From Zwartia panacis (GTDB lineage Bacteria > Pseudomonadota > Gammaproteobacteria > Burkholderiales > Burkholderiaceae_B): 64,000 nucleotides of DNA. The notes under the pieces were generated by a model, which saw only the letters and a list, made by a program, of their open reading frames with translations, searched no databases and was not told where the DNA came from. A program made the translations under genes and the position numbers. The stretch lies in NCBI RefSeq assembly GCF_030410395.1, contig NZ_JAUHHF010000009.1, positions 1-64,000 of the forward strand, written 5' to 3'. Shown in pieces: positions 1-64,000 of the stretch (within the stretch, counting starts at the first letter, position 1; each line of letters opens with the position of its first letter).

Positions 1-127
1 GGCGAATTCCATCAGGGTCAGCAGGCTTCGCGTCTGCACAAACAGACCGGATATAAGACTGCAACCACCTTAACTGTCGAAATCAAATATTTCTTGCCAA
101 ACCGGGAGGCGTCCATATAAGACAAAA
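1..127. other. left-edge noncoding leader
   Basis: No convincing coding frame, RNA or hairpin was seen here. The stretch precedes the TauD-like gene and presumably carries its promoter, but no clear -35/-10 pair stands out. A GGGAGG purine run near 104-109 is too far from the start at 128 to be its ribosome-binding site. Confidence 0.4.
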
Positions 128-1036
128 ATGAAAATCATTCCGATGCCCGGGACGCTTGGCGCCCGTGTTCAAGAGATTGATTTATCTCTGCCATTGATGG
201 GTGCGCAAACAGATGCGCTGTTATTGGCGCTGGGCCGGTACGGGGTACTCGAGTTTCCGAACCAGTCCCTCACGACGGCTCAACTCAAAAATTTTAGCCA
301 AGAGTTTGGTTCGCTCTACATCAGTCCGGGAGGACGCGCGCAAGCACCCGGTTTTCCGGAAGTCATGATTCTCTCTAATATGGTGGTCAATGGTCAGCCG
401 CTCGGACTGAAAGATGCCGGCCAGTCCTGGCATACTGATATGTCGTATGCACCCGTCATCGCTCTGGCAAATATTTTGTATGGCACAACTATTCCGCACC
501 GCGATGGAAAACCTCTGGGTGATACACAATTCAGAAACATGCATGCCGTTTACGAGGACCTTCCTGAAGATCTGAAACAAAGGCTTGCAGATAAAACCAT
601 CACGCACGATTTCAACAAATTTTGGGACATGATGCGCGCTCGTCCTGGCAGCACGCGTCCACCATTAAGCGAGACAGAGAGAAAAGCACGTCCGCCAGTC
701 AGTCATCCCGCTTTTCTGACGCATCCATTGACAGGTAGAAAGGTCCTGTATGCCAACCCTGGCTACGCCATCGCGATCAACGGTCTGCCCAAAGCGCAGA
801 GTGATGCGATCCTTGAGCAATTGTTTGAGCTTCAACTACAAGACAAGTATCTTTACTCGCACAAATGGAGTCAAGACTCGGTTCTCATGTGGGACAACAT
901 CGGCACGACACACAATGCAGTTGCGGACTATGGTCCCGACGAACACCGTTACATGCAACGTTGCCAGGTGATGGCAGATCGACTGTTCGGACCAGGTGGC
1001 ACGCAGGAACCGATTATTTTTCACGCAAGGACATAA
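128..1036 (+). CDS. TauD/TfdA-family Fe(II)/2-oxoglutarate dioxygenase
   Basis: The 302-residue product fits the TauD/TfdA family of non-haem iron, 2-oxoglutarate-dependent oxygenases, which hydroxylate a substrate (often a sulfonate, aryloxy acid or amino acid derivative) and decarboxylate 2-oxoglutarate. The iron triad is visible: His102 and Asp104 in WHTDMSYAP and a distal His near 262 in GTTHNA. An Arg close to the C-terminus in HRYMQR is suited to binding the 2-oxoglutarate carboxylate. There is no signal peptide, so it is cytoplasmic. The next gene, a Bug binding protein, starts 3 bases after the stop, so the pair is probably co-transcribed and the oxygenase may act on the compound that protein captures. 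The substrate cannot be told from sequence; taurine specificity should not be assumed. Confidence 0.88.
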   Translation: MKIIPMPGTLGARVQEIDLSLPLMGAQTDALLLALGRYGVLEFPNQSLTTAQLKNFSQEFGSLYISPGGRAQAPGFPEVMILSNMVVNGQPLGLKDAGQSWHTDMSYAPVIALANILYGTTIPHRDGKPLGDTQFRNMHAVYEDLPEDLKQRLADKTITHDFNKFWDMMRARPGSTRPPLSETERKARPPVSHPAFLTHPLTGRKVLYANPGYAIAINGLPKAQSDAILEQLFELQLQDKYLYSHKWSQDSVLMWDNIGTTHNAVADYGPDEHRYMQRCQVMADRLFGPGGTQEPIIFHART

Positions 1037-1039
1037 AAA

Positions 1040-2014
1040 ATGAAATTGAGACAACTCCTATCGTGCCTGTTATCCCTCGCATGCCTGCTGAGTGCAAGCG
1101 CAAGCGCTCAAGGAAATCAAGCTTATCCTGATAAGCCTATTCGATTGATTGTCGGATACGCTCCGGGAGGCGCCACTGATATTGTGGCGCGCATGCTGGC
1201 ACAGGAACTGACCCCCATCATGGGACAGTCGGTGATTGTTGAAAATCGCGCAGGTGGTGGCACACTGGTCGGCACGGACTCCATCAAGCGGGCGAATCCC
1301 GATGGCTACAATCTATTGTTTGGCACGAATGCCTTCGTGATCACACCCTTGCTGCACGCGGGCCCCACCTACGACCCTGTTAAAGACTTTTCACCTGTTT
1401 CGCTCACTACCATCCAGCCGCTTGGCTTGCTGGTAACACCCGGCCTGAAAATCAAAACAGTTGAACAGTTGATCGACTACGCCAGAAAGAATCCGGGCAA
1501 ATTGAACTTCGCCTCTTCTGGTAATGGCTCTGCTCAACATTTGGCAGGAGAGTCTTTCCGCGTGGCAGCTGGAATCGATTTGGTCCATGTCCCCTATAAA
1601 GGTGCCGGCCCTGCCTTGGTAGACCTGTTAGCCGGCCGCGTCGACATGATGTTCACCTCGCTCGTTGGCAATACAGAGCACATCAAGGAGGGCAGGCTCG
1701 AGCTGATCGCGACCTCCGGCTCCAAGCGTGGTGCCGCCACACCGGACGTCCCAACAGTTGGACAAACTTTGCCAGGCTTTACCGCCTATACGTGGCAAGG
1801 TGTCATTGCTCCAGCAAATACTCCACCTGCCGTCATAGATCGACTCAACTCAGCCATTAAAAAGGTTGCGGCGAATCCTAAGTTTTACGAGAAACTCGCG
1901 GCTCAGGGCATGGAAGTTCAAACATCCACCCCTGCTGAATTCAGAGCCAGACTGGAAACCGATCACACACAGTACAAAGAATTGCTGCAACGCACCCAGA
2001 CGTCTATCCGATGA
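1040..2014 (+). CDS. Bug-family tripartite tricarboxylate transporter binding protein
   Basis: This is a 324-residue periplasmic binding protein of the Bug (TctC-like) family. It has an N-terminal Sec signal peptide (residues 1-24, ending ASAQG) followed by the family hallmark YPDKPIRLIVGYAPGGATD. Later conserved segments include VPYKGAGPAL and TPDVPTVGQ. Family members capture organic acids or related small molecules for a TctAB membrane pair, and some have been recruited to sensing. No TctA/TctB gene is present in the window. The start is supported by AAGGA eight bases upstream, and the gene follows the dioxygenase by 3 bases. The ligand is unknown. Confidence 0.92.
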   Translation: MKLRQLLSCLLSLACLLSASASAQGNQAYPDKPIRLIVGYAPGGATDIVARMLAQELTPIMGQSVIVENRAGGGTLVGTDSIKRANPDGYNLLFGTNAFVITPLLHAGPTYDPVKDFSPVSLTTIQPLGLLVTPGLKIKTVEQLIDYARKNPGKLNFASSGNGSAQHLAGESFRVAAGIDLVHVPYKGAGPALVDLLAGRVDMMFTSLVGNTEHIKEGRLELIATSGSKRGAATPDVPTVGQTLPGFTAYTWQGVIAPANTPPAVIDRLNSAIKKVAANPKFYEKLAAQGMEVQTSTPAEFRARLETDHTQYKELLQRTQTSIR

Positions 2015-2086
2015 ATCTAGGCTATAAAACCAGCTAGGTTTGTTGACTTCATCCATTACACACGATCAATCCCACACGGACCTTCT

Positions 2087-2659
2087 ATGTCAAACGCAAA
2101 ACAAAAAAGATTTCCACAAGTCACCCTCGAAACGTTGCCCCAAGAGTCTCGCGGACTGGCGCAAGAAATTCTGGATATCTCCAGCCTTGGGCTAGCAGGT
2201 CCCTACAACGTCATGCTGCGGAGTCCCATTTTTGCAGACAGAATGAAACGCTTGCTCGATTATTTACGTTTCAATAATTCACTACCCATGCGCTTAAGTG
2301 AGTTTGCCATTTTGATCCAGGCGCGCTTATGGAGTTCTCAGGTCGAGTGGGTGGCGCACTACCCAATCGCGTTGCGCAACGACTTGCCTGCACATGTCGC
2401 CGATGATCTCAAGCAAAATATCCGTCCTCGCAACATGCAACCCGATGAAGAAGCGGTCTATGACGTATGTATGAACATGAGCAAAAATCACAAGATCAGT
2501 GAAGAGCTGTTTCAACACGCCAAAAAAGTACTGGGTGAACAACAACTCGTCGATCTCATCGCAGTGAGCGGCACCTATGTCACGATCGCCATGCTGTTAA
2601 GTCTGGGAGAGGAACCTATTCCCGAAGGCAAAACACTCCCCTTCCCGGAAGCAATTTAG
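2087..2659 (+). CDS. carboxymuconolactone decarboxylase family protein
   Basis: The 190-residue product resembles the carboxymuconolactone decarboxylase (CMD)/AhpD-like fold: an all-helical protein with the core RLSEFAILIQARLWSSQVEW followed by VAH, matching the family pattern of a basic/acidic start, a Glu-Trp pair and a His. The AhpD-type CxxC redox pair is absent, so it belongs to the decarboxylase-like, non-peroxidase branch. It follows the dioxygenase/Bug pair on the same strand with a gap of about 70 bases and may belong to the same catabolic unit. Many such proteins have unknown substrates, and none can be named here. It converges on the glycosyltransferase gene, whose stop lies 6 bases beyond. 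Confidence 0.8.
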   Translation: MSNAKQKRFPQVTLETLPQESRGLAQEILDISSLGLAGPYNVMLRSPIFADRMKRLLDYLRFNNSLPMRLSEFAILIQARLWSSQVEWVAHYPIALRNDLPAHVADDLKQNIRPRNMQPDEEAVYDVCMNMSKNHKISEELFQHAKKVLGEQQLVDLIAVSGTYVTIAMLLSLGEEPIPEGKTLPFPEAI

Positions 2660-2665
2660 TCACAT

Positions 2666-4729
2666 CTATCGCTTGCTCGCTCGGTCAGTGAGCGGCAGCG
2701 GCTCGGCGATGTGGATGGACACGGGCGGCAGACCTGCCTGTCGGCGTTCATCCACCTCAATGAACGCACACTCAATCGCACGTGCCAGACGCTCGATGTC
2801 GAATAAGGGAGCGGTCAGCCGATTCGTTTCGAGTTTCTGTCGAATGGCCTCGAGTTGACCGCGGTCTCTGGCCAGCTCGATGGCCCGCGCCACGAAGGCC
2901 TCGGCATTTTCAGTGACCAACTCAGGCAAATGAACTGCCCGCAGCAAACTCGCAGCCACACGACTGGCAAAACCCTCTCCCAGACAAGTCAAGACAGGCA
3001 AACCGACCCAGAGTGCATCGCTGGTGGTGGTGTGGGCGTTATATGGAAGTGAGTCAATGAACAAATCCGCGCATTTCTGACGCGCCAGATGCTGATCCAC
3101 GGGCAGTTTAGGCGCAAAAAACAAACGATCCGGACTCACACCCCTGTTATGAGCTTCTCGGCGTAGATTGTTAGCCGTATGTTCACTCGCCTGCAACAGC
3201 CACAACACGCTGTCGGGTACCGCTCGCAAAATCGCCATCCATCGGTCGAAAGTCTCAGGCGTAATTTTGTAATTATTATTGAAACAACAAAAGACAAAAG
3301 CCTCTTGAGGTAGGGCAAGCTCCTTGCGCGTCAAGGGGTGCGATGCGACTGCCCGTTTGCGATCATTGGGCTGATAGCTATGAGGCAAATAGATCACTTT
3401 CTCGGTATAAAACCTCTCACTCTCTGGAGGGATCAACGTTTCATCCGCAAGGATGTAGTCCATGTAGGTTGCACCCATCGTACCGGGGTACCCGAGATAA
3501 TTAATTTGAACGGGTGCGACGCGTGCGGCGAACACGGCAGGTCTGCAGCCTGTGGTCAATCCACTCAAGTCCACGGCAATATCGAGCTCAAGCTCGCGTG
3601 CGCGGGCAATCAACTGCGCATCGCTTTCCTCTCTCACATCGATGAAGTGTTCAAAACCACTTTCCAAACGTAAGCGCATCTCGTCACGCGTGTCTGGACC
3701 GGAAGAAAAAGCATAGATCTCGAATCTGGATCGATCATGCGCTTCAAATAGGCCTGCAATCAGCTGGGCAACAGGATGCTGACGAAAATCGGCAGAAAAA
3801 TAACCTATACGAAGACGCGTTTTATTGGCGCGCTTGCTAAATCGGTGCGCTTGTTTAGCAGCCGGGTAAGTCGCCGTGATCCAGGTTTGGGCGGCACGTA
3901 GTTGCAGGGCCGGATCAGAGGTCAGCGCCAGAAGCGGAAAAGGCAGGCTCGCGGGCTGATTGCTCTTGACCGCATCCAAGACCGCGTCGAGACGCTCGCG
4001 ATAATGGCGCCAGTCACACATCTGCATATTGACGTGCAAGCGGGTGCCCAGCAGGTATGGAATGTCTGGAGCATATTCAATGGCACGGTCGAAGCTATCG
4101 ACCGCGTCAGCGTGACGGCCAAGCTCGTTGAGTGCGTTGCCACGATTCATGTGGGCTTGCGCGTAGTCGGGTACGAGACCTAGCGCAAGATCATAGCTCG
4201 CAACAGCCTCCTCAAACCGCCCCATCATCCCCAGCGCATTGCCTCGGTTGTAGTGCGCAGCCGCATAATTCGGCGATAAAGCGATCGCCCGCTCGTAACT
4301 CTCCAAGGCTTCTGTCCAGCGCCCCATCTGTTGCAACAAATCGCCACGGTTGTTATGGGCATCGACGTAGTTTGGATCGAGCGAAAGCGCCCGATCGTAG
4401 TGCGCAAGCGCTGTCTTGTATTTTTTCAGGTCCTGAAGAAGATTCCCAAAATTATTGAGCGCATAGACGGCATCGGGATCGATCTTGAGCGCTTTGAGGA
4501 ATAATGCTTCAGCCTTATCAAGCTGACCCGCTTGATAGGCGATTGTCGCAAGCATGTGCAACGCATCGAAATGGCTCGGATGCCACTTGAGCGCGCGTTC
4601 GTAAAGGACACGTGCCGCGTTGATATCACCCTGCTGATGCAGAGCGAAGCCCTCCTGAAACCTGCTGTGCGCTTTCATCGCATCGCCTGGGGATACGGGG
4701 CGACCCGCTGACGCAATATTTCTCACCAC
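2666..4729 (-). CDS. TPR protein with SPINDLY/OGT-like glycosyltransferase (GT41) domain
   Basis: The 687-residue product has about six tetratricopeptide repeats in residues 20-225 (recurring N-x-RG-x-LL-x-x-x-GR-x-x-EA pattern). A GT41 domain follows, related to O-GlcNAc transferase and SPINDLY. Visible GT41 signatures are GYFSADFRQHPVAQL (catalytic-region His), DLSGLTTGCRP, a GYPGTMG loop, a Lys in NNNYKITPETFDRW and HTTTSDALWVGLPVLT near the donor site. There is no signal peptide. Bacterial relatives modify proteins or surface adhesins, but the target here is unknown and no adhesin or flagellin gene lies nearby. The GTG at 4729 is preferred because GGAG sits six bases upstream; an ATG at 4678 lacks a good site. 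The gene stands alone. Confidence 0.88.
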   Translation of the reverse strand: MVRNIASAGRPVSPGDAMKAHSRFQEGFALHQQGDINAARVLYERALKWHPSHFDALHMLATIAYQAGQLDKAEALFLKALKIDPDAVYALNNFGNLLQDLKKYKTALAHYDRALSLDPNYVDAHNNRGDLLQQMGRWTEALESYERAIALSPNYAAAHYNRGNALGMMGRFEEAVASYDLALGLVPDYAQAHMNRGNALNELGRHADAVDSFDRAIEYAPDIPYLLGTRLHVNMQMCDWRHYRERLDAVLDAVKSNQPASLPFPLLALTSDPALQLRAAQTWITATYPAAKQAHRFSKRANKTRLRIGYFSADFRQHPVAQLIAGLFEAHDRSRFEIYAFSSGPDTRDEMRLRLESGFEHFIDVREESDAQLIARARELELDIAVDLSGLTTGCRPAVFAARVAPVQINYLGYPGTMGATYMDYILADETLIPPESERFYTEKVIYLPHSYQPNDRKRAVASHPLTRKELALPQEAFVFCCFNNNYKITPETFDRWMAILRAVPDSVLWLLQASEHTANNLRREAHNRGVSPDRLFFAPKLPVDQHLARQKCADLFIDSLPYNAHTTTSDALWVGLPVLTCLGEGFASRVAASLLRAVHLPELVTENAEAFVARAIELARDRGQLEAIRQKLETNRLTAPLFDIERLARAIECAFIEVDERRQAGLPPVSIHIAEPLPLTDRASKR

Positions 4730-4766
4730 ATCTGACTCCGATTCAAACGAATCCTTCGCGCTGGTA

Positions 4767-4916
4767 TCAACGATCTTTTTGCTTGATCTTGGTAAAGACC
4801 GTATTGACGACTGTTGCGCGCACAGGCTCGCTTAAACCTGAGGCAGGCTTGGGCGTGGAAGTGTCCTTTTTAGGCTTCTTTGTTTCTTTGTTGGATTTTT
4901 GTTGACCTTTTGCCAC
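4767..4916 (-). CDS. small Lys-rich conserved-type protein (49 aa)
   Basis: This short gene encodes 49 residues beginning (V/M)AKGQQKSNKETKKPKK and ending VFTKIKQKDR. It is highly basic at both ends with no cysteines or hydrophobic segment. The GTG at 4916 is chosen because GGGGAA lies about seven bases upstream, whereas the longer frame upstream of it reads into the divergent arfB start region. I recall similar short AKGQQKSNKE proteins in Bordetella-like bacteria, but the function is unknown. The composition would suit contact with nucleic acid or the ribosome. It is divergent from arfB, 60 bases away. Confidence 0.65.
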   Translation of the reverse strand: MAKGQQKSNKETKKPKKDTSTPKPASGLSEPVRATVVNTVFTKIKQKDR

Positions 4917-4976
4917 GATAATTCCCCGATAAATAAACGATAAACTAGTGTACAGGTCTATCGGCAAAAAAACCCA

Positions 4977-5381
4977 ATGCTCCCCACTATTCAAGTTCCT
5001 GAGTCAGAAGTTGAGATTTCCGCGATGCGGGCGCAGGGCGCCGGCGGGCAAAATGTCAACAAAGTTTCCAGCGCAATCCATTTGCGTTTTCATATTCCTC
5101 ATTCCAGTCTGCCTGCCGATGTGAAAGTTCGACTGCTCGCGCTCAGGGACTCCCGAATCAACAGGGACGGCGCGATCGTCATCAAAGCCCAGTCTCACCG
5201 CAGTCAGGAACTGAACCGGACCGAAGCCTTTGCTCGTCTCAACGAACTCGTCAACAGTGTGGCTCGTCCCCCAAAAACTCGCCATGCCACAAATCCGACG
5301 TTTGGCTCCCGGCAAAGACGCCTGGAATCAAAGCGCAAACACTCAGAAACCAAGGCCCTACGCGGGAATCGACACATATGA
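4977..5381 (+). CDS. arfB: alternative ribosome-rescue factor ArfB (YaeJ/ICT1 type)
   Basis: The 134-residue protein has the class I release-factor catalytic motif GAGGQNVNKV, with GGQ at residues 23-25, but none of the codon-recognition domains of full-length release factors. A basic C-terminal tail (RQRRLESKRKHSETKALRGN region) matches the tail that ArfB inserts in the empty mRNA channel of stalled ribosomes. It hydrolyses peptidyl-tRNA on ribosomes stalled on truncated mRNA. The length fits the E. coli protein (about 140). Its stop overlaps the next gene's start by four bases (ATGA), so the two are translationally coupled. Confidence 0.93.
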   Translation: MLPTIQVPESEVEISAMRAQGAGGQNVNKVSSAIHLRFHIPHSSLPADVKVRLLALRDSRINRDGAIVIKAQSHRSQELNRTEAFARLNELVNSVARPPKTRHATNPTFGSRQRRLESKRKHSETKALRGNRHI

Positions 5382-6001
5382 ACATCCCTCTTTTTCCGCT
5401 CGGCTCAACATTATTTCCGGATGGCCTTCTTGCACTGAAGATTTTCGAAGTGCGCTACCTGGATATGACTAAAACGTGTTTCAAACAGCAAAGCCCCTTT
5501 GGCGTCGTGACATTGACGCAAGGACCCGAGGTTCGCATACCTGGCAAAGAGGTCGAGTTTGCTGAAATTGGAACACTGGCGCACATGATTGAGTTCGATG
5601 CTGTTCAACCGAGTTTGTTCATGCTGCGCTGTCAAGGAGGCAAACGATTCAGGATATTGGAACGTTCGCTTGCCCCCAACGGCGCCTGGTCTGCCGAGAT
5701 TGAACTGATCGATGATGATCCTCAGATTGAGGTACCCCCTGAGCTGACACCGACTTCCCAGGCTCTTGCGCGACTCATTGAATCTTTCGAAGAGCAAGGC
5801 ATTGATCCTTCGGAACGCCCTTTTTTGACCCCTTACCATTTCAATGATTGTGGCTGGGTCGCAAACCGGTGGGCCGAACTTCTGAATATTCCCGCTCCTC
5901 AAAAACAGCACCTCCTGACGATGGAACATCCTCGTCTGCGTCTGGATTTAATCCAGGAGATGCTCGAAGAAATGGGGGCCTTCAAGCCCCCACGCGCATA
6001 A
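5378..6001 (+). CDS. stand-alone Lon N-terminal (LON substrate-binding) domain protein
   Basis: The 207-residue protein begins MNIPLFPLGSTLFPDGLLAL, the typical opening of the Lon substrate-binding domain, followed by FEVRYLDM. It has no AAA+ ATPase or Ser-Lys protease region, so it is not a Lon protease. Such isolated domains are common in proteobacteria and are thought to bind proteins, but their role is poorly defined. The start overlaps the arfB stop by four bases; pairing with ribosome rescue hints at a quality-control link, which is inference. It converges on the aminotransferase gene. A weak five-base-pair hairpin (6013-6028) lies between them. Confidence 0.88.
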   Translation: MNIPLFPLGSTLFPDGLLALKIFEVRYLDMTKTCFKQQSPFGVVTLTQGPEVRIPGKEVEFAEIGTLAHMIEFDAVQPSLFMLRCQGGKRFRILERSLAPNGAWSAEIELIDDDPQIEVPPELTPTSQALARLIESFEEQGIDPSERPFLTPYHFNDCGWVANRWAELLNIPAPQKQHLLTMEHPRLRLDLIQEMLEEMGAFKPPRA

Positions 6002-6030
6002 CCTTGCTCTACAGTCTGAGTCGAGACTAA

Positions 6031-7239
6031 TTATCTCAGCGATGCGCAAAAATCCTTGATGCGCTGACAAGCGTCTTTCAAGATATCGTCCGATGTGGCG
6101 TACGAAATCCTGAAATAAGGTGCGAGACCGAATGCCGAGCCAGGTACGACTGCGACCAATTTTTCATCTAGCAGGGCATTGGCGAAATCAAAATCGTTGT
6201 TGATTTTGACGCCCTTGGGAGTGGTTTTCCCCAGAACACCCGCGCAACTTGGATAGACATAAAAAGCCCCCTGGGGTTTCATGCAAGTGATTCCTGCGCA
6301 CTCGTTGAGCATGCTGACAACCATGTCGCGACGGCGCTGGAAAATCACGTTATGCGCGGCGATAAAATCTTGGGGGCCGTCTAATGCCTCGAGCGCGGCG
6401 GCCTGGCTGATTGAGGAAGGGTTGGAAGTGGACTGGGACTGGATCGCGGACATCGCACCAATCAACCAGCTTGGACCATGGCCATAACCAATCCGCCACC
6501 CTGTCATGCAATAGGCTTTCGACACTCCATTGACCGTCAACACGCGATCCGCGATCTCAGGTACAACCTGGGCGAGCGTGGCAAACTTCGCGCCATCGAA
6601 CAGAAGCTTTTCGTACATATCGTCGACCATGACCAGTACGTTTGGATGGGCTTTCAACACCTGCCCCAAAGCCTTCAAGTCGGCTTCGGTGTATACCGAA
6701 CCGGTTGGGTTGGAGGGTGAGTTCAGAATCAACCATTTCGTACGCGGTGTGATGGCTTTTTTCAGAAGCTCTGGCGTCAGTTTGAAACCAACCGATGCAT
6801 CACACTCAACGGACACGGCCTTGCCACCAGCCAATACAACCATGTCGGGGTAACTCACCCAATATGGAGCCGGGATCAATACTTCGTCGCCCTCGCCGAT
6901 TGTGGAGACCAGCGCATTGAACAATACCTGCTTGCCGCCAGTGCAGACAATCACATCATCTGGATTGATGGTCATCGCATGGTCACGCAAAAATTTTCTG
7001 GCGATCGCGCGTTTGAGTTCGGCGGTTCCATTGACTGCGGTGTAACGGGTTTGTCCGCCTTTGATCGCTTTGATCGCGGCTTCGCAAATATTGGCGGGCG
7101 TATCCATGTCGGGCTCGCCCTGGGCGAGTGCGATCACATCCATGCCACGCGCTTTCATCGCCTTTGCGTTATCCGTGATCGCCAGTGTCGGCGAAGGTTT
7201 GACCAAAGACATACGGGGCGAGAGTAACGCTGCACTCAT
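6031..7239 (-). CDS. class I PLP aminotransferase (aspartate aminotransferase-like)
   Basis: The 402-residue fold-type I aminotransferase shows the family landmarks in order: SPTLAITDNAKAMKARG near the N-terminus, NSPSNPTGSVY, the PLP-binding Lys241 in VNGVSKAYCMTGWRIGYG, and a C-terminal FRISYATS with the carboxylate-binding Arg. This pattern is that of alpha-type (Ib) aspartate/prephenate aminotransferases, which transfer the amino group between aspartate and 2-oxoglutarate; exact substrate range is not decided by sequence. GGAGAAATAA precedes the ATG. It is cytoplasmic and monocistronic, divergent from a Bug gene at 7390. Confidence 0.9.
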   Translation of the reverse strand: MSAALLSPRMSLVKPSPTLAITDNAKAMKARGMDVIALAQGEPDMDTPANICEAAIKAIKGGQTRYTAVNGTAELKRAIARKFLRDHAMTINPDDVIVCTGGKQVLFNALVSTIGEGDEVLIPAPYWVSYPDMVVLAGGKAVSVECDASVGFKLTPELLKKAITPRTKWLILNSPSNPTGSVYTEADLKALGQVLKAHPNVLVMVDDMYEKLLFDGAKFATLAQVVPEIADRVLTVNGVSKAYCMTGWRIGYGHGPSWLIGAMSAIQSQSTSNPSSISQAAALEALDGPQDFIAAHNVIFQRRRDMVVSMLNECAGITCMKPQGAFYVYPSCAGVLGKTTPKGVKINNDFDFANALLDEKLVAVVPGSAFGLAPYFRISYATSDDILKDACQRIKDFCASLR

Positions 7240-7389
7240 TTATTTCTCCAGAAATTGATCGAGACCGAATGGCTACACCTGAGAGGGGTGTGCATAACCG
7301 AATAAATATAACCCAAGGCAGGGTCGTCAATAGTTCCAAAGACGAGGTTCTGCATGGTATCGTGCGAAAAAATTCAGGAGGAAAATGAC

Positions 7390-8373
7390 ATGGTTTTCAC
7401 ATTGCAACGTACCCGCCGCGCCTTACTCGGAGCCCTGGTTTTGTCAACGGGTTTGGGCATGACCGCTCTCGCACAGGCCAAATATCCTGACAAGCCGATC
7501 AAGATTCTGGTGGGCTTCGCCGCAGGCGGCCCGACCGATATCGTCGCGCGACTGATTGGCAGCCGGCTTGAAAAAGTGCTGGGACAACCTGTCATTGTTG
7601 AAAACAAGCCCGGTGGTGGTTCAAATATCGCGTCAGCAGAAGCGGCTCGGGCCAAACCCGATGGCTACACGCTTTTTCTCGGCACGATCGCCAATGCGAC
7701 CAACATGTCGATCTACAAGAACTTGAACTACAACACTGAGCGCGACTTCATCCCGATCACTCAACTCGTCTCCTCCCCTAGCGTGTTGGTGGTCAACAAT
7801 GACCTTCCCGTTAAGACCCTTGCAGAACTGATCGCGTATGCCAAAGCCAACCCCGGCAAACTCAGTTATGCCTCCTCGGGCGCAGGCGGCTCTCCCCACC
7901 TTGCAGGTGAAATGCTCAAGCAGCGCGCGGGCATCGATGCCCTGCATGTTCCTTACAAAGGGGCGGCCCCTGCGATGAACGATGTCATGGGCGGCACCGT
8001 GTCGATGGGTTTTAAGACTGCCTCCGGTGTGACCAGCACGATTCAGGCTGGTCGCCTCAGAGCGATCGCCATCGCCAGCAACACTCGCCTACCCCAACTG
8101 CCGGATGTGCCGACACTTGCAGAACTCGGCTTCAAGGATTTCGAGGTCAGTTCCTGGAGCGGTTTATTTGCACCCAAAGGCACGCCGCCAGATGTTATCC
8201 AAACCATTGCGAAGGCTTCGATAGAAATTCTCAAATCACCCGAAGTTCGCAAGCAACTGGAAAGCATGGGCGCCATTCCTGTTGGCAGCACGCCTGAAGA
8301 ATTCCAGAAGTATGTGCGCGCTGAAATCGAAAAATGGGGTGCTGTGGCCAAAACAGCAAAGATTGAACTTTAA
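7390..8373 (+). CDS. Bug-family tripartite tricarboxylate transporter binding protein
   Basis: The 327-residue periplasmic binding protein of the Bug family has a signal peptide MVFTLQRTRRALLGALVLST ending at ALAQA, then YPDKPIKILVGFAAGGPTD. Conserved VPYKGAAPAMND and LPDVPTLAELGF follow. The start at 7390 is preferred over an in-frame ATG at 7354 because AGGAGG lies eight bases ahead of it and it yields a clean signal peptide. It is followed after about 130 bases by an MmgE/PrpD gene and then an aldo/keto reductase, an arrangement that suggests uptake plus conversion of one organic acid. No TctAB genes are nearby. Confidence 0.9.
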   Translation: MVFTLQRTRRALLGALVLSTGLGMTALAQAKYPDKPIKILVGFAAGGPTDIVARLIGSRLEKVLGQPVIVENKPGGGSNIASAEAARAKPDGYTLFLGTIANATNMSIYKNLNYNTERDFIPITQLVSSPSVLVVNNDLPVKTLAELIAYAKANPGKLSYASSGAGGSPHLAGEMLKQRAGIDALHVPYKGAAPAMNDVMGGTVSMGFKTASGVTSTIQAGRLRAIAIASNTRLPQLPDVPTLAELGFKDFEVSSWSGLFAPKGTPPDVIQTIAKASIEILKSPEVRKQLESMGAIPVGSTPEEFQKYVRAEIEKWGAVAKTAKIEL

Positions 8374-8420
8374 TCTCTTGCGCTCACCCCTCTAAGCTGC
8401 AACACTTCTCAGCACGACTG

Positions 8421-8452
8421 CGCCTCAGACACTTATTGCAAGGTCTGGGGCG
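8421..8452 (+). terminator. hairpin between Bug gene and PrpD-like gene
   Basis: A ten-base-pair inverted repeat (CGCCTCAGAC and GTCTGGGGCG, one T-G wobble) flanks a 12-base loop. Only GTTT follows, so it is a weak or partial terminator, or a hairpin separating expression of the two genes. Confidence 0.4.
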
Positions 8453-8503
8453 TTTCAACGTATGGCTCCCACCATGCAAGCTGAAAAGACTAAGGAATTT
8501 GTG

Positions 8504-9889
8504 ATGAATGCAGGGTCTCAACAGACAGTTCTTGAGCAATTAGCCAACAAAATATGCGGCTTTGACTTGCAGGCTATTCCTCCCGAGGCATATCGTTTGG
8601 CACGGACGGCCATCATTGACACGTTGGGGGTGACGATTGCGGGGGCCTCGGAACCATGCACAACGCTTTTATTAGACACCCCAGGTGTCGCAACCGCTCC
8701 TGGTCAATGCTCTCTGCTGGGCATGCGCCGTCAGACTTCGGCGCTGGATGCGGCGTTTATCAATGGCACGGCCTCCCATGCACTGGATTATGACGACTTC
8801 AGTCAACCAATGGGAGGTCATCAATCCGCCCCACTGGTCGCGCCTCTTGTGGCACTCGCGCAAGAGCGAGGGCTTTCAGGTTTAGCACTCTTGCAATCCT
8901 ACATTGTCGGCATCGAGGCCGAAATCCGCCTCGCACGTGCGGTCAATTTCTACCACTATGACAAAGGCTGGCACCCCACCGCCACGCTGGGTGTCTTCGG
9001 TGCGGCGGCTGCAAGTGCGCATCTTCTTGGTTTGAATCCAGCACAAACTACGACAGCGTTGGCGATTGCCGCGTCATTCGCGTCCGGGCTTAAGGCCAAC
9101 TTTGGCACGATGGTCAAGCCGCTACACGTGGGACAATGCGCGCGCAATGGTTTACTTGCCACCCTCATGGCCCAAGCAGGTTACGACGCCAATGCTGCAG
9201 CGCTTGAACACAAACAAGGTTTTTTCAATGCCTTCAACGGGCCTGGTCATTTCAATGCAGCGTTGATTTTCGAAAATTGGGCGAACCCACTAGAAGTACT
9301 GAGTCCAACCATGGGTCTTAAACAATTTCCCTGCTGCGGGAGCGCAATCCCGGCCGTCGCCATGGCATTACAGTTAAGAAAAGAAGAGTCGTTTGCGATC
9401 GAAGACATTGCAAAGGTGGAGATCATGCCGCACAGACGGCGTCTGCCACACACCAATAATCCTGATCCGCAGACTCCGCTTGCAGCCAAATTTTCCGTTC
9501 AATACGCAGTGTGTTTGTCCCTGTTAAAAGGGGCACCCAAACTGAAAGATTTTGAAGGAACGTCTCACTTCGATCCGGATATCCGTAGCCTCATGGCTAA
9601 GACCATTGCGCGCGAACATCCCGACATGCCAGATGACTCGCCCGAACAATTTGGGGCTGAAGTGATCATCACGCTCAACTCTGGGATCACCCTTTCGCGT
9701 CGCGTCAACAGCCTCATTGGACGAGGCGGTGATCACCCTCTCTCGGCGGACGAGCTCTGGGAAAAGTTTTCTGATTGTGCGCAAAGGTCCATGACGCCAT
9801 CACAAGTCAAACCTCTTTTTGACGCATTACAAAATCTGGAAAATGTGAAAGATATCCGGCAGATCACAGCGCTCATGGACCCTGCCTAA
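8504..9889 (+). CDS. MmgE/PrpD family protein
   Basis: The 461-residue product matches the MmgE/PrpD family, whose best-known members are 2-methylcitrate dehydratase, cis-aconitate decarboxylase and iminodisuccinate epimerase. Family features include DTLGVTIAGASEP near the N-terminus, GTASHALDYDDF, GWHPTATLGVFGAAAAS and KQFPCCGSAIPA. The ATG at 8504 has AAGGA seven bases upstream and is preferred over the ATG at 8462, which has none. No prpB, prpC or acnD lies nearby, so methylcitrate dehydratase is unlikely. Association with a Bug protein and an aldo/keto reductase favours a dicarboxylate- or tricarboxylate-type substrate, by inference only. Confidence 0.88.
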   Translation: MNAGSQQTVLEQLANKICGFDLQAIPPEAYRLARTAIIDTLGVTIAGASEPCTTLLLDTPGVATAPGQCSLLGMRRQTSALDAAFINGTASHALDYDDFSQPMGGHQSAPLVAPLVALAQERGLSGLALLQSYIVGIEAEIRLARAVNFYHYDKGWHPTATLGVFGAAAASAHLLGLNPAQTTTALAIAASFASGLKANFGTMVKPLHVGQCARNGLLATLMAQAGYDANAAALEHKQGFFNAFNGPGHFNAALIFENWANPLEVLSPTMGLKQFPCCGSAIPAVAMALQLRKEESFAIEDIAKVEIMPHRRRLPHTNNPDPQTPLAAKFSVQYAVCLSLLKGAPKLKDFEGTSHFDPDIRSLMAKTIAREHPDMPDDSPEQFGAEVIITLNSGITLSRRVNSLIGRGGDHPLSADELWEKFSDCAQRSMTPSQVKPLFDALQNLENVKDIRQITALMDPA

Positions 9890-9955
9890 AACCCTCCCCT
9901 GACCGACGCATTCAACTTTCTTTTTTCAATTTCAAAACAAAACGGTGACAACCTG

Positions 9956-10975
9956 ATGGCAAACAACACTCCTGAATACAGCCCTCTTGGCAATAGTGGC
10001 TTATTAGTGCCGCGACTTTGGCTAGGCTCCATGATGTTTGGCGACCAGACTGACGAAAGCGTCGCGCGAGAAATGGTCGCAGTCACACGCGACGCTGGCC
10101 TGAACGCGATCGACAGCGCCGACAACTACGCCGGAGGTGAATCTGAGCGTATCGTCGGTAAACTCATCGCCCAAGACCGTGCCCGCTGGGTACTTGCGAC
10201 CAAAGTCGCCAACCCGATTGGCAAAGAGCCCAATGACAAGGGGCTGTCACGTCGTTGGGTCATGCAAGAGATTGACAATAGTCTCAAACGCCTGAACACG
10301 GATTGGATCGACGTGTATTACATGCACAAAGATGATGAAACCACACCCATCGAAGAAACGCTTTCCAGTTTTGCCCGACTGATCGAAATGGGCAAGATCC
10401 GCTATTACGGGATTTCAAATTTTCGCGGATGGCGAGTCGCGCGTATGGTAGAGACCGCTCGCAAGATGGGCATTCCACAACCCATCGTCTGTCAGCCCCC
10501 ATACAGCGCTGTCACGCGACTGATTGAGACTGAGGTCATTCCAGCTTGCGCGCATTATGGCGTGGGTGTCGTTGCCTACAGTCCTTTGGCGCGCGGTGTC
10601 TTAACCGGAAAATACGACCCCAACATTCAGCCCGACCCCAATAGCCGCGCCGAACGGGGTGACCGACGCATGCACCAGACAGAGTTTCGAACAGAATCGC
10701 TCGAAATCGCGAATGAACTGAAATCGCATGCTCAAAGCCGGGGCTTAAGCCCTACTCAGTTTGCAATCGCCTGGGCGCTCAATAACCGTCTGGTCAGTGG
10801 TGTCATCGGAGGTCCACGCACGCTGGACCAGTGGAAAGACTACGTCGCGGCGCTCGAGGTCAAGCTTTTGCCAGAAGACGAAGCGCTTGTCGACAAACTT
10901 GTTCCGCCCGGCTACGCCTCCACGCATGGATTTGTAGACCCGCAATATCCAATCAAAGGCCGAAAATCCCGTTAA
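9956..10975 (+). CDS. aldo/keto reductase
   Basis: The 339-residue NADPH-dependent oxidoreductase has the TIM-barrel aldo/keto reductase signatures. The catalytic residues are visible as Asp and Tyr in NAIDSADNYAGGESE, Lys in VLATKVAN and His in VYYMHKDDE. A C-terminal SGVIGGPRTLDQW matches the nucleotide-binding segment. It most resembles the YajO/Tas-like branch, which reduces aldehydes or ketones of broad identity. It follows the MmgE/PrpD gene by 66 bases on the same strand and is probably co-expressed. The physiological substrate is unknown. Confidence 0.9.
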   Translation: MANNTPEYSPLGNSGLLVPRLWLGSMMFGDQTDESVAREMVAVTRDAGLNAIDSADNYAGGESERIVGKLIAQDRARWVLATKVANPIGKEPNDKGLSRRWVMQEIDNSLKRLNTDWIDVYYMHKDDETTPIEETLSSFARLIEMGKIRYYGISNFRGWRVARMVETARKMGIPQPIVCQPPYSAVTRLIETEVIPACAHYGVGVVAYSPLARGVLTGKYDPNIQPDPNSRAERGDRRMHQTEFRTESLEIANELKSHAQSRGLSPTQFAIAWALNNRLVSGVIGGPRTLDQWKDYVAALEVKLLPEDEALVDKLVPPGYASTHGFVDPQYPIKGRKSR

Positions 10976-11081
10976 ACGAACGCACGACACCCCAAGGCAC
11001 CGCCAGACAGGAGGCGACAGCACGACTTTGCCGACTGTTTTGCGGTGATAATAAGCGCTCAGTCATCCATGATTTGAGCAC

Positions 11082-13250
11082 ATGAACACGCGCGACATCG
11101 TTATCAAAAGCACGACTTATTTACGCGGTCCGAACATCTGGACTTATTGCGCCATTATCGAAGCAGTCGTCGATATCGGCGACCTCGAAGACAGCCCCTC
11201 CAATACCGTCCCTGGCCTGTACGAACGCCTAACGACCTGGCTGCCAAGCCTGGTCGAGCATCGCTGCAGCCCCGGCGTGCACGGTGGCTTTTTAATGCGA
11301 CTCAAAGAAGGCACTTGGCCATGTCACATACTTGAGCATGTCACGCTTGCGCTTCAAGACCTGGCGGGCGTTCCGGGCTACGGTTTTGGTCGCGCGCGTG
11401 AGACAGAAGAGCGCGGCGTTTATAAAGTCATGGTGAGCGGCTGGGAAGAGAAAGTGACGCTCGCGGCGCTCTACATGGGTCGAGATCTGGTCATGGCCGC
11501 CATTGATGACAAGCCCTATGATCTAGAGGGCGAACTTGAAAAGCTCCGCGATCTCGCTCAAGATCTATGCCTCGGTCCCAGCACAGCCTCCATGGTGCTG
11601 GCGGCCGATGAACGTACGATACCCGCCATTCGCCTGAGCGAAGGCAACCTTGTTCAATTTGGATACGGCGCGAAGCAGCGAAGGATCTGGACCGCGGAAA
11701 CCGATCAAACAAGTGCCATCGCGGAAACAATTTCACGCGACAAAGGCCTGACCAAAGAGCTTCTGCAAACCTGCGGTGTGCCTATTCCCAGTGGGAGAGC
11801 CGTCGATAGCGCCGCGGACGCCTGGGAGGCCGCTCAGGACCTAGGCCTACCAGTTGTGGTCAAACCTGTTGATGGTAATCATGGCCGTGGTGTATTCATC
11901 AATCTCGAGACACGCGCCGAAATCGAGGCTGCGTACGGCGTGGCTGTCGATGAAGGCTCCGGCGTTCTGGTCGAACGCTTTATCCGCGGAAACGAGCATC
12001 GCCTGTTGATCGTCGGTGGCAAACTCGCGGCCGCGGCCAAGGGTCAGACCGCTAGCGTGGTGGGGGATGGCAAGCAGACCGTGCGGGAGCTGATCGCCAG
12101 CCAGATCAACTCCGATCCTCGACGTGGTCGAGGCGAAGACCAGCCACTCAATCCAGTGAGAATCGACTCAGCAGCGCGACTGGAGCTGACACGCCAGGGT
12201 TTTGACGCTGACAGCGTCATCCCCGAAGGTCGTGAGGTGTTGATTCAACGAAATGGCAATGTCGCTTTTGACTGCACCGACGATGTGCACCCGGATGTCG
12301 TCGCGATGGCTGCCCTGGCTGCCAAAGCGGTCGGACTCGATATCGCTGGTATTGATCTCGTCGCCGAGGACATCTCCAAACCTCTGCATGCACAAGGTGG
12401 AGCAATCGTTGAAGTCAACGCGGGTCCTGGCTTGCTGATGCACCTTAAGCCAGCCGAGGGTCAATCCAGACCTGTTGGTCACGCCATCATCGAGCACATT
12501 TTCCCTGGCAATGAAAATGGAAGCATTCCGATCGTGGGTGTGACAGGTAGTCATGGAACGAGTCAAATCGCAGGCCTGACCGCCCACCTCCTCAATGCGC
12601 ATGGCTGGAGAACGGGGCTTGCCAGCGCACAAGGCTTATATGTTGGCGATCGACAGCTTTTTGCTGGAGATGCGGCAAATTGGGATCAGGCTCGACGTTT
12701 GTTGCTCAATCGCGAGGTTGAGGCGGCCGTGATCGAAAATGACGGGATGGAGATCCTCACCAAAGGACTGTCCTACGATCGCTGCACCGTGGGCATTGTC
12801 ACGGATATCGCTTATTCCGATTCTTTTAAACGACCTGAAGTGGCCTATCACGCTTTCGAAACGGCCCAAGACCTGGTCAAAGTTTATCGGACACAAGTCG
12901 ATGTGGTCTGGCCTGATGGCGCGGGCGTGTTGAACGCCGACGATCCAAATGTTGTTTCGTTGGCGCAATATTGTGATGGCGCCATTACATTTTTTAGCGC
13001 TCAGGCCGACTCCCCCGTCATCGCCGCGCATCACGCCGAAGGCAAACGGGTGGTATTTGTCCAGGGAGATCACCTGGTCACCGCCGATGGTGCGTCGCAA
13101 CAAAAAATCATCGCCCTCTCTGAACTGAGAGCCTCGGGACTGGGTCTGACTCAAGAGTCAATTCAACATGTTCTAGCCGCCATCGGAGCGGCCTGGGCAC
13201 TCGGAATTTCACCAGAGCGTATCAAGGGCGCTTTACGATCTTTTCACTAA
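11082..13250 (+). CDS. cyanophycin synthetase-like protein, CphA2-type with degenerate P-loop
   Basis: The 722-residue protein has the CphA architecture: an N-terminal domain (1-210, with CHILEHVTLALQ), an ATP-grasp domain (about 215-475, with VVVKPVDGNHGRGVFI and EVNAGPG) and a Mur-ligase-like domain (from 484). In full CphA1 the Mur domain has GTNGKT(T/S); here residues 489-495 read GSHGTSQ, so the P-loop Lys is Thr493. The protein also stops at ALRSFH, lacking the last 120-150 residues of CphA1. Both features recall cyanobacterial CphA2, which joins beta-Asp-Arg dipeptides into cyanophycin using one active site, and the cphA' paralogues of Burkholderiales. No CphA1 or cyanophycinase gene is in the window. 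Function is inferred. Confidence 0.85.
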   Translation: MNTRDIVIKSTTYLRGPNIWTYCAIIEAVVDIGDLEDSPSNTVPGLYERLTTWLPSLVEHRCSPGVHGGFLMRLKEGTWPCHILEHVTLALQDLAGVPGYGFGRARETEERGVYKVMVSGWEEKVTLAALYMGRDLVMAAIDDKPYDLEGELEKLRDLAQDLCLGPSTASMVLAADERTIPAIRLSEGNLVQFGYGAKQRRIWTAETDQTSAIAETISRDKGLTKELLQTCGVPIPSGRAVDSAADAWEAAQDLGLPVVVKPVDGNHGRGVFINLETRAEIEAAYGVAVDEGSGVLVERFIRGNEHRLLIVGGKLAAAAKGQTASVVGDGKQTVRELIASQINSDPRRGRGEDQPLNPVRIDSAARLELTRQGFDADSVIPEGREVLIQRNGNVAFDCTDDVHPDVVAMAALAAKAVGLDIAGIDLVAEDISKPLHAQGGAIVEVNAGPGLLMHLKPAEGQSRPVGHAIIEHIFPGNENGSIPIVGVTGSHGTSQIAGLTAHLLNAHGWRTGLASAQGLYVGDRQLFAGDAANWDQARRLLLNREVEAAVIENDGMEILTKGLSYDRCTVGIVTDIAYSDSFKRPEVAYHAFETAQDLVKVYRTQVDVVWPDGAGVLNADDPNVVSLAQYCDGAITFFSAQADSPVIAAHHAEGKRVVFVQGDHLVTADGASQQKIIALSELRASGLGLTQESIQHVLAAIGAAWALGISPERIKGALRSFH

Positions 13251-13309
13251 GAAGTCGGTAAACTACGTCGTCAATTTCACTATTCGAACAACTTTTGGGT
13301 ACAGCCACC

Positions 13310-15520
13310 ATGACTGCTCGCACAGCTTGCCATCGTCTTCAAGTCGCATCACCTCTCTATCAATTTATCGAGAAAGAGGTTCTTCCCGGCTCCGGGGTCG
13401 ATAGCGCGAGCTTCTGGAAAGGATTCGATGCACTCGTGCATGATCTGACGCCCACGAACAAGGCTTTGCTCGCTGAACGAGACCGCATACAGACTGCGAT
13501 GGACACTTGGCATCGCAACCATCCCGGTCCCATTCAGGACATGAAGGCTTATCGGGCTTTTCTGACAGAAATCGGTTACCTCGCTCCTGTACCCGCCCAG
13601 GCCCGCGCCACGACGACAAATGTCGATGCAGAGCTGGCTCTTCAGGCGGGTCCGCAACTTGTGGTGCCTGTGCTCAACGCACGCTACGCGCTGAACGCTG
13701 CGAACGCGCGCTGGGGCTCTTTGTACGATGCGCTGTATGGGACCGATGCGATTCCTGAAACTGATGACGCGACACGCTCCGGTGGTTACAACCCGACGCG
13801 TGGCGCCAAAGTCATTGCCTTTGGCCGACAGTTTCTCGACCAGTCCGCCAAGCTCGCGCGTGGCTCTCATGCAGATGCCAAGTCTTACACCGTCAAAGAC
13901 GGACACCTTGTGGTGACGTTAAAAGACGGCTCAGTCACAGGTTTGGCTGCTCCCGAAAAGTTTGTAGGCTATCAGGGCGATGCCCACCGTCCGTCTTCAA
14001 TCTTGCTCGTCAATAATGGTTTGCATATCGATATCCAGATTGATCAAACCAAGGGAATTGGCAAAGACGATCCAGCTGGAGTCAACGACATCGTACTCGA
14101 GGCTGCACTCTCCACGATCCTGGACCTCGAAGACTCGGTCGCTGTCGTGGATGCCGACGATAAGGTTCTCGCCTATCGCAACTGGTTGGGCATTCTCAAA
14201 GGCACGCTTGTTGAGAGCGTCACCAAAGGTGGGCAGACCTTTAACCGGACTTTGAATCAGGATCGCCGCTACACCGCAGCCGCAGGCGCCAAGCAAGCCA
14301 AGGACGGTGTCGTCACGTTGCATGGCCGCTCGCTTCTTTTCCTGCGTAACGTCGGTCACCTGATGACGAACCCCGCCATCCTTGATGGTCATGGGCAGGA
14401 AATTTTCGAAGGTATTCTGGATGCTGTCGTCACCGTCACGATCGCGCTGCATGATCTGAAACGCGATCAGGCACACAAATTCGGTAACTCACGCACAGGC
14501 TCGGTTTACATCGTGAAACCGAAAATGCATGGACCGGCTGAGGTCGCCTTTGCCAACCAACTTTTTGGTCGCGTAGAGGCCATGCTTGGACTGGCGCCCA
14601 ATACGGTCAAGCTCGGCATCATGGACGAGGAGCGTCGCACCAGCGTCAACCTCAAAGCGTGTATCAATGAAGCCCCTGCTCGCGTAGCCTTTATCAACAC
14701 AGGCTTTCTGGATCGCACTGGCGACGAAATGCATACCGCCATGCATGCCGGTCCGATGATCCGCAAGGGCGATATGAAGTCAAGCGCTTGGCTCTCGGCT
14801 TATGAGCGCAGCAATGTATTAACGGGTTTGGCTTGCGGCTTGCGCGGTCGCGCCCAGATCGGCAAGGGCATGTGGGCCATGCCAGACCTGATGGCCGCGA
14901 TGCTCGAGCAAAAGATCGCACATCCAAAAGCTGGTGCAAATACAGCATGGGTGCCCTCCCCGACTGCCGCGACCCTGCATGCCTTGCATTACCATCAGGT
15001 GAACGTGGGCGAGATACAAACCGAGCTTGAAAAAGTCGATGCGCCAGTCGAAATCGATCGACTCCTCAATGACATCTTGCAAGTTCCCGTGGCCGTCAAG
15101 CCTAACTGGAGCGCAGCCGAGATTCAGCAAGAGCTCGACAACAACGCTCAGGGTATTCTGGGCTACGTTGTGCGCTGGATCGATCAGGGCGTTGGTTGTT
15201 CAAAAGTACCCGATATTCATAACGTCGGACTCATGGAAGATCGCGCAACACTGCGTATCTCCAGTCAGCACATCGCCAACTGGCTTCTGCACGGGATCGT
15301 GACCGAAGCACAAGTGAATGAAACCCTGCAACGCATGGCCAAAGTCGTCGACGGTCAAAACGCAGGCGATCCCCTCTATCAACCCATGGCACCGAATTTT
15401 GAAGCGTCCTATGCTTATCGCGCCGCCCGCGACTTGGTATTCAAAGGTCTTGAACAGCCAAGCGGCTACACAGAGCCCCTGCTGCACGCTTGGCGTCTGA
15501 AGGTCAAGGAAAAACAATGA
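13310..15520 (+). CDS. glcB: malate synthase G
   Basis: The 736-residue enzyme condenses glyoxylate and acetyl-CoA to malate in the glyoxylate route. The length matches the monomeric G isoform (about 720). Typical segments are [64 protein letters not shown] and [18 protein letters not shown]. The ATG at 13310 is preferred to an upstream TTG at 13295. The stop overlaps the following M20 peptidase start by four bases (ATGA), so the two are translationally coupled. No glycolate oxidase or isocitrate lyase gene is nearby. Confidence 0.95.
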
Positions 15521-16986
15521 ACGCTCCCGTCCCGATGCTCGATACGGCGCAGGTCCTGTCCTCGGTCACGCGCGCCTGGGACGATGATCTTGTCGGACAG
15601 CTCAGTGAATACATCGAAATTCCTGCCAAGTCCCCCGCTTTCGATGCGAACTGGGCGCAAGCAGGTTATCTGAATCAGGTCGTCGAACGTACTGCAGCAT
15701 GGATCGAAGCACAAAAGGTTGCGGGTCTGACCCTCGAAATCATTCGATTGCCTGGCCGCACACCTGTGCTGTTTTTCGAAGTGGCCTCGACACGCGCGCA
15801 AAGCGCGAGCTGTCAGACCGTTTTGATGTACGGACACCTGGACAAACAGCCTGAGTTTGATGGCTGGCGCAATGGACTCGGTCCCTGGACGCCAAAATAT
15901 CTCGATGGCAAGCTCTACGGTCGCGGGGGTGCGGACGATGGTTATGCCGCCTACGCAGCCATCACAGCCATACAGGCACTCAAAGAACAAAAGGTTCCTC
16001 ATCCGCGCATCGTTGGCCTGATCGAGACCTGCGAAGAAAGCGGCTCTCCAGACTTACTGCCTTACATTGATGTCTTGAAGACGCGTCTTGGTGATGTCGG
16101 TCTGGTGATCTGTCTGGACAGTGGTGCCGGCAACTACGATCAGCTCTGGCTCACAACAAGCCTGCGCGGCATGGCTGCTGGTGTTCTGAAAGTCGAAATC
16201 TTGACCGAGGGCGTGCATTCCGGAGATGCCTCGGGTTTGGTACCTTCGAGTTTTCGCATCATGCGACACGTGCTGGATCGTCTCGAAGACAGTGAAACAG
16301 GCAGGCTGCTGCCCAAAAGTTTTCATTGTGAAATCCCTGCCGAGCGACTCGCTCAGGCTCAGGCGACTGCTGAAATTTTAGGCGATGCCATCTACAAGCG
16401 CTTTCCGTGGGCTCATCATGATTGTGGTGGCTCGAGTCTGGTTGCCCTGCCTACCACGCTTGATCCGGTAGAGGCCTTGATTCGACGGACTTGGAAACCG
16501 ACCCTGAGTGTCACGGGTGCAGAAGGTTTTCCTGCGCTCAAAGACGCGGGCAATGTATTGCGTCCCTATACCGCTTTTAAGCTTAGCCTGAGATTGCCCC
16601 CGCTCATCGATGCCGCGGCCGCTGTTGCCGAGCTTAAAAAACTGCTCGAAGATAACGCCCCCTATCAAGCCAAGGTCACTTTCCACGCCGAAAGCTCCTC
16701 CAGTGGATGGAATGCGCCCAGCACCGCCCCGTGGTTTGAGCAGGCACTGAATCACGCCAGCATGTCGCACTTTAACGCTCCAGTTGGGTTCATTGGTCAA
16801 GGTGGAACGATTCCGCTGATGAAGCTGCTCAGCACAGGCTTTCCCAAGGCGCAAATGATGGTGTGTGGCGTGCTCGGACCGCAATCCAATGCGCATGGTC
16901 CCAACGAGTTTTTGCATGTCCCCTACGCCAAGAAACTCACCGCAGCCGTCGCGCAAGTCATCGCTCAAGTACCTGAACATTCCTAG
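15517..16986 (+). CDS. M20 family metallopeptidase (dipeptidase-like)
   Basis: The 489-residue zinc peptidase of the M20/ArgE/DapE/CNDP clan has the metal-ligand segments [14 protein letters not shown] (His, with Asp two residues later), [12 protein letters not shown] (bridging Asp) and [10 protein letters not shown] (catalytic Glu pair), followed by CLDSGAG and a dimerisation domain ([15 protein letters not shown]). A late His in [17 protein letters not shown] supplies the last ligand. No signal peptide is seen, so it should cleave peptides or acyl amino acids in the cytoplasm. The ATG at 15517 has AAGGA seven bases upstream and overlaps the glcB stop; the longer TTG frame is rejected. Confidence 0.9.
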
Positions 16987-17014
16987 TCACTCTTCTTAAC
17001 GCATACACGCTCAC

Positions 17015-18739
17015 ATGGCACATTCTGGCTCCCTCATTATCCGTCACGGCACCATCGTCGATGGCACTGGCGCAAAACCTTTTGTCGGTGATCTCAAAAT
17101 CGTCGACGGCCTGATCAAAGAAGTCGGTCAAATCTCCGGCACAGCCGATCAGGAAATCGATGCGAAGGGTATGCTGGTCACACCAGGGTTTGTCGATATT
17201 CACACGCACTACGATGGCCAAGTCACCTGGAGTAATCACGTCGCGTCGTCTTCGCAGCTTGGCGTGACCACGGTCGTGATGGGAAACTGCGGTGTCGGTT
17301 TCGCCCCATGCAAACAAGAGCACCGCGACATCACCATGAAACTCATGGAGGGTGTCGAGGATATTCCTGGCGTCGTTCTCGACGAGGGTCTGCCCTGGAA
17401 CTGGAGTACTTTCCCTGAGTATCTGGACGCACTCGAGGCGCGCCAGTTTGATATCGACGTCGCGACCCAGATCGGTCACGCGCCCTTGCGCATCAATGTC
17501 ATGGGTGATCGTGGCGCCATGCGCGAACCCTCGACAGATGAAGATCGCGCGCAAATGGCGGCACTCGCCGTCGAAGCGGTCAAAGCAGGCGCTTTAGGTT
17601 TTTCGACTTCCCGAACAATCTTGCATCGCAGTAGCGATGGCAATCCTACACCTTCCCTGGGCGCGGCAGAAGGCGAGCTCACCGCGATTGCCAAAGGCCT
17701 GGGTGAGGCAGGTATGGGGGTCCTCCAACTCGTCACTGATTTTGATGACGTCGATGAAGAGTTCGCGATGTTACGCAGAATTGTCGAAGCCTCTGGCCGT
17801 CCGCTTTCACTGACACTGCTACAACACGAGCACTTGCCGAATCGCTGGCGACGCGTGATGGAACACATGCATGCCGCCACCAATGCAGGCTTGAAAATGA
17901 AAGCGCAAGTCGGCGCCCGTCCGGTCGCATTGATCCTGAGCTTTGCGCTGTCGTTATGCCCGTTCACACAACTGCCAAGCTTTGAAGCCCTGCGCGGCCT
18001 CAGCCCTGAGGAGCGCCTTAAAAAACTTCGCGACCCGGCTGTTCGTGCGAAGATTCTGTCCGAAGAACATACCGAGGCAATGTATAAGCGTCGGGTAGCG
18101 AACTTTGACAATCTCTATCCGCTCGGTGACCCGCCCGATTATGAACCCAAGCCAGAGGACAGCATCGCCGCCCGTGCAGCACGCGCGGGTGTGGATCCTG
18201 CAGCCTTCGCCTACGACTATCTGCTGGAAAATGAAGGCACGGCGATGCTTTATCGGCCGCTTTACAACTACGCCGACCGGGATCATGAAGTTTTGCGTGA
18301 AATGCTGATGGATCGCGATACCGTGCCTGGTTTGAGCGACGGCGGCGCGCACTATGGTTTCATTTGCGATGCGAGCTTTCCAACTTATTTGTTGACTCAC
18401 TGGGCGCGCGACCGCAATCGCGGAGAGAAGATTCCGCTTGAAATGCTGGTGAAATGGCAGACACAGGACACGGCGGCGACAGTCGGACTCAATGACCGTG
18501 GTGTTTTACGTCCAGGCTACAAAGCGGATGTCAACATCATCGATTTTGAGAGGCTCAAGCTGCACGCACCCAAGATCGTATATGACCTTCCCGCTGGTGG
18601 TCGACGCTTGGGACAAGCGGCCGAAGGCTTTCACGCCACAATCGTTTCAGGGGTTGTCACTTACAACGATGGCACACCGACTGGAAAACTCCCTGGCAAG
18701 CTCATCAGGGGCGCCCAAAAAGCACCTGCGATGGTTTGA
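17015..18739 (+). CDS. amidohydrolase, N-acyl-D-amino-acid deacylase family
   Basis: The 574-residue metal-dependent amidohydrolase opens with IRHGTIVDGTGAKPFVGDL, a composite beta-sandwich start, then VDIHTHYDGQVTW holding the HxH metal ligands. GHAPLRINVMGDRGA, GALGFSTSRT and LSDGGAHYGF (metal Asp) are typical of D-aminoacylases. The end GYKADVNIIDFERL is the usual return to the beta-sandwich. Related enzymes remove acyl groups from N-acyl-D-amino acids, but many members have other substrates. It follows the M20 peptidase by 28 bases, so both may process the same amide or peptide compounds. Confidence 0.88.
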   Translation: MAHSGSLIIRHGTIVDGTGAKPFVGDLKIVDGLIKEVGQISGTADQEIDAKGMLVTPGFVDIHTHYDGQVTWSNHVASSSQLGVTTVVMGNCGVGFAPCKQEHRDITMKLMEGVEDIPGVVLDEGLPWNWSTFPEYLDALEARQFDIDVATQIGHAPLRINVMGDRGAMREPSTDEDRAQMAALAVEAVKAGALGFSTSRTILHRSSDGNPTPSLGAAEGELTAIAKGLGEAGMGVLQLVTDFDDVDEEFAMLRRIVEASGRPLSLTLLQHEHLPNRWRRVMEHMHAATNAGLKMKAQVGARPVALILSFALSLCPFTQLPSFEALRGLSPEERLKKLRDPAVRAKILSEEHTEAMYKRRVANFDNLYPLGDPPDYEPKPEDSIAARAARAGVDPAAFAYDYLLENEGTAMLYRPLYNYADRDHEVLREMLMDRDTVPGLSDGGAHYGFICDASFPTYLLTHWARDRNRGEKIPLEMLVKWQTQDTAATVGLNDRGVLRPGYKADVNIIDFERLKLHAPKIVYDLPAGGRRLGQAAEGFHATIVSGVVTYNDGTPTGKLPGKLIRGAQKAPAMV

Positions 18740-18749
18740 GTCGCGCCGG

Positions 18750-18778
18750 GAGACTCTAACGCCAGGCGTTCAAGTCTC
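18750..18778. terminator. convergent hairpin after D-aminoacylase-like gene
   Basis: GAGACT (18750-18755) pairs with AGTCTC (18773-18778), and inside it AACGC pairs with GCGTT around a CAG loop. It sits between two converging stops and has no T-run on either side, so it may end transcription poorly or serve both directions. Confidence 0.45.
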
Positions 18779-19589
18779 AGGCTTTGAAGCGTGCGCGAAC
18801 CTGACCGAAAGCACCAAAATCTGCCGTCATCGCGTCGCCGGCAGAAACGGGTACGGGCACCACACACGTTCCCGTCATCACGATCTCGCCTGCCTTGAGT
18901 TGTTGACCTTGAGACAACAACTCATTGGCCAGCCAAGTCAGCCCGATGCGCGGATCACCTAGGACGTTGGCACCGGTGCCAGTCGCCACAGTCTCCTGCC
19001 CTCTTCGCACGTTGACAGTGTGTTGGCTCAAATCGATGAGACGCCAATCATCGGGCGCACGCGGTCCCAGCACTACGTGGCATGCGCAGGCAAAATCCGC
19101 GATGAGTTGCGCTTCCCCAGCCCCCACGAAATCAACATACCGCGAATTAGGGACTTCAATCGCAACGTGCAAACCGGACACACAATCCATCACTTGAGAC
19201 ATGGTCAGGGGCGCATCCTGGCGTCCAGCACCCGCAGCAAGCTCGCGACCGACATCGCGTCCCATTAAAAACGCGAACTCCGCCTCGATGACGGACATGT
19301 GATGATGGGAAAGTGACAATTCACTGTTATCGGCCAGACAACGACTCGCGGACAAACGTCCAGCCAAAGGTCCGCTCACACCAATATGTTGCTGACCCGC
19401 CTGACTCGTCGCGGCGATCTTCCATCCGAGGGCATGATCACCGGTTGCGTCAAACAAAGCGCGTTGAATCTGATAACCCTCAGCACGGGTGCTTGGACGA
19501 TGTTGGGGTGCCAAACCCTCGATGCGGGCATGGGTGTTCCAGGCAGGCAGCAGTTGCGCCACGGCCTGATTGATTTGCTCTGCTTTCAT
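18777..19589 (-). CDS. 2-keto-4-pentenoate hydratase / fumarylacetoacetate hydrolase family protein
   Basis: The 270-residue product fits the MhpD/XylJ-type hydratase family. EGYQIQRALF, GWKIAATSQAGQ, SVIEAEFAFLMGRDV (metal-binding Glu residues) and AGEIVMTGTCVVPVPVSAGD are characteristic. Such enzymes hydrate 2-hydroxy-dienoates produced after ring cleavage, or decarboxylate 4-oxalocrotonate. It is the last gene of the molybdenum-hydroxylase operon, 6 bases after the MoaD/ThiS-like gene. That suggests it acts late on a ring compound first hydroxylated by the upstream enzyme. No ring-cleavage dioxygenase gene is seen in this operon. Confidence 0.87.
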   Translation of the reverse strand: MKAEQINQAVAQLLPAWNTHARIEGLAPQHRPSTRAEGYQIQRALFDATGDHALGWKIAATSQAGQQHIGVSGPLAGRLSASRCLADNSELSLSHHHMSVIEAEFAFLMGRDVGRELAAGAGRQDAPLTMSQVMDCVSGLHVAIEVPNSRYVDFVGAGEAQLIADFACACHVVLGPRAPDDWRLIDLSQHTVNVRRGQETVATGTGANVLGDPRIGLTWLANELLSQGQQLKAGEIVMTGTCVVPVPVSAGDAMTADFGAFGQVRARFKA

Positions 19590-19595
19590 GGGGAA

Positions 19596-19889
19596 TTAAC
19601 CGCCCTCGATACGAGGAATGAAAAAAACTTCAGCACCCGCAGGAATCACCTGCGTATAAACGACTTCGTGAATGACCCCGTCAACCGCCAAGGAAGTTTC
19701 TTCCTCGAGGTGTTCACCCAGTCCAGGATAGAGACGGTCCATGGCGCTAATGACGCCACGCACCGTCCTGGCCTCAACCTCAAACTCGCGCACACCATCC
19801 GTATAGCGCCGGCTGAAACCGCCGGTCAACATGACCCGGACGGTTTGAGCTGCTGAAGATTGCGAGTCTGATTCAGACTTAGCCTGCAT
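19596..19889 (-). CDS. MoaD/ThiS-family sulfur-carrier-like protein
   Basis: This is a 97-residue beta-grasp protein. After a Ser/Gln-rich N-terminal 15 residues it has VRVMLTGGFSRRYTDGVREF and a ladder of strands ending FFIPRIEGG directly before the stop. The C-terminal Gly-Gly is the hallmark of MoaD, ThiS and other carriers that are adenylated and thiocarboxylated. The ATG at 19889 overlaps the Mo-subunit stop by 11 bases and is preferred over a longer frame that begins inside that gene. Canonical MoaD and ThiS genes normally lie with moaE or thiG; neither is here. The placement suggests a dedicated role for the neighbouring hydroxylase, which is inference. Confidence 0.82.
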   Translation of the reverse strand: MQAKSESDSQSSAAQTVRVMLTGGFSRRYTDGVREFEVEARTVRGVISAMDRLYPGLGEHLEEETSLAVDGVIHEVVYTQVIPAGAEVFFIPRIEGG

Positions 19890-22155
19890 CAATTGCCGCC
19901 AATACTTTTGGAGGGGACATCGGCAATTCAGTGAGACGTTTTCCGGTCGCACGCTGAATCGCATTGGCCACTGCCGCCATCGGTGGCACGATGTTGGCTT
20001 CGCCGACGCCTTTCACACCATAAGGGTGATTCGGGTTCGGAACCTCGACCAAGATCGCCTCGATCATCGGCAAATCAGAGGCAACCGGAATGCGGTAATC
20101 CAAGAAACCCGCATTGGCCAAACGACCTTGCTTGTCGTAGATATATTCCTCGTTGAGCGCCCAGCCAATGCCCTGCACCACACCACCATGGATCTGGCCT
20201 TCACAATATTTGGGATGAATCGCACGCCCGACGTCTTGTGCTGCAACAAAACGCAAGATTTTGACAGCGCCTGTTTCTGGATCGACTTCGACATCGCAAA
20301 ACTGTGTCGAGAAACCTGGCGCCTGTCCACCCGCATTGACGGCTGCTTCGGTCACGATCGGTCCACCTGTCACCGCGCGCTTGGCCGCGATCGCTTTGAG
20401 AGACAGGGGTTCAAAATCACCCACGCTCTTGTCAGCTGGCTTGGCGAAACCATCTTCCCACACAACACCTTTGACATCGACATCCCACATGATGGATGCG
20501 CGTAGGCGCAGCTGTTCAATGATTTTGTTACAAGCTTCGACGACAGCAAGTCCTGTCGCGTAGGTCACGCGCGAACCGCCAGTCACGTGGTTGTATCCAA
20601 TTGAAGCTGTATCGGCCACGGTTGAACGCACCGACTCGTAGGGCACCCCCAAGGTCTCGGCGGCCATCAAAGCCATCGAGGCACGTGAACCACCAACGTC
20701 CATACTGCCTGTCGCCAGAACAACAGTGCCGTCTTCGTTGATGTGAATCGAAGCCGTCGATTCGCCACCACCATTGAACCAGAAACCGGAGGCCACACCG
20801 CGCCCCTGATTTTTACCAAGTGGCTTGTTGTATTCAGGATGGTTGAGCAGCGCCTGTATTGTCTCTGCGTAGCCATCATGCGAATGCTTGGGACCCCAGG
20901 CTGTGGGAGACCCGGCTTTTACTGCGTTTTTCAAACGCAGCTTCAAAGGATCCATGCCGATTTTCTGAGCCAGCACGTCCAGCACGCTTTCAACCGCAAA
21001 GGCAGAAATCGGCGAACCTGGCGCGCGGTAAGCGGCAGACTTCGGACGATTGCACACCACATCGAAACCAACTGAGCGGACATTCGGGATGACGTAGGGT
21101 GCGAACGCGCACATCGTCGCATTCATCACCGGAGAGCCCGGGAAAGCGCCCGCCTGGAACTTGAACAAACCGTCAGCTGCCACAATCGTGCCATCTTTTT
21201 TGACGCCAATCTTGACGGTCATCGAAGCGCCCGAAGTTGGTCCGGTGGCCTTGAACACATCTTCGCGGCTCATCATGATCTTGACAGGATGGCCGGTCTT
21301 GCGGGAGAGTGCGACCGCGATGGGTTCAACGTAGACGACGGTCTTGCCACCAAAGCCGCCACCAATCTCCGCGGGATGCACGACCAAATTACCAATTTCC
21401 ATGCCCAGAAGTTTTGCCGTGTAGGCGCGCACTACAAAGTGGCCCTGACTGGATGACCACAGTTCGCACTGACCATCCGCTCCAAAGCGCGCGAGACAAG
21501 AATGGGGCTCGATGTAGCCTTGGTGGACGGGTGCAGTCTTGAAACTCATTTCAACGACTTCGTCAGCCGATGCAAACCCCGCATCGAGATCGCCTACTTT
21601 AAACTCGAGCCGCTTGGTGATGTTAGACGGCTTGGTCGGTGCGGGCTCGATACCACGCGTTATCATGTCCTCAAACAATAACGGGGCATCGGGCTTCATG
21701 GCCTCATCGACATCAATCACATGAGGCAGGATTTCATAATCGACTTCGATCAGGCTGATCGCTTCGGCAGCGATGGCAGCAGTCGTGGCAGCAACGGCCG
21801 CGATCGCGTGACCTTCGTATAAAGCCTTCTCACGCGCCAGAATATTGCGGGTCATGTGCCAGTAATTCACTGCCACACGCTCAGGACCCACGTAATCGAA
21901 AGGCTGATTCGGCAGATCCGCTGCAGTCAACACAGCTTTGACGCCAGGCAAAGCCTCAGCCTTGGAAGTGTTGATGGAACGGATGCGCGCATGCGCGTGG
22001 GGTGAGCGCAAAATCTTGGCCCACAACATCCCTGGCAAAGAATAGTCTGCGCCATACTGAGCGATGCCAGTGACCTTTGGCACGCCATCGGGTCGGATCG
22101 GACTCGTACCAACGGATTTAAAGGCTTGCTCTGTGTTTTTTGTATTCGTCAACAT
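19879..22155 (-). CDS. molybdenum hydroxylase large subunit (xanthine dehydrogenase family)
   Basis: The 758-residue catalytic subunit belongs to the xanthine oxidase family. The protein begins with the small aldehyde-oxidase-type domain (VTGIAQYGADYSLPGMLWAK) and then has cofactor motifs EIGGGFGGK, AYRAPGSP and, near the end, GVKGVGEAN with the invariant catalytic Glu. With the FAD and 2Fe-2S subunits upstream it forms a three-subunit enzyme that hydroxylates aldehydes or N-heterocycles using water, with electrons passing via FeS to FAD. The ATG at 22155 has GGAG upstream; a longer frame enters the FeS gene and is rejected. There is no signal peptide. The substrate is unknown; xanthine is only one option. 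Confidence 0.92.
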   Translation of the reverse strand: MLTNTKNTEQAFKSVGTSPIRPDGVPKVTGIAQYGADYSLPGMLWAKILRSPHAHARIRSINTSKAEALPGVKAVLTAADLPNQPFDYVGPERVAVNYWHMTRNILAREKALYEGHAIAAVAATTAAIAAEAISLIEVDYEILPHVIDVDEAMKPDAPLLFEDMITRGIEPAPTKPSNITKRLEFKVGDLDAGFASADEVVEMSFKTAPVHQGYIEPHSCLARFGADGQCELWSSSQGHFVVRAYTAKLLGMEIGNLVVHPAEIGGGFGGKTVVYVEPIAVALSRKTGHPVKIMMSREDVFKATGPTSGASMTVKIGVKKDGTIVAADGLFKFQAGAFPGSPVMNATMCAFAPYVIPNVRSVGFDVVCNRPKSAAYRAPGSPISAFAVESVLDVLAQKIGMDPLKLRLKNAVKAGSPTAWGPKHSHDGYAETIQALLNHPEYNKPLGKNQGRGVASGFWFNGGGESTASIHINEDGTVVLATGSMDVGGSRASMALMAAETLGVPYESVRSTVADTASIGYNHVTGGSRVTYATGLAVVEACNKIIEQLRLRASIMWDVDVKGVVWEDGFAKPADKSVGDFEPLSLKAIAAKRAVTGGPIVTEAAVNAGGQAPGFSTQFCDVEVDPETGAVKILRFVAAQDVGRAIHPKYCEGQIHGGVVQGIGWALNEEYIYDKQGRLANAGFLDYRIPVASDLPMIEAILVEVPNPNHPYGVKGVGEANIVPPMAAVANAIQRATGKRLTELPMSPPKVLAAIDAG

Positions 22156-22157
22156 AT

Positions 22158-22634
22158 TCAGGCTCCGCGCAATTCGCGAGCGGCATCTAGCACCGCTTCG
22201 ATGATTTTGTTGTAACCCGTGCAGCGGCAAAGATTACCGGCGAGCCAGAAGCGCACTTCTTCTTCTGTGGGATCGGGATTGCGTTCGAGCAAAGAGCGCG
22301 CAGCCACCAGAAAGCCAGGCGTACAAATACCGCATTGCAAAGCGGCATGCTCGAGAAACTTTTGCTGCAGCACATGCAGATGTTCACCGTTGGCCATGCC
22401 CTCGATTGTCTGAATGGACTTGCCCTGCGCTTCGACGCCCAGCACTAGACAGGAGCAAACCAGACGACCATCCAGAGTCACACTGCATGCTCCGCAGTCG
22501 CCAGTCCCGCAGCCTTCTTTGGTTCCCGTCATATTCAAGTCATTACGGAGCACATCAAGAAGCGATTGATTAGTCGCGCACAGAAACTCGACTGGATCAC
22601 CGTTAATGACGGTTGTTACGTGTTGCTTAGACAT
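22158..22634 (-). CDS. (2Fe-2S) ferredoxin-type subunit of molybdenum hydroxylase
   Basis: The 158-residue small subunit carries two [2Fe-2S] clusters. The N-terminal plant-ferredoxin-type cluster uses Cys residues in EGCGTGDCGACSVTL and the following VCSC. The second uses QCGICTPGF and GNLCRCTGYNK. It relays electrons from the molybdenum centre to the FAD subunit. It lies 3 bases after the FAD-subunit gene and 2 bases before the Mo-subunit gene, in the usual order for this family. Confidence 0.95.
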   Translation of the reverse strand: MSKQHVTTVINGDPVEFLCATNQSLLDVLRNDLNMTGTKEGCGTGDCGACSVTLDGRLVCSCLVLGVEAQGKSIQTIEGMANGEHLHVLQQKFLEHAALQCGICTPGFLVAARSLLERNPDPTEEEVRFWLAGNLCRCTGYNKIIEAVLDAARELRGA

Positions 22635-22637
22635 TAC

Positions 22638-23507
22638 TTAATTCCCCTTCGCTCTGCTGAGTGCTTTCTCTGCCGCACGGCGAGCCAGTACACCTGCTAA
22701 TTTGATACGAAACACTTTTGTTCCGCGCTTGTCGTCAATCGGTCTTGCCGCCGCGCTTGCAGCCGCGGCGAGCTTTGCCAGGGCAGCCTCGTCGACTTTA
22801 GTGCCGATCAAGGCCGCGGCGGCTTCAGGCACCAACAAGGCACGCTCAGCTACAGCACCCAGACTGACGCGCGCATGCGTGCAAGTGCCGCTCTCGTCGA
22901 GCGTCAAGTTCAAGCCGACACCCACAACGGCGATATCCATTTCCGACCGAGGCGTAAAACGCAAATAAGCGTCGCCAGAACGAGGTGGACGTTTGGGCAA
23001 GAAAAACGACACAATGAGCTCGCCTTTTGCGAGGGTCGTCTTGCCAGGACCCGCAGGAATTTCCTCAACCGGGACCTCACGACGACCGTTTGGCCCCACC
23101 ACTCGGGCAATCGCGCCAGCGGCTATCATCGCTGGAACTGTGTCCGCTGCAGGTGATGCATTGCATAAATTACCCGCCACTGTCGCGCGACCCCGAACCT
23201 GAATCGAGCCAACCAGATTCGCGCCATCAATGACGCCAGGCCATGTTTGCGCGAAAGCCGTGTTCTCGAGCAGCTGCATACAGGAAACTGCCGCCCCAAA
23301 ACGATAACCGCCGTCTTCAACGGCGATCGTATTCATTTCAGCAATACCCTTAACATCGAGGACCAGCTCTGGTTTCACGTTGCCATTACGCATGTGAATC
23401 ATCAGATCTGTTCCGCCGGACAGCACTTTAGCCAAACCTTGCGTGCCGGCTAACAGAGCGGCAGCAGCCTCAGCCGTTTTGGGCTGTTCAAAACGCATTT
23501 CAATCAT
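22638..23507 (-). CDS. FAD-binding subunit (subunit M) of molybdenum hydroxylase
   Basis: The 289-residue medium subunit has the CoxM/xanthine dehydrogenase FAD fold. KVLSGGTDLMIHMRNG and LVGSIQVRGRATVAGNLCNASPAAD are the usual FAD-contact loops. It accepts electrons from the FeS subunit and passes them to an external acceptor. The ATG at 23507 is chosen because GGGGA lies seven bases upstream; a frame starting at 23543 has no such site. It is the first gene of the five-gene minus-strand operon running to 18777. Confidence 0.92.
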   Translation of the reverse strand: MIEMRFEQPKTAEAAAALLAGTQGLAKVLSGGTDLMIHMRNGNVKPELVLDVKGIAEMNTIAVEDGGYRFGAAVSCMQLLENTAFAQTWPGVIDGANLVGSIQVRGRATVAGNLCNASPAADTVPAMIAAGAIARVVGPNGRREVPVEEIPAGPGKTTLAKGELIVSFFLPKRPPRSGDAYLRFTPRSEMDIAVVGVGLNLTLDESGTCTHARVSLGAVAERALLVPEAAAALIGTKVDEAALAKLAAAASAAARPIDDKRGTKVFRIKLAGVLARRAAEKALSRAKGN

Positions 23508-23649
23508 CTCGCTTCCCCGGTCATTTGTCTGAACCTTTTTCAATCATTTAGTGGACTCATTCTATTCTATCCACACTACTTTTTGTGCGGGCACTTACCC
23601 TGACAATACGCCGGGAAACCCTTGATATAAAACAGAGATGTTGCGGCGC

Positions 23650-23686
23650 AAAAAAAAATCCTGCCGACACAAAAGCCGGCAGGATT
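23650..23686 (-). terminator. rho-independent terminator of Bug gene
   Basis: A perfect ten-base-pair stem (AATCCTGCCG at 23657-23666, CGGCAGGATT at 23677-23686) with a ten-base loop is followed, on the minus strand, by a run of T. It lies 25 bases after the stop of the Bug gene and upstream of the hydroxylase operon, so the two are separate transcription units or only partly coupled. Confidence 0.85.
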
Positions 23687-23710
23687 ATTAATAAAAACAT
23701 CCGGATATGA

Positions 23711-24727
23711 TTAGCTCACAGGTTCGATTTTGATGTTGTTGCGCTTAATCACATCAATGAACTGGACTCGGCTGCTTTCGAGGTACTTCAAGAAGTCGGG
23801 ACCCTCTCGGAAGTCAACCTCAAGCGCGATACGATCGAACACTTCACGTGTTTCAGGTGCGCTCATAATCTGGCGCATGGCTTTTTCGAGCGTGTCCACC
23901 ACATTCTTCGGCAAGCCGGCAGGTCCAACCAAACCAATCCAGGCACCCAGATTAAATCCAGGAAGGTTGGCGGTGGTCGCAATCGCTGGCACGCCAGGGG
24001 TCACTGAGCTTCCTTTTTCAAGAGAAACACCAAGAGCCCTCAATCTGCCATCACGCACGAAAGGCATGGTCGCCGCAGCGGTCTCCAGGCAATAGTCGAC
24101 TCGACCAGCCAAAATATCGGAAAGTGCGGGTGATGAGCCCTTGTAAGGGACGTGAACAGCTTTCAAACCCAGAGCCGCATTGAAAGCTTCAGCAACCAAG
24201 TGTGCCGTCGCACCCGTACCAGAGGAAGCGAACGTGAACTTATCAGGGCTTGCCTTGACCAGCGCGATAAATTCTTTGATGTCCTTCGCTGGAAATTTGG
24301 GGTTTACCACCAAGACGTAAGGGGACAAGCCCGCCATGGCGATAGGAATAAAGTCCTTTTGAGTATCGTAAGGTGTTTTTTGCAACAGCGGCGCAATTGA
24401 AAACGGTCCAGCAGAACCCGCCAACAATGTGTAACCGTCAGGTGTGGACTTGGCCACACTGTCAGTGCCAATCATGCCGCCCGCGCCAGCCTTGTTGTCC
24501 GCGACGACTGTCTGGCCCAGTAATTTCGTCAATCCAGCGGCCATGGCACGACCTGCCAAATCAGTGGCTTGACCTGGAGGCCAGGGAATCACGATCTTGA
24601 TGGGCCGGTTTGGGTACGCCGCTTGGGAAAACGCTGCGGGTGACCAGCCTAGCGCGCCACCCACAAGGGAGGCACCTGCAACGCCCAACAACGAGCGACG
24701 CGTACGGTTATGTTCATTATTTTTCAT
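23711..24727 (-). CDS. Bug-family binding protein with Tat-like signal
   Basis: The 338-residue periplasmic binding protein of the Bug family has an N-terminus with [20 protein letters not shown], a twin-arginine plus moderate hydrophobic segment resembling a Tat signal. It is followed by [21 protein letters not shown]. Later [15 protein letters not shown]-like and [12 protein letters not shown] segments are typical. It sits upstream of the molybdenum-hydroxylase operon, separated by a strong terminator, and diverges from a CoA ligase gene. It may capture the compound that these enzymes degrade. TctAB is absent. Confidence 0.88.
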
Positions 24728-24812
24728 CCTGACCCCTTTGACTAAAGTAATAACAATGCTGGATGATAACCTTGGGTATATTCAGCACACAATCAAAAAA
24801 TAACAGAGATTC
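24728..24812. promoter_or_regulatory. divergent control region, Bug gene / CoA ligase
   Basis: This 85-base gap separates two divergent starts and must hold both promoters if both genes are expressed. A TTGACT at 24738-24743 could be a rightward -35 box, but no good -10 lies at the proper spacing, so no promoter is claimed. No operator-like inverted repeat is clear. Confidence 0.3.
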
Positions 24813-26357
24813 ATGAACGCTCCTACCAGCATGCCAATTTCTTGGTCCAGCAGCCTGCAAACTTTAGCTAAAAAATTTGGTCGCGACAGTGCGGCAATTG
24901 ATGGACAGAACCAGACCTTGACCTTTACTGAGCTTAGTCTCCGGGCGCACGCTCTGGCCACGGAGTTGCTTGCGCTGGGCTATCGGCCTGGCGATCCTGT
25001 CGCCACGCTGATGCCCAACAGTGTCGATGCCGTTTGGGTGTCTTATGGCGTGCGTCTGGCGGGTGCTTGTGAAACTCCCTTGAGCTGGAGCTACACGCAA
25101 GACGAAATTGCCTGGTGCGCACAGCTTGCAAAGTTCAAACACATTATTTCCCTGAGTGCCCGCGAGCCAGACATCGCGGCACTTGGCTTTACCTTAATCG
25201 ATGCCGCCAAGATCCGCGACCGCTCGGCTCACGGCGACCCGAGTGTGCTCCCCGCCATCTCGGGCGATCTGGCAGGCCGCATTCTTTTCACCTCCGGCAC
25301 GACTGGAAAACCCAAGGGTGTCATGTATACGCATGCCGCACGCTGGCAAGGTGAACAGCTACTCAAGGCATCATTACCTTTCGTACCTCGGCGGGGCGCA
25401 CGCATCTTGCTCATGACACCCTTTGTCCATGGCTCATCCCTGCTGACCTATGCCTGGCTTGATCACGGAGGTACCATCGTTTTGCATGATGGTGTGAATA
25501 TCGAAAAAATCGCACCCTTGCTTGACACGGATTCACTCGATGCGATTTTTGCACCACCCACCGTACTCGCAAAAATCACGGGTGCTCTCGCCCCAAAACA
25601 GTATCCTGCTGTGCAATGTATTTTCACGGGCACACAGCCACTCACGCCCGCGCTCTATCAACGCGCCCACGCGATGTTTGGGCCCAAGGTCAGGATCACT
25701 TTTGGAAAATCGGAATGCGTCAATCCGATCACGATTCTGGACCGCGCAGACACGCATGCATATTTTTCTCAGTCTGAGATCCCGCCAGGCGCTTGTGTCG
25801 GCTGGCCCGCCACCGGAGTCGAAATCAAAATCGAAGCTCCGAGCTCGGAAGACGAGCCACATGGTGAAGTTTGGCTGCGTTCGCCTCACATGTCAGCGGG
25901 CCTCATCGACGCCAACGGTTTTCGAGCACACACGCCTGACGGATGGCATGACACCGGAGACCTTGGTTATGTCGATACAGCGGGTCGTCTCGTTTTAACT
26001 GGGCGTGTGGCCGATGTGATTAAAACGGGCGGCTACCGGGTTAACCCTGATGAGATCGAGGCCGAACTGGCATCGAATGCTCGATGCGGACAAATCTGTG
26101 TCACATCGCTGGTGTCCGATTATTGGGGCGAGATCATCATCGCAGTGGCTGAACATGCTCAGCCAGGTTGGCAAGAGGAATGCGAGCGTCTCGTCTCGGG
26201 CATGTCCAAACACAAACGCCCTCGACTCTATGTCGGTGCGGCCTCGCTTCCTCGCAATCCGCAAGGAAAAATCAGCCGCCGCCAGGTCAGCAAGATGGTG
26301 TTGGAATCTCACGTGCTGACCGACGGCCCCTACCCCTCACTCTCGACCAAGCCCTAA
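24813..26357 (+). CDS. AMP-forming acyl/aryl-CoA synthetase
   Basis: The 514-residue ANL-family ligase activates a carboxylic acid as an adenylate and then transfers it to CoA (or another thiol). Core motifs are present: ILFTSGTTGKPKGVMYTH (P-loop), WHDTGDLGYVD, GRVADVIKTGGYRVNPDEIE (hinge) and PRNPQGKISRRQVSK with the adenylation Lys. The acid substrate cannot be read from sequence. The gene diverges from the Bug gene and may belong with the molybdenum-hydroxylase pathway. Its stop overlaps that of the convergent M81 gene by four bases. Confidence 0.9.
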   Translation: MNAPTSMPISWSSSLQTLAKKFGRDSAAIDGQNQTLTFTELSLRAHALATELLALGYRPGDPVATLMPNSVDAVWVSYGVRLAGACETPLSWSYTQDEIAWCAQLAKFKHIISLSAREPDIAALGFTLIDAAKIRDRSAHGDPSVLPAISGDLAGRILFTSGTTGKPKGVMYTHAARWQGEQLLKASLPFVPRRGARILLMTPFVHGSSLLTYAWLDHGGTIVLHDGVNIEKIAPLLDTDSLDAIFAPPTVLAKITGALAPKQYPAVQCIFTGTQPLTPALYQRAHAMFGPKVRITFGKSECVNPITILDRADTHAYFSQSEIPPGACVGWPATGVEIKIEAPSSEDEPHGEVWLRSPHMSAGLIDANGFRAHTPDGWHDTGDLGYVDTAGRLVLTGRVADVIKTGGYRVNPDEIEAELASNARCGQICVTSLVSDYWGEIIIAVAEHAQPGWQEECERLVSGMSKHKRPRLYVGAASLPRNPQGKISRRQVSKMVLESHVLTDGPYPSLSTKP

Positions 26358-27880
26358 GCCCACGCTGGCTCGGTCCATGTCGCATCGGGATCAATTGGAA
26401 AGACAGGCCTGGGCAAGCGTTTGAAATCAACGTTCTTGAGATTCGGCGTGGTCAGCCCGGGACTATCCACATCGAAAATTTGCGATTCAGGAAAGAACTC
26501 GTCAAAGCCCGCTCTGTAATGCCCCCGACTCTTAACAATCAAGATGCGCACTTTCGAGATATCGATCCCGTGCATTTCAAGCATGGCAGGGTCGCACAGC
26601 TGTCGCCGCAGACTGCCCACCACGACGCGTGTGCCTGTATCGACTAGCTCGATCAGCGCGGAAGGTCCAAGCGAAAACTTTTTCCCACGCAAAATACCTC
26701 TGCGCCCTAAACCCTCTCCATCGGTGAGCTTGAGGACTTTAGCTCGCGCGCGATAACGCTTGGAAAACTGACTTTCAGTCGCATTGAAGACGGCGTCAAA
26801 AACACCCCCCTCGCCCGCCGCATGCGCCTGCTGCGCGAGTTCCGGATCGATAAAAACACCCAGTAAAACACCAGGGATCTTGGCATCGTTGAAAGCGGCG
26901 AGCATCCATGATGTGTTGCCTCGCCCGCCGCCGCCCGGGTTATCCGCGACATCCGCGAACAACAGAGGAATTTTTGTCGCTTGAGCTTTCCGTATCGCCT
27001 CGGGAATCTCGAGCATATCCGGAACATAACGTGCGCGATCCGCCCATGCTGCACGCGCGAGCTTGATTGCGCATCGCTGAGCAGCCGCCAAATCACCTCG
27101 GGAAGTCACTGAAATCGTAATGCCGCATTTAGGCAGATCCGAAAAGACAAACCCTGCCGATACAGAAACATTGGCTATCGGTCCTTCGGCAGGCGATTGC
27201 ATCATCGCAGTGCCCATCTTGACTAGATCAGCGTAAGGTCCTCGCGCTGTCAGCAAAGTCACAGATGGCGGAGTGATCGGCATACGTATGAATGCCTTTT
27301 TTGTTTTCATGCCGTTGAACATTTCAACCAACAAGTCCGCCGCCTCGGCCGCACGCTCTCTCTGATCGACGTGAGGATTGGTGCGGTAACTGATCAGCGC
27401 ATCGAGCGCATCGACCGTACGCTCAGACACATTGCAGTGCAAATCGTGTGTCGCCACGACAGGCACGTCAGGTCCCACGATGGCACGAATCATGCTCATC
27501 ATGTCCCCCTCGGTATCGTCCAAATGCTCGGCGCTTGAAGCACCATGATTAGCGATGTACACCGCGTCAACGGGCAACGCGGCGCGCAGACTGTTTTCAA
27601 GCTTTTGCATGAATTCAGTCCACACTTCACGCACGACGGGTCCCCCGGGAGGTGCACCGATCACAATGGTCGGTGCGGGAGTCCATGGACCATGCTCATC
27701 CATGCGCGCATAAAAGCCCGTGACCTCGGCAGGCAAATTACTGACTTGCCGAGCCAGCTCCGTAATAATGGCACCTTCGTGCCAACAGGATTTTTCAAAA
27801 TCCTCCCGTGTAGAAACCGGTGAGAAGCTATTGGCCTCCAGCGCAAAACCTGTGATCGCGATTTTGGGGTTCTTTTTCAT
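26354..27880 (-). CDS. M81 family (MlrC-type) metallopeptidase
   Basis: The 508-residue protein fits the MlrC/M81 family, named after the zinc enzyme that completes microcystin breakdown in Sphingomonas. Visible family segments are KIAITGFALEANSFSP at the start, ATHDLHCNVSERTVDALD and YRTNPHVDQRERA holding likely metal ligands, and FADVADNPGGGGRGNTSWML. No signal peptide is seen, so it works in the cytoplasm. It is the last gene of the peptide ABC transporter operon, 20 bases after the binding-protein gene. That fits uptake followed by hydrolysis of an unusual peptide or amide. Microcystin itself should not be assumed. Confidence 0.88.
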   Translation of the reverse strand: MKKNPKIAITGFALEANSFSPVSTREDFEKSCWHEGAIITELARQVSNLPAEVTGFYARMDEHGPWTPAPTIVIGAPPGGPVVREVWTEFMQKLENSLRAALPVDAVYIANHGASSAEHLDDTEGDMMSMIRAIVGPDVPVVATHDLHCNVSERTVDALDALISYRTNPHVDQRERAAEAADLLVEMFNGMKTKKAFIRMPITPPSVTLLTARGPYADLVKMGTAMMQSPAEGPIANVSVSAGFVFSDLPKCGITISVTSRGDLAAAQRCAIKLARAAWADRARYVPDMLEIPEAIRKAQATKIPLLFADVADNPGGGGRGNTSWMLAAFNDAKIPGVLLGVFIDPELAQQAHAAGEGGVFDAVFNATESQFSKRYRARAKVLKLTDGEGLGRRGILRGKKFSLGPSALIELVDTGTRVVVGSLRRQLCDPAMLEMHGIDISKVRILIVKSRGHYRAGFDEFFPESQIFDVDSPGLTTPNLKNVDFKRLPRPVFPIDPDATWTEPAWA

Positions 27881-27900
27881 CCTCAGTGCGACTCCGTGGA

Positions 27901-29499
27901 TTAGGCTTTACGCAAGGTATAGAACAAAGGCATCTGTGGTTGGAAATCCACCCATTCTTTGCGGATGGCCGAAACCGGATAGGTCGCACCGAGCGGGATA
28001 TACGGCACATCTTCAAACACTTGTATCTGCAGCTCACGGCAAATGCGTTTTTGTTCATCGAGAGTTTTAGCGTTGAACCAGTCCGTGCGCAGTTGCTCAA
28101 TGCGCTCACTGGTGGGCCAGCCAAACCATCCTTTGAGACCTGTGCCCCGAATCGCGAGGTGGCCGGCGGGGTCGAGATTGTTCGGTCCTGTGGTGGCAGT
28201 AAAGGCAATATTCCAGCCACCTGCAGAAGGTGGCTCCTGGCTGTTGCGACGCTGCATCAACGTGCCCCAGTTCATCGCCTGCACATCGGTCTTGATCCCG
28301 AGTTGTTTGAACAGGTCGGCCGTCACCAGAGCGGCAGTGTGAAAGGCGGGATAGTCGACAGGATCGAGGATGACAACGGTCTCCCCTTTGTAGCCGGCCT
28401 CTTTGATCATCGCTCGAGCTTTGTTCATATCCCGCTTGCCGAGTAATTTTTCCATGCCGCCATCACTGCTCATCGGCGAATCGGGCACAAACACACCGCA
28501 CTTGTCGTTCCAGAACTCCGGGAAATCCGGTCCATTCATCGCCATCATGTATTCGGTCTGATTGACCACTGACAAAATCGCCTGTCTCATCAGCTTGTTG
28601 TTGAAAGGCGCATGCAAATGGTTGAAGCGCATCAGCGATATCGAAGGAAGCGTTCTTTTGATCAGGGTAATGTTGCGATCTTTTTTCAAGCTCGGCAAAA
28701 AGTCGGCGTCGATATGCTCGACGCCATCGACCTCATTATTTCTCAGCGCGGCCACGGCCGTCGCGCTATCAGGAATAATCTGCCACTTCACTTGTTCAAT
28801 ATAAGCAATTTTGGGTCCGGAAGTGAACTCTGGCTTGAGTTTATTGCTGCTCGGGACATAGTCATTGAACTTCTGATACACAGCCTGAGAACCTGACACC
28901 CACTGGTCGTGGACGAATCTAAAGGGGCCAGAACCATTCATCACCTTGACCTGAACGTTGTCAGGTGTCAACGCCAATTTTTCCGGCATGATGCAGGCCA
29001 TGCTGCCTGTCGGACGTGCGATCGCATGCAGAATCAGTGGAAACGGTTTCTTGAGCTTGAACTGAAGCGTCTTATCATCCAGTGCAGTCAATGATTCGGT
29101 CGCGTCCATCAACGAGCGGCCCATCAAATCTTTTTTGGACCAGCGATTCAAGCTTGCCACAGCATCTTGCGCGCGGACAGGAGAGCCATCATGGAACTTC
29201 AAGCCATCGCGCAGCTTGATCGTCCAGACGAGCTCCGATGCGTCTACCTCGTGCCCAGAGGCCATTTGAGGATGGGGCTGATACTGATTATCCAGACCAT
29301 AGAGCGTGTCAAAGATTAATTGCGAGTGGATATTCGTGATGAACACTGTGCTGAACATCGGGTCCAGGATGGTCAGATCCGCATGAGGGACCCAGCGAAA
29401 CAGCTTGGCGGGCGCTGCTGCATGGACTTTAAATGCCGCGGGCAAACACAAGGCCGCTGCGGTAGCTGAAGACGTCACTAAGAACTTTCTGCGATCCAT
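27901..29499 (-). CDS. peptide ABC transporter substrate-binding protein (SBP_bac_5)
   Basis: The 532-residue binding protein of the dipeptide/oligopeptide class has an N-terminus with the Tat-like motif DRRKFLVTS and signal ending near VHAAAP, then LFRWVPHADLTILDPMFST. The middle includes LKFHDGSPVRAQDAVASLNR, characteristic of DppA/OppA relatives. It delivers peptides or similar compounds to the permeases encoded upstream. GGGAGAGTAAAG precedes the ATG. A close paralogue lies at 48233-49813. The gene is fourth in a five-gene operon. Confidence 0.93.
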   Translation of the reverse strand: MDRRKFLVTSSATAAALCLPAAFKVHAAAPAKLFRWVPHADLTILDPMFSTVFITNIHSQLIFDTLYGLDNQYQPHPQMASGHEVDASELVWTIKLRDGLKFHDGSPVRAQDAVASLNRWSKKDLMGRSLMDATESLTALDDKTLQFKLKKPFPLILHAIARPTGSMACIMPEKLALTPDNVQVKVMNGSGPFRFVHDQWVSGSQAVYQKFNDYVPSSNKLKPEFTSGPKIAYIEQVKWQIIPDSATAVAALRNNEVDGVEHIDADFLPSLKKDRNITLIKRTLPSISLMRFNHLHAPFNNKLMRQAILSVVNQTEYMMAMNGPDFPEFWNDKCGVFVPDSPMSSDGGMEKLLGKRDMNKARAMIKEAGYKGETVVILDPVDYPAFHTAALVTADLFKQLGIKTDVQAMNWGTLMQRRNSQEPPSAGGWNIAFTATTGPNNLDPAGHLAIRGTGLKGWFGWPTSERIEQLRTDWFNAKTLDEQKRICRELQIQVFEDVPYIPLGATYPVSAIRKEWVDFQPQMPLFYTLRKA

Positions 29500-29523
29500 C
29501 TTTACTCTCCCAATTACTCAACT

Positions 29524-31419
29524 TCAATACATGCCGCCCACCTTATGCGTCGCGACATAGTGGCCCTCGCCCACCCGAACCAGCGGTGAAACCAGGGGAT
29601 CATCACCCACGCCTCTGACAGGACTGGGTATTTCGGAAATTTCGAGCTTGTGGGTGCGTCGCGCCAGCGGATCCGCGATGGGGACAGCAGCCATGAGTTT
29701 TTTTGTATAAGGATGCTGGGGATTTTCAAAAATCGCACTGCGAGGACCAATCTCGACAATCTGACCGAGATACATGACAGCCACACGATGACTGACTCGT
29801 TCGACCACCGCCATGTCATGGGAAATGAATAAGTACGATATCCCCAGATCATCCTGCAAATCGATCAGCAAGTTGACAATCTGAGCGCGGATCGAGACAT
29901 CCAAGGCTGAAACAGCTTCGTCTGCGATCAACACTTTAGGATTGACTGACAACGCCCGGGCAATACAAATACGCTGGCGTTGTCCGCCAGAGAACTCATG
30001 CGGCCATCGATTGACCGTGGAGGGGTCCAGTCCTACGCGCTCCATCAACTCAGCAACGCGTCGGGCCGCCTGATCACCGCTGGCGAGCCCTTGAATGATC
30101 ATCGGCTCACCGATGCACTCCCCGACACGCATCCTTGGATTCAGCGAGGCAAAAGGGTCCTGAAAAACAAACTGCATATTGCGTCGCAAGCTGCGTAATG
30201 ATCGCGCGTTTGCAAGATCAACAGCCGTACCGCCAAACGTCACTTGTCCGCCGGTGACCTTGGTCAGTCCCATCAGGGAACGACCCGTCGTGGTCTTGCC
30301 ACAACCCGACTCGCCCACCAAAGAAAGTGTCTCACCTTCGTGCAAATCAAAGGAGACACGCTCGACAGCATGCACGCGCCTTTGCACTCTGGAGAAAATG
30401 CCACCCCGGACATCAAACCGTGTGACGAGATCCCTCACACCCAAAATCACCGGACTGTCATGCGAGCCATCCGCCAAACGGGAACCGTGCTTAACAGACC
30501 TTTGCGCCGATACTCTTGCCTGATCCTGATTTTCCTGGAGCGGCAAGTCAAAGCGTGTAGGCTCGTGAATGCCGCGCATCGAACCAAGCTTGGGCACCGC
30601 TGCAAGCAGTGTCTTGGTATAGATGTGGCGTGGTTCCGCAAACAAGCTGAATACATCGTTTTGTTCAACGACTTCCCCACGGCGCATCACCATCACACGA
30701 TCGGCGATTTCTGCCACAACCCCCATGTCGTGCGTGATGAAAATCACGCCCATATCCATTTCTTTTTGGAGCTCGGCGATCAGCTGCAGGATCTGCGCCT
30801 GAATGGTGACATCCAGTGCGGTCGTGGGCTCGTCCGCGATCAGGACAGAGGGCTTGCAGGACAGGGCCATGGCGATCATCACACGCTGCCTCATCCCGCC
30901 GGAGAGCTCATGCGGATAGCGTTTCATCATCGCCGCCGCGTCGGGAATGCGCACTTGATCCAGAATACGGATGGCCGCGGCAGTCGCCTGCGCCATATCA
31001 CCAGGCTGATGGAGCAAAATCGCTTCGGTGATCTGCGAACCCACAGTGAACACCGGATTCAATGAGGTCATAGGCTCTTGAAAGATCATGCTGAGGTCTG
31101 CGCCCCGCATGCTTCGCATGACCTCTTCGGACGCGCGCCGCAAATCGACAGTCTGTCCCTGCGCACGATGGAAGTGCATCTCGCCATGCGTGATCGTACC
31201 GCCACCAAACTCAATCAAGCGCATCAACGCCAGCGAGGTGACTGACTTACCCGAGCCCGACTCGCCAACGATTGCAAGCGTCTCTCCCCGGTCAACATGC
31301 AGATCCAATGATTTGACAGCCTGAACCTGGTTTGGACCTGTCCCAAAGACAACCGAGAGACCTTTGACGTCCAATACCCGGCGCGCTTGCTCTATGGCTT
31401 GTTGATGTGTGCTTGTCAT
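29524..31419 (-). CDS. fused double ATPase of dipeptide/oligopeptide ABC importer
   Basis: The 631-residue protein consists of two ABC ATPase halves, equivalent to DppD and DppF joined (GsiA-like). The first half has Walker [10 protein letters not shown], signature [10 protein letters not shown] and Walker [11 protein letters not shown]; the second has [19 protein letters not shown] and [10 protein letters not shown]. Each ends in the oligopeptide-transporter C-terminal segment. It powers import through the two permeases encoded upstream. The ATG at 31419 lies just after the permease stop with AAGAGAA upstream; a longer frame inside the permease gene is rejected. Confidence 0.94.
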
Positions 31420-31420
31420 G

Positions 31421-32254
31421 TCAGATTCTCTTGGCCATGCGCGGATCGATTGCATCGCGCAAACCATCGCCAAGCATATTGATTGAAAGAATAGTCACAG
31501 ACAAAAACAATGCGGGAAACGCGATCATGTGGGGCTTGATCTGCCAAAGTGCGCGTCCCTCTGCCATGATATTGCCCCAGGAAGGAATCGAAGGTGGCAC
31601 ACCGGCCCCGATAAAGGAGAGACTCGCTTCAGCAAGAATCGCCAAGCCACAGATGTAAGTGGTTTGCACAGTCAGCGCTGCGATCGTGTTTGGAAAAATG
31701 TGCTTGAATACCACTCTGACAGGCGAGGCTCCGGCAGCGATTGCCGCCTCGACATAGGGTTGCTCGCGCAATGAGAGTGCCAAACCTCGCACCAGGCGCA
31801 CCACTCGAGGGACCTCGGCGATTGTGATCGCGATAATCACGTTCTGAAGCGAAGCACGAGTCAGCGCGATCAGCGCGATGGCCAGCAAAATGGTGGGGAT
31901 GGACATCAAACCGTCCATGACGCGCATCACGATCGCATCGATCCATCGCACAAAACCAGAGGTCAACCCAATAATCGTCCCGATCACGGCGGACAAGATC
32001 GCCACAGTGAAGCCGACGACAAGGGAGACGCGCGCCCCATAGACCACGCGGGCGTAAACGTCCCGACCCAATAAATCTGTGCCGAACCAAAACCTTTCAC
32101 TCGGTACGCGCGCGCGGTGTACGGGTGAAAGCGCCATCGGATCTTTGTCAGCAATCCATGGCGCAAAAATCGCCATCAGTATCAGCAAAAAAAGCAACGT
32201 CCCGCCGACTGCGATGGTCGGGTATCGCCTGAGGAATCGAAAGGCTCGCGACAT
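31421..32254 (-). CDS. ABC peptide permease, DppC type
   Basis: The 277-residue inner-membrane permease has an N-terminal transmembrane helix ([19 protein letters not shown]), the DppC-type start segment with [19 protein letters not shown], and the [20 protein letters not shown] coupling loop that contacts the ATPase. About six membrane spans are expected. Its start overlaps the DppB-type stop by one base (TGATG), showing translational coupling. Confidence 0.94.
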
Positions 32255-33195
32255 CAGTATTTAATCCTCGGGTCAAAGACACGATAGAGCAAGTCGATCA
32301 CAAGATTGACCAGCACATACATAAAGCTGAAAAGCAAAATCACACCCTGAATGATCGGGTAATCTCGCCTGAGGATGGCATCGACCGTTAGTCTGCCGAG
32401 TCCGGGGATTGAAAACACTGTCTCAGTCACCACTGCACCACTGATCAGTAAAGCGACACCACTACCGATGACGGTGATCACGGGGATCGCGGCGTTCTTG
32501 AGTGCGTGTCTGAACAGGATATCCTGATTGCCGACACCTTTCGAACGCGCGGTTCTGATGTAATCCTGCGAGAGGGTTTCGAGCAATGTGGCGCGCGTGA
32601 TGCGGGTGATCAGCGCCACATACACGCTGCTCAGCGCGAGCGTTGGCAAGATCAGAGTCTTGATCGAGTTCCAGAATCCCTGTGACAGCGGAACATAACC
32701 TTGCACGGGGAGCCACTGCATTTCAATGCCGAGCGCCCAGGCAAGCATATAGCCCACCACAAATGTTGGCAGTGAAAAACTCAACACTGCGATCACCATG
32801 ACGCCACGGTCGTACGTGCTGTTGTGACGCCACGCTGCAAGCGCGCCAAGAGGGATGGCGATCATGACCGATACGCAAAGTGTCATCACCATAAGGGTGA
32901 AGGTCGGAGGCATGCGCTGCACAATCATTTCTGAGACAGGCACACCAGTAAACAGGGACTGGCCCAGGTCGCCTTGCAGGACGTTGAACAACCAGAGGGT
33001 GAAACGATGATAAAAGGGTTGATCCAACCCGAGTGTTTGCCGGATGCGCGCGATATCCTCGAGAGAAGCTTCTTCTCCAGCCAGGAACACCGCGGGATCT
33101 CCCGGCGCCAGATCAAGCAGGCCATACACGAACAATGCGACAACCAGCATGACAGGAAGTGTCATGAGCAAACGGCGGATAGTGTAAGAAAACAT
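32254..33195 (-). CDS. ABC peptide permease, DppB type
   Basis: The 313-residue inner-membrane permease opens MFSYTIRRLLMTLPVMLVVAL, typical of DppB/OppB. It has LDQPFYHRF and GDLGQSLFTGVPV, and the ATPase-contact loop DYIRTARSKGVGNQDILFRH. It forms the translocation pore with the DppC-type subunit. It is the first gene of the minus-strand operon that ends with the M81 peptidase gene. Confidence 0.94.
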   Translation of the reverse strand: MFSYTIRRLLMTLPVMLVVALFVYGLLDLAPGDPAVFLAGEEASLEDIARIRQTLGLDQPFYHRFTLWLFNVLQGDLGQSLFTGVPVSEMIVQRMPPTFTLMVMTLCVSVMIAIPLGALAAWRHNSTYDRGVMVIAVLSFSLPTFVVGYMLAWALGIEMQWLPVQGYVPLSQGFWNSIKTLILPTLALSSVYVALITRITRATLLETLSQDYIRTARSKGVGNQDILFRHALKNAAIPVITVIGSGVALLISGAVVTETVFSIPGLGRLTVDAILRRDYPIIQGVILLFSFMYVLVNLVIDLLYRVFDPRIKY

Positions 33196-33359
33196 CTAGA
33201 TCACGCGCCCTGAAAAACCTGAGTATGCAGCGATCCTATCGACTGAAGTCCAGTCCGTCAACTCATTATTTTGGACTTGGCAACATGCGGCGGCAGGCGT
33301 ACATTGATCGCCACACAATGTCCAAATATTGAAATTATTCAAATAAACAGGAGTCATGC
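33196..33359. promoter_or_regulatory. divergent control region, peptide importer / PLP lyase
   Basis: This 164-base noncoding gap lies between two divergent transcription units. It holds an imperfect inverted pair (TTTTGGACTTG near 33269-33279 and CAATGTCCAAA near 33316-33326) and a small TTGAA-ATTA-TTCAA repeat at 33329-33342. AGGAG sits six bases before the lyase ATG. Operator function is possible but unproven, and promoter boxes are not clear. Confidence 0.35.
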
Positions 33360-34376
33360 ATGGATTTGAGTCGCTTCGCACGCAGGCAGTACACAATTGG
33401 TGCGTCACCTATCGAGTTCTTACCTAACTTCACCAAAGCACTCGGTGGCCCGAAAGTATGGATCAAGCGAGACGACATGCTGGGTCTCGCACCGGGTGGT
33501 AACAAGACACGCAAACTCGAATTCTTGATGGGCGATGCGCTCGCGAAAGGCGCGGACACTTTGATTACATGCGGTGCTCCTCAGTCCAATCATTGCAGAA
33601 TCACATTGTCCGCTGCCGTCAAAGAAGGACTCAAATGTCGCTTCGTGATCGAAGAACGTGTGCCTGGCAGCTATAACCCCGAGGCGAGCGGCAATAACTT
33701 TATGTACCGCCTGCTGGGCGTCGAAAGCATCACCGTGGTGCCCGGAGGCTCCAACATGGCGCAAGCCATGGAAGCCGTCGCGCAAGAGGCGCGCGCCCAA
33801 GGTCGCAAGCCCTACATCATCCCGGGCGGTGGATCGAACGCGATCGGCGGGCTGGGCTATGTTGCATGTGCACAAGAAATTCAGCAGCAACTTTTCGAGA
33901 TGGGCCAGCCGATGGATTATGTGGTGGTCGGTTCTGGCAGTTCAGGGACGCACGGTGGTCTGGTCGCAGGCTTTCTGGGTAACAACATCAAGATCCCGCT
34001 CGTGGGTATCGGCGTGAGCCGGGATCCTCAAGATCAAAATCCCCTAGTTCACAAGGAGGCCCAAGCCATCATGGATCTGCTGGGCACAGGCATCCAAGTA
34101 CCCGCCGAGGCCGTTGTCTCCTTTGGAGACTGGTGGCGTCCAAAGTACTCGGTCCCCAATCCGGCCATGGTCGAAGCCGTTCAATTGCTCGCGCGCACGG
34201 AGGCCATTTTGCTAGACCCGGTCTACACAGGCAAAATCATGGCAGGCCTGATTGGTCTGAGCCGCCAGGGCTATTTCAAGCCGACCGATAATGTTTTGTT
34301 CCTGCATACAGGCGGTGCGACTGCACTGCATGCCTACGAATCCACCATTCTTGGCGATCCAGCCGACGCAAAATAA
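33360..34376 (+). CDS. PLP-dependent lyase, D-cysteine desulfhydrase / L-cysteate sulfo-lyase family
   Basis: The 338-residue fold-type II PLP enzyme has IKRDDMLGLAPGGNKTRKLE, with the PLP Lys at residue 49, then CGAPQSNHCRIT. VVVGSGSSGTHGGLVAGF is the phosphate-binding glycine loop. The family includes D-cysteine desulfhydrase (DcyD), L-cysteate sulfo-lyase (CuyA) and ACC deaminase. From remembered CuyA-type sequences (ERVPGSYNPEASGNN) I lean to the CuyA/DcyD branch. The reaction would release ammonia, pyruvate and either sulfide or sulfite. The start has AGGAG six bases ahead. A Bug gene and an MFS gene follow on the same strand. Confidence 0.87.
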   Translation: MDLSRFARRQYTIGASPIEFLPNFTKALGGPKVWIKRDDMLGLAPGGNKTRKLEFLMGDALAKGADTLITCGAPQSNHCRITLSAAVKEGLKCRFVIEERVPGSYNPEASGNNFMYRLLGVESITVVPGGSNMAQAMEAVAQEARAQGRKPYIIPGGGSNAIGGLGYVACAQEIQQQLFEMGQPMDYVVVGSGSSGTHGGLVAGFLGNNIKIPLVGIGVSRDPQDQNPLVHKEAQAIMDLLGTGIQVPAEAVVSFGDWWRPKYSVPNPAMVEAVQLLARTEAILLDPVYTGKIMAGLIGLSRQGYFKPTDNVLFLHTGGATALHAYESTILGDPADAK

Positions 34377-34468
34377 CTTTGATCGCATTTGCGCCAGCGA
34401 CGTCCGAGTAGTATCGTCGCTGGCATCAATAAAAATCAATCACCATCCAACCAACAATAGGTGGAGAC

Positions 34469-35434
34469 ATGAACATTCTGAAAGCCGGCATCATTGCAGC
34501 TGCGCTTGCGACCCTTTCGGGGAATGCCCTCGCGCAAAACTATCCCTCCAAACCTATTCGCTGGGTCGTACCCTACACACCCGGAGGCTTCACGGACAAC
34601 GTGACCCGCATGGTGACTGCAAAACTGCAAACCATTCTTGGTCAACCTATCATCATTGAAAACAAGCCTGGCGCCAACTCGATCATCGGTGCGGACTTTG
34701 TGGCCAAGGCGGCCCCGGATGGTTACACCATCCTCACCGTCATTACCGCCCATGCAGCGAACGCGACGCTTTACGAAGGTAAATTGCCTTTTGACCACAA
34801 ATCGCTTGCTCCCGTTTCACTGGTCGCGATTTCGCCACTGATTTTGACCACCAGCAAACAATTTCCTGCCAAGAATGTCAGCGAACTGATTGCTTATGCC
34901 AAAGCCAACCCGGGCAAACTGGCCTATGGGTCTTCTGGCGTGGGATCGGCCGCGCATCTCACTTCTGAACTGTTGCAAACCACCGCAGGCGTGAACATGA
35001 TTCACGTGCCATACAAAGGCACGGCACCGGCGCTCGCGGATTTGATGGCAAACAATATTCAAATGCTTGTGGATGTGCCGAGCTCGATGATGCCTCACGT
35101 CAAAGGCGGCAAAGTCAATGCGCTTGCAATGTTCTCAAATGAGCGACTGCCCAGCGCACCGGATGTGCCCACCATCAAGCAATCTGGCGGCCCCTCTATT
35201 GAATCGTCCAGCTGGGTGATGTTTTTTGCCCCACCCGGAACACCTGCAGCGATCGTGGACAAGTTATCTAAAGCTGTCAACGAAGCGGTGAAATCACCTG
35301 AAATCGTGGCGCGCTTTACCGAACTCGGCATCGTGCCGATGGGCTTGAACCCCGCGGAAACAGGAAAATTCTTAGCGACCGAAGTCGAAAAATGGGGTTC
35401 CGTCATCAAAACCGCTAAAGTCACTGTCCAATAA
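34469..35434 (+). CDS. Bug-family tripartite tricarboxylate transporter binding protein
   Basis: The 321-residue Bug-family protein has signal peptide MNILKAGIIAAALATLSGNA ending LAQN, then YPSKPIRWVVPYTPGGFTD. Conserved VPYKGTAPALADL and APDVPTIKQSGG follow. It lies 92 bases after the PLP lyase and 20 bases before an MFS transporter gene, so these three probably form one unit. The ligand is unknown, but a sulfonated or amino-acid-like compound would fit the lyase. This is inference. Confidence 0.92.
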   Translation: MNILKAGIIAAALATLSGNALAQNYPSKPIRWVVPYTPGGFTDNVTRMVTAKLQTILGQPIIIENKPGANSIIGADFVAKAAPDGYTILTVITAHAANATLYEGKLPFDHKSLAPVSLVAISPLILTTSKQFPAKNVSELIAYAKANPGKLAYGSSGVGSAAHLTSELLQTTAGVNMIHVPYKGTAPALADLMANNIQMLVDVPSSMMPHVKGGKVNALAMFSNERLPSAPDVPTIKQSGGPSIESSSWVMFFAPPGTPAAIVDKLSKAVNEAVKSPEIVARFTELGIVPMGLNPAETGKFLATEVEKWGSVIKTAKVTVQ

Positions 35435-35454
35435 ATCAGCTTTGCTTTTTTGTC

Positions 35455-36714
35455 ATGAACAAATCCGTCGCCGCCAGCACTGAAGTTCCCCTCACAACGA
35501 ACAACACTGTGAGCGCGCAAGCGGCGACTATGCCGATTCTGTTGTCCTTGAGTTTTTGTCATCTGCTCAACGATCTCATTCAATCACTCATTCCCGCGCT
35601 CTACCCACTGCTCAAAACAGAATTCAATCTCGACTTCGCGCAGATTGGTCTCATCACGCTCGCATTTCAACTCACGGCTTCCTTGCTGCAACCCACGGTT
35701 GGTTTCTATACGGACAAACGACCGCAGCCTTTCTCACTGGCCATTGGCATGGGTTCCACACTGATTGGTTTATTGCTGCTCTCCGTGGCAGGCAGTTACA
35801 CCGTTGTGTTGATCGCTGCGGCGTTAGTGGGTACGGGCTCCGCGATCTTTCATCCCGAGGCCTCGCGTGTCGCGCGCATGGCCTCCGGTGGTCGCTACGG
35901 CACGGCACAGGCATTGTTTCAAGTGGGAGGAAACGCGGGTCAAGCGATTGGTCCCTTGCTTGCTGCTTTCATCGTGCTGCCACATGGACAAGGAGCGATT
36001 GCCTGGGTGTCGATGGCCGCCCTGGTGGCCATGGCGTTTTTAACACGCGTCGGAATCTGGTACGGTGCCAATCTCAAACCCGCTAAAAAATCAGGTCACG
36101 CCTCAGCCGATTCAAAAGAGTCTGGCCTGCCCCGCGCACGCGTACTTTTTCTCATCACAATATTGATGGTGTTGCTCTTTTCCAAGAATGTCTACACATC
36201 CAGTCTCACCTCCTTTTTTACTTTTTATCTCATCGAGCGCTTTGACTTACCCGTTCAGGCTGCGCAAGTGCAGCTGTTCATTTTCATGACTGCCATCGCG
36301 GTGGGCACACTCTTGGGAGGCGCGCTCACGGACCGAATCGGTCGCAGACCCATGATCTGGATTTCGATTCTGGGTGTACTGCCCTTCACCATGGCCATGC
36401 CCTATGCAGACCTTTTCTGGACTGGCGTGCTGACGATCATTATTGGTTTGATCACGGCGTCAGCCTTTCCCGCCGTGCTCGTATACGCGCATGAAGTGAT
36501 GCCTGGACGTGTGGGCCTCGTATCCGGAATGTTCTTCGGTTTCGCCTTTGGTCTGGGCGGGCTGGGTGCCGCAATCATGGGCGGGTTAGCGGATGTCTAT
36601 GGCATTGCAGTCGTCTATAAGATTTGCTCATTCTTACCTGTACTAGGTGTCGTGGCCTGGTTCTTGCCAGACATGACAAAAGAAAAAGAACGCTACCGCT
36701 CGGTTCCGGCATGA
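35455..36714 (+). CDS. MFS transporter, fosmidomycin-resistance (Fsr)-like
   Basis: The 419-residue membrane protein has about 12 predicted spans. The segment SLSFCHLLNDLIQSLIPALY near residues 31-50 is characteristic of the Fsr family of major facilitator exporters, followed by LKTEFNLDFAQIGLITL. GGALTDRIGRRPMIW in the second half is the MFS loop motif. Relatives export fosmidomycin or other small molecules, so here it may export a catabolic product or toxic analogue. It is third in the lyase/Bug/MFS run. Confidence 0.88.
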   Translation: MNKSVAASTEVPLTTNNTVSAQAATMPILLSLSFCHLLNDLIQSLIPALYPLLKTEFNLDFAQIGLITLAFQLTASLLQPTVGFYTDKRPQPFSLAIGMGSTLIGLLLLSVAGSYTVVLIAAALVGTGSAIFHPEASRVARMASGGRYGTAQALFQVGGNAGQAIGPLLAAFIVLPHGQGAIAWVSMAALVAMAFLTRVGIWYGANLKPAKKSGHASADSKESGLPRARVLFLITILMVLLFSKNVYTSSLTSFFTFYLIERFDLPVQAAQVQLFIFMTAIAVGTLLGGALTDRIGRRPMIWISILGVLPFTMAMPYADLFWTGVLTIIIGLITASAFPAVLVYAHEVMPGRVGLVSGMFFGFAFGLGGLGAAIMGGLADVYGIAVVYKICSFLPVLGVVAWFLPDMTKEKERYRSVPA

Positions 36715-36718
36715 TGGA

Positions 36719-36747
36719 CGCATGATCCATGCGCCGTGTCCGGACAC
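36719..36747. terminator. twin palindromes between MFS and porin genes
   Basis: Two adjacent palindromes lie between converging stops: CGCATG-ATC-CATGCG (36719-36733) and the perfect 12-base GTGTCCGGACAC (36736-36747). Neither has a T-run, so they may be a bidirectional terminator or an unrelated recognition site. Confidence 0.4.
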
Positions 36748-37989
36748 TCAGAACTTGTGACGCATTCCCACACCAAAGACAAAACTGTCTGCAGTATTGA
36801 TCATTGCGAAATTTTGGGCATATGAGGCGTAGGTGTAGAGATTGGTTCGCGCCGAGAGTTGATGTGTCAACGCCGCACTGAATATTTGCTGCGATTTGAA
36901 CTGCGCGTCACCCGACAACACTCCCTGAGGCTGCATCATCTGCCAGGAGGCCAAAAGAGTGACTTGTGAAGTCAATGGTGAAGTCACTCCAAATAAATAT
37001 GAGCTTGCCTGTGCACCGGGTAAAAACAATACGGCGCCCGGCGTCCAGGAGGCTGAAAAAAGCCCTGACGATGAAGCGGCACCCGTACCCTGCGTCTGGC
37101 CATTGGCAAAACCATCCCTTGCAAGACCCGCCGCGAAGGAAAGCTTGATCGTCTTGAAATCATAGGCACCACCGAGCACCCAAAAGGAAGGGCTGGGGCT
37201 ACTCGCTTCTTGAGAGGCGTCCCCATACAGCCTGTCGTATCCGACAGCCAGATCAAGAGGACCCCGACTATATTGGGCTCCAAGCGTCAGTGCGCGCATA
37301 TTGTGAGTGGAAATAAAGTTGTAGCGACCTGGTTTTTCAGGGCAGGACTGTGTGCTGATGCAACTTTGCTCCCCCGCATAAATCGCGGAGAGTTCAGTGG
37401 AAAATGAATACCCCGCTCCGAGCGTCAGCCCAGCAGCTGGTGTTGCCTGCAGCAGCAACATATTGGAGTAGCGCGCGGTATTGGTTGAGCCAAAAGAGGA
37501 TCCAATGTTGGCTTGACCAAACCCCTCCTGAAACGGGTCGATGGATAAAAAGTAATTGGAGGCAAGATTGATCTGACGACCAATATCCACGCGTCCCGCT
37601 TCACGCAACGTCATCCCAACCGTCGACTGGCGACCGAACAAGCGCCCGCCTTGAGCAGAGGTACCTTGGGCAGGATTGAAACCTGCTTCAAGAACGAAAT
37701 TGACACCCAGCCCGCCGCCAAGATCCTCAAGACCCCGCAGGCCCCAGCGAGATCCTGACTGAACACCGTTGCTCATTCCAAAAAAGCTCTGATTCGTCGC
37801 CTCTTGTGGCACGACTCCGGAAATCGCATTCTGGCGAACATGATCGTACTCAAGTCCGAGATCGATAATGCCGTAGAGCGTCACAGAGCTTTGCTGCGCC
37901 GCAGCGCCAGCACCCAGCATCCCCAAGCTCGTGATCAATGTCCTGACCAGGTATTGCCGTGCATGTTTAAGTGAGGGTCGAAGAGCCAC
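36748..37989 (-). CDS. outer-membrane porin, Burkholderiales (gram-negative porin) type
   Basis: The mature protein begins QQSSVTLYGIIDLGLEYDH and ends VFGVGMRHKF with a terminal Phe, the standard pattern of a 16-strand Burkholderiales general porin. GSRWGLRGLEDLGGGLGVNFVLEAGF is the conserved early strand region. It would form a trimeric outer-membrane channel for small solutes. The start is uncertain: a GTG at 37989 (413 residues) gives a signal peptide ending GAGAAA with AAAAGG upstream, while the longer frame to 38121 overlaps the divergent aldolase gene and adds an acidic non-signal leader. I use the GTG. Confidence 0.85.
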   Translation of the reverse strand: MALRPSLKHARQYLVRTLITSLGMLGAGAAAQQSSVTLYGIIDLGLEYDHVRQNAISGVVPQEATNQSFFGMSNGVQSGSRWGLRGLEDLGGGLGVNFVLEAGFNPAQGTSAQGGRLFGRQSTVGMTLREAGRVDIGRQINLASNYFLSIDPFQEGFGQANIGSSFGSTNTARYSNMLLLQATPAAGLTLGAGYSFSTELSAIYAGEQSCISTQSCPEKPGRYNFISTHNMRALTLGAQYSRGPLDLAVGYDRLYGDASQEASSPSPSFWVLGGAYDFKTIKLSFAAGLARDGFANGQTQGTGAASSSGLFSASWTPGAVLFLPGAQASSYLFGVTSPLTSQVTLLASWQMMQPQGVLSGDAQFKSQQIFSAALTHQLSARTNLYTYASYAQNFAMINTADSFVFGVGMRHKF

Positions 37990-38095
37990 AAAGAAGCCTT
38001 TTGAAGATGTTGCAGCGTCAGTTGAAGGGGAGTAATCTTGTCCGGATTCGTCTTGTTTTGATTCGTTCCAACTTTCCCATTTTAAAAGGTTCGCC

Positions 38096-38863
38096 ATGTC
38101 TGTGCACAATCTAAAAACCAAGCCTCAGGTCGACGCGATTCAACAGGCCAAAATTCACCTTGCCGCCGCCAACCGACTTGCCGTACTGGATGATTTGCAT
38201 GAGGGTATCGACAACCACTTTACGATGGCAGTGCCCGGCACGAAGGACCGTTATTTGATTCTTCCGTTCGGCTTGCATTGGTCAGAAGCACGTGCGAGCG
38301 ACATGATTGTATTTAACGAAAAAGGCGAGACACTCGAAGGTGATGGCATTGTCGAGCTTTCAGCTCAATGCATCCACGCGCCGGTCCATCGCATCACCGG
38401 TGCCAATGTCGTATTGCATACACATCAGAACTGGGCCGTCACGCTCAACATGCTCCAAGACAACCGCTTGCTGCCCGCAAGCCAGACTGCGGCTTTTTTC
38501 CATGGACTGATCGCGTATGACGATACCTATACGGGGACTGCCGACTTTCTTTCCGAGGGCGAACGACTCGCTCACGCGATTGGCGACAAGAAAATCCTGT
38601 TCATGAAGAATCATGGCGTTTTGGTGGTTGGCGACACCGTGGCACAAGCCTATAAACGCCTGTATAAACTTGAACGCGTCTGTCGTGCCCAAGTGCTGGC
38701 GATGAGTACCGGCAAGCCTATCCAGATACTCTCTGAGGAGGTGATCGCCGCGGTTCAGAAACCACCTGTTGACGATCGTCACACGCGCGCAGGTCGCGAT
38801 AATCTCTACTTCGAAGCGATGATGCGCGTGCTTGACCGGGAACTTCCCGGCTACGCAGACTAA
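38096..38863 (+). CDS. class II aldolase/adducin family protein
   Basis: The 255-residue protein has the fold of L-fuculose-phosphate aldolase and related enzymes. Zinc ligands are visible as His pair in VLHTHQNWAV and a later His in MKNHGVLVVGDTVAQAYK; an acidic residue in this family acts as catalyst. Substrates range from sugar phosphates to decarboxylated sugar acids, and cannot be named. AAAAGG precedes the ATG. It diverges from the porin gene and converges on a TauD-like gene. Confidence 0.88.
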   Translation: MSVHNLKTKPQVDAIQQAKIHLAAANRLAVLDDLHEGIDNHFTMAVPGTKDRYLILPFGLHWSEARASDMIVFNEKGETLEGDGIVELSAQCIHAPVHRITGANVVLHTHQNWAVTLNMLQDNRLLPASQTAAFFHGLIAYDDTYTGTADFLSEGERLAHAIGDKKILFMKNHGVLVVGDTVAQAYKRLYKLERVCRAQVLAMSTGKPIQILSEEVIAAVQKPPVDDRHTRAGRDNLYFEAMMRVLDRELPGYAD

Positions 38864-38873
38864 ACAGGGATCA

Positions 38874-39929
38874 CTACTCAGGCTTGAGAGGCGCGATCCA
38901 GGCGGCGGCGGGCACCATCACCCCGCCGCGCACACCCGGCTCAATTGAGCCATATCGCTGAGCCCAAACGGGCGGCAAGGGACGCGCCTGAGGCGAGGAC
39001 AACCACAGTCTCAGCAAATGACGCTTACGTCCCGGCTCTTGCCAGTCTTCGAACGCAGTCCGATCATGTAATAGCGTGTGATTGTGCACAAACTGCAAAT
39101 CACCAGGCTCAAGCCGCATCAAAAAATTAAGACGTGTGTCGTTTGCCAAGGCATCAAAACAGTCCAGGGCTTCGACATGCAAGGGGGTCAAACGCATCGC
39201 CCCGTCAAAACGCTGCGCCGAATCGATGTATTGACGCTGATAAATCGTCGACATCATTTGAGCATGCCAAGTGAACACCGGAATTTCAAAATACGGGAGT
39301 TGTCCCTCGGCCACATCGCCACGACGATCCGTCGCGATCGGATCAAACAGTGCGGCGGCCAGCTCAGGATAATCACGCCGCATCACGTTGTAAATCGTGT
39401 TGGAGGAAACGAGTGCCGAATCCCCACCGGATTTGGCCTGCTGCAAACACACCAGCCCGACAATGTCGCTCGAGTCCGTATGGAACGTCTGTCTTTCGTG
39501 CGTCTGATAGATTCTGACCTTGGGATCGTCCGCATTCAGTCCCATGTCGATCACATGACCCAGCACATGGCCTTTTGCATTTTGGGGACGCGGATGCCCC
39601 AAATGACAACCCAAGCCAAAAAAGGCAGCCGCCGTAATCTCGCGTGGCCATTCATTGACCGGCAGGGCACGCACCAAGGCGAATCCTTTGCCGTGAATCA
39701 ACTCATCATGCAAACGTGCGAGTCTCGGTCCCAACGTTGGCAATACGAAACTCTCCCGACGAATCGACGCGATGTCCGGGTGACGTCTCAACGCCTCACG
39801 TGCCGCCTGCTCCAGCTCGGACAGTTCGATATCCGTGAGTCTGTGAATCCAAGTGTCGGAAGCACAGACCTCCGGTCCCAACCAGGCAGTCGGGCCAACA
39901 ATCTCCGGCGGCAAGTCATCGATACGCAT
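38874..39929 (-). CDS. TauD/TfdA-family dioxygenase (second in window)
   Basis: The 351-residue protein has the iron-binding His150-x-Asp152 in FHTDSSDIVG and a distal His in FVHNHTLLHDRTAFEDW, with Arg in RKRHLLRLWLS for 2-oxoglutarate. It is longer and divergent compared with the left-end TauD-like enzyme, and resembles the gamma-butyrobetaine/clavaminate-synthase-like side of the family. The ATG at 39929 has AGGA six bases upstream; a frame to 39971 adds residues without a site. It diverges from the TauE/SafE gene, whose start is 89 bases away. Confidence 0.86.
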   Translation of the reverse strand: MRIDDLPPEIVGPTAWLGPEVCASDTWIHRLTDIELSELEQAAREALRRHPDIASIRRESFVLPTLGPRLARLHDELIHGKGFALVRALPVNEWPREITAAAFFGLGCHLGHPRPQNAKGHVLGHVIDMGLNADDPKVRIYQTHERQTFHTDSSDIVGLVCLQQAKSGGDSALVSSNTIYNVMRRDYPELAAALFDPIATDRRGDVAEGQLPYFEIPVFTWHAQMMSTIYQRQYIDSAQRFDGAMRLTPLHVEALDCFDALANDTRLNFLMRLEPGDLQFVHNHTLLHDRTAFEDWQEPGRKRHLLRLWLSSPQARPLPPVWAQRYGSIEPGVRGGVMVPAAAWIAPLKPE

Positions 39930-40018
39930 ATTTTTCCTGAGAAATTTTATAGAGAGGTCCATTGCGCACATGAAAGCGCCCGTAGGTGCTATCGTTAGCG
40001 AAGATTGAAGAAATTATA

Positions 40019-40777
40019 ATGACTGATTCTTATACCTCACTCGCCCTGGTTTTCTCTATTTTCGTGCTCGCCGGACTCGTCAAGGGCGTGATTGGCATGG
40101 GTCTACCGACGATCGCGATCGGCTTGCTTGGACTAGTCATCGCGCCCGTCGAGGCTGCGGCGATGCTTGTACTGCCCTCACTCATCACCAACATCTGGCA
40201 ACTGATATCCGGTCCAAGCTTCTGGATATTATTCAAAAGATTCAAAACCCTGCTTATCGGTATCTGTTTGGGTACACCTTTTGGCGTGAGCTTTATTGTC
40301 AGTGGTCAAACAGCGATTGTGACGGCGGGTTTAGGCTTCGTGTTGATGGCCTATGGCCTCTACGGCTTATCCCAGGCACGCTTGAATGTCTCGAAACGCT
40401 CCGAATCCCGAGCCTCACCTCTCATCGGTTTTGTGACGGGCATATTGTCTGGCGCGACAGGCATTGCCGCCCTGCCCGCTGCACCCTACTATACGGCGCT
40501 CGAACTCAAAAGAGATGATTTGATTCAGGCACTGGGCCTATCTTTCACGGTCGCCTCCGTGGCGTTGGCGATCGGCTTACTTGTCACGGGTGAGTTCGAA
40601 ATGGAAATCGCCACAACATCTTTGCTGGCACTGATCCCGGCTTTGATTGGCATGTTCTTGGGCCAAGCGCTTAGAAAAAGAATTCCCCAGGAAAAGTTTC
40701 GCCGCTACTTCTTTTTCAGCTTGTTATTTCTGGGTTCCTACACTTCATTTCGAGCGCTCAGCCTGATCTGGAGCTAG
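40019..40777 (+). CDS. TauE/SafE-family anion exporter
   Basis: The 252-residue membrane protein has about eight spans and two internally related halves, each with a KGVIGMGLP- or TGILSGATGIA-like glycine segment, typical of the TauE/SafE family. Members export sulfite, sulfoacetate or other small anions, or import some. The ATG at 40019 has GAAGAA upstream and is preferred over a TTG at 39986. Divergence from a TauD-like gene makes a sulfonate link attractive but unproven. Confidence 0.88.
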   Translation: MTDSYTSLALVFSIFVLAGLVKGVIGMGLPTIAIGLLGLVIAPVEAAAMLVLPSLITNIWQLISGPSFWILFKRFKTLLIGICLGTPFGVSFIVSGQTAIVTAGLGFVLMAYGLYGLSQARLNVSKRSESRASPLIGFVTGILSGATGIAALPAAPYYTALELKRDDLIQALGLSFTVASVALAIGLLVTGEFEMEIATTSLLALIPALIGMFLGQALRKRIPQEKFRRYFFFSLLFLGSYTSFRALSLIWS

Positions 40778-40780
40778 CCC

Positions 40781-40817
40781 CGCTTGATGCGAACCTGAGT
40801 ATCAACGCATCAGAGCG
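40781..40817. terminator. convergent hairpin after TauE/SafE gene
   Basis: CGCT+TGATGCG (40781-40791) pairs with CGCATCA+G+AGCG (40806-40817) with a single bulge around a 14-base loop, directly after the exporter stop. No T-run follows. It faces the converging flavin-reductase gene. Confidence 0.5.
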
Positions 40818-40839
40818 AGACCTTCTTGAAAAGAGCTTT

Positions 40840-41469
40840 TTACTTGGCGGGAACGTACTCTTTGGGACGAATCATTTCAAACAGAGTGTTGACCTCGACA
40901 TAGTCACCTTTGTAGCCACAACGTCCCAAGGGCCGTGCCGCAGCCGTGTCAAAAATACCGTCTTTCAGAAACTCGTCGTTGATATGAACGCCGACCACCT
41001 CGCCAAGCGTGAGCCAAGTATCGATGAGATCGCCTTTTGCGTTTTTGAGCTGAGTCGTACTGATCAACTTGCATTCAAGCGCCGCAATCGCACGGGCGAT
41101 ACGAGGAGGCTTGACAAGCGTCGAAGCGGCGGCTTCGAGGCCGGCTAGCTTCATCTCGTCAACACCCGGGGCGACTGATGCCGAACTGATGTTCATTTCC
41201 TGCGCCAGCTCCGCACCACAGAAGTTCGCCACGAACTCGCCAGTCGCATCAATATTGTTGACGCTGTCTTTACGGACGTGGCTTGTGCAAAAACCAATGA
41301 CAGGTGGCGTCTCGGCAAAGGCATTGAAAAAACTGTAAGGGGCAAGATTGACCCGACCCTGCAGATCGATGCTGGAGATCCAGCCGATCGGACGCGGCGC
41401 CACAATCGCTTTGAAGGGGTTATGCGGCAGGCCATGGCCTTTGCTGGGTTCGTAAAAATAGTCGCTCAC
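40840..41469 (-). CDS. flavin reductase (DIM6/NTAB) family protein
   Basis: The 209-residue FMN-binding split-barrel protein has HNPFKAIVAPRPIGWISSID and GRVNLAPYSFFNAF, the typical FMN-contact region. Such proteins reduce flavin for partner monooxygenases or act alone. No partner monooxygenase gene is adjacent. The GTG at 41469 has AAGGA seven bases upstream and yields the family's normal N-terminus; the longer frame to 41811 runs through the divergent hydratase gene and is rejected. It is divergent from the three-gene hydratase. Confidence 0.88.
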   Translation of the reverse strand: MSDYFYEPSKGHGLPHNPFKAIVAPRPIGWISSIDLQGRVNLAPYSFFNAFAETPPVIGFCTSHVRKDSVNNIDATGEFVANFCGAELAQEMNISSASVAPGVDEMKLAGLEAAASTLVKPPRIARAIAALECKLISTTQLKNAKGDLIDTWLTLGEVVGVHINDEFLKDGIFDTAAARPLGRCGYKGDYVEVNTLFEMIRPKEYVPAK

Positions 41470-41635
41470 GGATGAATCCTTGAAAAGTGAAGTCGCAATG
41501 CACAGAATATCAGGTACTCGCTGTGATCTTTTAGCATAAATATTTTCTGCCACGCGGCTGAAACGACAAGACAGCCGAGTCAAAATGGGTGTAAAAATAG
41601 GCTCTACTTCGACACAGATGACATGAGAGTCCTGT

Positions 41636-41962
41636 ATGACTGAAAGAAAAGTGAACGATCTAGGTGGACAGCCGGCCGGACCGGTCTGTTTGGACGAGCA
41701 TCCCAGCACGCTGCATGAAAAACGCGTGGATGCCTTGCAGAAGTTATTGACGGGAAGCAAACTGCAGGCGTTTACCTCGGATGCCATGCGACGCGCCATC
41801 GAGTCCAACACCGAAGAGGACTACAAGAACATGTTGTATTACGACAAGTGGATCCGCGCAGTTCGCGATCTGGTGATCGAGCAGCAGTTGCTCACCGCGA
41901 AAGAAATCGATGACCGCATTGAGCTCCTGCGCGAACGCTACAAACAAAAGGGAACGCTATGA
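41636..41962 (+). CDS. nitrile hydratase/thiocyanate hydrolase beta-N part (ScnB-like)
   Basis: The 108-residue helical protein starts with a DLGG motif and has LHEKRVDALQKLL and a C-terminal helix DKWIRAVRDLVIEQQLLTA. This corresponds to the N-terminal half of the nitrile hydratase beta subunit (compare YxxHWLxAAERIL in Pseudonocardia-type enzymes) and to the small beta subunit of thiocyanate hydrolase. The gene overlaps the next by four bases (ATGA), so the three genes are coupled in the order beta-N, beta-C, alpha, which is the scnB-scnA-scnC order. It is not an activator: the FxEPWE-type signature is lacking. Confidence 0.83.
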   Translation: MTERKVNDLGGQPAGPVCLDEHPSTLHEKRVDALQKLLTGSKLQAFTSDAMRRAIESNTEEDYKNMLYYDKWIRAVRDLVIEQQLLTAKEIDDRIELLRERYKQKGTL

Positions 41963-42282
41963 CCGCGATTGCTCCCCGTCCCGGGCAGGCACTGCCTGCC
42001 GGTACTCCAGTCGTTGTGCGCAGACAGCCTCCTGAAGCGCATTGCCGAACGCCGTTTTATTTGCGAGGTGCGCGCGGTGAAATCGCTGAAGTAAGAGGTT
42101 GCTACCGCGATCCTTCCCTACTGGCCTTTCATAAACCGGGTCTGCCGATGCGTGTGCTGTATCGCGTGCGCTTCAAACAAAAAGACGTCTGGCCGAACTA
42201 TACCGGCAGCCCTCACGACACAGTCGTCGCAGATATTTATGAACACTGGATCGATCCAATCACCGGAGCAGAAAAAGCATGA
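41959..42282 (+). CDS. nitrile hydratase/thiocyanate hydrolase beta-C part (ScnA-like, SH3-like barrel)
   Basis: The 107-residue protein matches the C-terminal SH3-like barrel of the nitrile hydratase beta subunit: HCRTPFYLRGARGEIAEVRG and VLYRVRFKQKDVWPNY, ending in DTVVADIYEHWIDP. In thiocyanate hydrolase this segment is a separate alpha subunit. It packs on the metal subunit and supplies contacts to the active-site sulfinate/sulfenate cysteines. Four-base overlaps with both neighbours show tight coupling. Confidence 0.87.
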   Translation: MTAIAPRPGQALPAGTPVVVRRQPPEAHCRTPFYLRGARGEIAEVRGCYRDPSLLAFHKPGLPMRVLYRVRFKQKDVWPNYTGSPHDTVVADIYEHWIDPITGAEKA

Positions 42283-42974
42283 GTACGTCCCACGGCCATC
42301 ATCACGACCACGATCATGACCATGATCACGACCATGGACATCCGCACGCGCATCCACACTCCCCTCCGGCGCCGGACGATGACGATCACTACGACCGCTA
42401 CGAAGTCTTGTTGCAGACCGCCATTCGTGAATTACTGGACGAAAAGGGCATTATCACTGCAGAGGAATTACACAGACAGATTGACTACCAGGACAGTCTG
42501 ACGCCTGCGATCGGAGGCAAGATCGTTGCCAAGGCTTGGGTTGACCCGGAGTTTAAAAAGAAACTGTTGGCCGAACCGCTCAAGACAATCAATGCGTCTT
42601 TTGAGCTCGATATCACCACACCACTCGATCTAGTCGTACTGGAAAATACTCCCAAGGTGCACAACGTGGTGGTATGCACGCTATGTTCCTGCTACCCGCG
42701 CATGCTGCTGGGTATTCCGCCTGCATGGTACAAGTCGATCGATTATCGCTCGCGTGTCGTCGTCGAGCCCCGCAAAGTGCTTGCAGAGTTTGGAACGCAC
42801 TTACCCGATGATGTCGAGGTCCGCGTTTCCGACAGCACAGCAGACCTGAGGTTCCTGGTTTTGCCTAATCGTCCTGCGGGTACCGAGGCCATGAGTGAAG
42901 CAGAACTTGCCGAACTGGTCACTCGGGACTCAATGATTGGCACGTCTTTGCCATTGAGCCCGAAAAAAACTTAG
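42279..42974 (+). CDS. cobalt-type nitrile hydratase alpha / thiocyanate hydrolase gamma subunit with His-rich tail
   Basis: The 231-residue metal subunit has the claw motif VCTLCSCYPR, whose Thr (rather than Ser) in C-T-L-C-S-C marks the cobalt (Co3+) type; the cysteines are normally oxidised to sulfinate/sulfenate. KAWVDPEFKKKLLAEP and PPAWYKSIDYRSRVVVEPR match the family. The first 27 residues hold 13 histidines (H at 5, 7-9, then alternate with Asp), followed by an Asp-rich stretch, which is not part of the usual fold. The enzyme hydrates a nitrile to amide, or thiocyanate to ammonia and carbonyl sulfide; the sequence alone does not decide. No activator gene is adjacent. Confidence 0.93.
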   Translation: MSTSHGHHHDHDHDHDHDHGHPHAHPHSPPAPDDDDHYDRYEVLLQTAIRELLDEKGIITAEELHRQIDYQDSLTPAIGGKIVAKAWVDPEFKKKLLAEPLKTINASFELDITTPLDLVVLENTPKVHNVVVCTLCSCYPRMLLGIPPAWYKSIDYRSRVVVEPRKVLAEFGTHLPDDVEVRVSDSTADLRFLVLPNRPAGTEAMSEAELAELVTRDSMIGTSLPLSPKKT

Positions 42975-43759
42975 AGGATTTTTTGGCGTATGCGGGTGAT
43001 CAGGATTTCGGCAAGAATCACAATCACGAAAATCGAAATCAGGATCACCGCTACGCGATCCCACTGAAAGAGATTAAGTGCGGTATCCAATGCCATGCCG
43101 ATACCGCCTGCGCCGACCAAACCAAGCACGGCGGACTCCCTGACGTTGATATCCCAGCGCAACAACACAATCGACCAAAAGGCCGGTTTGATTTGTGGCC
43201 AGTAACCATATTGGATCAGTGCGCCTGTGCTCGCCCCGACAGAGGTCAACGCTTCAATCGAGCCACGCTGCGCCTCTTCGACACTCTCTCCAACCAGCTT
43301 GCCCACGAAACCAATTGAACGAAACGCAATGGCCATGGTGCCCGCCAACGGACCCGGACCAAAAATCGCGATGAACAAAAGTGCCCAGACCAAGGAATTG
43401 ACCGAACGACTGGAGACGAGAATCAGGCGCGCGAGTGTATTAATCAAACGATTCGGTGTGAGATTGTTCGCCGCAAGAAGACCAATCGGCACCGCAAGCA
43501 ATACCGAGATGATCGTCCCCAGTGTGGCGATATGAATGGTTTCAATCAATGCGTCATGCACCGAACCGGAGTAATGCGCCCAGTCAACAGGCCACATCCG
43601 TGAGAACAAATCCGCCATTTGCTCAGGAGCGTCGAGCAAAAATTCGGGGATCACCTCAACACTGCGAATCGATTGAACAACAGCGGCGACAAACAAAAAA
43701 TAAAAACCAAAGCGCACGAGCCTTTGGCTCAGCGAATAACGCTCCCAGACCCTATTCAT
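42971..43759 (-). CDS. phnE: phosphonate-type ABC permease PhnE (second copy)
   Basis: The 262-residue inner-membrane permease has about six spans, including ISVLLAVPIGLLAANNLTPN, and the loop ESVEEAQRGSIEALTSVGAS that contacts the ATPase. It matches the PhnE family. Its stop overlaps the hydratase stop by four bases (convergent), and its start overlaps the upstream permease stop by four bases. Two PhnE proteins likely pair as a heterodimer. Confidence 0.9.
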   Translation of the reverse strand: MNRVWERYSLSQRLVRFGFYFLFVAAVVQSIRSVEVIPEFLLDAPEQMADLFSRMWPVDWAHYSGSVHDALIETIHIATLGTIISVLLAVPIGLLAANNLTPNRLINTLARLILVSSRSVNSLVWALLFIAIFGPGPLAGTMAIAFRSIGFVGKLVGESVEEAQRGSIEALTSVGASTGALIQYGYWPQIKPAFWSIVLLRWDINVRESAVLGLVGAGGIGMALDTALNLFQWDRVAVILISIFVIVILAEILITRIRQKIL

Positions 43760-44631
43760 GACGCCACCTTGGGAGCCGGCATGGATGAAGGTTTGCCTTT
43801 GAACAACTCTGCGATGGTCAGATTGTCAAGAAACACGCGCCGAATCACATTGGCCAACAGCTCGCCCAACATGATGAGCGTGATGATACTGATCAAGATC
43901 GTGCAGACATAGTCGTAATCGAATCGTTGGAAGGCGGAGAACAATGTCCCGCCAATGCCGCCCGCTCCCACGATCCCGACCATGGTCGAGTTGCGCAGAT
44001 TGGAGTCAAACTGGTATGTGCAAAAGCCGATAAATCGAGGAAACACCTGAGGCAAGACAGAAAAAATAATGACATTGGCAAACGAGGCGCCAGTCGCACG
44101 CACCGCTTCGACCTGCTTGAGAGAGATCTCTTCGATTGACTCTGTGAACAGCTTGCCGATGAAGCCGATCGAAGCGACCGTCAAGGCCAGAATACCCGCC
44201 AACGCACCAAAACCCACTGCCTTCACAAACAAGATCGCGACAATCACAGGATGCAAGGCCCGGCAAAACGCCACAATCGTGCGCGCGGGCCAAGAGGCCC
44301 AGCCCGGCATGAGATTGCGGGCGCCCAACAGCCCAAGAGGCAATGCCAGAAAGATGCCAAGCGTCGACGCCAACACCGCGATCTCAAGACTTTCTGACAA
44401 GCCCTTGATCAACAGGGTGTAACGCTCGAAATTCGGTGGAAACATCCGGTCTAAAAAGGTCGCGGCATGTCCGAGACCGGCAATAAAACGTGCCAGTGTG
44501 ACATCAAGCTGCGCGCTCGCATAAATGACATACAGGACGGCAAGCAACACGCCTGCCTTTGCCTTGAGCGACATCGTGAAAGGCTTGCTATGCGCGCGAC
44601 GTGCGCCAGAGGATGGGGTGGACGCCGTCAT
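43756..44631 (-). CDS. phnE: phosphonate-type ABC permease PhnE (first copy)
   Basis: The 291-residue permease has an N-terminal extension before the first span ([20 protein letters not shown]) and the coupling loop [20 protein letters not shown]. The sequence [20 protein letters not shown] is PhnE-like. The ATG at 44631 overlaps the phnC stop as ATGA and is preferred over an upstream TTG. It is homologous to, but longer than, the second permease. Confidence 0.9.
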
Positions 44632-45398
44632 ACGATCCAAGACTCGCCGCCGTAAATCCTTTTGAGCATGCCATGATCCAGCCCCGAAGCCGGACCGTCA
44701 TAGACCACTTCTCCTCCCGACATACCAATCAGGCGCGTCGCATAACGCTTGGCCAACTCAACATCGTGCATGTTGATGACGACAGGAATTTGTTGGGCCT
44801 GCGCCTGCGCAGTAAGCAGCTCCATAATCTCCACAGAGGTCTTGGGATCCAGTGAAGAAGTTGGTTCGTCCGCCAGCAAAATAGCTGGAGCCTGCATCAA
44901 GGCACGCGCGATGCCGACACGCTGCCTCTGCCCGCCTGAGAGCGCATCGGCGCGCTGGCTTGCGAAATCACCCAACCCCACCGTATCCAAGTAGCGGTAG
45001 GCTTGTTCAATGTCTTCTGGTTTGAAACTCCGAAACCAGGCTTTCCAGGCCGGCAAATATCCCAGCCGCCCGGTCAACAGGTTTTCCATCACCGTCAGAC
45101 GTTCCACGAGGTTGTATTCCTGGAACACCATGCCGATATGACGACGCGCATGACGCAATGCCGCGCCTCGGACACGGGTCAAATCCACCGTGCCTTGAGA
45201 AGTATTCAAGGTGATTTGTCCATCCGAAGGCTCGACCAACCTGTTGATGCAGCGCAGCAACGTGCTTTTTCCCGTGCCCGAGGGACCGATGATCGCGGTC
45301 ACCTCCTGGCCGGATATATCGAGGTTGATACCCTTCAGAACAGGGTGGCCCGCCCGGTAAGACTTGACCAACCCTTTGATGCTCAGCGCAGAAGCCAT
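44628..45398 (-). CDS. phnC: phosphonate-type ABC ATPase PhnC
   Basis: The 256-residue ATPase has Walker [12 protein letters not shown], the Q-loop in [19 protein letters not shown], signature [10 protein letters not shown] and Walker [13 protein letters not shown]. The [10 protein letters not shown] segment is typical of PhnC. It energises the two PhnE permeases. The ATG at 45398 follows the phnD stop by four bases; upstream residues in the longer frame belong to that gene's region and are rejected. Confidence 0.92.
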
Positions 45399-45402
45399 AA
45401 AA

Positions 45403-46413
45403 CTATTTGGCCTTCGCTTTTGCTTTTGCTTTTTCAGCCTCACGGTCATAAGCAGCGCGGTTGAACTTTTCTCCGCCGGCCTCGGCGACTTCACGCACGA
45501 TCGCCCAGTCTTTTTCGTAGGTCACAGGATAGAAGCGGTCCGCACCATCAAAGGCTTTTTGCATGGCGGCCGGATAGCGATAGTCATAGAAACACGCCAG
45601 CATCTTGTCGCGGAATCCTGGTTCCAGATCATGCGCATAGGCGAAAGATGAGGTCGGAAACTTTGGACTGGTATAAATGATGCGGAAATCATCCTTATTG
45701 ATCTGTCCACGCCCTGCCATACGATAAAACACGTCGGAAGCCACGGCAGCCGCATCGTAATCACCAGACTTTACGCCCATGACGGATTGATCATGTTTGC
45801 CTGAAAACAGGATTTTGTAATCTTTCTCAGGTGTCAAACCCTCTTTGGGAAACAAGGCCATAGGGGCCATATGGCCCGAGTTTGAAGAAGGTGCCGTATG
45901 AGCAACCTTTTTACCCTTCAGGTCAGACATTTTTTGAAACGGGCTGTCTTTTTTCACAATCAAAATCAGGTTGTAACCCTGAAAACCATCGGCCGTACCT
46001 TTCACAGCAAAGGGTACCGCTCCTGCGATGTTGACTGCGAAGGCCGTTGGACCAGTCGAAAAGCCACCCACATGAAGTCGACCCGAGCGCATCGCCTCGA
46101 TTTCAGCCGCATTGCTCTGCACCTGATAAAAAACGACACGTTTGCCTGTGCACTGAGCCAGGTGCTTGGTGAAAGGCGTAAAGATTTCTTCGTACACCGC
46201 AGGGTCTTCGACGGGCGTGTAAGTAAACACGAGCGTGGAAGGTGTTTTAAGCTTGGATTTGTCGGTGGGTGTATCCGCGACCATGTCTTTGTTGGCATCA
46301 CAGTACAGCGAATCCAGATCACCCCGGTTCGGGCAGGCTTGAGCAAAGCTGGCACTAGCCATGCCCATCGTCAGAGCGGCCAGACCCGCAGAAAACAACA
46401 GGGATAATTTCAT
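45403..46413 (-). CDS. phnD: PhnD-type phosphate/phosphite/phosphonate binding protein
   Basis: The 336-residue periplasmic protein has signal peptide [20 protein letters not shown] ending SFAQA. The PhnD core includes [40 protein letters not shown] and [13 protein letters not shown], the loop lining the anion site. An N-terminal segment after the signal holds two Cys and a D39-x-N-x-D43-x3-D47-x3-D51 acidic pattern. The C-terminus is a KAKAKAKAK tail. No phosphonate-degrading gene (C-P lyase, phnX, ptxD) lies in the window, so the ligand may be phosphite, phosphonate or another anion. Confidence 0.9.
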
Positions 46414-46511
46414 TATTAGTCTCCAAAACGCTTGAACTGCGTTGCACAGTGATAAAGTGTTGATCGAATATATACCGTAATCACCCTCACTGTAACTCCT
46501 CGTTTTCCTTT
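46414..46511. promoter_or_regulatory. divergent control region, phnD / NUDIX-MBL fusion
   Basis: This 98-base gap separates two divergent genes. It contains an AT-rich segment around 46464-46480 that could hold promoter elements, but no -35/-10 pair with good spacing was found in either direction. A Pho box (two CTGTCAT-like repeats) was looked for and not seen. Confidence 0.3.
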
Positions 46512-48197
46512 ATGACTACGAATTCAACACCCGCCGTTCCCCGCCCAGCCGCGACTGTCATACTTGCTCGTAACGTCAGCGATGGGATCGAAGTCTTTAT
46601 GATGGAACGCACAACGGCTGTCGAGTTCGCCAAGGGCATGCATGTTTTTCCCGGCGGTGCCTTGGATCGCACAGACCATCATCCAGACATCGCCTCGCTG
46701 TGCGTGGGTCTTGACGACAGGGTCGCGAGTCAGACTCTGGGGATTGAGCAAGGCGGCCTTGCCTACTGGGTGGCTGCGATCAGAGAGTGTTTCGAGGAGT
46801 CGGGTCTGTTGCTCGGATACCGGGAAGGAGACCAACTCCTTGAGCTGGCTGCCGACGAGGCGGATCGCCTGTCCGCGCTGCGCCAGGACATGGCGCAAAA
46901 CAAACTTTCGTTTGTGGATATTTTGCTGCGTGAACGACTCAAAGCTGCGACCGATCGCATCGCCTATTACAGCCACTGGGTGACTCAGGCAGGTCGTCCC
47001 CGCCGCTACGACACGCGTTTTTTTGTCGCACAAGCTCCTGAGGGTCAAATCGCTCTAGAGGATAACCATGAGACCGTTGGTCAAATCTGGGTTCGTCCCG
47101 ATCAGGCGATCGATTTGCATCGCTCGGGCACGCTCAATCTGATGTTTCCAACGATCAAAACCCTCGAGAGTCTCGCGCCGTTCAAGCATGTCGAGGAGCT
47201 CTTGGAGTATGCCCGCAAGCCGCGTCCCAAACAGGTGATGGCACCCGTCACCGGGATCACCCGCACGGGTGAATCTCACACCCTGATTCCAGGCGACTTT
47301 GCGTATGCTGAAGTCAAAAAACTCGACCCTGAAAACAAAGGGGACTGTTTTTCTTTTATCGAGCCAGGTCGACCCGTCGAGATCGGTCCGGGAGTTCTGC
47401 GTGTGACCGCTGCCAATCCTGGCATGATGACCGGTCCGGGGACAAACAGTTATTTGATCGGGAACGCTGATGAAGGCGTCGCGGTGATCGATCCGGGACC
47501 TGTGCTTGAAGGGCATCTCGACAACTTGATCGCGGCCGCCCCAGGTCCGATCCGCTGGATCTTGTGCACACACACGCATCTGGATCACTCACCCGCCGCC
47601 GCAGTGCTCAAGGAAAAAACAGGGGCGACTGTGTTGGGTATGGCTCCTCCGGACTTTCCGAATCAAGACCAGACGTTCAAACCTGATCACGTCGTCTCGC
47701 ACCACGAAAGACTGGAGATCGCAGGGACTGTTTTGCGAGTGATCCACACACCCGGTCACGCATCCAATCAAGTGTGTTTTTTACTTGAATCGCAAAATCT
47801 CTTGTTCACGGGTGACCATATTATGCAGGGCTCAACAGTCGTCATCAGTCCACCGGATGGCGACATGATCGAATACCTGGACTCGCTTCGTTTGTTGCTT
47901 GACGAAACAATCGATCATCTTGCCCCAGGCCATGGCTTTTTAATGGATAACCCGGCCGAAAATGTCGAGCGTATTTTGATTCACCGCCAAGAACGGGAAA
48001 ATAAAGTCGTTGCTGCCTTGAAAAAAGCCGGTCAACCCGCGAACATTGAGTCACTGGTCAAACTTGCCTACAACGATACACCTGAACGTTTGCACGTCGT
48101 GGCGCAAAAATCCCTGCTTGCCCATCTGGAAAAATTACGCAAAGAAGCGCGAGCCGTCCTGAATGGCGATCTCTGGAGCTTGAGCGCCACTGCCTAA
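46512..48197 (+). CDS. NUDIX hydrolase fused to metallo-beta-lactamase fold
   Basis: The 561-residue two-domain protein has an N-terminal NUDIX-like domain (1-235) with VFPGGALDRTD and, after an insert of some 45 residues, RECFEESGLLLGY, an interrupted NUDIX box like that of NUDT19-type CoA diphosphatases. The C-terminal metallo-beta-lactamase domain (about 280-540) has HTHLDHSPAA near 354, VIHTPGHASNQ, GDHIMQGS and LAPGHG, resembling LACTB2. Both halves have most expected metal ligands. Related long fusions occur in Burkholderiales, but the joint reaction is not known; CoA-ester or nucleic-acid hydrolysis are options. Confidence 0.87.
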   Translation: MTTNSTPAVPRPAATVILARNVSDGIEVFMMERTTAVEFAKGMHVFPGGALDRTDHHPDIASLCVGLDDRVASQTLGIEQGGLAYWVAAIRECFEESGLLLGYREGDQLLELAADEADRLSALRQDMAQNKLSFVDILLRERLKAATDRIAYYSHWVTQAGRPRRYDTRFFVAQAPEGQIALEDNHETVGQIWVRPDQAIDLHRSGTLNLMFPTIKTLESLAPFKHVEELLEYARKPRPKQVMAPVTGITRTGESHTLIPGDFAYAEVKKLDPENKGDCFSFIEPGRPVEIGPGVLRVTAANPGMMTGPGTNSYLIGNADEGVAVIDPGPVLEGHLDNLIAAAPGPIRWILCTHTHLDHSPAAAVLKEKTGATVLGMAPPDFPNQDQTFKPDHVVSHHERLEIAGTVLRVIHTPGHASNQVCFLLESQNLLFTGDHIMQGSTVVISPPDGDMIEYLDSLRLLLDETIDHLAPGHGFLMDNPAENVERILIHRQERENKVVAALKKAGQPANIESLVKLAYNDTPERLHVVAQKSLLAHLEKLRKEARAVLNGDLWSLSATA

Positions 48198-48232
48198 CTG
48201 ACTGCCGTCGTTCAATTCTAGTAGAGTCTCCT

Positions 48233-49813
48233 ATGGATCGCCGCACTTTTCTCACGACTACGGGTACGACAGCCGGCCTGTTGACCTCGCCTTTTAAACT
48301 CGCGGCGCAACCGTCCAAAGTGACCTTTCGCTGGGTACCTTCAACAGACTTGTCAGTGTTGGATCCCGTTTTTACAACGGCTGCCATCACTGCATGTCAC
48401 GCTTTGCAGGTTTTTGACACGCTCTTTGGACTGGATGCGCAATACCAACCTCACCCACAAATGGTCGAGCGTCATACGCTTGACCAGGACAAGCGACGCT
48501 GGACACTCGTTTTAAGACCGGATTTACGTTTTCACGATGGCACACCTGTGACCGCTCAAGATGTCGTCGTAAGTCTGAAACGTTTCGGCAAGCGCAATCT
48601 GCTTGGACAGACACTTTTTAATCTGGTCACCGACATTTCCGTGGTTGATCGCGCGACTCTGACGATCACTGTCAGTCGACCGTTCTCGCTGCTACCTTAC
48701 ACACTGGCCTCGGCAGCGGCATCTATCATGCCAGAACGTTTGGCAAACACCCCAGACAATGTCCCGATCAAAGAAATGATAGGCAGCGGTCCCTTCAAGT
48801 TTCTACCCGATCAATGGGTGTCAGGCTCCAAAGTTGAATACGCCAAGTCCAATGACTACGTTGCGCGGACTGAGGGGATTGCGAGCAACACAGCAGGTCC
48901 AAAAATCGCCAATATCGATTCTCTCAAATGGCTCATCATTCCCGATCGCGCCACAGCCGTCGCGGCCCTGCAAAATAATGAAGTCGACGGCATCGAACTT
49001 GTGGACAATGACTTTATTCCGATGCTACGCAAAAATTCGCGTATCTCGCTGATTAAAGGTGCCCTGCCCTCGATTTTCATCATGCGTTTTAATCATCTGC
49101 ATGCGCCGTTTAATGACGTGCGGATGCGTCGGGCTGTCTTATTGGTCATTAGTCAGTCCGATTACATGATGGCGGCCAACGGGGCGGATTTTCCCGAGTA
49201 CTGGAATGACAAATGCGGCGTCTTCGCCCCGGGTACGCCGATGGCCACAGACGCTGGCATGGAAAAGCTCAATAGCAAACGGGATATGGGACGCGCGCGC
49301 AAACTCATCAAAGAGGCGGGCTACACAGGCGAACCCATCGTCATTCTGGACCCTGTCGATGCTGCGCCTTATCATGCTTGCGCACTCGTCACCGAGGATT
49401 TGTTCAAACAACTCGGCTTGAAAACAGAATTACGTCCCATGAACTGGGGCACCTACCTGCAACGCCGCAACAATCAAGCATCCCCTGAGGCGGGTGGCTG
49501 GAACGTTGCGTTCACCGCCTTGACAGGCACCAGTAACCTCGATCCGGCATCCAATCTGGGCATCCGTGGCACGGGAACGCAGGGCTGGTTTGGTTGGCCG
49601 ACCAATGAAAAGCTCGAGGCCCTCAGACTTGAATGGTTTTTTGCAGAAACGCTTCAGGAGCGACAAGCTGTCTGTCGCGAGATTCAACTCGAGGTATTCA
49701 ATCAGGTTCCTTACATCCCGCTCGGAGCGAATTACAACTTAAGCGCGATCAGAAAAAACTGGCAAAACTTTCAGTCACAAGGCCCCGTGTTCTACACGAC
49801 ACGATCGGTTTAA
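48233..49813 (+). CDS. orphan peptide ABC transporter binding protein (paralogue)
   Basis: The 526-residue SBP_bac_5 protein begins with Tat-like MDRRTFLTTTGTTAG and continues TFRWVPSTDLSVLDPVFTT. It is closely similar throughout to the binding protein at 27901-29499, sharing MRFNHLHAPFN, EYWNDKCGVFAP and NWGTYLQRRNNQ. No permease or ATPase gene is adjacent, so it may use the importer encoded at 29.5-33.2 kb or another. It follows the NUDIX-MBL gene by 35 bases and its stop overlaps that of the RND gene by four bases. Confidence 0.92.
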   Translation: MDRRTFLTTTGTTAGLLTSPFKLAAQPSKVTFRWVPSTDLSVLDPVFTTAAITACHALQVFDTLFGLDAQYQPHPQMVERHTLDQDKRRWTLVLRPDLRFHDGTPVTAQDVVVSLKRFGKRNLLGQTLFNLVTDISVVDRATLTITVSRPFSLLPYTLASAAASIMPERLANTPDNVPIKEMIGSGPFKFLPDQWVSGSKVEYAKSNDYVARTEGIASNTAGPKIANIDSLKWLIIPDRATAVAALQNNEVDGIELVDNDFIPMLRKNSRISLIKGALPSIFIMRFNHLHAPFNDVRMRRAVLLVISQSDYMMAANGADFPEYWNDKCGVFAPGTPMATDAGMEKLNSKRDMGRARKLIKEAGYTGEPIVILDPVDAAPYHACALVTEDLFKQLGLKTELRPMNWGTYLQRRNNQASPEAGGWNVAFTALTGTSNLDPASNLGIRGTGTQGWFGWPTNEKLEALRLEWFFAETLQERQAVCREIQLEVFNQVPYIPLGANYNLSAIRKNWQNFQSQGPVFYTTRSV

Positions 49814-52800
49814 GAGCGCTCCGAAGGCGCATCCTGAATCTGACGAGTCTCCTCGGCTCCGAACCATCTCTTTCTGGTTCGATGCAACCATTGCTCCAGG
49901 TCGTCGACGTAGGTAAATACGGCGGGAATCACCAGCAAGCTCAGCAACGTAGAGGTCATCAAACCGCCAATCACCGCAATGGCCATCGGCGAACGAAAGC
50001 TCGGATCCGAACCCCAGCCTATCGCGATCGGTATCATCCCGGCCGTCATCGCGATCGTTGTCATCACGATCGGACGCGCGCGCTTGTGACATGCGTCAAT
50101 CAAAGCCTCAGTGCGAAGCATGCCATGGCGTCTGGCTGTGATGGCATATTCAACAAGCAAGATCGAATTCTTAGTGACCACACCCATCAACATCAGCAGG
50201 CCGATCAATGATGGCATGGAAAAACTTTTACCCGTCAGAAGCAAACCGACAAAGGCGCCCCCAATTGACAAGGGCAACGCGCCCAGAATCGTGATGGGTT
50301 GCAGAAAGTCGTGAAACAGCAGAACAAGAATCATGTAGATGCACAACAGACCGATCAGCATTGCCAGGCCAAAGCTTGCAAACAGCGCCTGCATTTCCTT
50401 GGTATCGCCCAACTCCGCGAGCCTGACGCCTGGCGGCAAACTGCTCAGGCTCGGCAAAGCCATCGCCTCGGCAAAAACTTCGCCCAGGGGTCGGCCACCC
50501 AACTCGACATCCAGTATGACGTTGCGGCTACGATTCAATCGATCGATCTGTGCAGGTCCACTATCCATCGTAAAGGTCACGACATTACCAAGCATCGTGG
50601 GACCGTAACGCCCCGGAACGGTCAATCTCTCCAGTGCGGCAATATCCATTCGTGTGGCATCCGGCAATTTGACACGAATCGGAATCTGTCTTTCTGCCAA
50701 ATTAAGCTTCGCCAATCCCACATCGTAGTCACCACTCGTTGCGACCCGCAGAGTCTCCGCGATACTTTGCGCCGTCACGCCTAAGTCCGCCGCACGCGCG
50801 AAATCAGGACGCACAATCAACTCGGGTCGCACCAGACTTGCCGAAGAGGTGACGCCTCCAATCCCCTTCAGCGTGCGCAAATCACGCTCAGCCGCCTGAG
50901 CCGCTTTACCCAAGGCAACAGGATCCTCACTCTGCAACACGATTTGCATTTTGACACCGACATCCTGAGCGCCGACAGTAATCCGCACACCAGGTTCCTG
51001 CGCCAAGACTTTTCGAATATCCGCTTCAACCTCTTGCTGAGTCTTGCTGCGATCCGAGCGGTGATTCAAGGTCACAGTCAAACTGGCTTTGCGGACTTCG
51101 GCAGCGCTTCCACGCGCGAACACATCACCTGAAACGCCCGCACCCACCGAGCTAAATACGCTGCGTACTTCCGGAATCTGAGACAGTTTCTCCTTGGCCA
51201 GCTCCGCAGCGCGCAACGTGTCCTCGAGCGTACTACCAGGCGCGCGTTCGATATTGACCATGGTTTGCCCGCGGTCGGCAGGCGGCACAAACCCCTTGGG
51301 CAGTAAGGGCACCAAGGCGAGTGATCCCACAAAAAAAACAAACGCGAACACAATCGTGGCCAGGCGATGACTCAAGCACCAAGTCACCAGCTTCAAATAG
51401 TGACGCATCACCCAGCTATCGGGTTTGGGTTCAGCATGCTTGCCGCCTAAAGGTTTCATCAAATAGGCCGACATCATCGGGGTCAACAAACGCGCGACCA
51501 ACAATGAAGCCAGGATTGCGAGCACGGCCGTCCAACCGAACTGTTTAAAAAACTTTCCCGGCACGCCATCCATGAAAGCGGTGGGTAAAAAGACGGCGAC
51601 CAGCGCAAAGGTCGTCGCGATCACCGCCATGCCGATTTCATCCGCTGCATCCATTGCCGCCTGGAAAGGTGTTTTTCCCATCTGCAAATGTCGCGCGATG
51701 TTTTCAACCTCGACAATCGCATCATCGACCAATATCCCCACCACCAACGCCAGGGAAGTGAGCGTCACCATATTCAGAGTGAAACCAAACAAGTAAATCC
51801 CGAGAAATGCCGGCAAGATTGACAAGGGCAAGGCAGCAGCCGATACGATTGTGGCTCTCCAGTCCCGCAAAAAATACCAGACCACCAACACAGCCAGAAT
51901 CGCACCTTCATAGAGAAGCTGCATGGAGGCGTCAAAATTTTCCTCAGTCATCGCGACGTTGTCGATCTGCTCGGTAAAAGCGACATCTTTGTTCGCAGCC
52001 TGAAGACCATCGATGACTTGTCTGACATCACGCGCGACCGTGACCTCGTTGGCGCCTTTGCTGCGCATGATCTCAAAGGCCACGACGGGCTGACCATTGA
52101 CCAGTGCAAGGGAACGACGCTCGGCAGTCGTATCGGTGATGGTTGCGATCTGATCCAGACGCACGCGCCGTCCGTCTTGCAAAGACAAGTCGATTTTCCC
52201 CAAGTCCTGCGCAGTTTCAGCCGTAGCGATTGTACGGACCGCTTGCTCGGCGCCCCCGATATCCCCGCGTCCACCCGGCGCCTCTTGCTGGATCAATCTC
52301 AAACGGCGAGACACATCCGCAGCCGTCACACCCAGAGCGGCCATTCTCGCGGGATCGAGCTCCACGCGGATCTCACGATTCAAGCCACCCATTCGCTTGA
52401 CTCGACCGACACCGTTGACCGTCAGTAATTGTTTTGCAACCGTGTTGTCGATGAACCAGGAAAGCGCTTCCTGATCCATGCGTGGCGAAGTGATTGCATA
52501 CGTCATCAACGGACGGCCCGCGGTCGTCGCCCGCAAAATCGTGGGTTCACGCACATCAGCAGGCAAATCAGCCCGAACACGCGTGACCGCGTCCCTGACA
52601 TCGTTCACCGCCTCCATGGCGTTTTTCTCAAGCACGAATTCAACGTTGATAACCACCGTGCCCTCAAGAATCTTGGTGTACATATTCTTGATACCCTGGA
52701 GGGTCGCAATCGAATTCTCAAGTTTTCGGGCGACTTCAGTCTCGAGTGTTGCCGGCGCCGCGCCGGGCAACGATGCCTCGACCGTCACCATCGGCAATTC

Positions 52801-52920
52801 GATATCCGGAAAATCCTGCACACCGATGGCGCGGAAAGACAAAATTCCCGCGATCGACAACAACACGAACAGCAGGATCGCCGGTATCGGGTGACGGATG
52901 GAAAATGCGGAAAAGTTCAT
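49810..52920 (-). CDS. RND efflux permease (HAE-1 family)
   Basis: The 1036-residue inner-membrane proton antiporter has FSIRHPIPAILLFVLLSIAG at the start, twelve expected spans and two large periplasmic loops. The proton relay is present: two adjacent Asp in LVVGILVDDAIVEVEN, and Lys in LMGVVTKNSILLVEYA. Length is right for AcrB/MdtB relatives. It pumps out hydrophobic compounds with the adaptor and outer-membrane channel encoded upstream. The start overlaps the adaptor stop by four bases. Confidence 0.95.
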   Translation of the reverse strand: MNFSAFSIRHPIPAILLFVLLSIAGILSFRAIGVQDFPDIELPMVTVEASLPGAAPATLETEVARKLENSIATLQGIKNMYTKILEGTVVINVEFVLEKNAMEAVNDVRDAVTRVRADLPADVREPTILRATTAGRPLMTYAITSPRMDQEALSWFIDNTVAKQLLTVNGVGRVKRMGGLNREIRVELDPARMAALGVTAADVSRRLRLIQQEAPGGRGDIGGAEQAVRTIATAETAQDLGKIDLSLQDGRRVRLDQIATITDTTAERRSLALVNGQPVVAFEIMRSKGANEVTVARDVRQVIDGLQAANKDVAFTEQIDNVAMTEENFDASMQLLYEGAILAVLVVWYFLRDWRATIVSAAALPLSILPAFLGIYLFGFTLNMVTLTSLALVVGILVDDAIVEVENIARHLQMGKTPFQAAMDAADEIGMAVIATTFALVAVFLPTAFMDGVPGKFFKQFGWTAVLAILASLLVARLLTPMMSAYLMKPLGGKHAEPKPDSWVMRHYLKLVTWCLSHRLATIVFAFVFFVGSLALVPLLPKGFVPPADRGQTMVNIERAPGSTLEDTLRAAELAKEKLSQIPEVRSVFSSVGAGVSGDVFARGSAAEVRKASLTVTLNHRSDRSKTQQEVEADIRKVLAQEPGVRITVGAQDVGVKMQIVLQSEDPVALGKAAQAAERDLRTLKGIGGVTSSASLVRPELIVRPDFARAADLGVTAQSIAETLRVATSGDYDVGLAKLNLAERQIPIRVKLPDATRMDIAALERLTVPGRYGPTMLGNVVTFTMDSGPAQIDRLNRSRNVILDVELGGRPLGEVFAEAMALPSLSSLPPGVRLAELGDTKEMQALFASFGLAMLIGLLCIYMILVLLFHDFLQPITILGALPLSIGGAFVGLLLTGKSFSMPSLIGLLMLMGVVTKNSILLVEYAITARRHGMLRTEALIDACHKRARPIVMTTIAMTAGMIPIAIGWGSDPSFRSPMAIAVIGGLMTSTLLSLLVIPAVFTYVDDLEQWLHRTRKRWFGAEETRQIQDAPSERS

Positions 52921-54035
52921 GACCGCTCAACCGAAACGAGGTCGCCATTAGTCAAGAAGCCGGCCCCGGACTCGACAATCGTGTCCGACGCTTCCAGACC
53001 AGACAACACTTCGACGCGTGCACCGACCCGCCGACCGATTTGCACTCGGACTTGCTCAACGCGCTGATCTGCCAAAAGTTTGAACACATAGCTAAAGCCA
53101 TCGCGCATGACCACAGACTCTTGCGGGACCGTCAGCCCTTGACTCTCACCAAGGTTGAATGTGCCAGTCGCAAACATGCCTGCGCGAACAGGCGGCTCGT
53201 CGTTCTGACTAATCGGTAAATCGACATAAACAATGGCGGTACGCGCCTGCGAATCGACCGTCGGCCCAATCACGCGAACCTTGCCCACGACGGGAGGCTG
53301 ACCTTTGGGCAAGCTGGCGGGATAAACATCCACTGGCATACCGGCCTTGATACGACTCAACTCTTCGGACACCACATCCGCGCGCCACTCAAGACGGTTT
53401 TGTCGCAGCATTTTAAAAAGCTCGGCACCGACCGGTACAACCGCACCCACACTCGCCTGTCTCCCGGAAATCACGCCATCGTCAGGCGCAAGAACCTCGG
53501 TATATTTCAGGCGCAGTTCCTGGGATTGACGATGTGCGCGTGCCGCCTCAACACGGGCGGCGGCGGTTTGTTGCGCAGTCAGATATTGATTAATCTGCTG
53601 GGCAGACAAGGCTCCGGAGGTTTTCAGACTGCGCGCGCGTGACGCATTGGCTTCGGCGTCGGCCAGTGCGGCGACCGCTTCGGACTCTTGGGCTTTTTGA
53701 ACCGCCAGATCCGCCAATACAGTGTCCTGGGCAAAGACCGCGAGTACCTGTCCTTTTTTGACATGATCACCGACGTTGACGCGCACTTCTGCGATTCGCA
53801 AACCACCCACTTGCGCCCCCACAGCCGCCTCTTGCCACGCGGCAATATTCCCGTTGGCGCGAATCGTTGAGGGCAACGCGGTCAGCGCCGGTTTGGTGAC
53901 GGAAACTGTCAGAGCAGGTCGAGCCGCGCCGGGTTGAGCAGAAAAGACAGGGGTGGGCAGCCAAACAGTGGCAGCGGCCAACATGATTGTCAGGCCAAGC
54001 AAAGAGACGCGTGTTGAATCAATCATTGGTTTCAT
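52917..54035 (-). CDS. RND periplasmic adaptor (membrane fusion protein)
   Basis: The 372-residue protein has an N-terminal signal/anchor (VSLLGLTIMLAAATVWLPTP), a barrel-sandwich half with ANGNIAAWQEAAVGAQVGGL, VGDHVKKGQVLAVF, an alpha-hairpin rich in Ala/Glu/Gln, and the second lipoyl half ending near SVGAVVPVGAELF. It bridges the permease and the outer-membrane channel. Both gene ends overlap neighbours by four bases. Confidence 0.93.
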   Translation of the reverse strand: MKPMIDSTRVSLLGLTIMLAAATVWLPTPVFSAQPGAARPALTVSVTKPALTALPSTIRANGNIAAWQEAAVGAQVGGLRIAEVRVNVGDHVKKGQVLAVFAQDTVLADLAVQKAQESEAVAALADAEANASRARSLKTSGALSAQQINQYLTAQQTAAARVEAARAHRQSQELRLKYTEVLAPDDGVISGRQASVGAVVPVGAELFKMLRQNRLEWRADVVSEELSRIKAGMPVDVYPASLPKGQPPVVGKVRVIGPTVDSQARTAIVYVDLPISQNDEPPVRAGMFATGTFNLGESQGLTVPQESVVMRDGFSYVFKLLADQRVEQVRVQIGRRVGARVEVLSGLEASDTIVESGAGFLTNGDLVSVERS

Positions 54036-55444
54036 TTAGTTTCATCCTTGGCGTCCCAGCCGCCACCGACGGCACGATACAACGCAATATAGGCGTTGAC
54101 ACGCTCACGACGCACATTCGCCAGAATATTGTCTGCGTTAAAAGAGAGGCGTCTGGTTTCTTCAAGGTCCAGAATGCTGGCCAAACCAAACTTGTAACGC
54201 TCCTGAGCGGCCTGAAGCGACTCCCGATAGCCTTTCGAAGCCTTCAGACTTTCGGCTTCGCGTTGAGTCAGGCTGTCGAGACGCACCAACGCTTCTTCCA
54301 CTTCTCTGACTGCGCGGCGAGCCTGTGTTCTGTACTGGGTCGCGGCAACCTCATATGCGACTTTCGCCGTCTCCAAGTTAGCGGCTCGTCGACCCGCATC
54401 AAAAATCGGCAAACTCAACGATGGTCCAATCGACCAAGAGGTCGCACTGATGGACCCCGCACCACTTTCAAAACTCAAGGGGCCGATATTTCCCAGCAAA
54501 GATAGTCTCGGATAGCGATCCGCCTCGCGCACGCCAATATCAGCGCTCGCGGCTGCGAGCTCTCTCTCTGCAGCGGCGACATCAGGGCGCTGGAGCAAAA
54601 CTTGCGCGGGAACACGCTTGACGACAGGCAATGCGGGCTTTGGTAAGACTCGCGAGCCTTGGGCGAGCCTGCTTCTGAGCTCTGGTTCGGGGATTGCAGT
54701 CAGGGATACCAGCGCTTTAATCAACAAGTCACAATCAGCGCGCTGTGCAACTGCTCGGCTTTGGCCTTCGGCAGCGCTTGCACGCGCGAGCGCCGCGTTC
54801 GCGGGCGCTTGAAAGCCAGTCTGTGCCAGCTCCTGGGTCAGTCGCGCAGTTTGAGCGCGTGACTTCGCATCGGCACTCGAGAGCTCGGCAAGTTGTTCAC
54901 AACTGCGATAGTTTGTGTAAAGACTGGCTGTGTCGGCAGACACGGAGATTCGGGCCTCATGCCAGTTTGCGACCTGAGCGGCCAGCCGTGCGCGCGCGGC
55001 TTCGCTCGCGCGGGCCAGGCCGCCAAACAAGTCTATTTCCCAACCTGCCTGAAGCTGAGCCTGCGCAGTCGTGGCAACGATCACAGGACCACCCAGCTGG
55101 AATGTGCCACGCGTCACGCCACCCGAGGCATTGAGCACAGGAACGGCAGCGGCATCAGCGGTGACCAGCAAGGCACGCGCCTGTGCAATGCGCAAGGCCG
55201 CTTGCGCCATATTGTTGCTTTGCTTTTGTGCCTGCTCGACCAATTCGAGCAAAACAGGATCCTTGAATTGGGACCACCAGGCGATCAGCTCAACCGGATC
55301 ACCTTCATGAGGCAAGGGCTGTTGCCAGGATGAAGGCTCAGTTTCCCATTGCGTGGCTTGTTGACGGTCGTAATCCGGTCCGAGCGTGATACATGCCGAA
55401 AGCAGTAGCACCAGCGGAGACACTAAAAATCTTGAGTAAGTCAT
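54032..55444 (-). CDS. RND outer-membrane lipoprotein channel (NodT/OprM family)
   Basis: The 470-residue lipoprotein has signal MTYSRFLVSPLVLLLSACIT with lipobox LSAC, Cys18 as lipid site, and the early GPDYDRQQATQW region typical of NodT-family channels. Two repeats of the outer-membrane efflux domain follow, with PDVAAAERELAAASADIG and an ending FNADNILANVRRERVNAYIA. It is the first gene of the efflux operon; no local regulator gene is next to it. Confidence 0.93.
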   Translation of the reverse strand: MTYSRFLVSPLVLLLSACITLGPDYDRQQATQWETEPSSWQQPLPHEGDPVELIAWWSQFKDPVLLELVEQAQKQSNNMAQAALRIAQARALLVTADAAAVPVLNASGGVTRGTFQLGGPVIVATTAQAQLQAGWEIDLFGGLARASEAARARLAAQVANWHEARISVSADTASLYTNYRSCEQLAELSSADAKSRAQTARLTQELAQTGFQAPANAALARASAAEGQSRAVAQRADCDLLIKALVSLTAIPEPELRSRLAQGSRVLPKPALPVVKRVPAQVLLQRPDVAAAERELAAASADIGVREADRYPRLSLLGNIGPLSFESGAGSISATSWSIGPSLSLPIFDAGRRAANLETAKVAYEVAATQYRTQARRAVREVEEALVRLDSLTQREAESLKASKGYRESLQAAQERYKFGLASILDLEETRRLSFNADNILANVRRERVNAYIALYRAVGGGWDAKDETK

Positions 55445-55488
55445 ACTCGAAGATTAACAGAGCCCGACTGGCAAAAGCTGTCATCGCC

Positions 55489-56751
55489 TCATGCCGCTTG
55501 GGCCATCGCAGCGGGTGCCCCTGGAAACTTTGGTGGCTTGGCAAACCAGAACAAAAAGGTCCCGGCGCCGGCAATCAAAGCCAGAACCGTGAAACCAAGA
55601 TCGTAGTTACCCGTCGCATCCCCCATAATCCCGGCGAGCAAAGGTCCGGAGATCTGCCCCACGGCTGTCAACATGGCGGAGAGACCGAGAATCATGCCGA
55701 TGGACTTTCGACCGAAGTAATCGGCCCGGATCGCCTGCATAAAGGGACCGCGAATGCCCCAGGCCAAACCGTGAAACACCGCGAAAAGCACCAGCATCAC
55801 GGGCCCCAGGGCGTAGGTCAGCATCAACATCCCGACCATGTGCATCGTCATGCACACCGCCGCCACCCGATTCTTTTGCAACTTGTCACCCAGCACACCC
55901 CCCAACAACACCCCGATCACCTGGAAGCCCGTCATCAGTGTGATGTAGAAAGAAGCCTGCGCAATGGTGTAACCAAGAGAAATACGCATGTGATTGATCG
56001 CGTGCGTGTTGACTGCAGTCACGATAATCAGCGCGACGCCATGACCTGCTGACAGTAGCCAAAAAGCCTGGGTGCGCAGCGCCTGTTTGGCGGTGAATTC
56101 GGGCTCAGGCTTAGTCGAAGCTTGGGTGCCTGTGATGTCAACGGTTCCTCTCTGCGCCCCCGCACCATCGACGGTTTCGCCAAAATCTTCAGGACGGCGT
56201 CGAAATACACAGGCAAGCGGATAACCGATCACAATGGCGACCACACCACAACCAAAAGCCGTTTCCCGCCAACCGATGCTTTCAATGCTCCAGGCCACGA
56301 TTGGAACGAACATCCCGCCAAGGGCCAAACCCAGTCCCACCATCGACAAGGCGCGGGCGCGTTTTTTTTCAAACCACTGGATCACACCCACGTTGAGAGG
56401 GAAATATCCTGCCATGGAAGACCCAATCGCAATGACGATCACCGCACCGTAAAACCCCATCAAGCTATCGATTTGGCTCAACAACATAAAACCGATACCG
56501 AACATCACGACACCGACTTTAATGACACCCCTGGAACCGAACTTATCGAGGAACCAACCCAAAATCGGACCAATGACTGCCGCTTCCATCGACATCATGG
56601 CCGAGGCGCCTGAAACTGAAGTCTTGCTCCACCCTTTGTCCTGAATGAGCACGGCCACATAGGCACCAAAAGCCTGATGCAGCATCATCGACTGGATAAA
56701 CTGCAGCGAGGCCGCAGCGAACACCATTTTCCAACCGTAAAAAATCTTCAT
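55489..56751 (-). CDS. MFS transporter, oxalate/formate or monocarboxylate-type
   Basis: The 420-residue, about 12-span transporter has FYGWKMVFAAASLQFIQSMM and a first-loop MFS motif GWFLDKFGSRGVI. The second half has GGVLGDKLQKNRVA. The overall pattern fits the OFA/monocarboxylate porter group of the major facilitator superfamily, which moves organic acids. The substrate is unknown. It sits alone between the efflux operon and a DUF1330 gene. Confidence 0.88.
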   Translation of the reverse strand: MKIFYGWKMVFAAASLQFIQSMMLHQAFGAYVAVLIQDKGWSKTSVSGASAMMSMEAAVIGPILGWFLDKFGSRGVIKVGVVMFGIGFMLLSQIDSLMGFYGAVIVIAIGSSMAGYFPLNVGVIQWFEKKRARALSMVGLGLALGGMFVPIVAWSIESIGWRETAFGCGVVAIVIGYPLACVFRRRPEDFGETVDGAGAQRGTVDITGTQASTKPEPEFTAKQALRTQAFWLLSAGHGVALIIVTAVNTHAINHMRISLGYTIAQASFYITLMTGFQVIGVLLGGVLGDKLQKNRVAAVCMTMHMVGMLMLTYALGPVMLVLFAVFHGLAWGIRGPFMQAIRADYFGRKSIGMILGLSAMLTAVGQISGPLLAGIMGDATGNYDLGFTVLALIAGAGTFLFWFAKPPKFPGAPAAMAQAA

Positions 56752-56964
56752 GCGCGCAATACCGCTTGCTGGAAAATTTGTCTCACCACACTTTTCACCA
56801 CTTGTCTCCGGCCTTAAATCTCAAATACCATTAAATATTCTTGAGCATTGAGTCTTTTATTGTTGAGCTCGGATCATTGCAAACTTTTTTTATTATTGAT
56901 CCGCATTAGTATGAACCCTAACATAAAGACAAATCTTTTGCAGGGACGGGCAAGAAAAATGCCT

Positions 56965-56995
56965 TCAAGGTCGCCGTACTTTGCACGGCCCTTGA
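56965..56995 (+). promoter_or_regulatory. leader hairpin upstream of DUF1330 gene
   Basis: TCAAGG-TC-GCCGT (56965-56977) pairs with ACGGC-CCTTGA (56985-56995) around a seven-base loop, giving 11 base pairs with one two-base bulge. It ends 37 bases before the GTG start. It could be an mRNA leader structure or a terminator for something upstream; no function is shown. Confidence 0.35.
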
Positions 56996-57032
56996 TATAG
57001 TGTCTGCTCCCCCAAACTTCAAAGAGGTCATC

Positions 57033-57326
57033 GTGGCAAAAGCATATTGGATCAGCGCCTACCGTTCTATCACCAACCCTGAGGCCCTAGCCGCCTACGC
57101 CAAACTTGCTGGGCCCGCACTGACCGCCGCGGGCGGAAAATTCCTGGCGCGCAACGAAGCTGCTGCTGTCAAGGAAGACGGTGTCAAACAACGAACCGTG
57201 CTCATCGAGTTTGAAAGCGTGGAGGCCGCTCTTGCAGCCTACAACAGCCCGGCCTACCAGGAAGCCGTTCGCGCGCTCGGCAAGGGTTCCGTTGAACGCG
57301 ATATCCGTATTGTCGAAGGCGTGTAA
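57033..57326 (+). CDS. DUF1330 family protein (97 aa)
   Basis: The protein of 97 residues has the DUF1330 dimeric alpha/beta barrel pattern: (V/M)AKAYWISAYRSITNPEALA, GGKFLARN and RTVLIEFESVEAALAAYNSP, ending DIRIVEGV. The GTG at 57033 with AGAGG upstream gives the normal family N-terminus; a GTG at 57000 has no site. Family members are small, cytoplasmic and of unknown function. It is monocistronic, preceded by a hairpin and about 280 AT-rich noncoding bases. Confidence 0.87.
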   Translation: MAKAYWISAYRSITNPEALAAYAKLAGPALTAAGGKFLARNEAAAVKEDGVKQRTVLIEFESVEAALAAYNSPAYQEAVRALGKGSVERDIRIVEGV

Positions 57327-57399
57327 GAATTCGGATAAGTGTTTTGACTCACCCCATTTCAATATCTTTCTGAAGACCCCGGCGTCAGCCAACAGTGCG

Positions 57400-58662
57400 T
57401 TAACCGTGCTGGTTGGCAGGCGCCGACTTGCACCACATTGCGTTGCGCCATTTGATGGCGATGCCAATCGTTGCGGCAAGACCCAGCCCCGAGTACAAAA
57501 GCGTTGTCGCGACAAAGCCAATCGTATCGATCAATGGGCCTGCGATCAACAAGCCAACTGGCAAACCCCAGATTGCCAAAATACGTAGCCCCATGACGCG
57601 GCCGCGGTATTGAGGATCGATCGCGCGAAGCATCACCGCAGCGAGCGGAACAAGACAAATACTTTGCACGAAACCCGCGCACATCAAAATCGTCACACCC
57701 AGCGCGAAATGCGTCGTCGGCCCAAACACCATCAGCAACGTGAACCAGATCCCCGTGGCGATCAATAAGGCGCGCCCAGTCCCAAGTGAAAACCGGTTCG
57801 TCCCCAACACGATCGAACCCAGCAACGCACCAAAAGCGAAACTGGCACTCAAGGTGCCGAGCCCGGCCTGGCCCACGTCATAAACGGAGCGCGCAATGTA
57901 GGGCAGCAAGCCCAGGGAGAAGGGAAACGCGAGAAAATTCACCAGAAACGCCATACTCATCGTACCCAGTAAAACGGGCTTTCCCCACACGTAGGAAAAA
58001 GCATCTTGCAAATCCGTGAAGGGTGACGGTCGGGAGGTATGCACAACCGCCTCTTGCGCAGGCTTGCCTGCCACACTCATCGAGAAATAAAAACTCACCA
58101 GATACAAAATGGTGATACTCACATAAACCGGAACCATGCCGAACTGCGCGAAAATGCCCGCGCCGGCCAGCGCACCCGCGATGCGCGCAGAGTCGGAGGT
58201 CATGCGCGAGATACCCAAGGCAGAGGTCAACTGATCGCTCGGTTGTGTCTGCCCAATCAAGGCGTAGCGCATCATCAAATCGGAAGGACGGATCAAACCG
58301 ACAAAGGTCGCCACCGCGATCACGGTCAAGGGTGTGAGCCAATCGAAAAAGGCGAGCGTCGCGATGGTCAAAGCAGCCAGCGCATAGAGCCCTCGCGTGA
58401 TCATGAAGAGAACCCGGTACCCCACTCGATCCCCCGCGATGCCCAGGAAGGGCGAAATCAGTGCGCCGGTGTATTGCAAGGCGCCATAGATCACCAGCAG
58501 GAGAACCGAGCCTGACTCGACCAGAACATACCAGCCGAGCACGAGTATTTCCATCTCGAACGCCCAGGAGGTCGCCAGGTCTGCCGTCCATTGATAACGA
58601 AAACTGCGCACCTTGAAAGGTGCGCGGGAGGATTGCAAAATACTGCTAAAAGGACCCGGCAT
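57400..58662 (-). CDS. MFS transporter, EntS/MFS_3-like
   Basis: The 420-residue membrane protein has about 12 spans. The opening FRYQWTADLATSWAFEMEIL and GALQYTGALISPFLGIAGDR match the MFS_3 group related to enterobactin exporter EntS, which export siderophores or drugs. The ATG at 58662 is preferred to an upstream TTG at 58674. No siderophore genes are present, so a drug or metabolite role is as likely. Confidence 0.87.
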   Translation of the reverse strand: MPGPFSSILQSSRAPFKVRSFRYQWTADLATSWAFEMEILVLGWYVLVESGSVLLLVIYGALQYTGALISPFLGIAGDRVGYRVLFMITRGLYALAALTIATLAFFDWLTPLTVIAVATFVGLIRPSDLMMRYALIGQTQPSDQLTSALGISRMTSDSARIAGALAGAGIFAQFGMVPVYVSITILYLVSFYFSMSVAGKPAQEAVVHTSRPSPFTDLQDAFSYVWGKPVLLGTMSMAFLVNFLAFPFSLGLLPYIARSVYDVGQAGLGTLSASFAFGALLGSIVLGTNRFSLGTGRALLIATGIWFTLLMVFGPTTHFALGVTILMCAGFVQSICLVPLAAVMLRAIDPQYRGRVMGLRILAIWGLPVGLLIAGPLIDTIGFVATTLLYSGLGLAATIGIAIKWRNAMWCKSAPANQHG

Positions 58663-58714
58663 ACGAAAAGCCAATCAGACGTTCGGTCTACTCGATACAA
58701 ATCAACAATTGAGC

Positions 58715-59710
58715 TTACTCAAGCTTGATATTACGTTCCTTGACCACCTGTTTCCAGGTTTCCGACTCCTTGGCCATAAAGTCTGCCAACTCCTGGCGCG
58801 TGGTCGGATCGGGCGTCAAGCCATGTTTGTTCAACTGTTCACGGACCTCGGGATCGTTCAGCACTTTGACGATCTCAGTGTTCCAGCGATCCAGTATCGG
58901 AGCAGGAGTTTTGGCGGGCGCGACAAAAGCGTACCAGTTCGTTGCATTAAAACCAGGATACCCGGACTCCGCCATCGTCGGCACATCCGGCATCGCATCC
59001 GTACGCTTTAAACCCGTGGTCGCAAGCGGGATCAGCTTTTTAGTCTGCACATGCTGCAAGCTCGTCGTGGGGGTCGCGTAATACGCATCCAGACGACCAC
59101 TCAACAAATCAAGCATGGCCGCACTGCCACCCTTGTAAGGAACGTGGATCAACTCGACGCCCGCACGTTGAGCAAACAACTCACCTGCGAGGTGCGCCGC
59201 CGATCCGACACCCGTCGACGCATACGTCAACTTGCCCGGCTCTTTCTTGGCCGCGGCGACAAGCTCAGCGAGCGTGTTGATTTTCAGGCTTGGTGGGACC
59301 ACCAACACGTTTGGAAAATTCACGCCCATCGTGATGGGCGCGAGATCCTTGAGGGGATCAAAACTCAACTTCATCAGATGAGGCGACACCGTCATCGGAC
59401 CAATCGTTCCAAGCAAAAGCGTGGTGCCATCAGGTTTTGCATTAACGACCGCCTGCGTGGCGATTACACCGCCCGCGCCAGGCCGGTTCTCAACCACAAC
59501 GGGCTGTCCGAGGTTGGCCGCCAGACTTTTAGCAACGATCCGCGTGGCTGTATCGGTACCTCCGCCGGGGACAAATCCCACCACGATGGTGATGGTCTGA
59601 CCTTTTGGAAACTCTTGAGCAGTCGCGACGGATGAAAGACCCGTGACACCCAAGACAAGAGACAGCGTACAAAGCGCAGGCAGCACCGAGGCAAGTCGAA
59701 TTTTTTTCAA
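58715..59710 (-). CDS. Bug-family tripartite tricarboxylate transporter binding protein
   Basis: The 331-residue Bug protein is the fifth in the window. FPKGQTITIVVGFVPGGGTD follows a signal ending SSVATAQE, and VPYKGGSAAMLDLL and MPDVPTMAESGYPG are typical. A TTG at 59710 has GGAG six bases upstream and gives signal peptide MKKIRLASVLPALC; an ATG at 59740 has a weaker site and adds ten basic residues. I use the TTG, with uncertainty. It diverges from a ketopantoate-reductase-like gene 84 bases away. Confidence 0.9.
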   Translation of the reverse strand: MKKIRLASVLPALCTLSLVLGVTGLSSVATAQEFPKGQTITIVVGFVPGGGTDTATRIVAKSLAANLGQPVVVENRPGAGGVIATQAVVNAKPDGTTLLLGTIGPMTVSPHLMKLSFDPLKDLAPITMGVNFPNVLVVPPSLKINTLAELVAAAKKEPGKLTYASTGVGSAAHLAGELFAQRAGVELIHVPYKGGSAAMLDLLSGRLDAYYATPTTSLQHVQTKKLIPLATTGLKRTDAMPDVPTMAESGYPGFNATNWYAFVAPAKTPAPILDRWNTEIVKVLNDPEVREQLNKHGLTPDPTTRQELADFMAKESETWKQVVKERNIKLE

Positions 59711-59794
59711 GGCATTCTCCAATTTTTTTCTTGTGCGCATATCGTAGCATCCAGTTCAGCAAAGCGATAAGATTACTTTTCTAAAGGAGAAAGC

Positions 59795-60706
59795 ATGAAA
59801 ATTCTAATTTTGGGTGCAGGTGGCGTGGGTGGATATTTTGGTGCACGACTGATTCAAGCCGGAGCGGATGTGACCTATCTGCTGCGTGACAAGCGACACC
59901 AGATAATTCAGTCCGAAGGCCTAGTTGTCGAGACTCCAAATGAAACGTTTACTCTGCATCCAAAATCCGTCACCCGGGACCAACTCAAACCCGAGTACGA
60001 CCTGATTGTGCTGGCCCCCAAGGCGTATGACCTGGATGATGCGCTGGACTCCGTGAGCGCAGCCAGCAGTCGCGGGGTGATATTGCCTGTGCTCAATGGA
60101 TTAAGCCACATTGCCAAGCTGGACGAAAAATTTGGCCGTGCGCGCGTCATGGGTGGTGTCGCGCACATCGCCGCCACTGTGACCTCCAGCGGCTCAGTCA
60201 AACAGCTCACTGAGCTGCACGCACTGACAGTCGGGCACAGGGACCCGGCGCACGAAGCACTCGCGCGCGAATTTTCCGCCCTGTGCCAACAGGCGGCCTT
60301 TGACCATACCTACAGTGAAAATATTGAGCAGTCACTCTGGGACAAATGGGTGTTTCTTGCCACGCTCGCAGGCATGACCACACTTTGCCGTGGGCATGTT
60401 GGCAAAATCTCAGATGCACCCTGGGGCAAAGAAACCATGACGAGCTTCTACGCCGAAAGCTGCGCTATCGCGCAAGCGAACGGCTTCCCCACCAAAGAAA
60501 GCGCCCAGCAAAAAGCACTCGCCATGTTGACTAAATCAGGCTCAAGCTTCGCCGCCTCGATGCTCCGTGATCTGACACAAGGTCACCAGACAGAACATGA
60601 ACATATCCTGGGCGCCATGATCGATTACGGCGTGAAGAAAGGTGTGCCCTGCCCGCTCCTCAAAGCGGCGCATACGCACATGGTCGTTGAACAAAACAAA
60701 GGGTGA
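59795..60706 (+). CDS. ketopantoate reductase-family oxidoreductase (PanE/ApbA-like)
   Basis: The 303-residue NADP-dependent dehydrogenase has an N-terminal Rossmann motif ILGAGGVGGYFGARLIQAGA and the conserved Lys in LIVLAPKAYDLDDAL. SLWDKWVFLATLAGMTTLCRG is the helical domain segment shared with PanE. It may reduce 2-dehydropantoate or another 2-keto acid; several paralogues in this order have other roles. AAGGAGAAAGC gives a strong site before the ATG. It may pair with the divergent Bug gene. Confidence 0.87.
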   Translation: MKILILGAGGVGGYFGARLIQAGADVTYLLRDKRHQIIQSEGLVVETPNETFTLHPKSVTRDQLKPEYDLIVLAPKAYDLDDALDSVSAASSRGVILPVLNGLSHIAKLDEKFGRARVMGGVAHIAATVTSSGSVKQLTELHALTVGHRDPAHEALAREFSALCQQAAFDHTYSENIEQSLWDKWVFLATLAGMTTLCRGHVGKISDAPWGKETMTSFYAESCAIAQANGFPTKESAQQKALAMLTKSGSSFAASMLRDLTQGHQTEHEHILGAMIDYGVKKGVPCPLLKAAHTHMVVEQNKG

Positions 60707-60732
60707 TTACCGGCTGAACTCGCACTCTAGGC

Positions 60733-61347
60733 TTAGCGCGACAACGCAAGCCTGAGTCCGAAACCAATCAGACAAAGACCCGCTAACTTTTCAAGCGCAA
60801 AAGAGATCGAGCGATTCGCACGTAATCGCTCGGCTAGAAAGTGCGTCAATAAAATTGCCACCACGCAATAGAAAAAAGCCAATACTGCGATGGTCGCCGC
60901 AAGAAATGCGAACGTGATCAATCCCCTGTTTTGTACTGGATCGACAAACAAAGGAAAAAAGGCCATGTAAAAAACAATGGCTTTAGGATTGAGCAAGGTA
61001 ATCACGAGCGCTTGTCGCAGGTAGTGATAGGGCTTGATATTCAGGACAGGCGCCGCACCAGGCTTGGCCAACAACATCCTGGCTCCCAGCCAGACCAGAT
61101 AAATGGCCCCCATCCATTGAACTGCCTCGAAGGCGACGGGAGAAGCCGCCAACACAGCAGCGAGTCCCGCGACAGCCATCCATGACAAGACTTGATCGCC
61201 GAGAATCACTCCGAAGGCGGCTGCAAAACCGCCTCGAATCCCGCCTTTTGTCGTGGAGGTGATCAGGACGAGATTGCCAGGACCAGGAATCAACAGAAAA
61301 ATGATGAATGCAATCACAAACGCAGGATAGTCAGTCACACCAAGCAT
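60733..61347 (-). CDS. LysE/RhtB-family amino acid exporter
   Basis: The 204-residue membrane protein has about six spans. It contains LLIPGPGNLVLITSTTKGGIRGGF, the hallmark of LysE/RhtB exporters, and AIVFYMAFFPLFVDP in the middle. It exports amino acids such as homoserine, threonine or lysine; the exact one is not decided by sequence. GAGG precedes the ATG. Confidence 0.93.
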   Translation of the reverse strand: MLGVTDYPAFVIAFIIFLLIPGPGNLVLITSTTKGGIRGGFAAAFGVILGDQVLSWMAVAGLAAVLAASPVAFEAVQWMGAIYLVWLGARMLLAKPGAAPVLNIKPYHYLRQALVITLLNPKAIVFYMAFFPLFVDPVQNRGLITFAFLAATIAVLAFFYCVVAILLTHFLAERLRANRSISFALEKLAGLCLIGFGLRLALSR

Positions 61348-61379
61348 CAGGGCAGCCTCAATCTAAGGGAGTGGCTTGA

Positions 61380-61895
61380 TTAATGACGATGGGCCCCGTG
61401 TCCAGACATGGACCCCGGGTTATAAGTCGCGGGCTTGACTTCAAACTCGACTTTGACTTCACCTGCTTTTTCAAACTTGAGCATCACGGGAATCGTCGCA
61501 CCGACTTTAAAAGGCTCCGACAGTCCCAAAAACATGATGTGATAGCCGCCTGGTGCTAGCTTGACTGCACCACCGGCGGGTACCTCGATACCCGATACTT
61601 CACGCATTTTGGCGACGCCGTTTTCTGTCAGGATGGTATGCAGCTCGACCCGGTTGACGCCTGTTGTGCTTGCCGACACCAGCTTGTCAGGCTGAGCCGC
61701 CTGATTATCGATCTGAACATAGCCGGCACCGTTGACCTGCCCTGGCACGGATGCTCTCACCCACGGGGTCGATAATTTCAAATCACCCACGACTTTCTCG
61801 GAGGCGAACGCACCAAAAGATGCCCCAAAAGACATCATCGTGGCCAACAAAGCGCAAGCAAGCATGCGGGGAAATTTTTTGAGCGGGGTGTTCAT
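61380..61895 (-). CDS. periplasmic copper chaperone PCu(A)C
   Basis: The 171-residue periplasmic protein has a signal peptide ending FGAFASE. The copper motif His-x10-Met-x21-His-x-Met is complete: His in VELHTILTENG, Met in KMREV, then GGYHIMF. A Met/His-rich tail (MSGHGAHRH) adds metal ligands. It delivers Cu(I) to the CuA centre of cytochrome oxidase. The ATG at 61895 is preferred to an upstream TTG at 61916. No Sco or cox genes adjoin. Confidence 0.93.
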   Translation of the reverse strand: MNTPLKKFPRMLACALLATMMSFGASFGAFASEKVVGDLKLSTPWVRASVPGQVNGAGYVQIDNQAAQPDKLVSASTTGVNRVELHTILTENGVAKMREVSGIEVPAGGAVKLAPGGYHIMFLGLSEPFKVGATIPVMLKFEKAGEVKVEFEVKPATYNPGSMSGHGAHRH

Positions 61896-62016
61896 TGTGC
61901 GACCGTACCTATGCAAACATTCATGAGGAAAGCTTCACCGCAAATATTAGCTGAAAACCTCTACACTACCTGTTGAATTGAATTTGAATGCTCTCACAAG
62001 AACTGATGTCCAAACT

Positions 62017-63021
62017 ATGACACGCGCAAATCCGCCAGCCATCGAGCCCACCTCCGGCATGCGGTTTGGCACGATATTGGCACTCGTGACTTTTGTGCAC
62101 GTGCTGGTCATCGTTTTACTACTGTCCCATTTTGGTTGGTTGGGCGGCAGCGAATCAGAGACCGACTCCAACACGGGGCAGTCAGGCATCATCATCCCGG
62201 TCACGCTCGAAAAAGCTGAAGAGGCTGAAGCCGAAACAGAAACAAAACCCGAGGTGCAGCCTGAAGCAAAAGCCGACCCAAAACCTGAGCCTAATCCACA
62301 ATCCGAATCCGAACCCGAACCCGAACCTGAACCTAAGCCAGAGCTCACACCCGTGACAGGACCAGAGCCTCGGGAAGAGACCCTTCCACCAACAGACACA
62401 AGTACGGAAAAAGGTTCACCCTCGGACAACAAGAGGGAGTCTGAAAGTGAAATCGCTATTGAAAGCGATCAGGAAAGCGATCAGGAAAGCGATCAGGAAA
62501 GCGGTCAGGAAAGCACTCAGGCTGCCCCAGCAAATCCGCCTACTGAAGCAATCAAACCAATCAAACCAGTCAAACCAGTCAATCCCGAACAGCCTGTCGC
62601 ACCCACATCGCAAACCACACCACGCCCTTTGGCAGAACCGATGTCTCCATCGAATGCCACAACGTCCAGCGCCACAAATTCTTCGAGCAACCCTGCCCCA
62701 GGTCCGACGCAAACAAGTGCAAACCTTGATTCGCCCCCACTGACCCCGGCGCAAGTCGACCCCAACTATTTACATCGTCCCGATCCGGTCTATCCTGCGC
62801 TCTCTAAGCGTTTGCGCGAGGAAGGTACCGTCGTGTTACGCGTCAGTCTCGATGCGCAAGGCGCCGTTCGGGACATTCAGGTTGAATCAAGCAGTCAATT
62901 TCAACGGCTTGATCAAGCCGCGCTTGAAGCGGTGCGTCAATGGCGATTTATCCCGGCCACCCGCGGACAGGTCGCGGTACCCTCAACGGTGCTGGTACCG
63001 ATCGCATTTAAACATCAATAA
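62017..63021 (+). CDS. TonB-like energy transducer with long repeat-built linker
   Basis: The 334-residue protein has one membrane span near residues 15-37 (ILALVTFVHVLVIVLLLSHF), a long Pro/Glu then Ser/Gln/Glu periplasmic linker (50-240), and a C-terminal TonB domain (about 250-334) with DPVYPALSKRLREEGTVVLR and ALEAVRQWRFIPATR. It would pass proton-motive force to outer-membrane receptors. No ExbB, ExbD or receptor gene is close. The ATG at 62017 is used; a TTG at 61978 is less likely. The linker is longer than the usual TonB linker and built of tandem repeats. Confidence 0.87.
   Translation: MTRANPPAIEPTSGMRFGTILALVTFVHVLVIVLLLSHFGWLGGSESETDSNTGQSGIIIPVTLEKAEEAEAETETKPEVQPEAKADPKPEPNPQSESEPEPEPEPKPELTPVTGPEPREETLPPTDTSTEKGSPSDNKRESESEIAIESDQESDQESDQESGQESTQAAPANPPTEAIKPIKPVKPVNPEQPVAPTSQTTPRPLAEPMSPSNATTSSATNSSSNPAPGPTQTSANLDSPPLTPAQVDPNYLHRPDPVYPALSKRLREEGTVVLRVSLDAQGAVRDIQVESSSQFQRLDQAALEAVRQWRFIPATRGQVAVPSTVLVPIAFKHQ
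62461..62520 (+). repeat. 12-base tandem repeat, five units
   Basis: Five units of GAAAGCGATCAG lie head to tail; the first three are identical and the last two carry one and two changes. In the TonB-like frame they code ESDQ-ESDQ-ESDQ-ESGQ-ESTQ. Unit length is a multiple of three, so gain or loss of units keeps the frame. Confidence 0.95.
62551..62586 (+). repeat. 9-base tandem repeat, four units
   Basis: Four units of the type RTCAAACCA code for IKP-IKP-VKP-VNP in the TonB-like linker. The last unit is diverged. Like the 12-base repeat upstream, it keeps frame on copy change. Confidence 0.85.
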
Positions 63022-63036
63022 ACATACATCAATAAA

Positions 63037-63059
63037 CGCGGCCCTCGTAGAGGACCGCG
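63037..63059. terminator. convergent hairpin between TonB-like and DUF2892 genes
   Basis: CGCGGCCCTC (63037-63046) pairs with GAGGACCGCG (63050-63059) with one mismatch around a GTA loop. It lies 16 bases past the TonB-like stop and 7 bases from the DUF2892 stop; on the plus strand a short T-run follows 13 bases later. It probably serves as a bidirectional terminator. Confidence 0.55.
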
Positions 63060-63065
63060 CACTGA

Positions 63066-63281
63066 TTACTTTTTGCTGCTGCTTGAACCTGCGTTTTCTT
63101 TGGAACAGGAACTGATGCCCAGCAAAGGATAGGCCGGGCAAAAACGAAAGATCCCTGTCAAGAGAGGGACCACTCCGATCCAGCCCCAGACACCGACGGT
63201 GCCCGTTGCAGCCAGGGCGATCAGCACCAAACCAACGGCGATGCGTAGCGTACGATCAATCGTGCCGACATTACATTTCAT
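63066..63281 (-). CDS. DUF2892 small membrane protein
   Basis: The 71-residue protein has NVGTIDRTLRIAVGLVLIAL near the start, one or two membrane spans (LVLIALAATGTVGVWGWIGV, VVPLLTGIFRFCPAYPLLG) and a Ser/Lys tail. This matches the DUF2892 family, often found beside rhodanese or persulfide dioxygenase genes. FRFCPAYPLLG, with its Cys-Pro, is the family's typical core. The ATG at 63281 has AAGG nine bases upstream, better placed than the ATG at 63290. It follows the hydrolase gene by 11 bases on the same strand. Confidence 0.88.
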   Translation of the reverse strand: MKCNVGTIDRTLRIAVGLVLIALAATGTVGVWGWIGVVPLLTGIFRFCPAYPLLGISSCSKENAGSSSSKK

Positions 63282-63292
63282 GATGAACATCC

Positions 63293-64000
63293 TTATAGAG
63301 CGTTGAGAGGAATTTTTAAATAGGAGACTCCATTGGAGTCCTTGGGTGGGAACTCACCCGCACGGATATTGATTTGGACTGCAGGCAAAATCAGTACCGG
63401 CATTTCCAGTGTTGCGTCACGCTTGGTCCGCATTTCCACAAACTGCGCTTCAGTGATGCCATCGTGGACATGAATATTGTTGGCCCGCTGCTCGGCGACT
63501 GTTGTTTCAAACGCCACTTCCCTGCCCGCGGGAGGATAGTCGTGACACATGAACAAGCGCGTCTCTGGCGGCAAACTCAACAGGCGGCGTGTCGATGCAT
63601 ACAAAGTTTTGGCATCACCGCCGGGAAAGTCGCAACGAGCAGTTCCCACATCGGGCATGAATAAGGTGTCACCCACAAAGACAGCGTCTCCAAACTGGTA
63701 AGCCATGCAGGCAGGCGTATGACCAGGAACAAATAAAGCATGCCCTTCGAGCGCACCGACTTTGATCGGCTCGCCTTCCTTGATCAACACATCAAACTGC
63801 GAACCATCCTGTCGGAACTCAGGTTCAAGATTAAAGACTCCTGCAAATACCTTTTGCACGGTGGTGATGTGATCACCAATCGCGATATTGCCGCCGAGGT
63901 GCTGCTTCAAATAAGGTGCGGCAGACAAGTGATCGGCGTGCGCATGTGTCTCGAGAATCCATTCGACCTTGAGATTGTTTGCTCTAACGAAATCAATCAC
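63293..64000 (-). CDS. metallo-beta-lactamase-fold hydrolase, persulfide dioxygenase-like (5' cut by window edge)
   Basis: The visible 235 residues form most of an MBL-fold protein of the ETHE1/Blh group. THAHADHLSAAPYLK holds the metal-ligand motif HxHxDH, then VPGHTPACMAY (His), VFVGDTLFMPDVGTARCDFP (Asp) and LFMCHDYPP (His). These members oxidise glutathione persulfide to sulfite or act as related hydrolases. The first codon shown (GTG at 64000) is internal; roughly 50-60 N-terminal residues lie beyond the edge. With DUF2892 it forms a common sulfide-detoxification pair. Confidence 0.88.
   Translation of the reverse strand: MIDFVRANNLKVEWILETHAHADHLSAAPYLKQHLGGNIAIGDHITTVQKVFAGVFNLEPEFRQDGSQFDVLIKEGEPIKVGALEGHALFVPGHTPACMAYQFGDAVFVGDTLFMPDVGTARCDFPGGDAKTLYASTRRLLSLPPETRLFMCHDYPPAGREVAFETTVAEQRANNIHVHDGITEAQFVEMRTKRDATLEMPVLILPAVQINIRAGEFPPKDSNGVSYLKIPLNAL

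Follow-up and report, generated by a model that had tools for sequence, protein, structure and literature searches.

Gene organization at the locus

The window, that is, the whole stretch of 64,000 nucleotides that was analysed, contains three consecutive forward-strand genes that encode the parts of a nitrile hydratase (NHase) family enzyme. These are beta-N (41636..41962, 108 aa), corresponding to the N-terminal half of the NHase beta subunit (PF21006 NHase_beta_N, E 2.5e-13); beta-C (41959..42282, 107 aa), corresponding to its C-terminal half (PF02211 NHase_beta_C, E 6.3e-20); and alpha (42279..42974, 231 aa; PF02979 NHase_alpha, E 1.4e-75). All three domains exceed the Pfam gathering scores and both junctions are four-base overlaps; gene limits, protein sizes and overlaps agree exactly with those of a first-pass annotation made from the sequence. 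The alpha subunit carries the cobalt-claw motif CTLCSC, preceded by V, at residues 133-138 (42675..42692, forward strand), and the cysteines and serine of this claw are invariant across the 114 sets compared. With its three domains and its claw the set is a member of the NHase superfamily, and the Pfam matches and the motif bear out the earlier reading: a cobalt-type enzyme of the NHase family whose beta subunit is split in two.

The subunits have counterparts in thiocyanate hydrolase (SCNase, ScnABC) and in the three-subunit NHase of Streptomyces canus (AnhDEA): beta-N corresponds to ScnB and AnhD, beta-C to ScnA and AnhE, and alpha to ScnC and AnhA. Among PDB chains, the top match of beta-N is ScnB (2dd4_B), a weak one at E 0.0023; that of beta-C is 1v29_B (E 2.6e-8), with ScnA (2dd4_A) at E 4e-5; and that of alpha is 4ob1_A (E 8.6e-64), with ScnC (2dd4_C) at E 1.4e-55. 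The alpha subunit begins with a His-rich tail (42291..42359, forward strand) that is perhaps metal-binding; such tails are also common in the alphas of NHases with Trp after CSCYP (Trp-type), so this feature is not diagnostic. On the reverse strand, a flavin-reductase-like open reading frame is listed at 40840-41811, overlapping the start of beta-N. Its family match begins only at residue 139, and the match to its counterpart in genome G004 starts at residue 111, so the true start probably lies downstream of the listed one.

The split beta subunit in close and distant relatives

The same-genus sample comprised 20 loci, fetched with up to 1.5 kb per side, and included that of the window itself. 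Of the 19 others, 17 carry beta-N and beta-C as individual genes in identical order (one of these, L015, has its beta-N cut by a contig end and was counted as split), and in none of the 19 was a fused beta seen. The remaining two, L008 and L013, have no readable beta-N because their contigs stop inside beta-C. Outside the genus, beta-N and beta-C are separate in 115 of the 120 loci of the class to which the window set belongs (Arg-type, from the residue after CSCYP: 116 Arg, 3 Lys, 1 Gly); these figures apply among the matches listed, and the scan used a profile of the window's own clade, so that the locus sample favours this clade. The other five are L223, with a fused beta, and L106, L132, L167 and L227, where the stretch read lacks beta-N, beta-C or both.

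It is important to consider that an apparently split gene can be a sequencing error or a gene in decay. The two unreadable same-genus loci are what could be cited in favour of an error here, and they are explained by contig ends; the recurrence of the split in both near and distant Arg-type loci, and the intact claw and conserved arginines, speak against this explanation. We regard it as practically negligible. The first-pass annotation had also described a single beta gene as the usual NHase arrangement. The split that it reported is present, but the arrangement is less rare than was thought, given its frequency among the listed Arg-type loci and its presence in a separate Streptomyces group. 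Among the matches listed, beta is fused in 33 of 36 Trp-type loci, in 0 of 7 ScnC loci and in 8 of 8 loci of an NHase-like CTLCSC-TAF/TAY group.

Among the same listed matches, an activator gene lies nearby in 35 of 36 Trp-type, 6 of 7 ScnC and 0 of 8 TAF/TAY-type loci, and an extra beta-N-like gene lies nearby in 2 of the 120 Arg-type loci (L101 and L121). These neighbourhood counts cover loci within 6.5 kb of alpha (L165 and L166, which share one chromosome, are counted separately) and were read with profiles built from single seed genes, which means that partner genes may be missed; an annotated aquaporin in L190 was missed once. Across the listed Arg-type loci, the split beta, the arginine after CSCYP and the absence of a nearby activator go together. 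The exceptions are L223, which combines Arg with a fused beta; L025, L216 and L192, which combine a split beta with Trp and an activator; and L101 and L121, with their extra beta-N-like gene.

Several further sets were observed in this survey. The L192 set, from a Gloeocapsopsis dulcis plasmid, has a split beta, Trp after CSCYP and an annotated activator, stands outside the Arg class, and adjoins an isochorismatase-family hydrolase and an ABC transporter. Two Streptomyces sets (L294 and L296) have CSCYP-L, a fused beta and no activator seen, and form a long branch beside the split group. The TAF/TAY group (L035-L038, L228, L233, L241 and L242), with fused beta and no activator nearby, is present in the window's genus too. 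Finally, L092 (CAMCZQ010000257.1), a contig of a metagenome-assembled genome labelled with a Bordetella species name, is probably the same contig as G030:C257 of the window's genus, and its label is probably misassigned.

Diagnostic residues

The class can be read from the residue that follows CSCYP. In the window this is alpha Arg141 (codon 42699..42701, forward strand), which the first-pass annotation had left unmentioned; it is the equivalent of gamma-Arg136 of SCNase, judged by aligning a ScnC with the gamma chain of the SCNase structure (2dd4_C). Of the 75 Arg-type split sets, 72 have Arg in this column, two Lys and one Gly; the column holds Arg in 5/5 ScnABC sets; Trp in all 16 fused and both split Trp-type sets; Leu, Ile or Val in 10/10 Streptomyces split sets; Val in the toyocamycin-type (toy-type) set; and Phe, Tyr or Leu in five other fused sets. 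The specificity of SCNase is probably governed by a second pocket arginine besides gamma-136. In the alignment to ScnB, the window's beta-N has the pair Arg52-Arg53 (codons 41789..41794, forward strand). Arg52 is invariant in the 114 sets. At the position of Arg53, 66 of the 75 Arg-type split sets have Arg and six have Lys; 5/5 ScnABC sets and 1 of 16 fused Trp-type sets have Arg, and 10/10 Streptomyces split sets have Asp. A third arginine, Arg30 of beta-C (HCRTPF; codon 42046..42048, forward strand), is likewise invariant in the 114 sets and, aligned to 1v29_B and 3qxe_B, would occupy the position of NHase beta-Arg157. According to excerpts of two papers (PMC7193024; also PMC4709657), the oxidised cysteines of NHases are held by two beta arginines, numbered R52 and R157 in the first of them, and we infer that beta-N Arg52 and beta-C Arg30 are these two. 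The residue after CSCYP, the state of beta and the presence or absence of an activator offer a simple sequence test of class.

Phylogenetic placement of the window set

A concatenated tree of beta-N, beta-C and alpha was built from 114 sets (L167 was dropped, no beta-N having been found). In it, the 75 Arg-type split sets and the five ScnABC sets make up one side of a branch with support 100. The window falls within a 10-row group (support 99) that joins L103 (support 97) to give an 11-row clade; ScnABC is placed apart from the window group, beside a 13-row group that includes aquaporin-linked sets (support 99). In the alpha tree, the seven ScnC rows form one side of a branch (support 99) among split-Arg rows, and two split-Arg rows, L148 and L162, fall beside the fused group. 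In AU tests that used a quick tree, and for which the groups (the window group included) were named after the trees had been seen, a single clade of the window group and ScnABC was rejected on the concatenated tree (p 0.0047), as were clades uniting the window group with the Streptomyces/toy group (p 8e-108) and with the fused Trp-type enzymes (p 0.0007); one clade of all split sets was not rejected (p 0.37).

By this phylogeny the window set is a member of the Arg-type split clade, and SCNase is a branch nested in that clade, away from the window. The match to thiocyanate hydrolase and, in part, to toyocamycin NHase that the first-pass annotation had noted is borne out in part: the clade contains SCNase, but the window set forms no clade with ScnABC or with the toy group. 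Nor does it lie firmly inside the ordinary nitrile hydratases.

Comparison with thiocyanate hydrolase

One alternative is that the window set is itself a thiocyanate hydrolase, converting SCN- to carbonyl sulfide and ammonia, and the nesting of SCNase inside the Arg-type clade counts for it. As in ScnABC of Thiobacillus thioparus (PDB 2dd4), the window has a split beta, a CTLCSC claw, an arginine at gamma-136 within CSCYPR and Arg-Arg in beta-N, and the order beta-N, beta-C, alpha is that of the ScnC loci examined; an excerpt of a review (PMC7193024) gives the SCNase gene order as alpha, beta, gamma, activator. Genes annotated as thiocyanate hydrolase subunits in M. smegmatis are also reported, in excerpts of the respective papers, to be induced 3.4-3.7 fold in nitrogen limitation (PMC4617892) and to be listed as raised about 2.4 fold in a mutant of PII (PMC11001197). 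The former induction would count for this alternative if these genes belong to the clade.

More specific comparisons argue against it. The window's alpha scores 218.3 bits against the ScnC model TIGR03887, below the cut-off of 291.45, and of 399 genomes searched in the order, seven have a match that clears it, with scores from 338 to 400 bits, while the next one down reaches 234; 0 of 9 other proteins tried pass the model. The window set has 0 of the 26 ScnABC-specific residues, taken as the columns in which the five ScnABC sets depart from the residue that most Arg-type sets have. No activator was found in the window genome, whereas most of the listed ScnC loci have one nearby, and the rejected joint clade places the window on another branch. 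We consider it unlikely that the set is a thiocyanate hydrolase. The match with the Thiobacillus genes that had been noted at first pass stands for the split and for the gene order, and probably does not extend to the identity of the enzyme. NHase and SCNase trees have been built from representative query proteins (PMC10098168), and Arg-type sets probably make up part of the broad 'SCNase' range given in an excerpt of that paper, which takes in Alphaproteobacteria and Cyanobacteria.

Probable maturation without a separate activator

The genome-wide search for an activator covered the window genome (completeness 100), other genomes being searched near alpha only. With TIGR03889, no separate activator of the P15K type was found there; the only match was beta-N itself, at 19 bits against a cut-off of 46. 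It is likely, by analogy with AnhD, that the beta-N of Arg-type sets matures its own alpha. A role for the His-rich alpha tail in replacing the activator was considered and set aside, the tails of Trp-type alphas being His-rich too (median 6 vs 5 His). The window genome also has a NicO-family gene, which may be an importer or an exporter; the NicO profile also matches in E. coli.

Genomic neighbourhood

In 5 of the 11 rows of the window's clade (L041, L052, L093, L094 and L103) a PotD-PotB-PotA-like transporter lies upstream, with a second permease seen in L041, L052 and L094. An isochorismatase-fold hydrolase lies nearby in four of the 11 (L042, L093, L094 and L103), a count that is blind for L052, whose stretch stops about 0.4 kb past alpha. 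Both partners are rare over the 120 out-of-genus Arg-type loci among the matches listed (PotD in three, the hydrolase in five). Of 13 genus genomes, 2 have a PotD counterpart; none was found in that of the window, which has no close counterpart of the isochorismatase-type hydrolase of G004 either (best match 34%); the hydrolase was accordingly rejected as a fixed partner. Because L103 is the deepest row and has both the PotD transporter and the hydrolase, this set-up is probably old and was probably lost in the window's line.

Immediately beyond alpha, a PhnE-PhnE-PhnC-PhnD-like cassette (42971-46413, reverse strand) lies between alpha and an MBL-Nudix gene; its PhnD passes TIGR01098 and fails the PhnD equivalog model. 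The cassette occupies this site in three of seven genomes (G000, which is that of the window, G012 and G029) and is absent from it in the other four (G015, G022, G005 and G031), all of which keep the enzyme, so it too was rejected as a fixed partner. Several genus members share TauD, TauE, flavin reductase, MBL-Nudix and SBP genes as conserved neighbours, but these suggest no clear pathway, and Bug/TTT binding-protein genes near Burkholderiales loci were treated as background and left uncounted. Elsewhere in the window genome there is a cyanate lyase (PF02560; G000:C44:264186-264386).

The neighbours of more distant kin are of other kinds. Arg-type members on alphaproteobacterial plasmids carry varying sets of aquaporin, DUF302, CbtAB and NixA-type genes, and a Streptomyces plasmid member (L190) has an aquaporin and a NixA-type gene; by profile, an aquaporin occurs in nine loci, and it is annotated beside the genes in several kin. 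The alphaproteobacterial plasmid sets resemble the window in their Arg class and split beta, and no activator is among their annotated neighbours in a gene table that is partial. Unlike the window, they mostly have the order beta-C, alpha, beta-N, and they belong to the branch nearest ScnABC.

Comparison with Streptomyces and classical nitrile hydratases

In an excerpt of the report on the S. canus enzyme (ScNHase), the genes are given in the order anhD-anhE-anhA, an activator was not found in the genome, and AnhD is described as a metal and subunit-swapping chaperone (PMC7329996). An arrangement of three genes without an activator therefore has a precedent, one that the first-pass annotation had left unmentioned, and the window has it too, on another branch. 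ScNHase was assigned to the Streptomyces split group only via a single 20-base primer match: the anhD start matches exactly in L281, L287 and L292 (L281 and L287 being one genome), all of them CSCYP-V, and lies at the start of beta-N in the two loci in which this was checked (L287 and L292), while the anhE primer has no match in 307 loci. A further Streptomyces locus, L293, has a split NHase (beta-N, beta-C, alpha) with CSCYP-V and no activator seen. The locus also has matches to queD, queE and queC, together with a LuxR-type regulator, a phosphoribosyltransferase, an IMPDH/GMP reductase and the lyase and synthetase of adenylosuccinate. This is presumably the gene content of a toyocamycin/sangivamycin cluster. 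AnhDEA and ToyJKL are thus like the window in their split beta, their gene order and their lack of an activator; the Streptomyces sets used differ from it in both diagnostic columns, and the joint clade is rejected. The first-pass comparison with ToyJKL holds for architecture, but the window set lies outside the toyJKL-type group. The classical cobalt NHases of Pseudonocardia thermophila and P. putida share with the window the family, the cobalt claw and the conserved beta arginines; Trp-type enzymes differ from it in their fused beta, in the Trp after CSCYP and in having an activator gene nearby in the loci compared.

These comparisons bear on a second alternative, in which the enzyme, like ScNHase, hydrates neutral nitriles in general and the arginines do no more than shape the cobalt site. 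The alpha subunit misses the cut-off of the NHase alpha model TIGR01323 narrowly (243.4 vs 249.85 bits) and is nearer to it than to that of TIGR03887. This model is passed by one of six other Arg-type alphas (L057), by L282 and by the Trp-type L030, and not by L293, a mixed outcome which means that its cut-off fails to separate the classes. The hydrolase partner in some kin, which suggests an amide product, and the aquaporin that adjoins some members also fit a neutral substrate. Against it stand the residue after CSCYP, so consistently Arg in this class and Trp or an aliphatic residue in the fused Trp-type and Streptomyces enzymes, and the rejection of the window group as a clade with either of them. 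We regard this alternative as rather doubtful, and return to the reading that we prefer.

Proposed function and significance

That the window set performs chemistry of the NHase class is close to certain, judged from its family membership. With somewhat better than even confidence, we propose that it is a cobalt enzyme which hydrates a small nitrile, polar or anionic, as a source of nitrogen; the substrate's charge is guessed from two aligned residues. The first-pass annotation had named no single substrate, and neither do we. In the proposed mechanism, alpha would bind cobalt through its CTLCSC claw, and beta-N would act as a metal and subunit-swapping chaperone, as reported for AnhD in the excerpt of PMC7329996. 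A cobalt-bound water or hydroxide would add to the C-N triple bond; the product, an amide or an amide-like compound prone to break down, would supply ammonia. Alpha Arg141 and beta-N Arg53 would make the pocket positively charged, so that a small polar or anionic nitrile would be expected and not a bulky hydrophobic one; the aquaporin beside several kin fits an uncharged substrate or product and argues against a charged one. In some kin, the PotABCD-type transporter probably imports the substrate, and the isochorismatase-fold hydrolase would cut the amide. Since close counterparts of PotD and of this hydrolase were not found in the window genome, the pathway may differ there.

The Arg-type split branch appears to be widespread and little-studied, like SCNase at two arginine positions and not otherwise, and we recognised no description of this activator-less clade in the open-licence literature. 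More tentatively, and with rather less than even confidence, we suggest that the Arg-type split enzymes may be a separate and widespread family with activator-free maturation, acting on an anionic or strongly polar substrate with a C-N triple bond for nitrogen; that SCNase may be a specialist that arose inside it; and that many genes now carrying the label 'thiocyanate hydrolase' or 'nitrile hydratase' may belong to it. Such a view separates three classes that annotation lumps together, namely the fused Trp-type NHases, the Streptomyces three-subunit NHases and the Arg-type split clade with SCNase, and it offers a testable idea for the origin of thiocyanate hydrolase. If true, it would also correct how much 'thiocyanate hydrolase' potential is counted in genomes and metagenomes.
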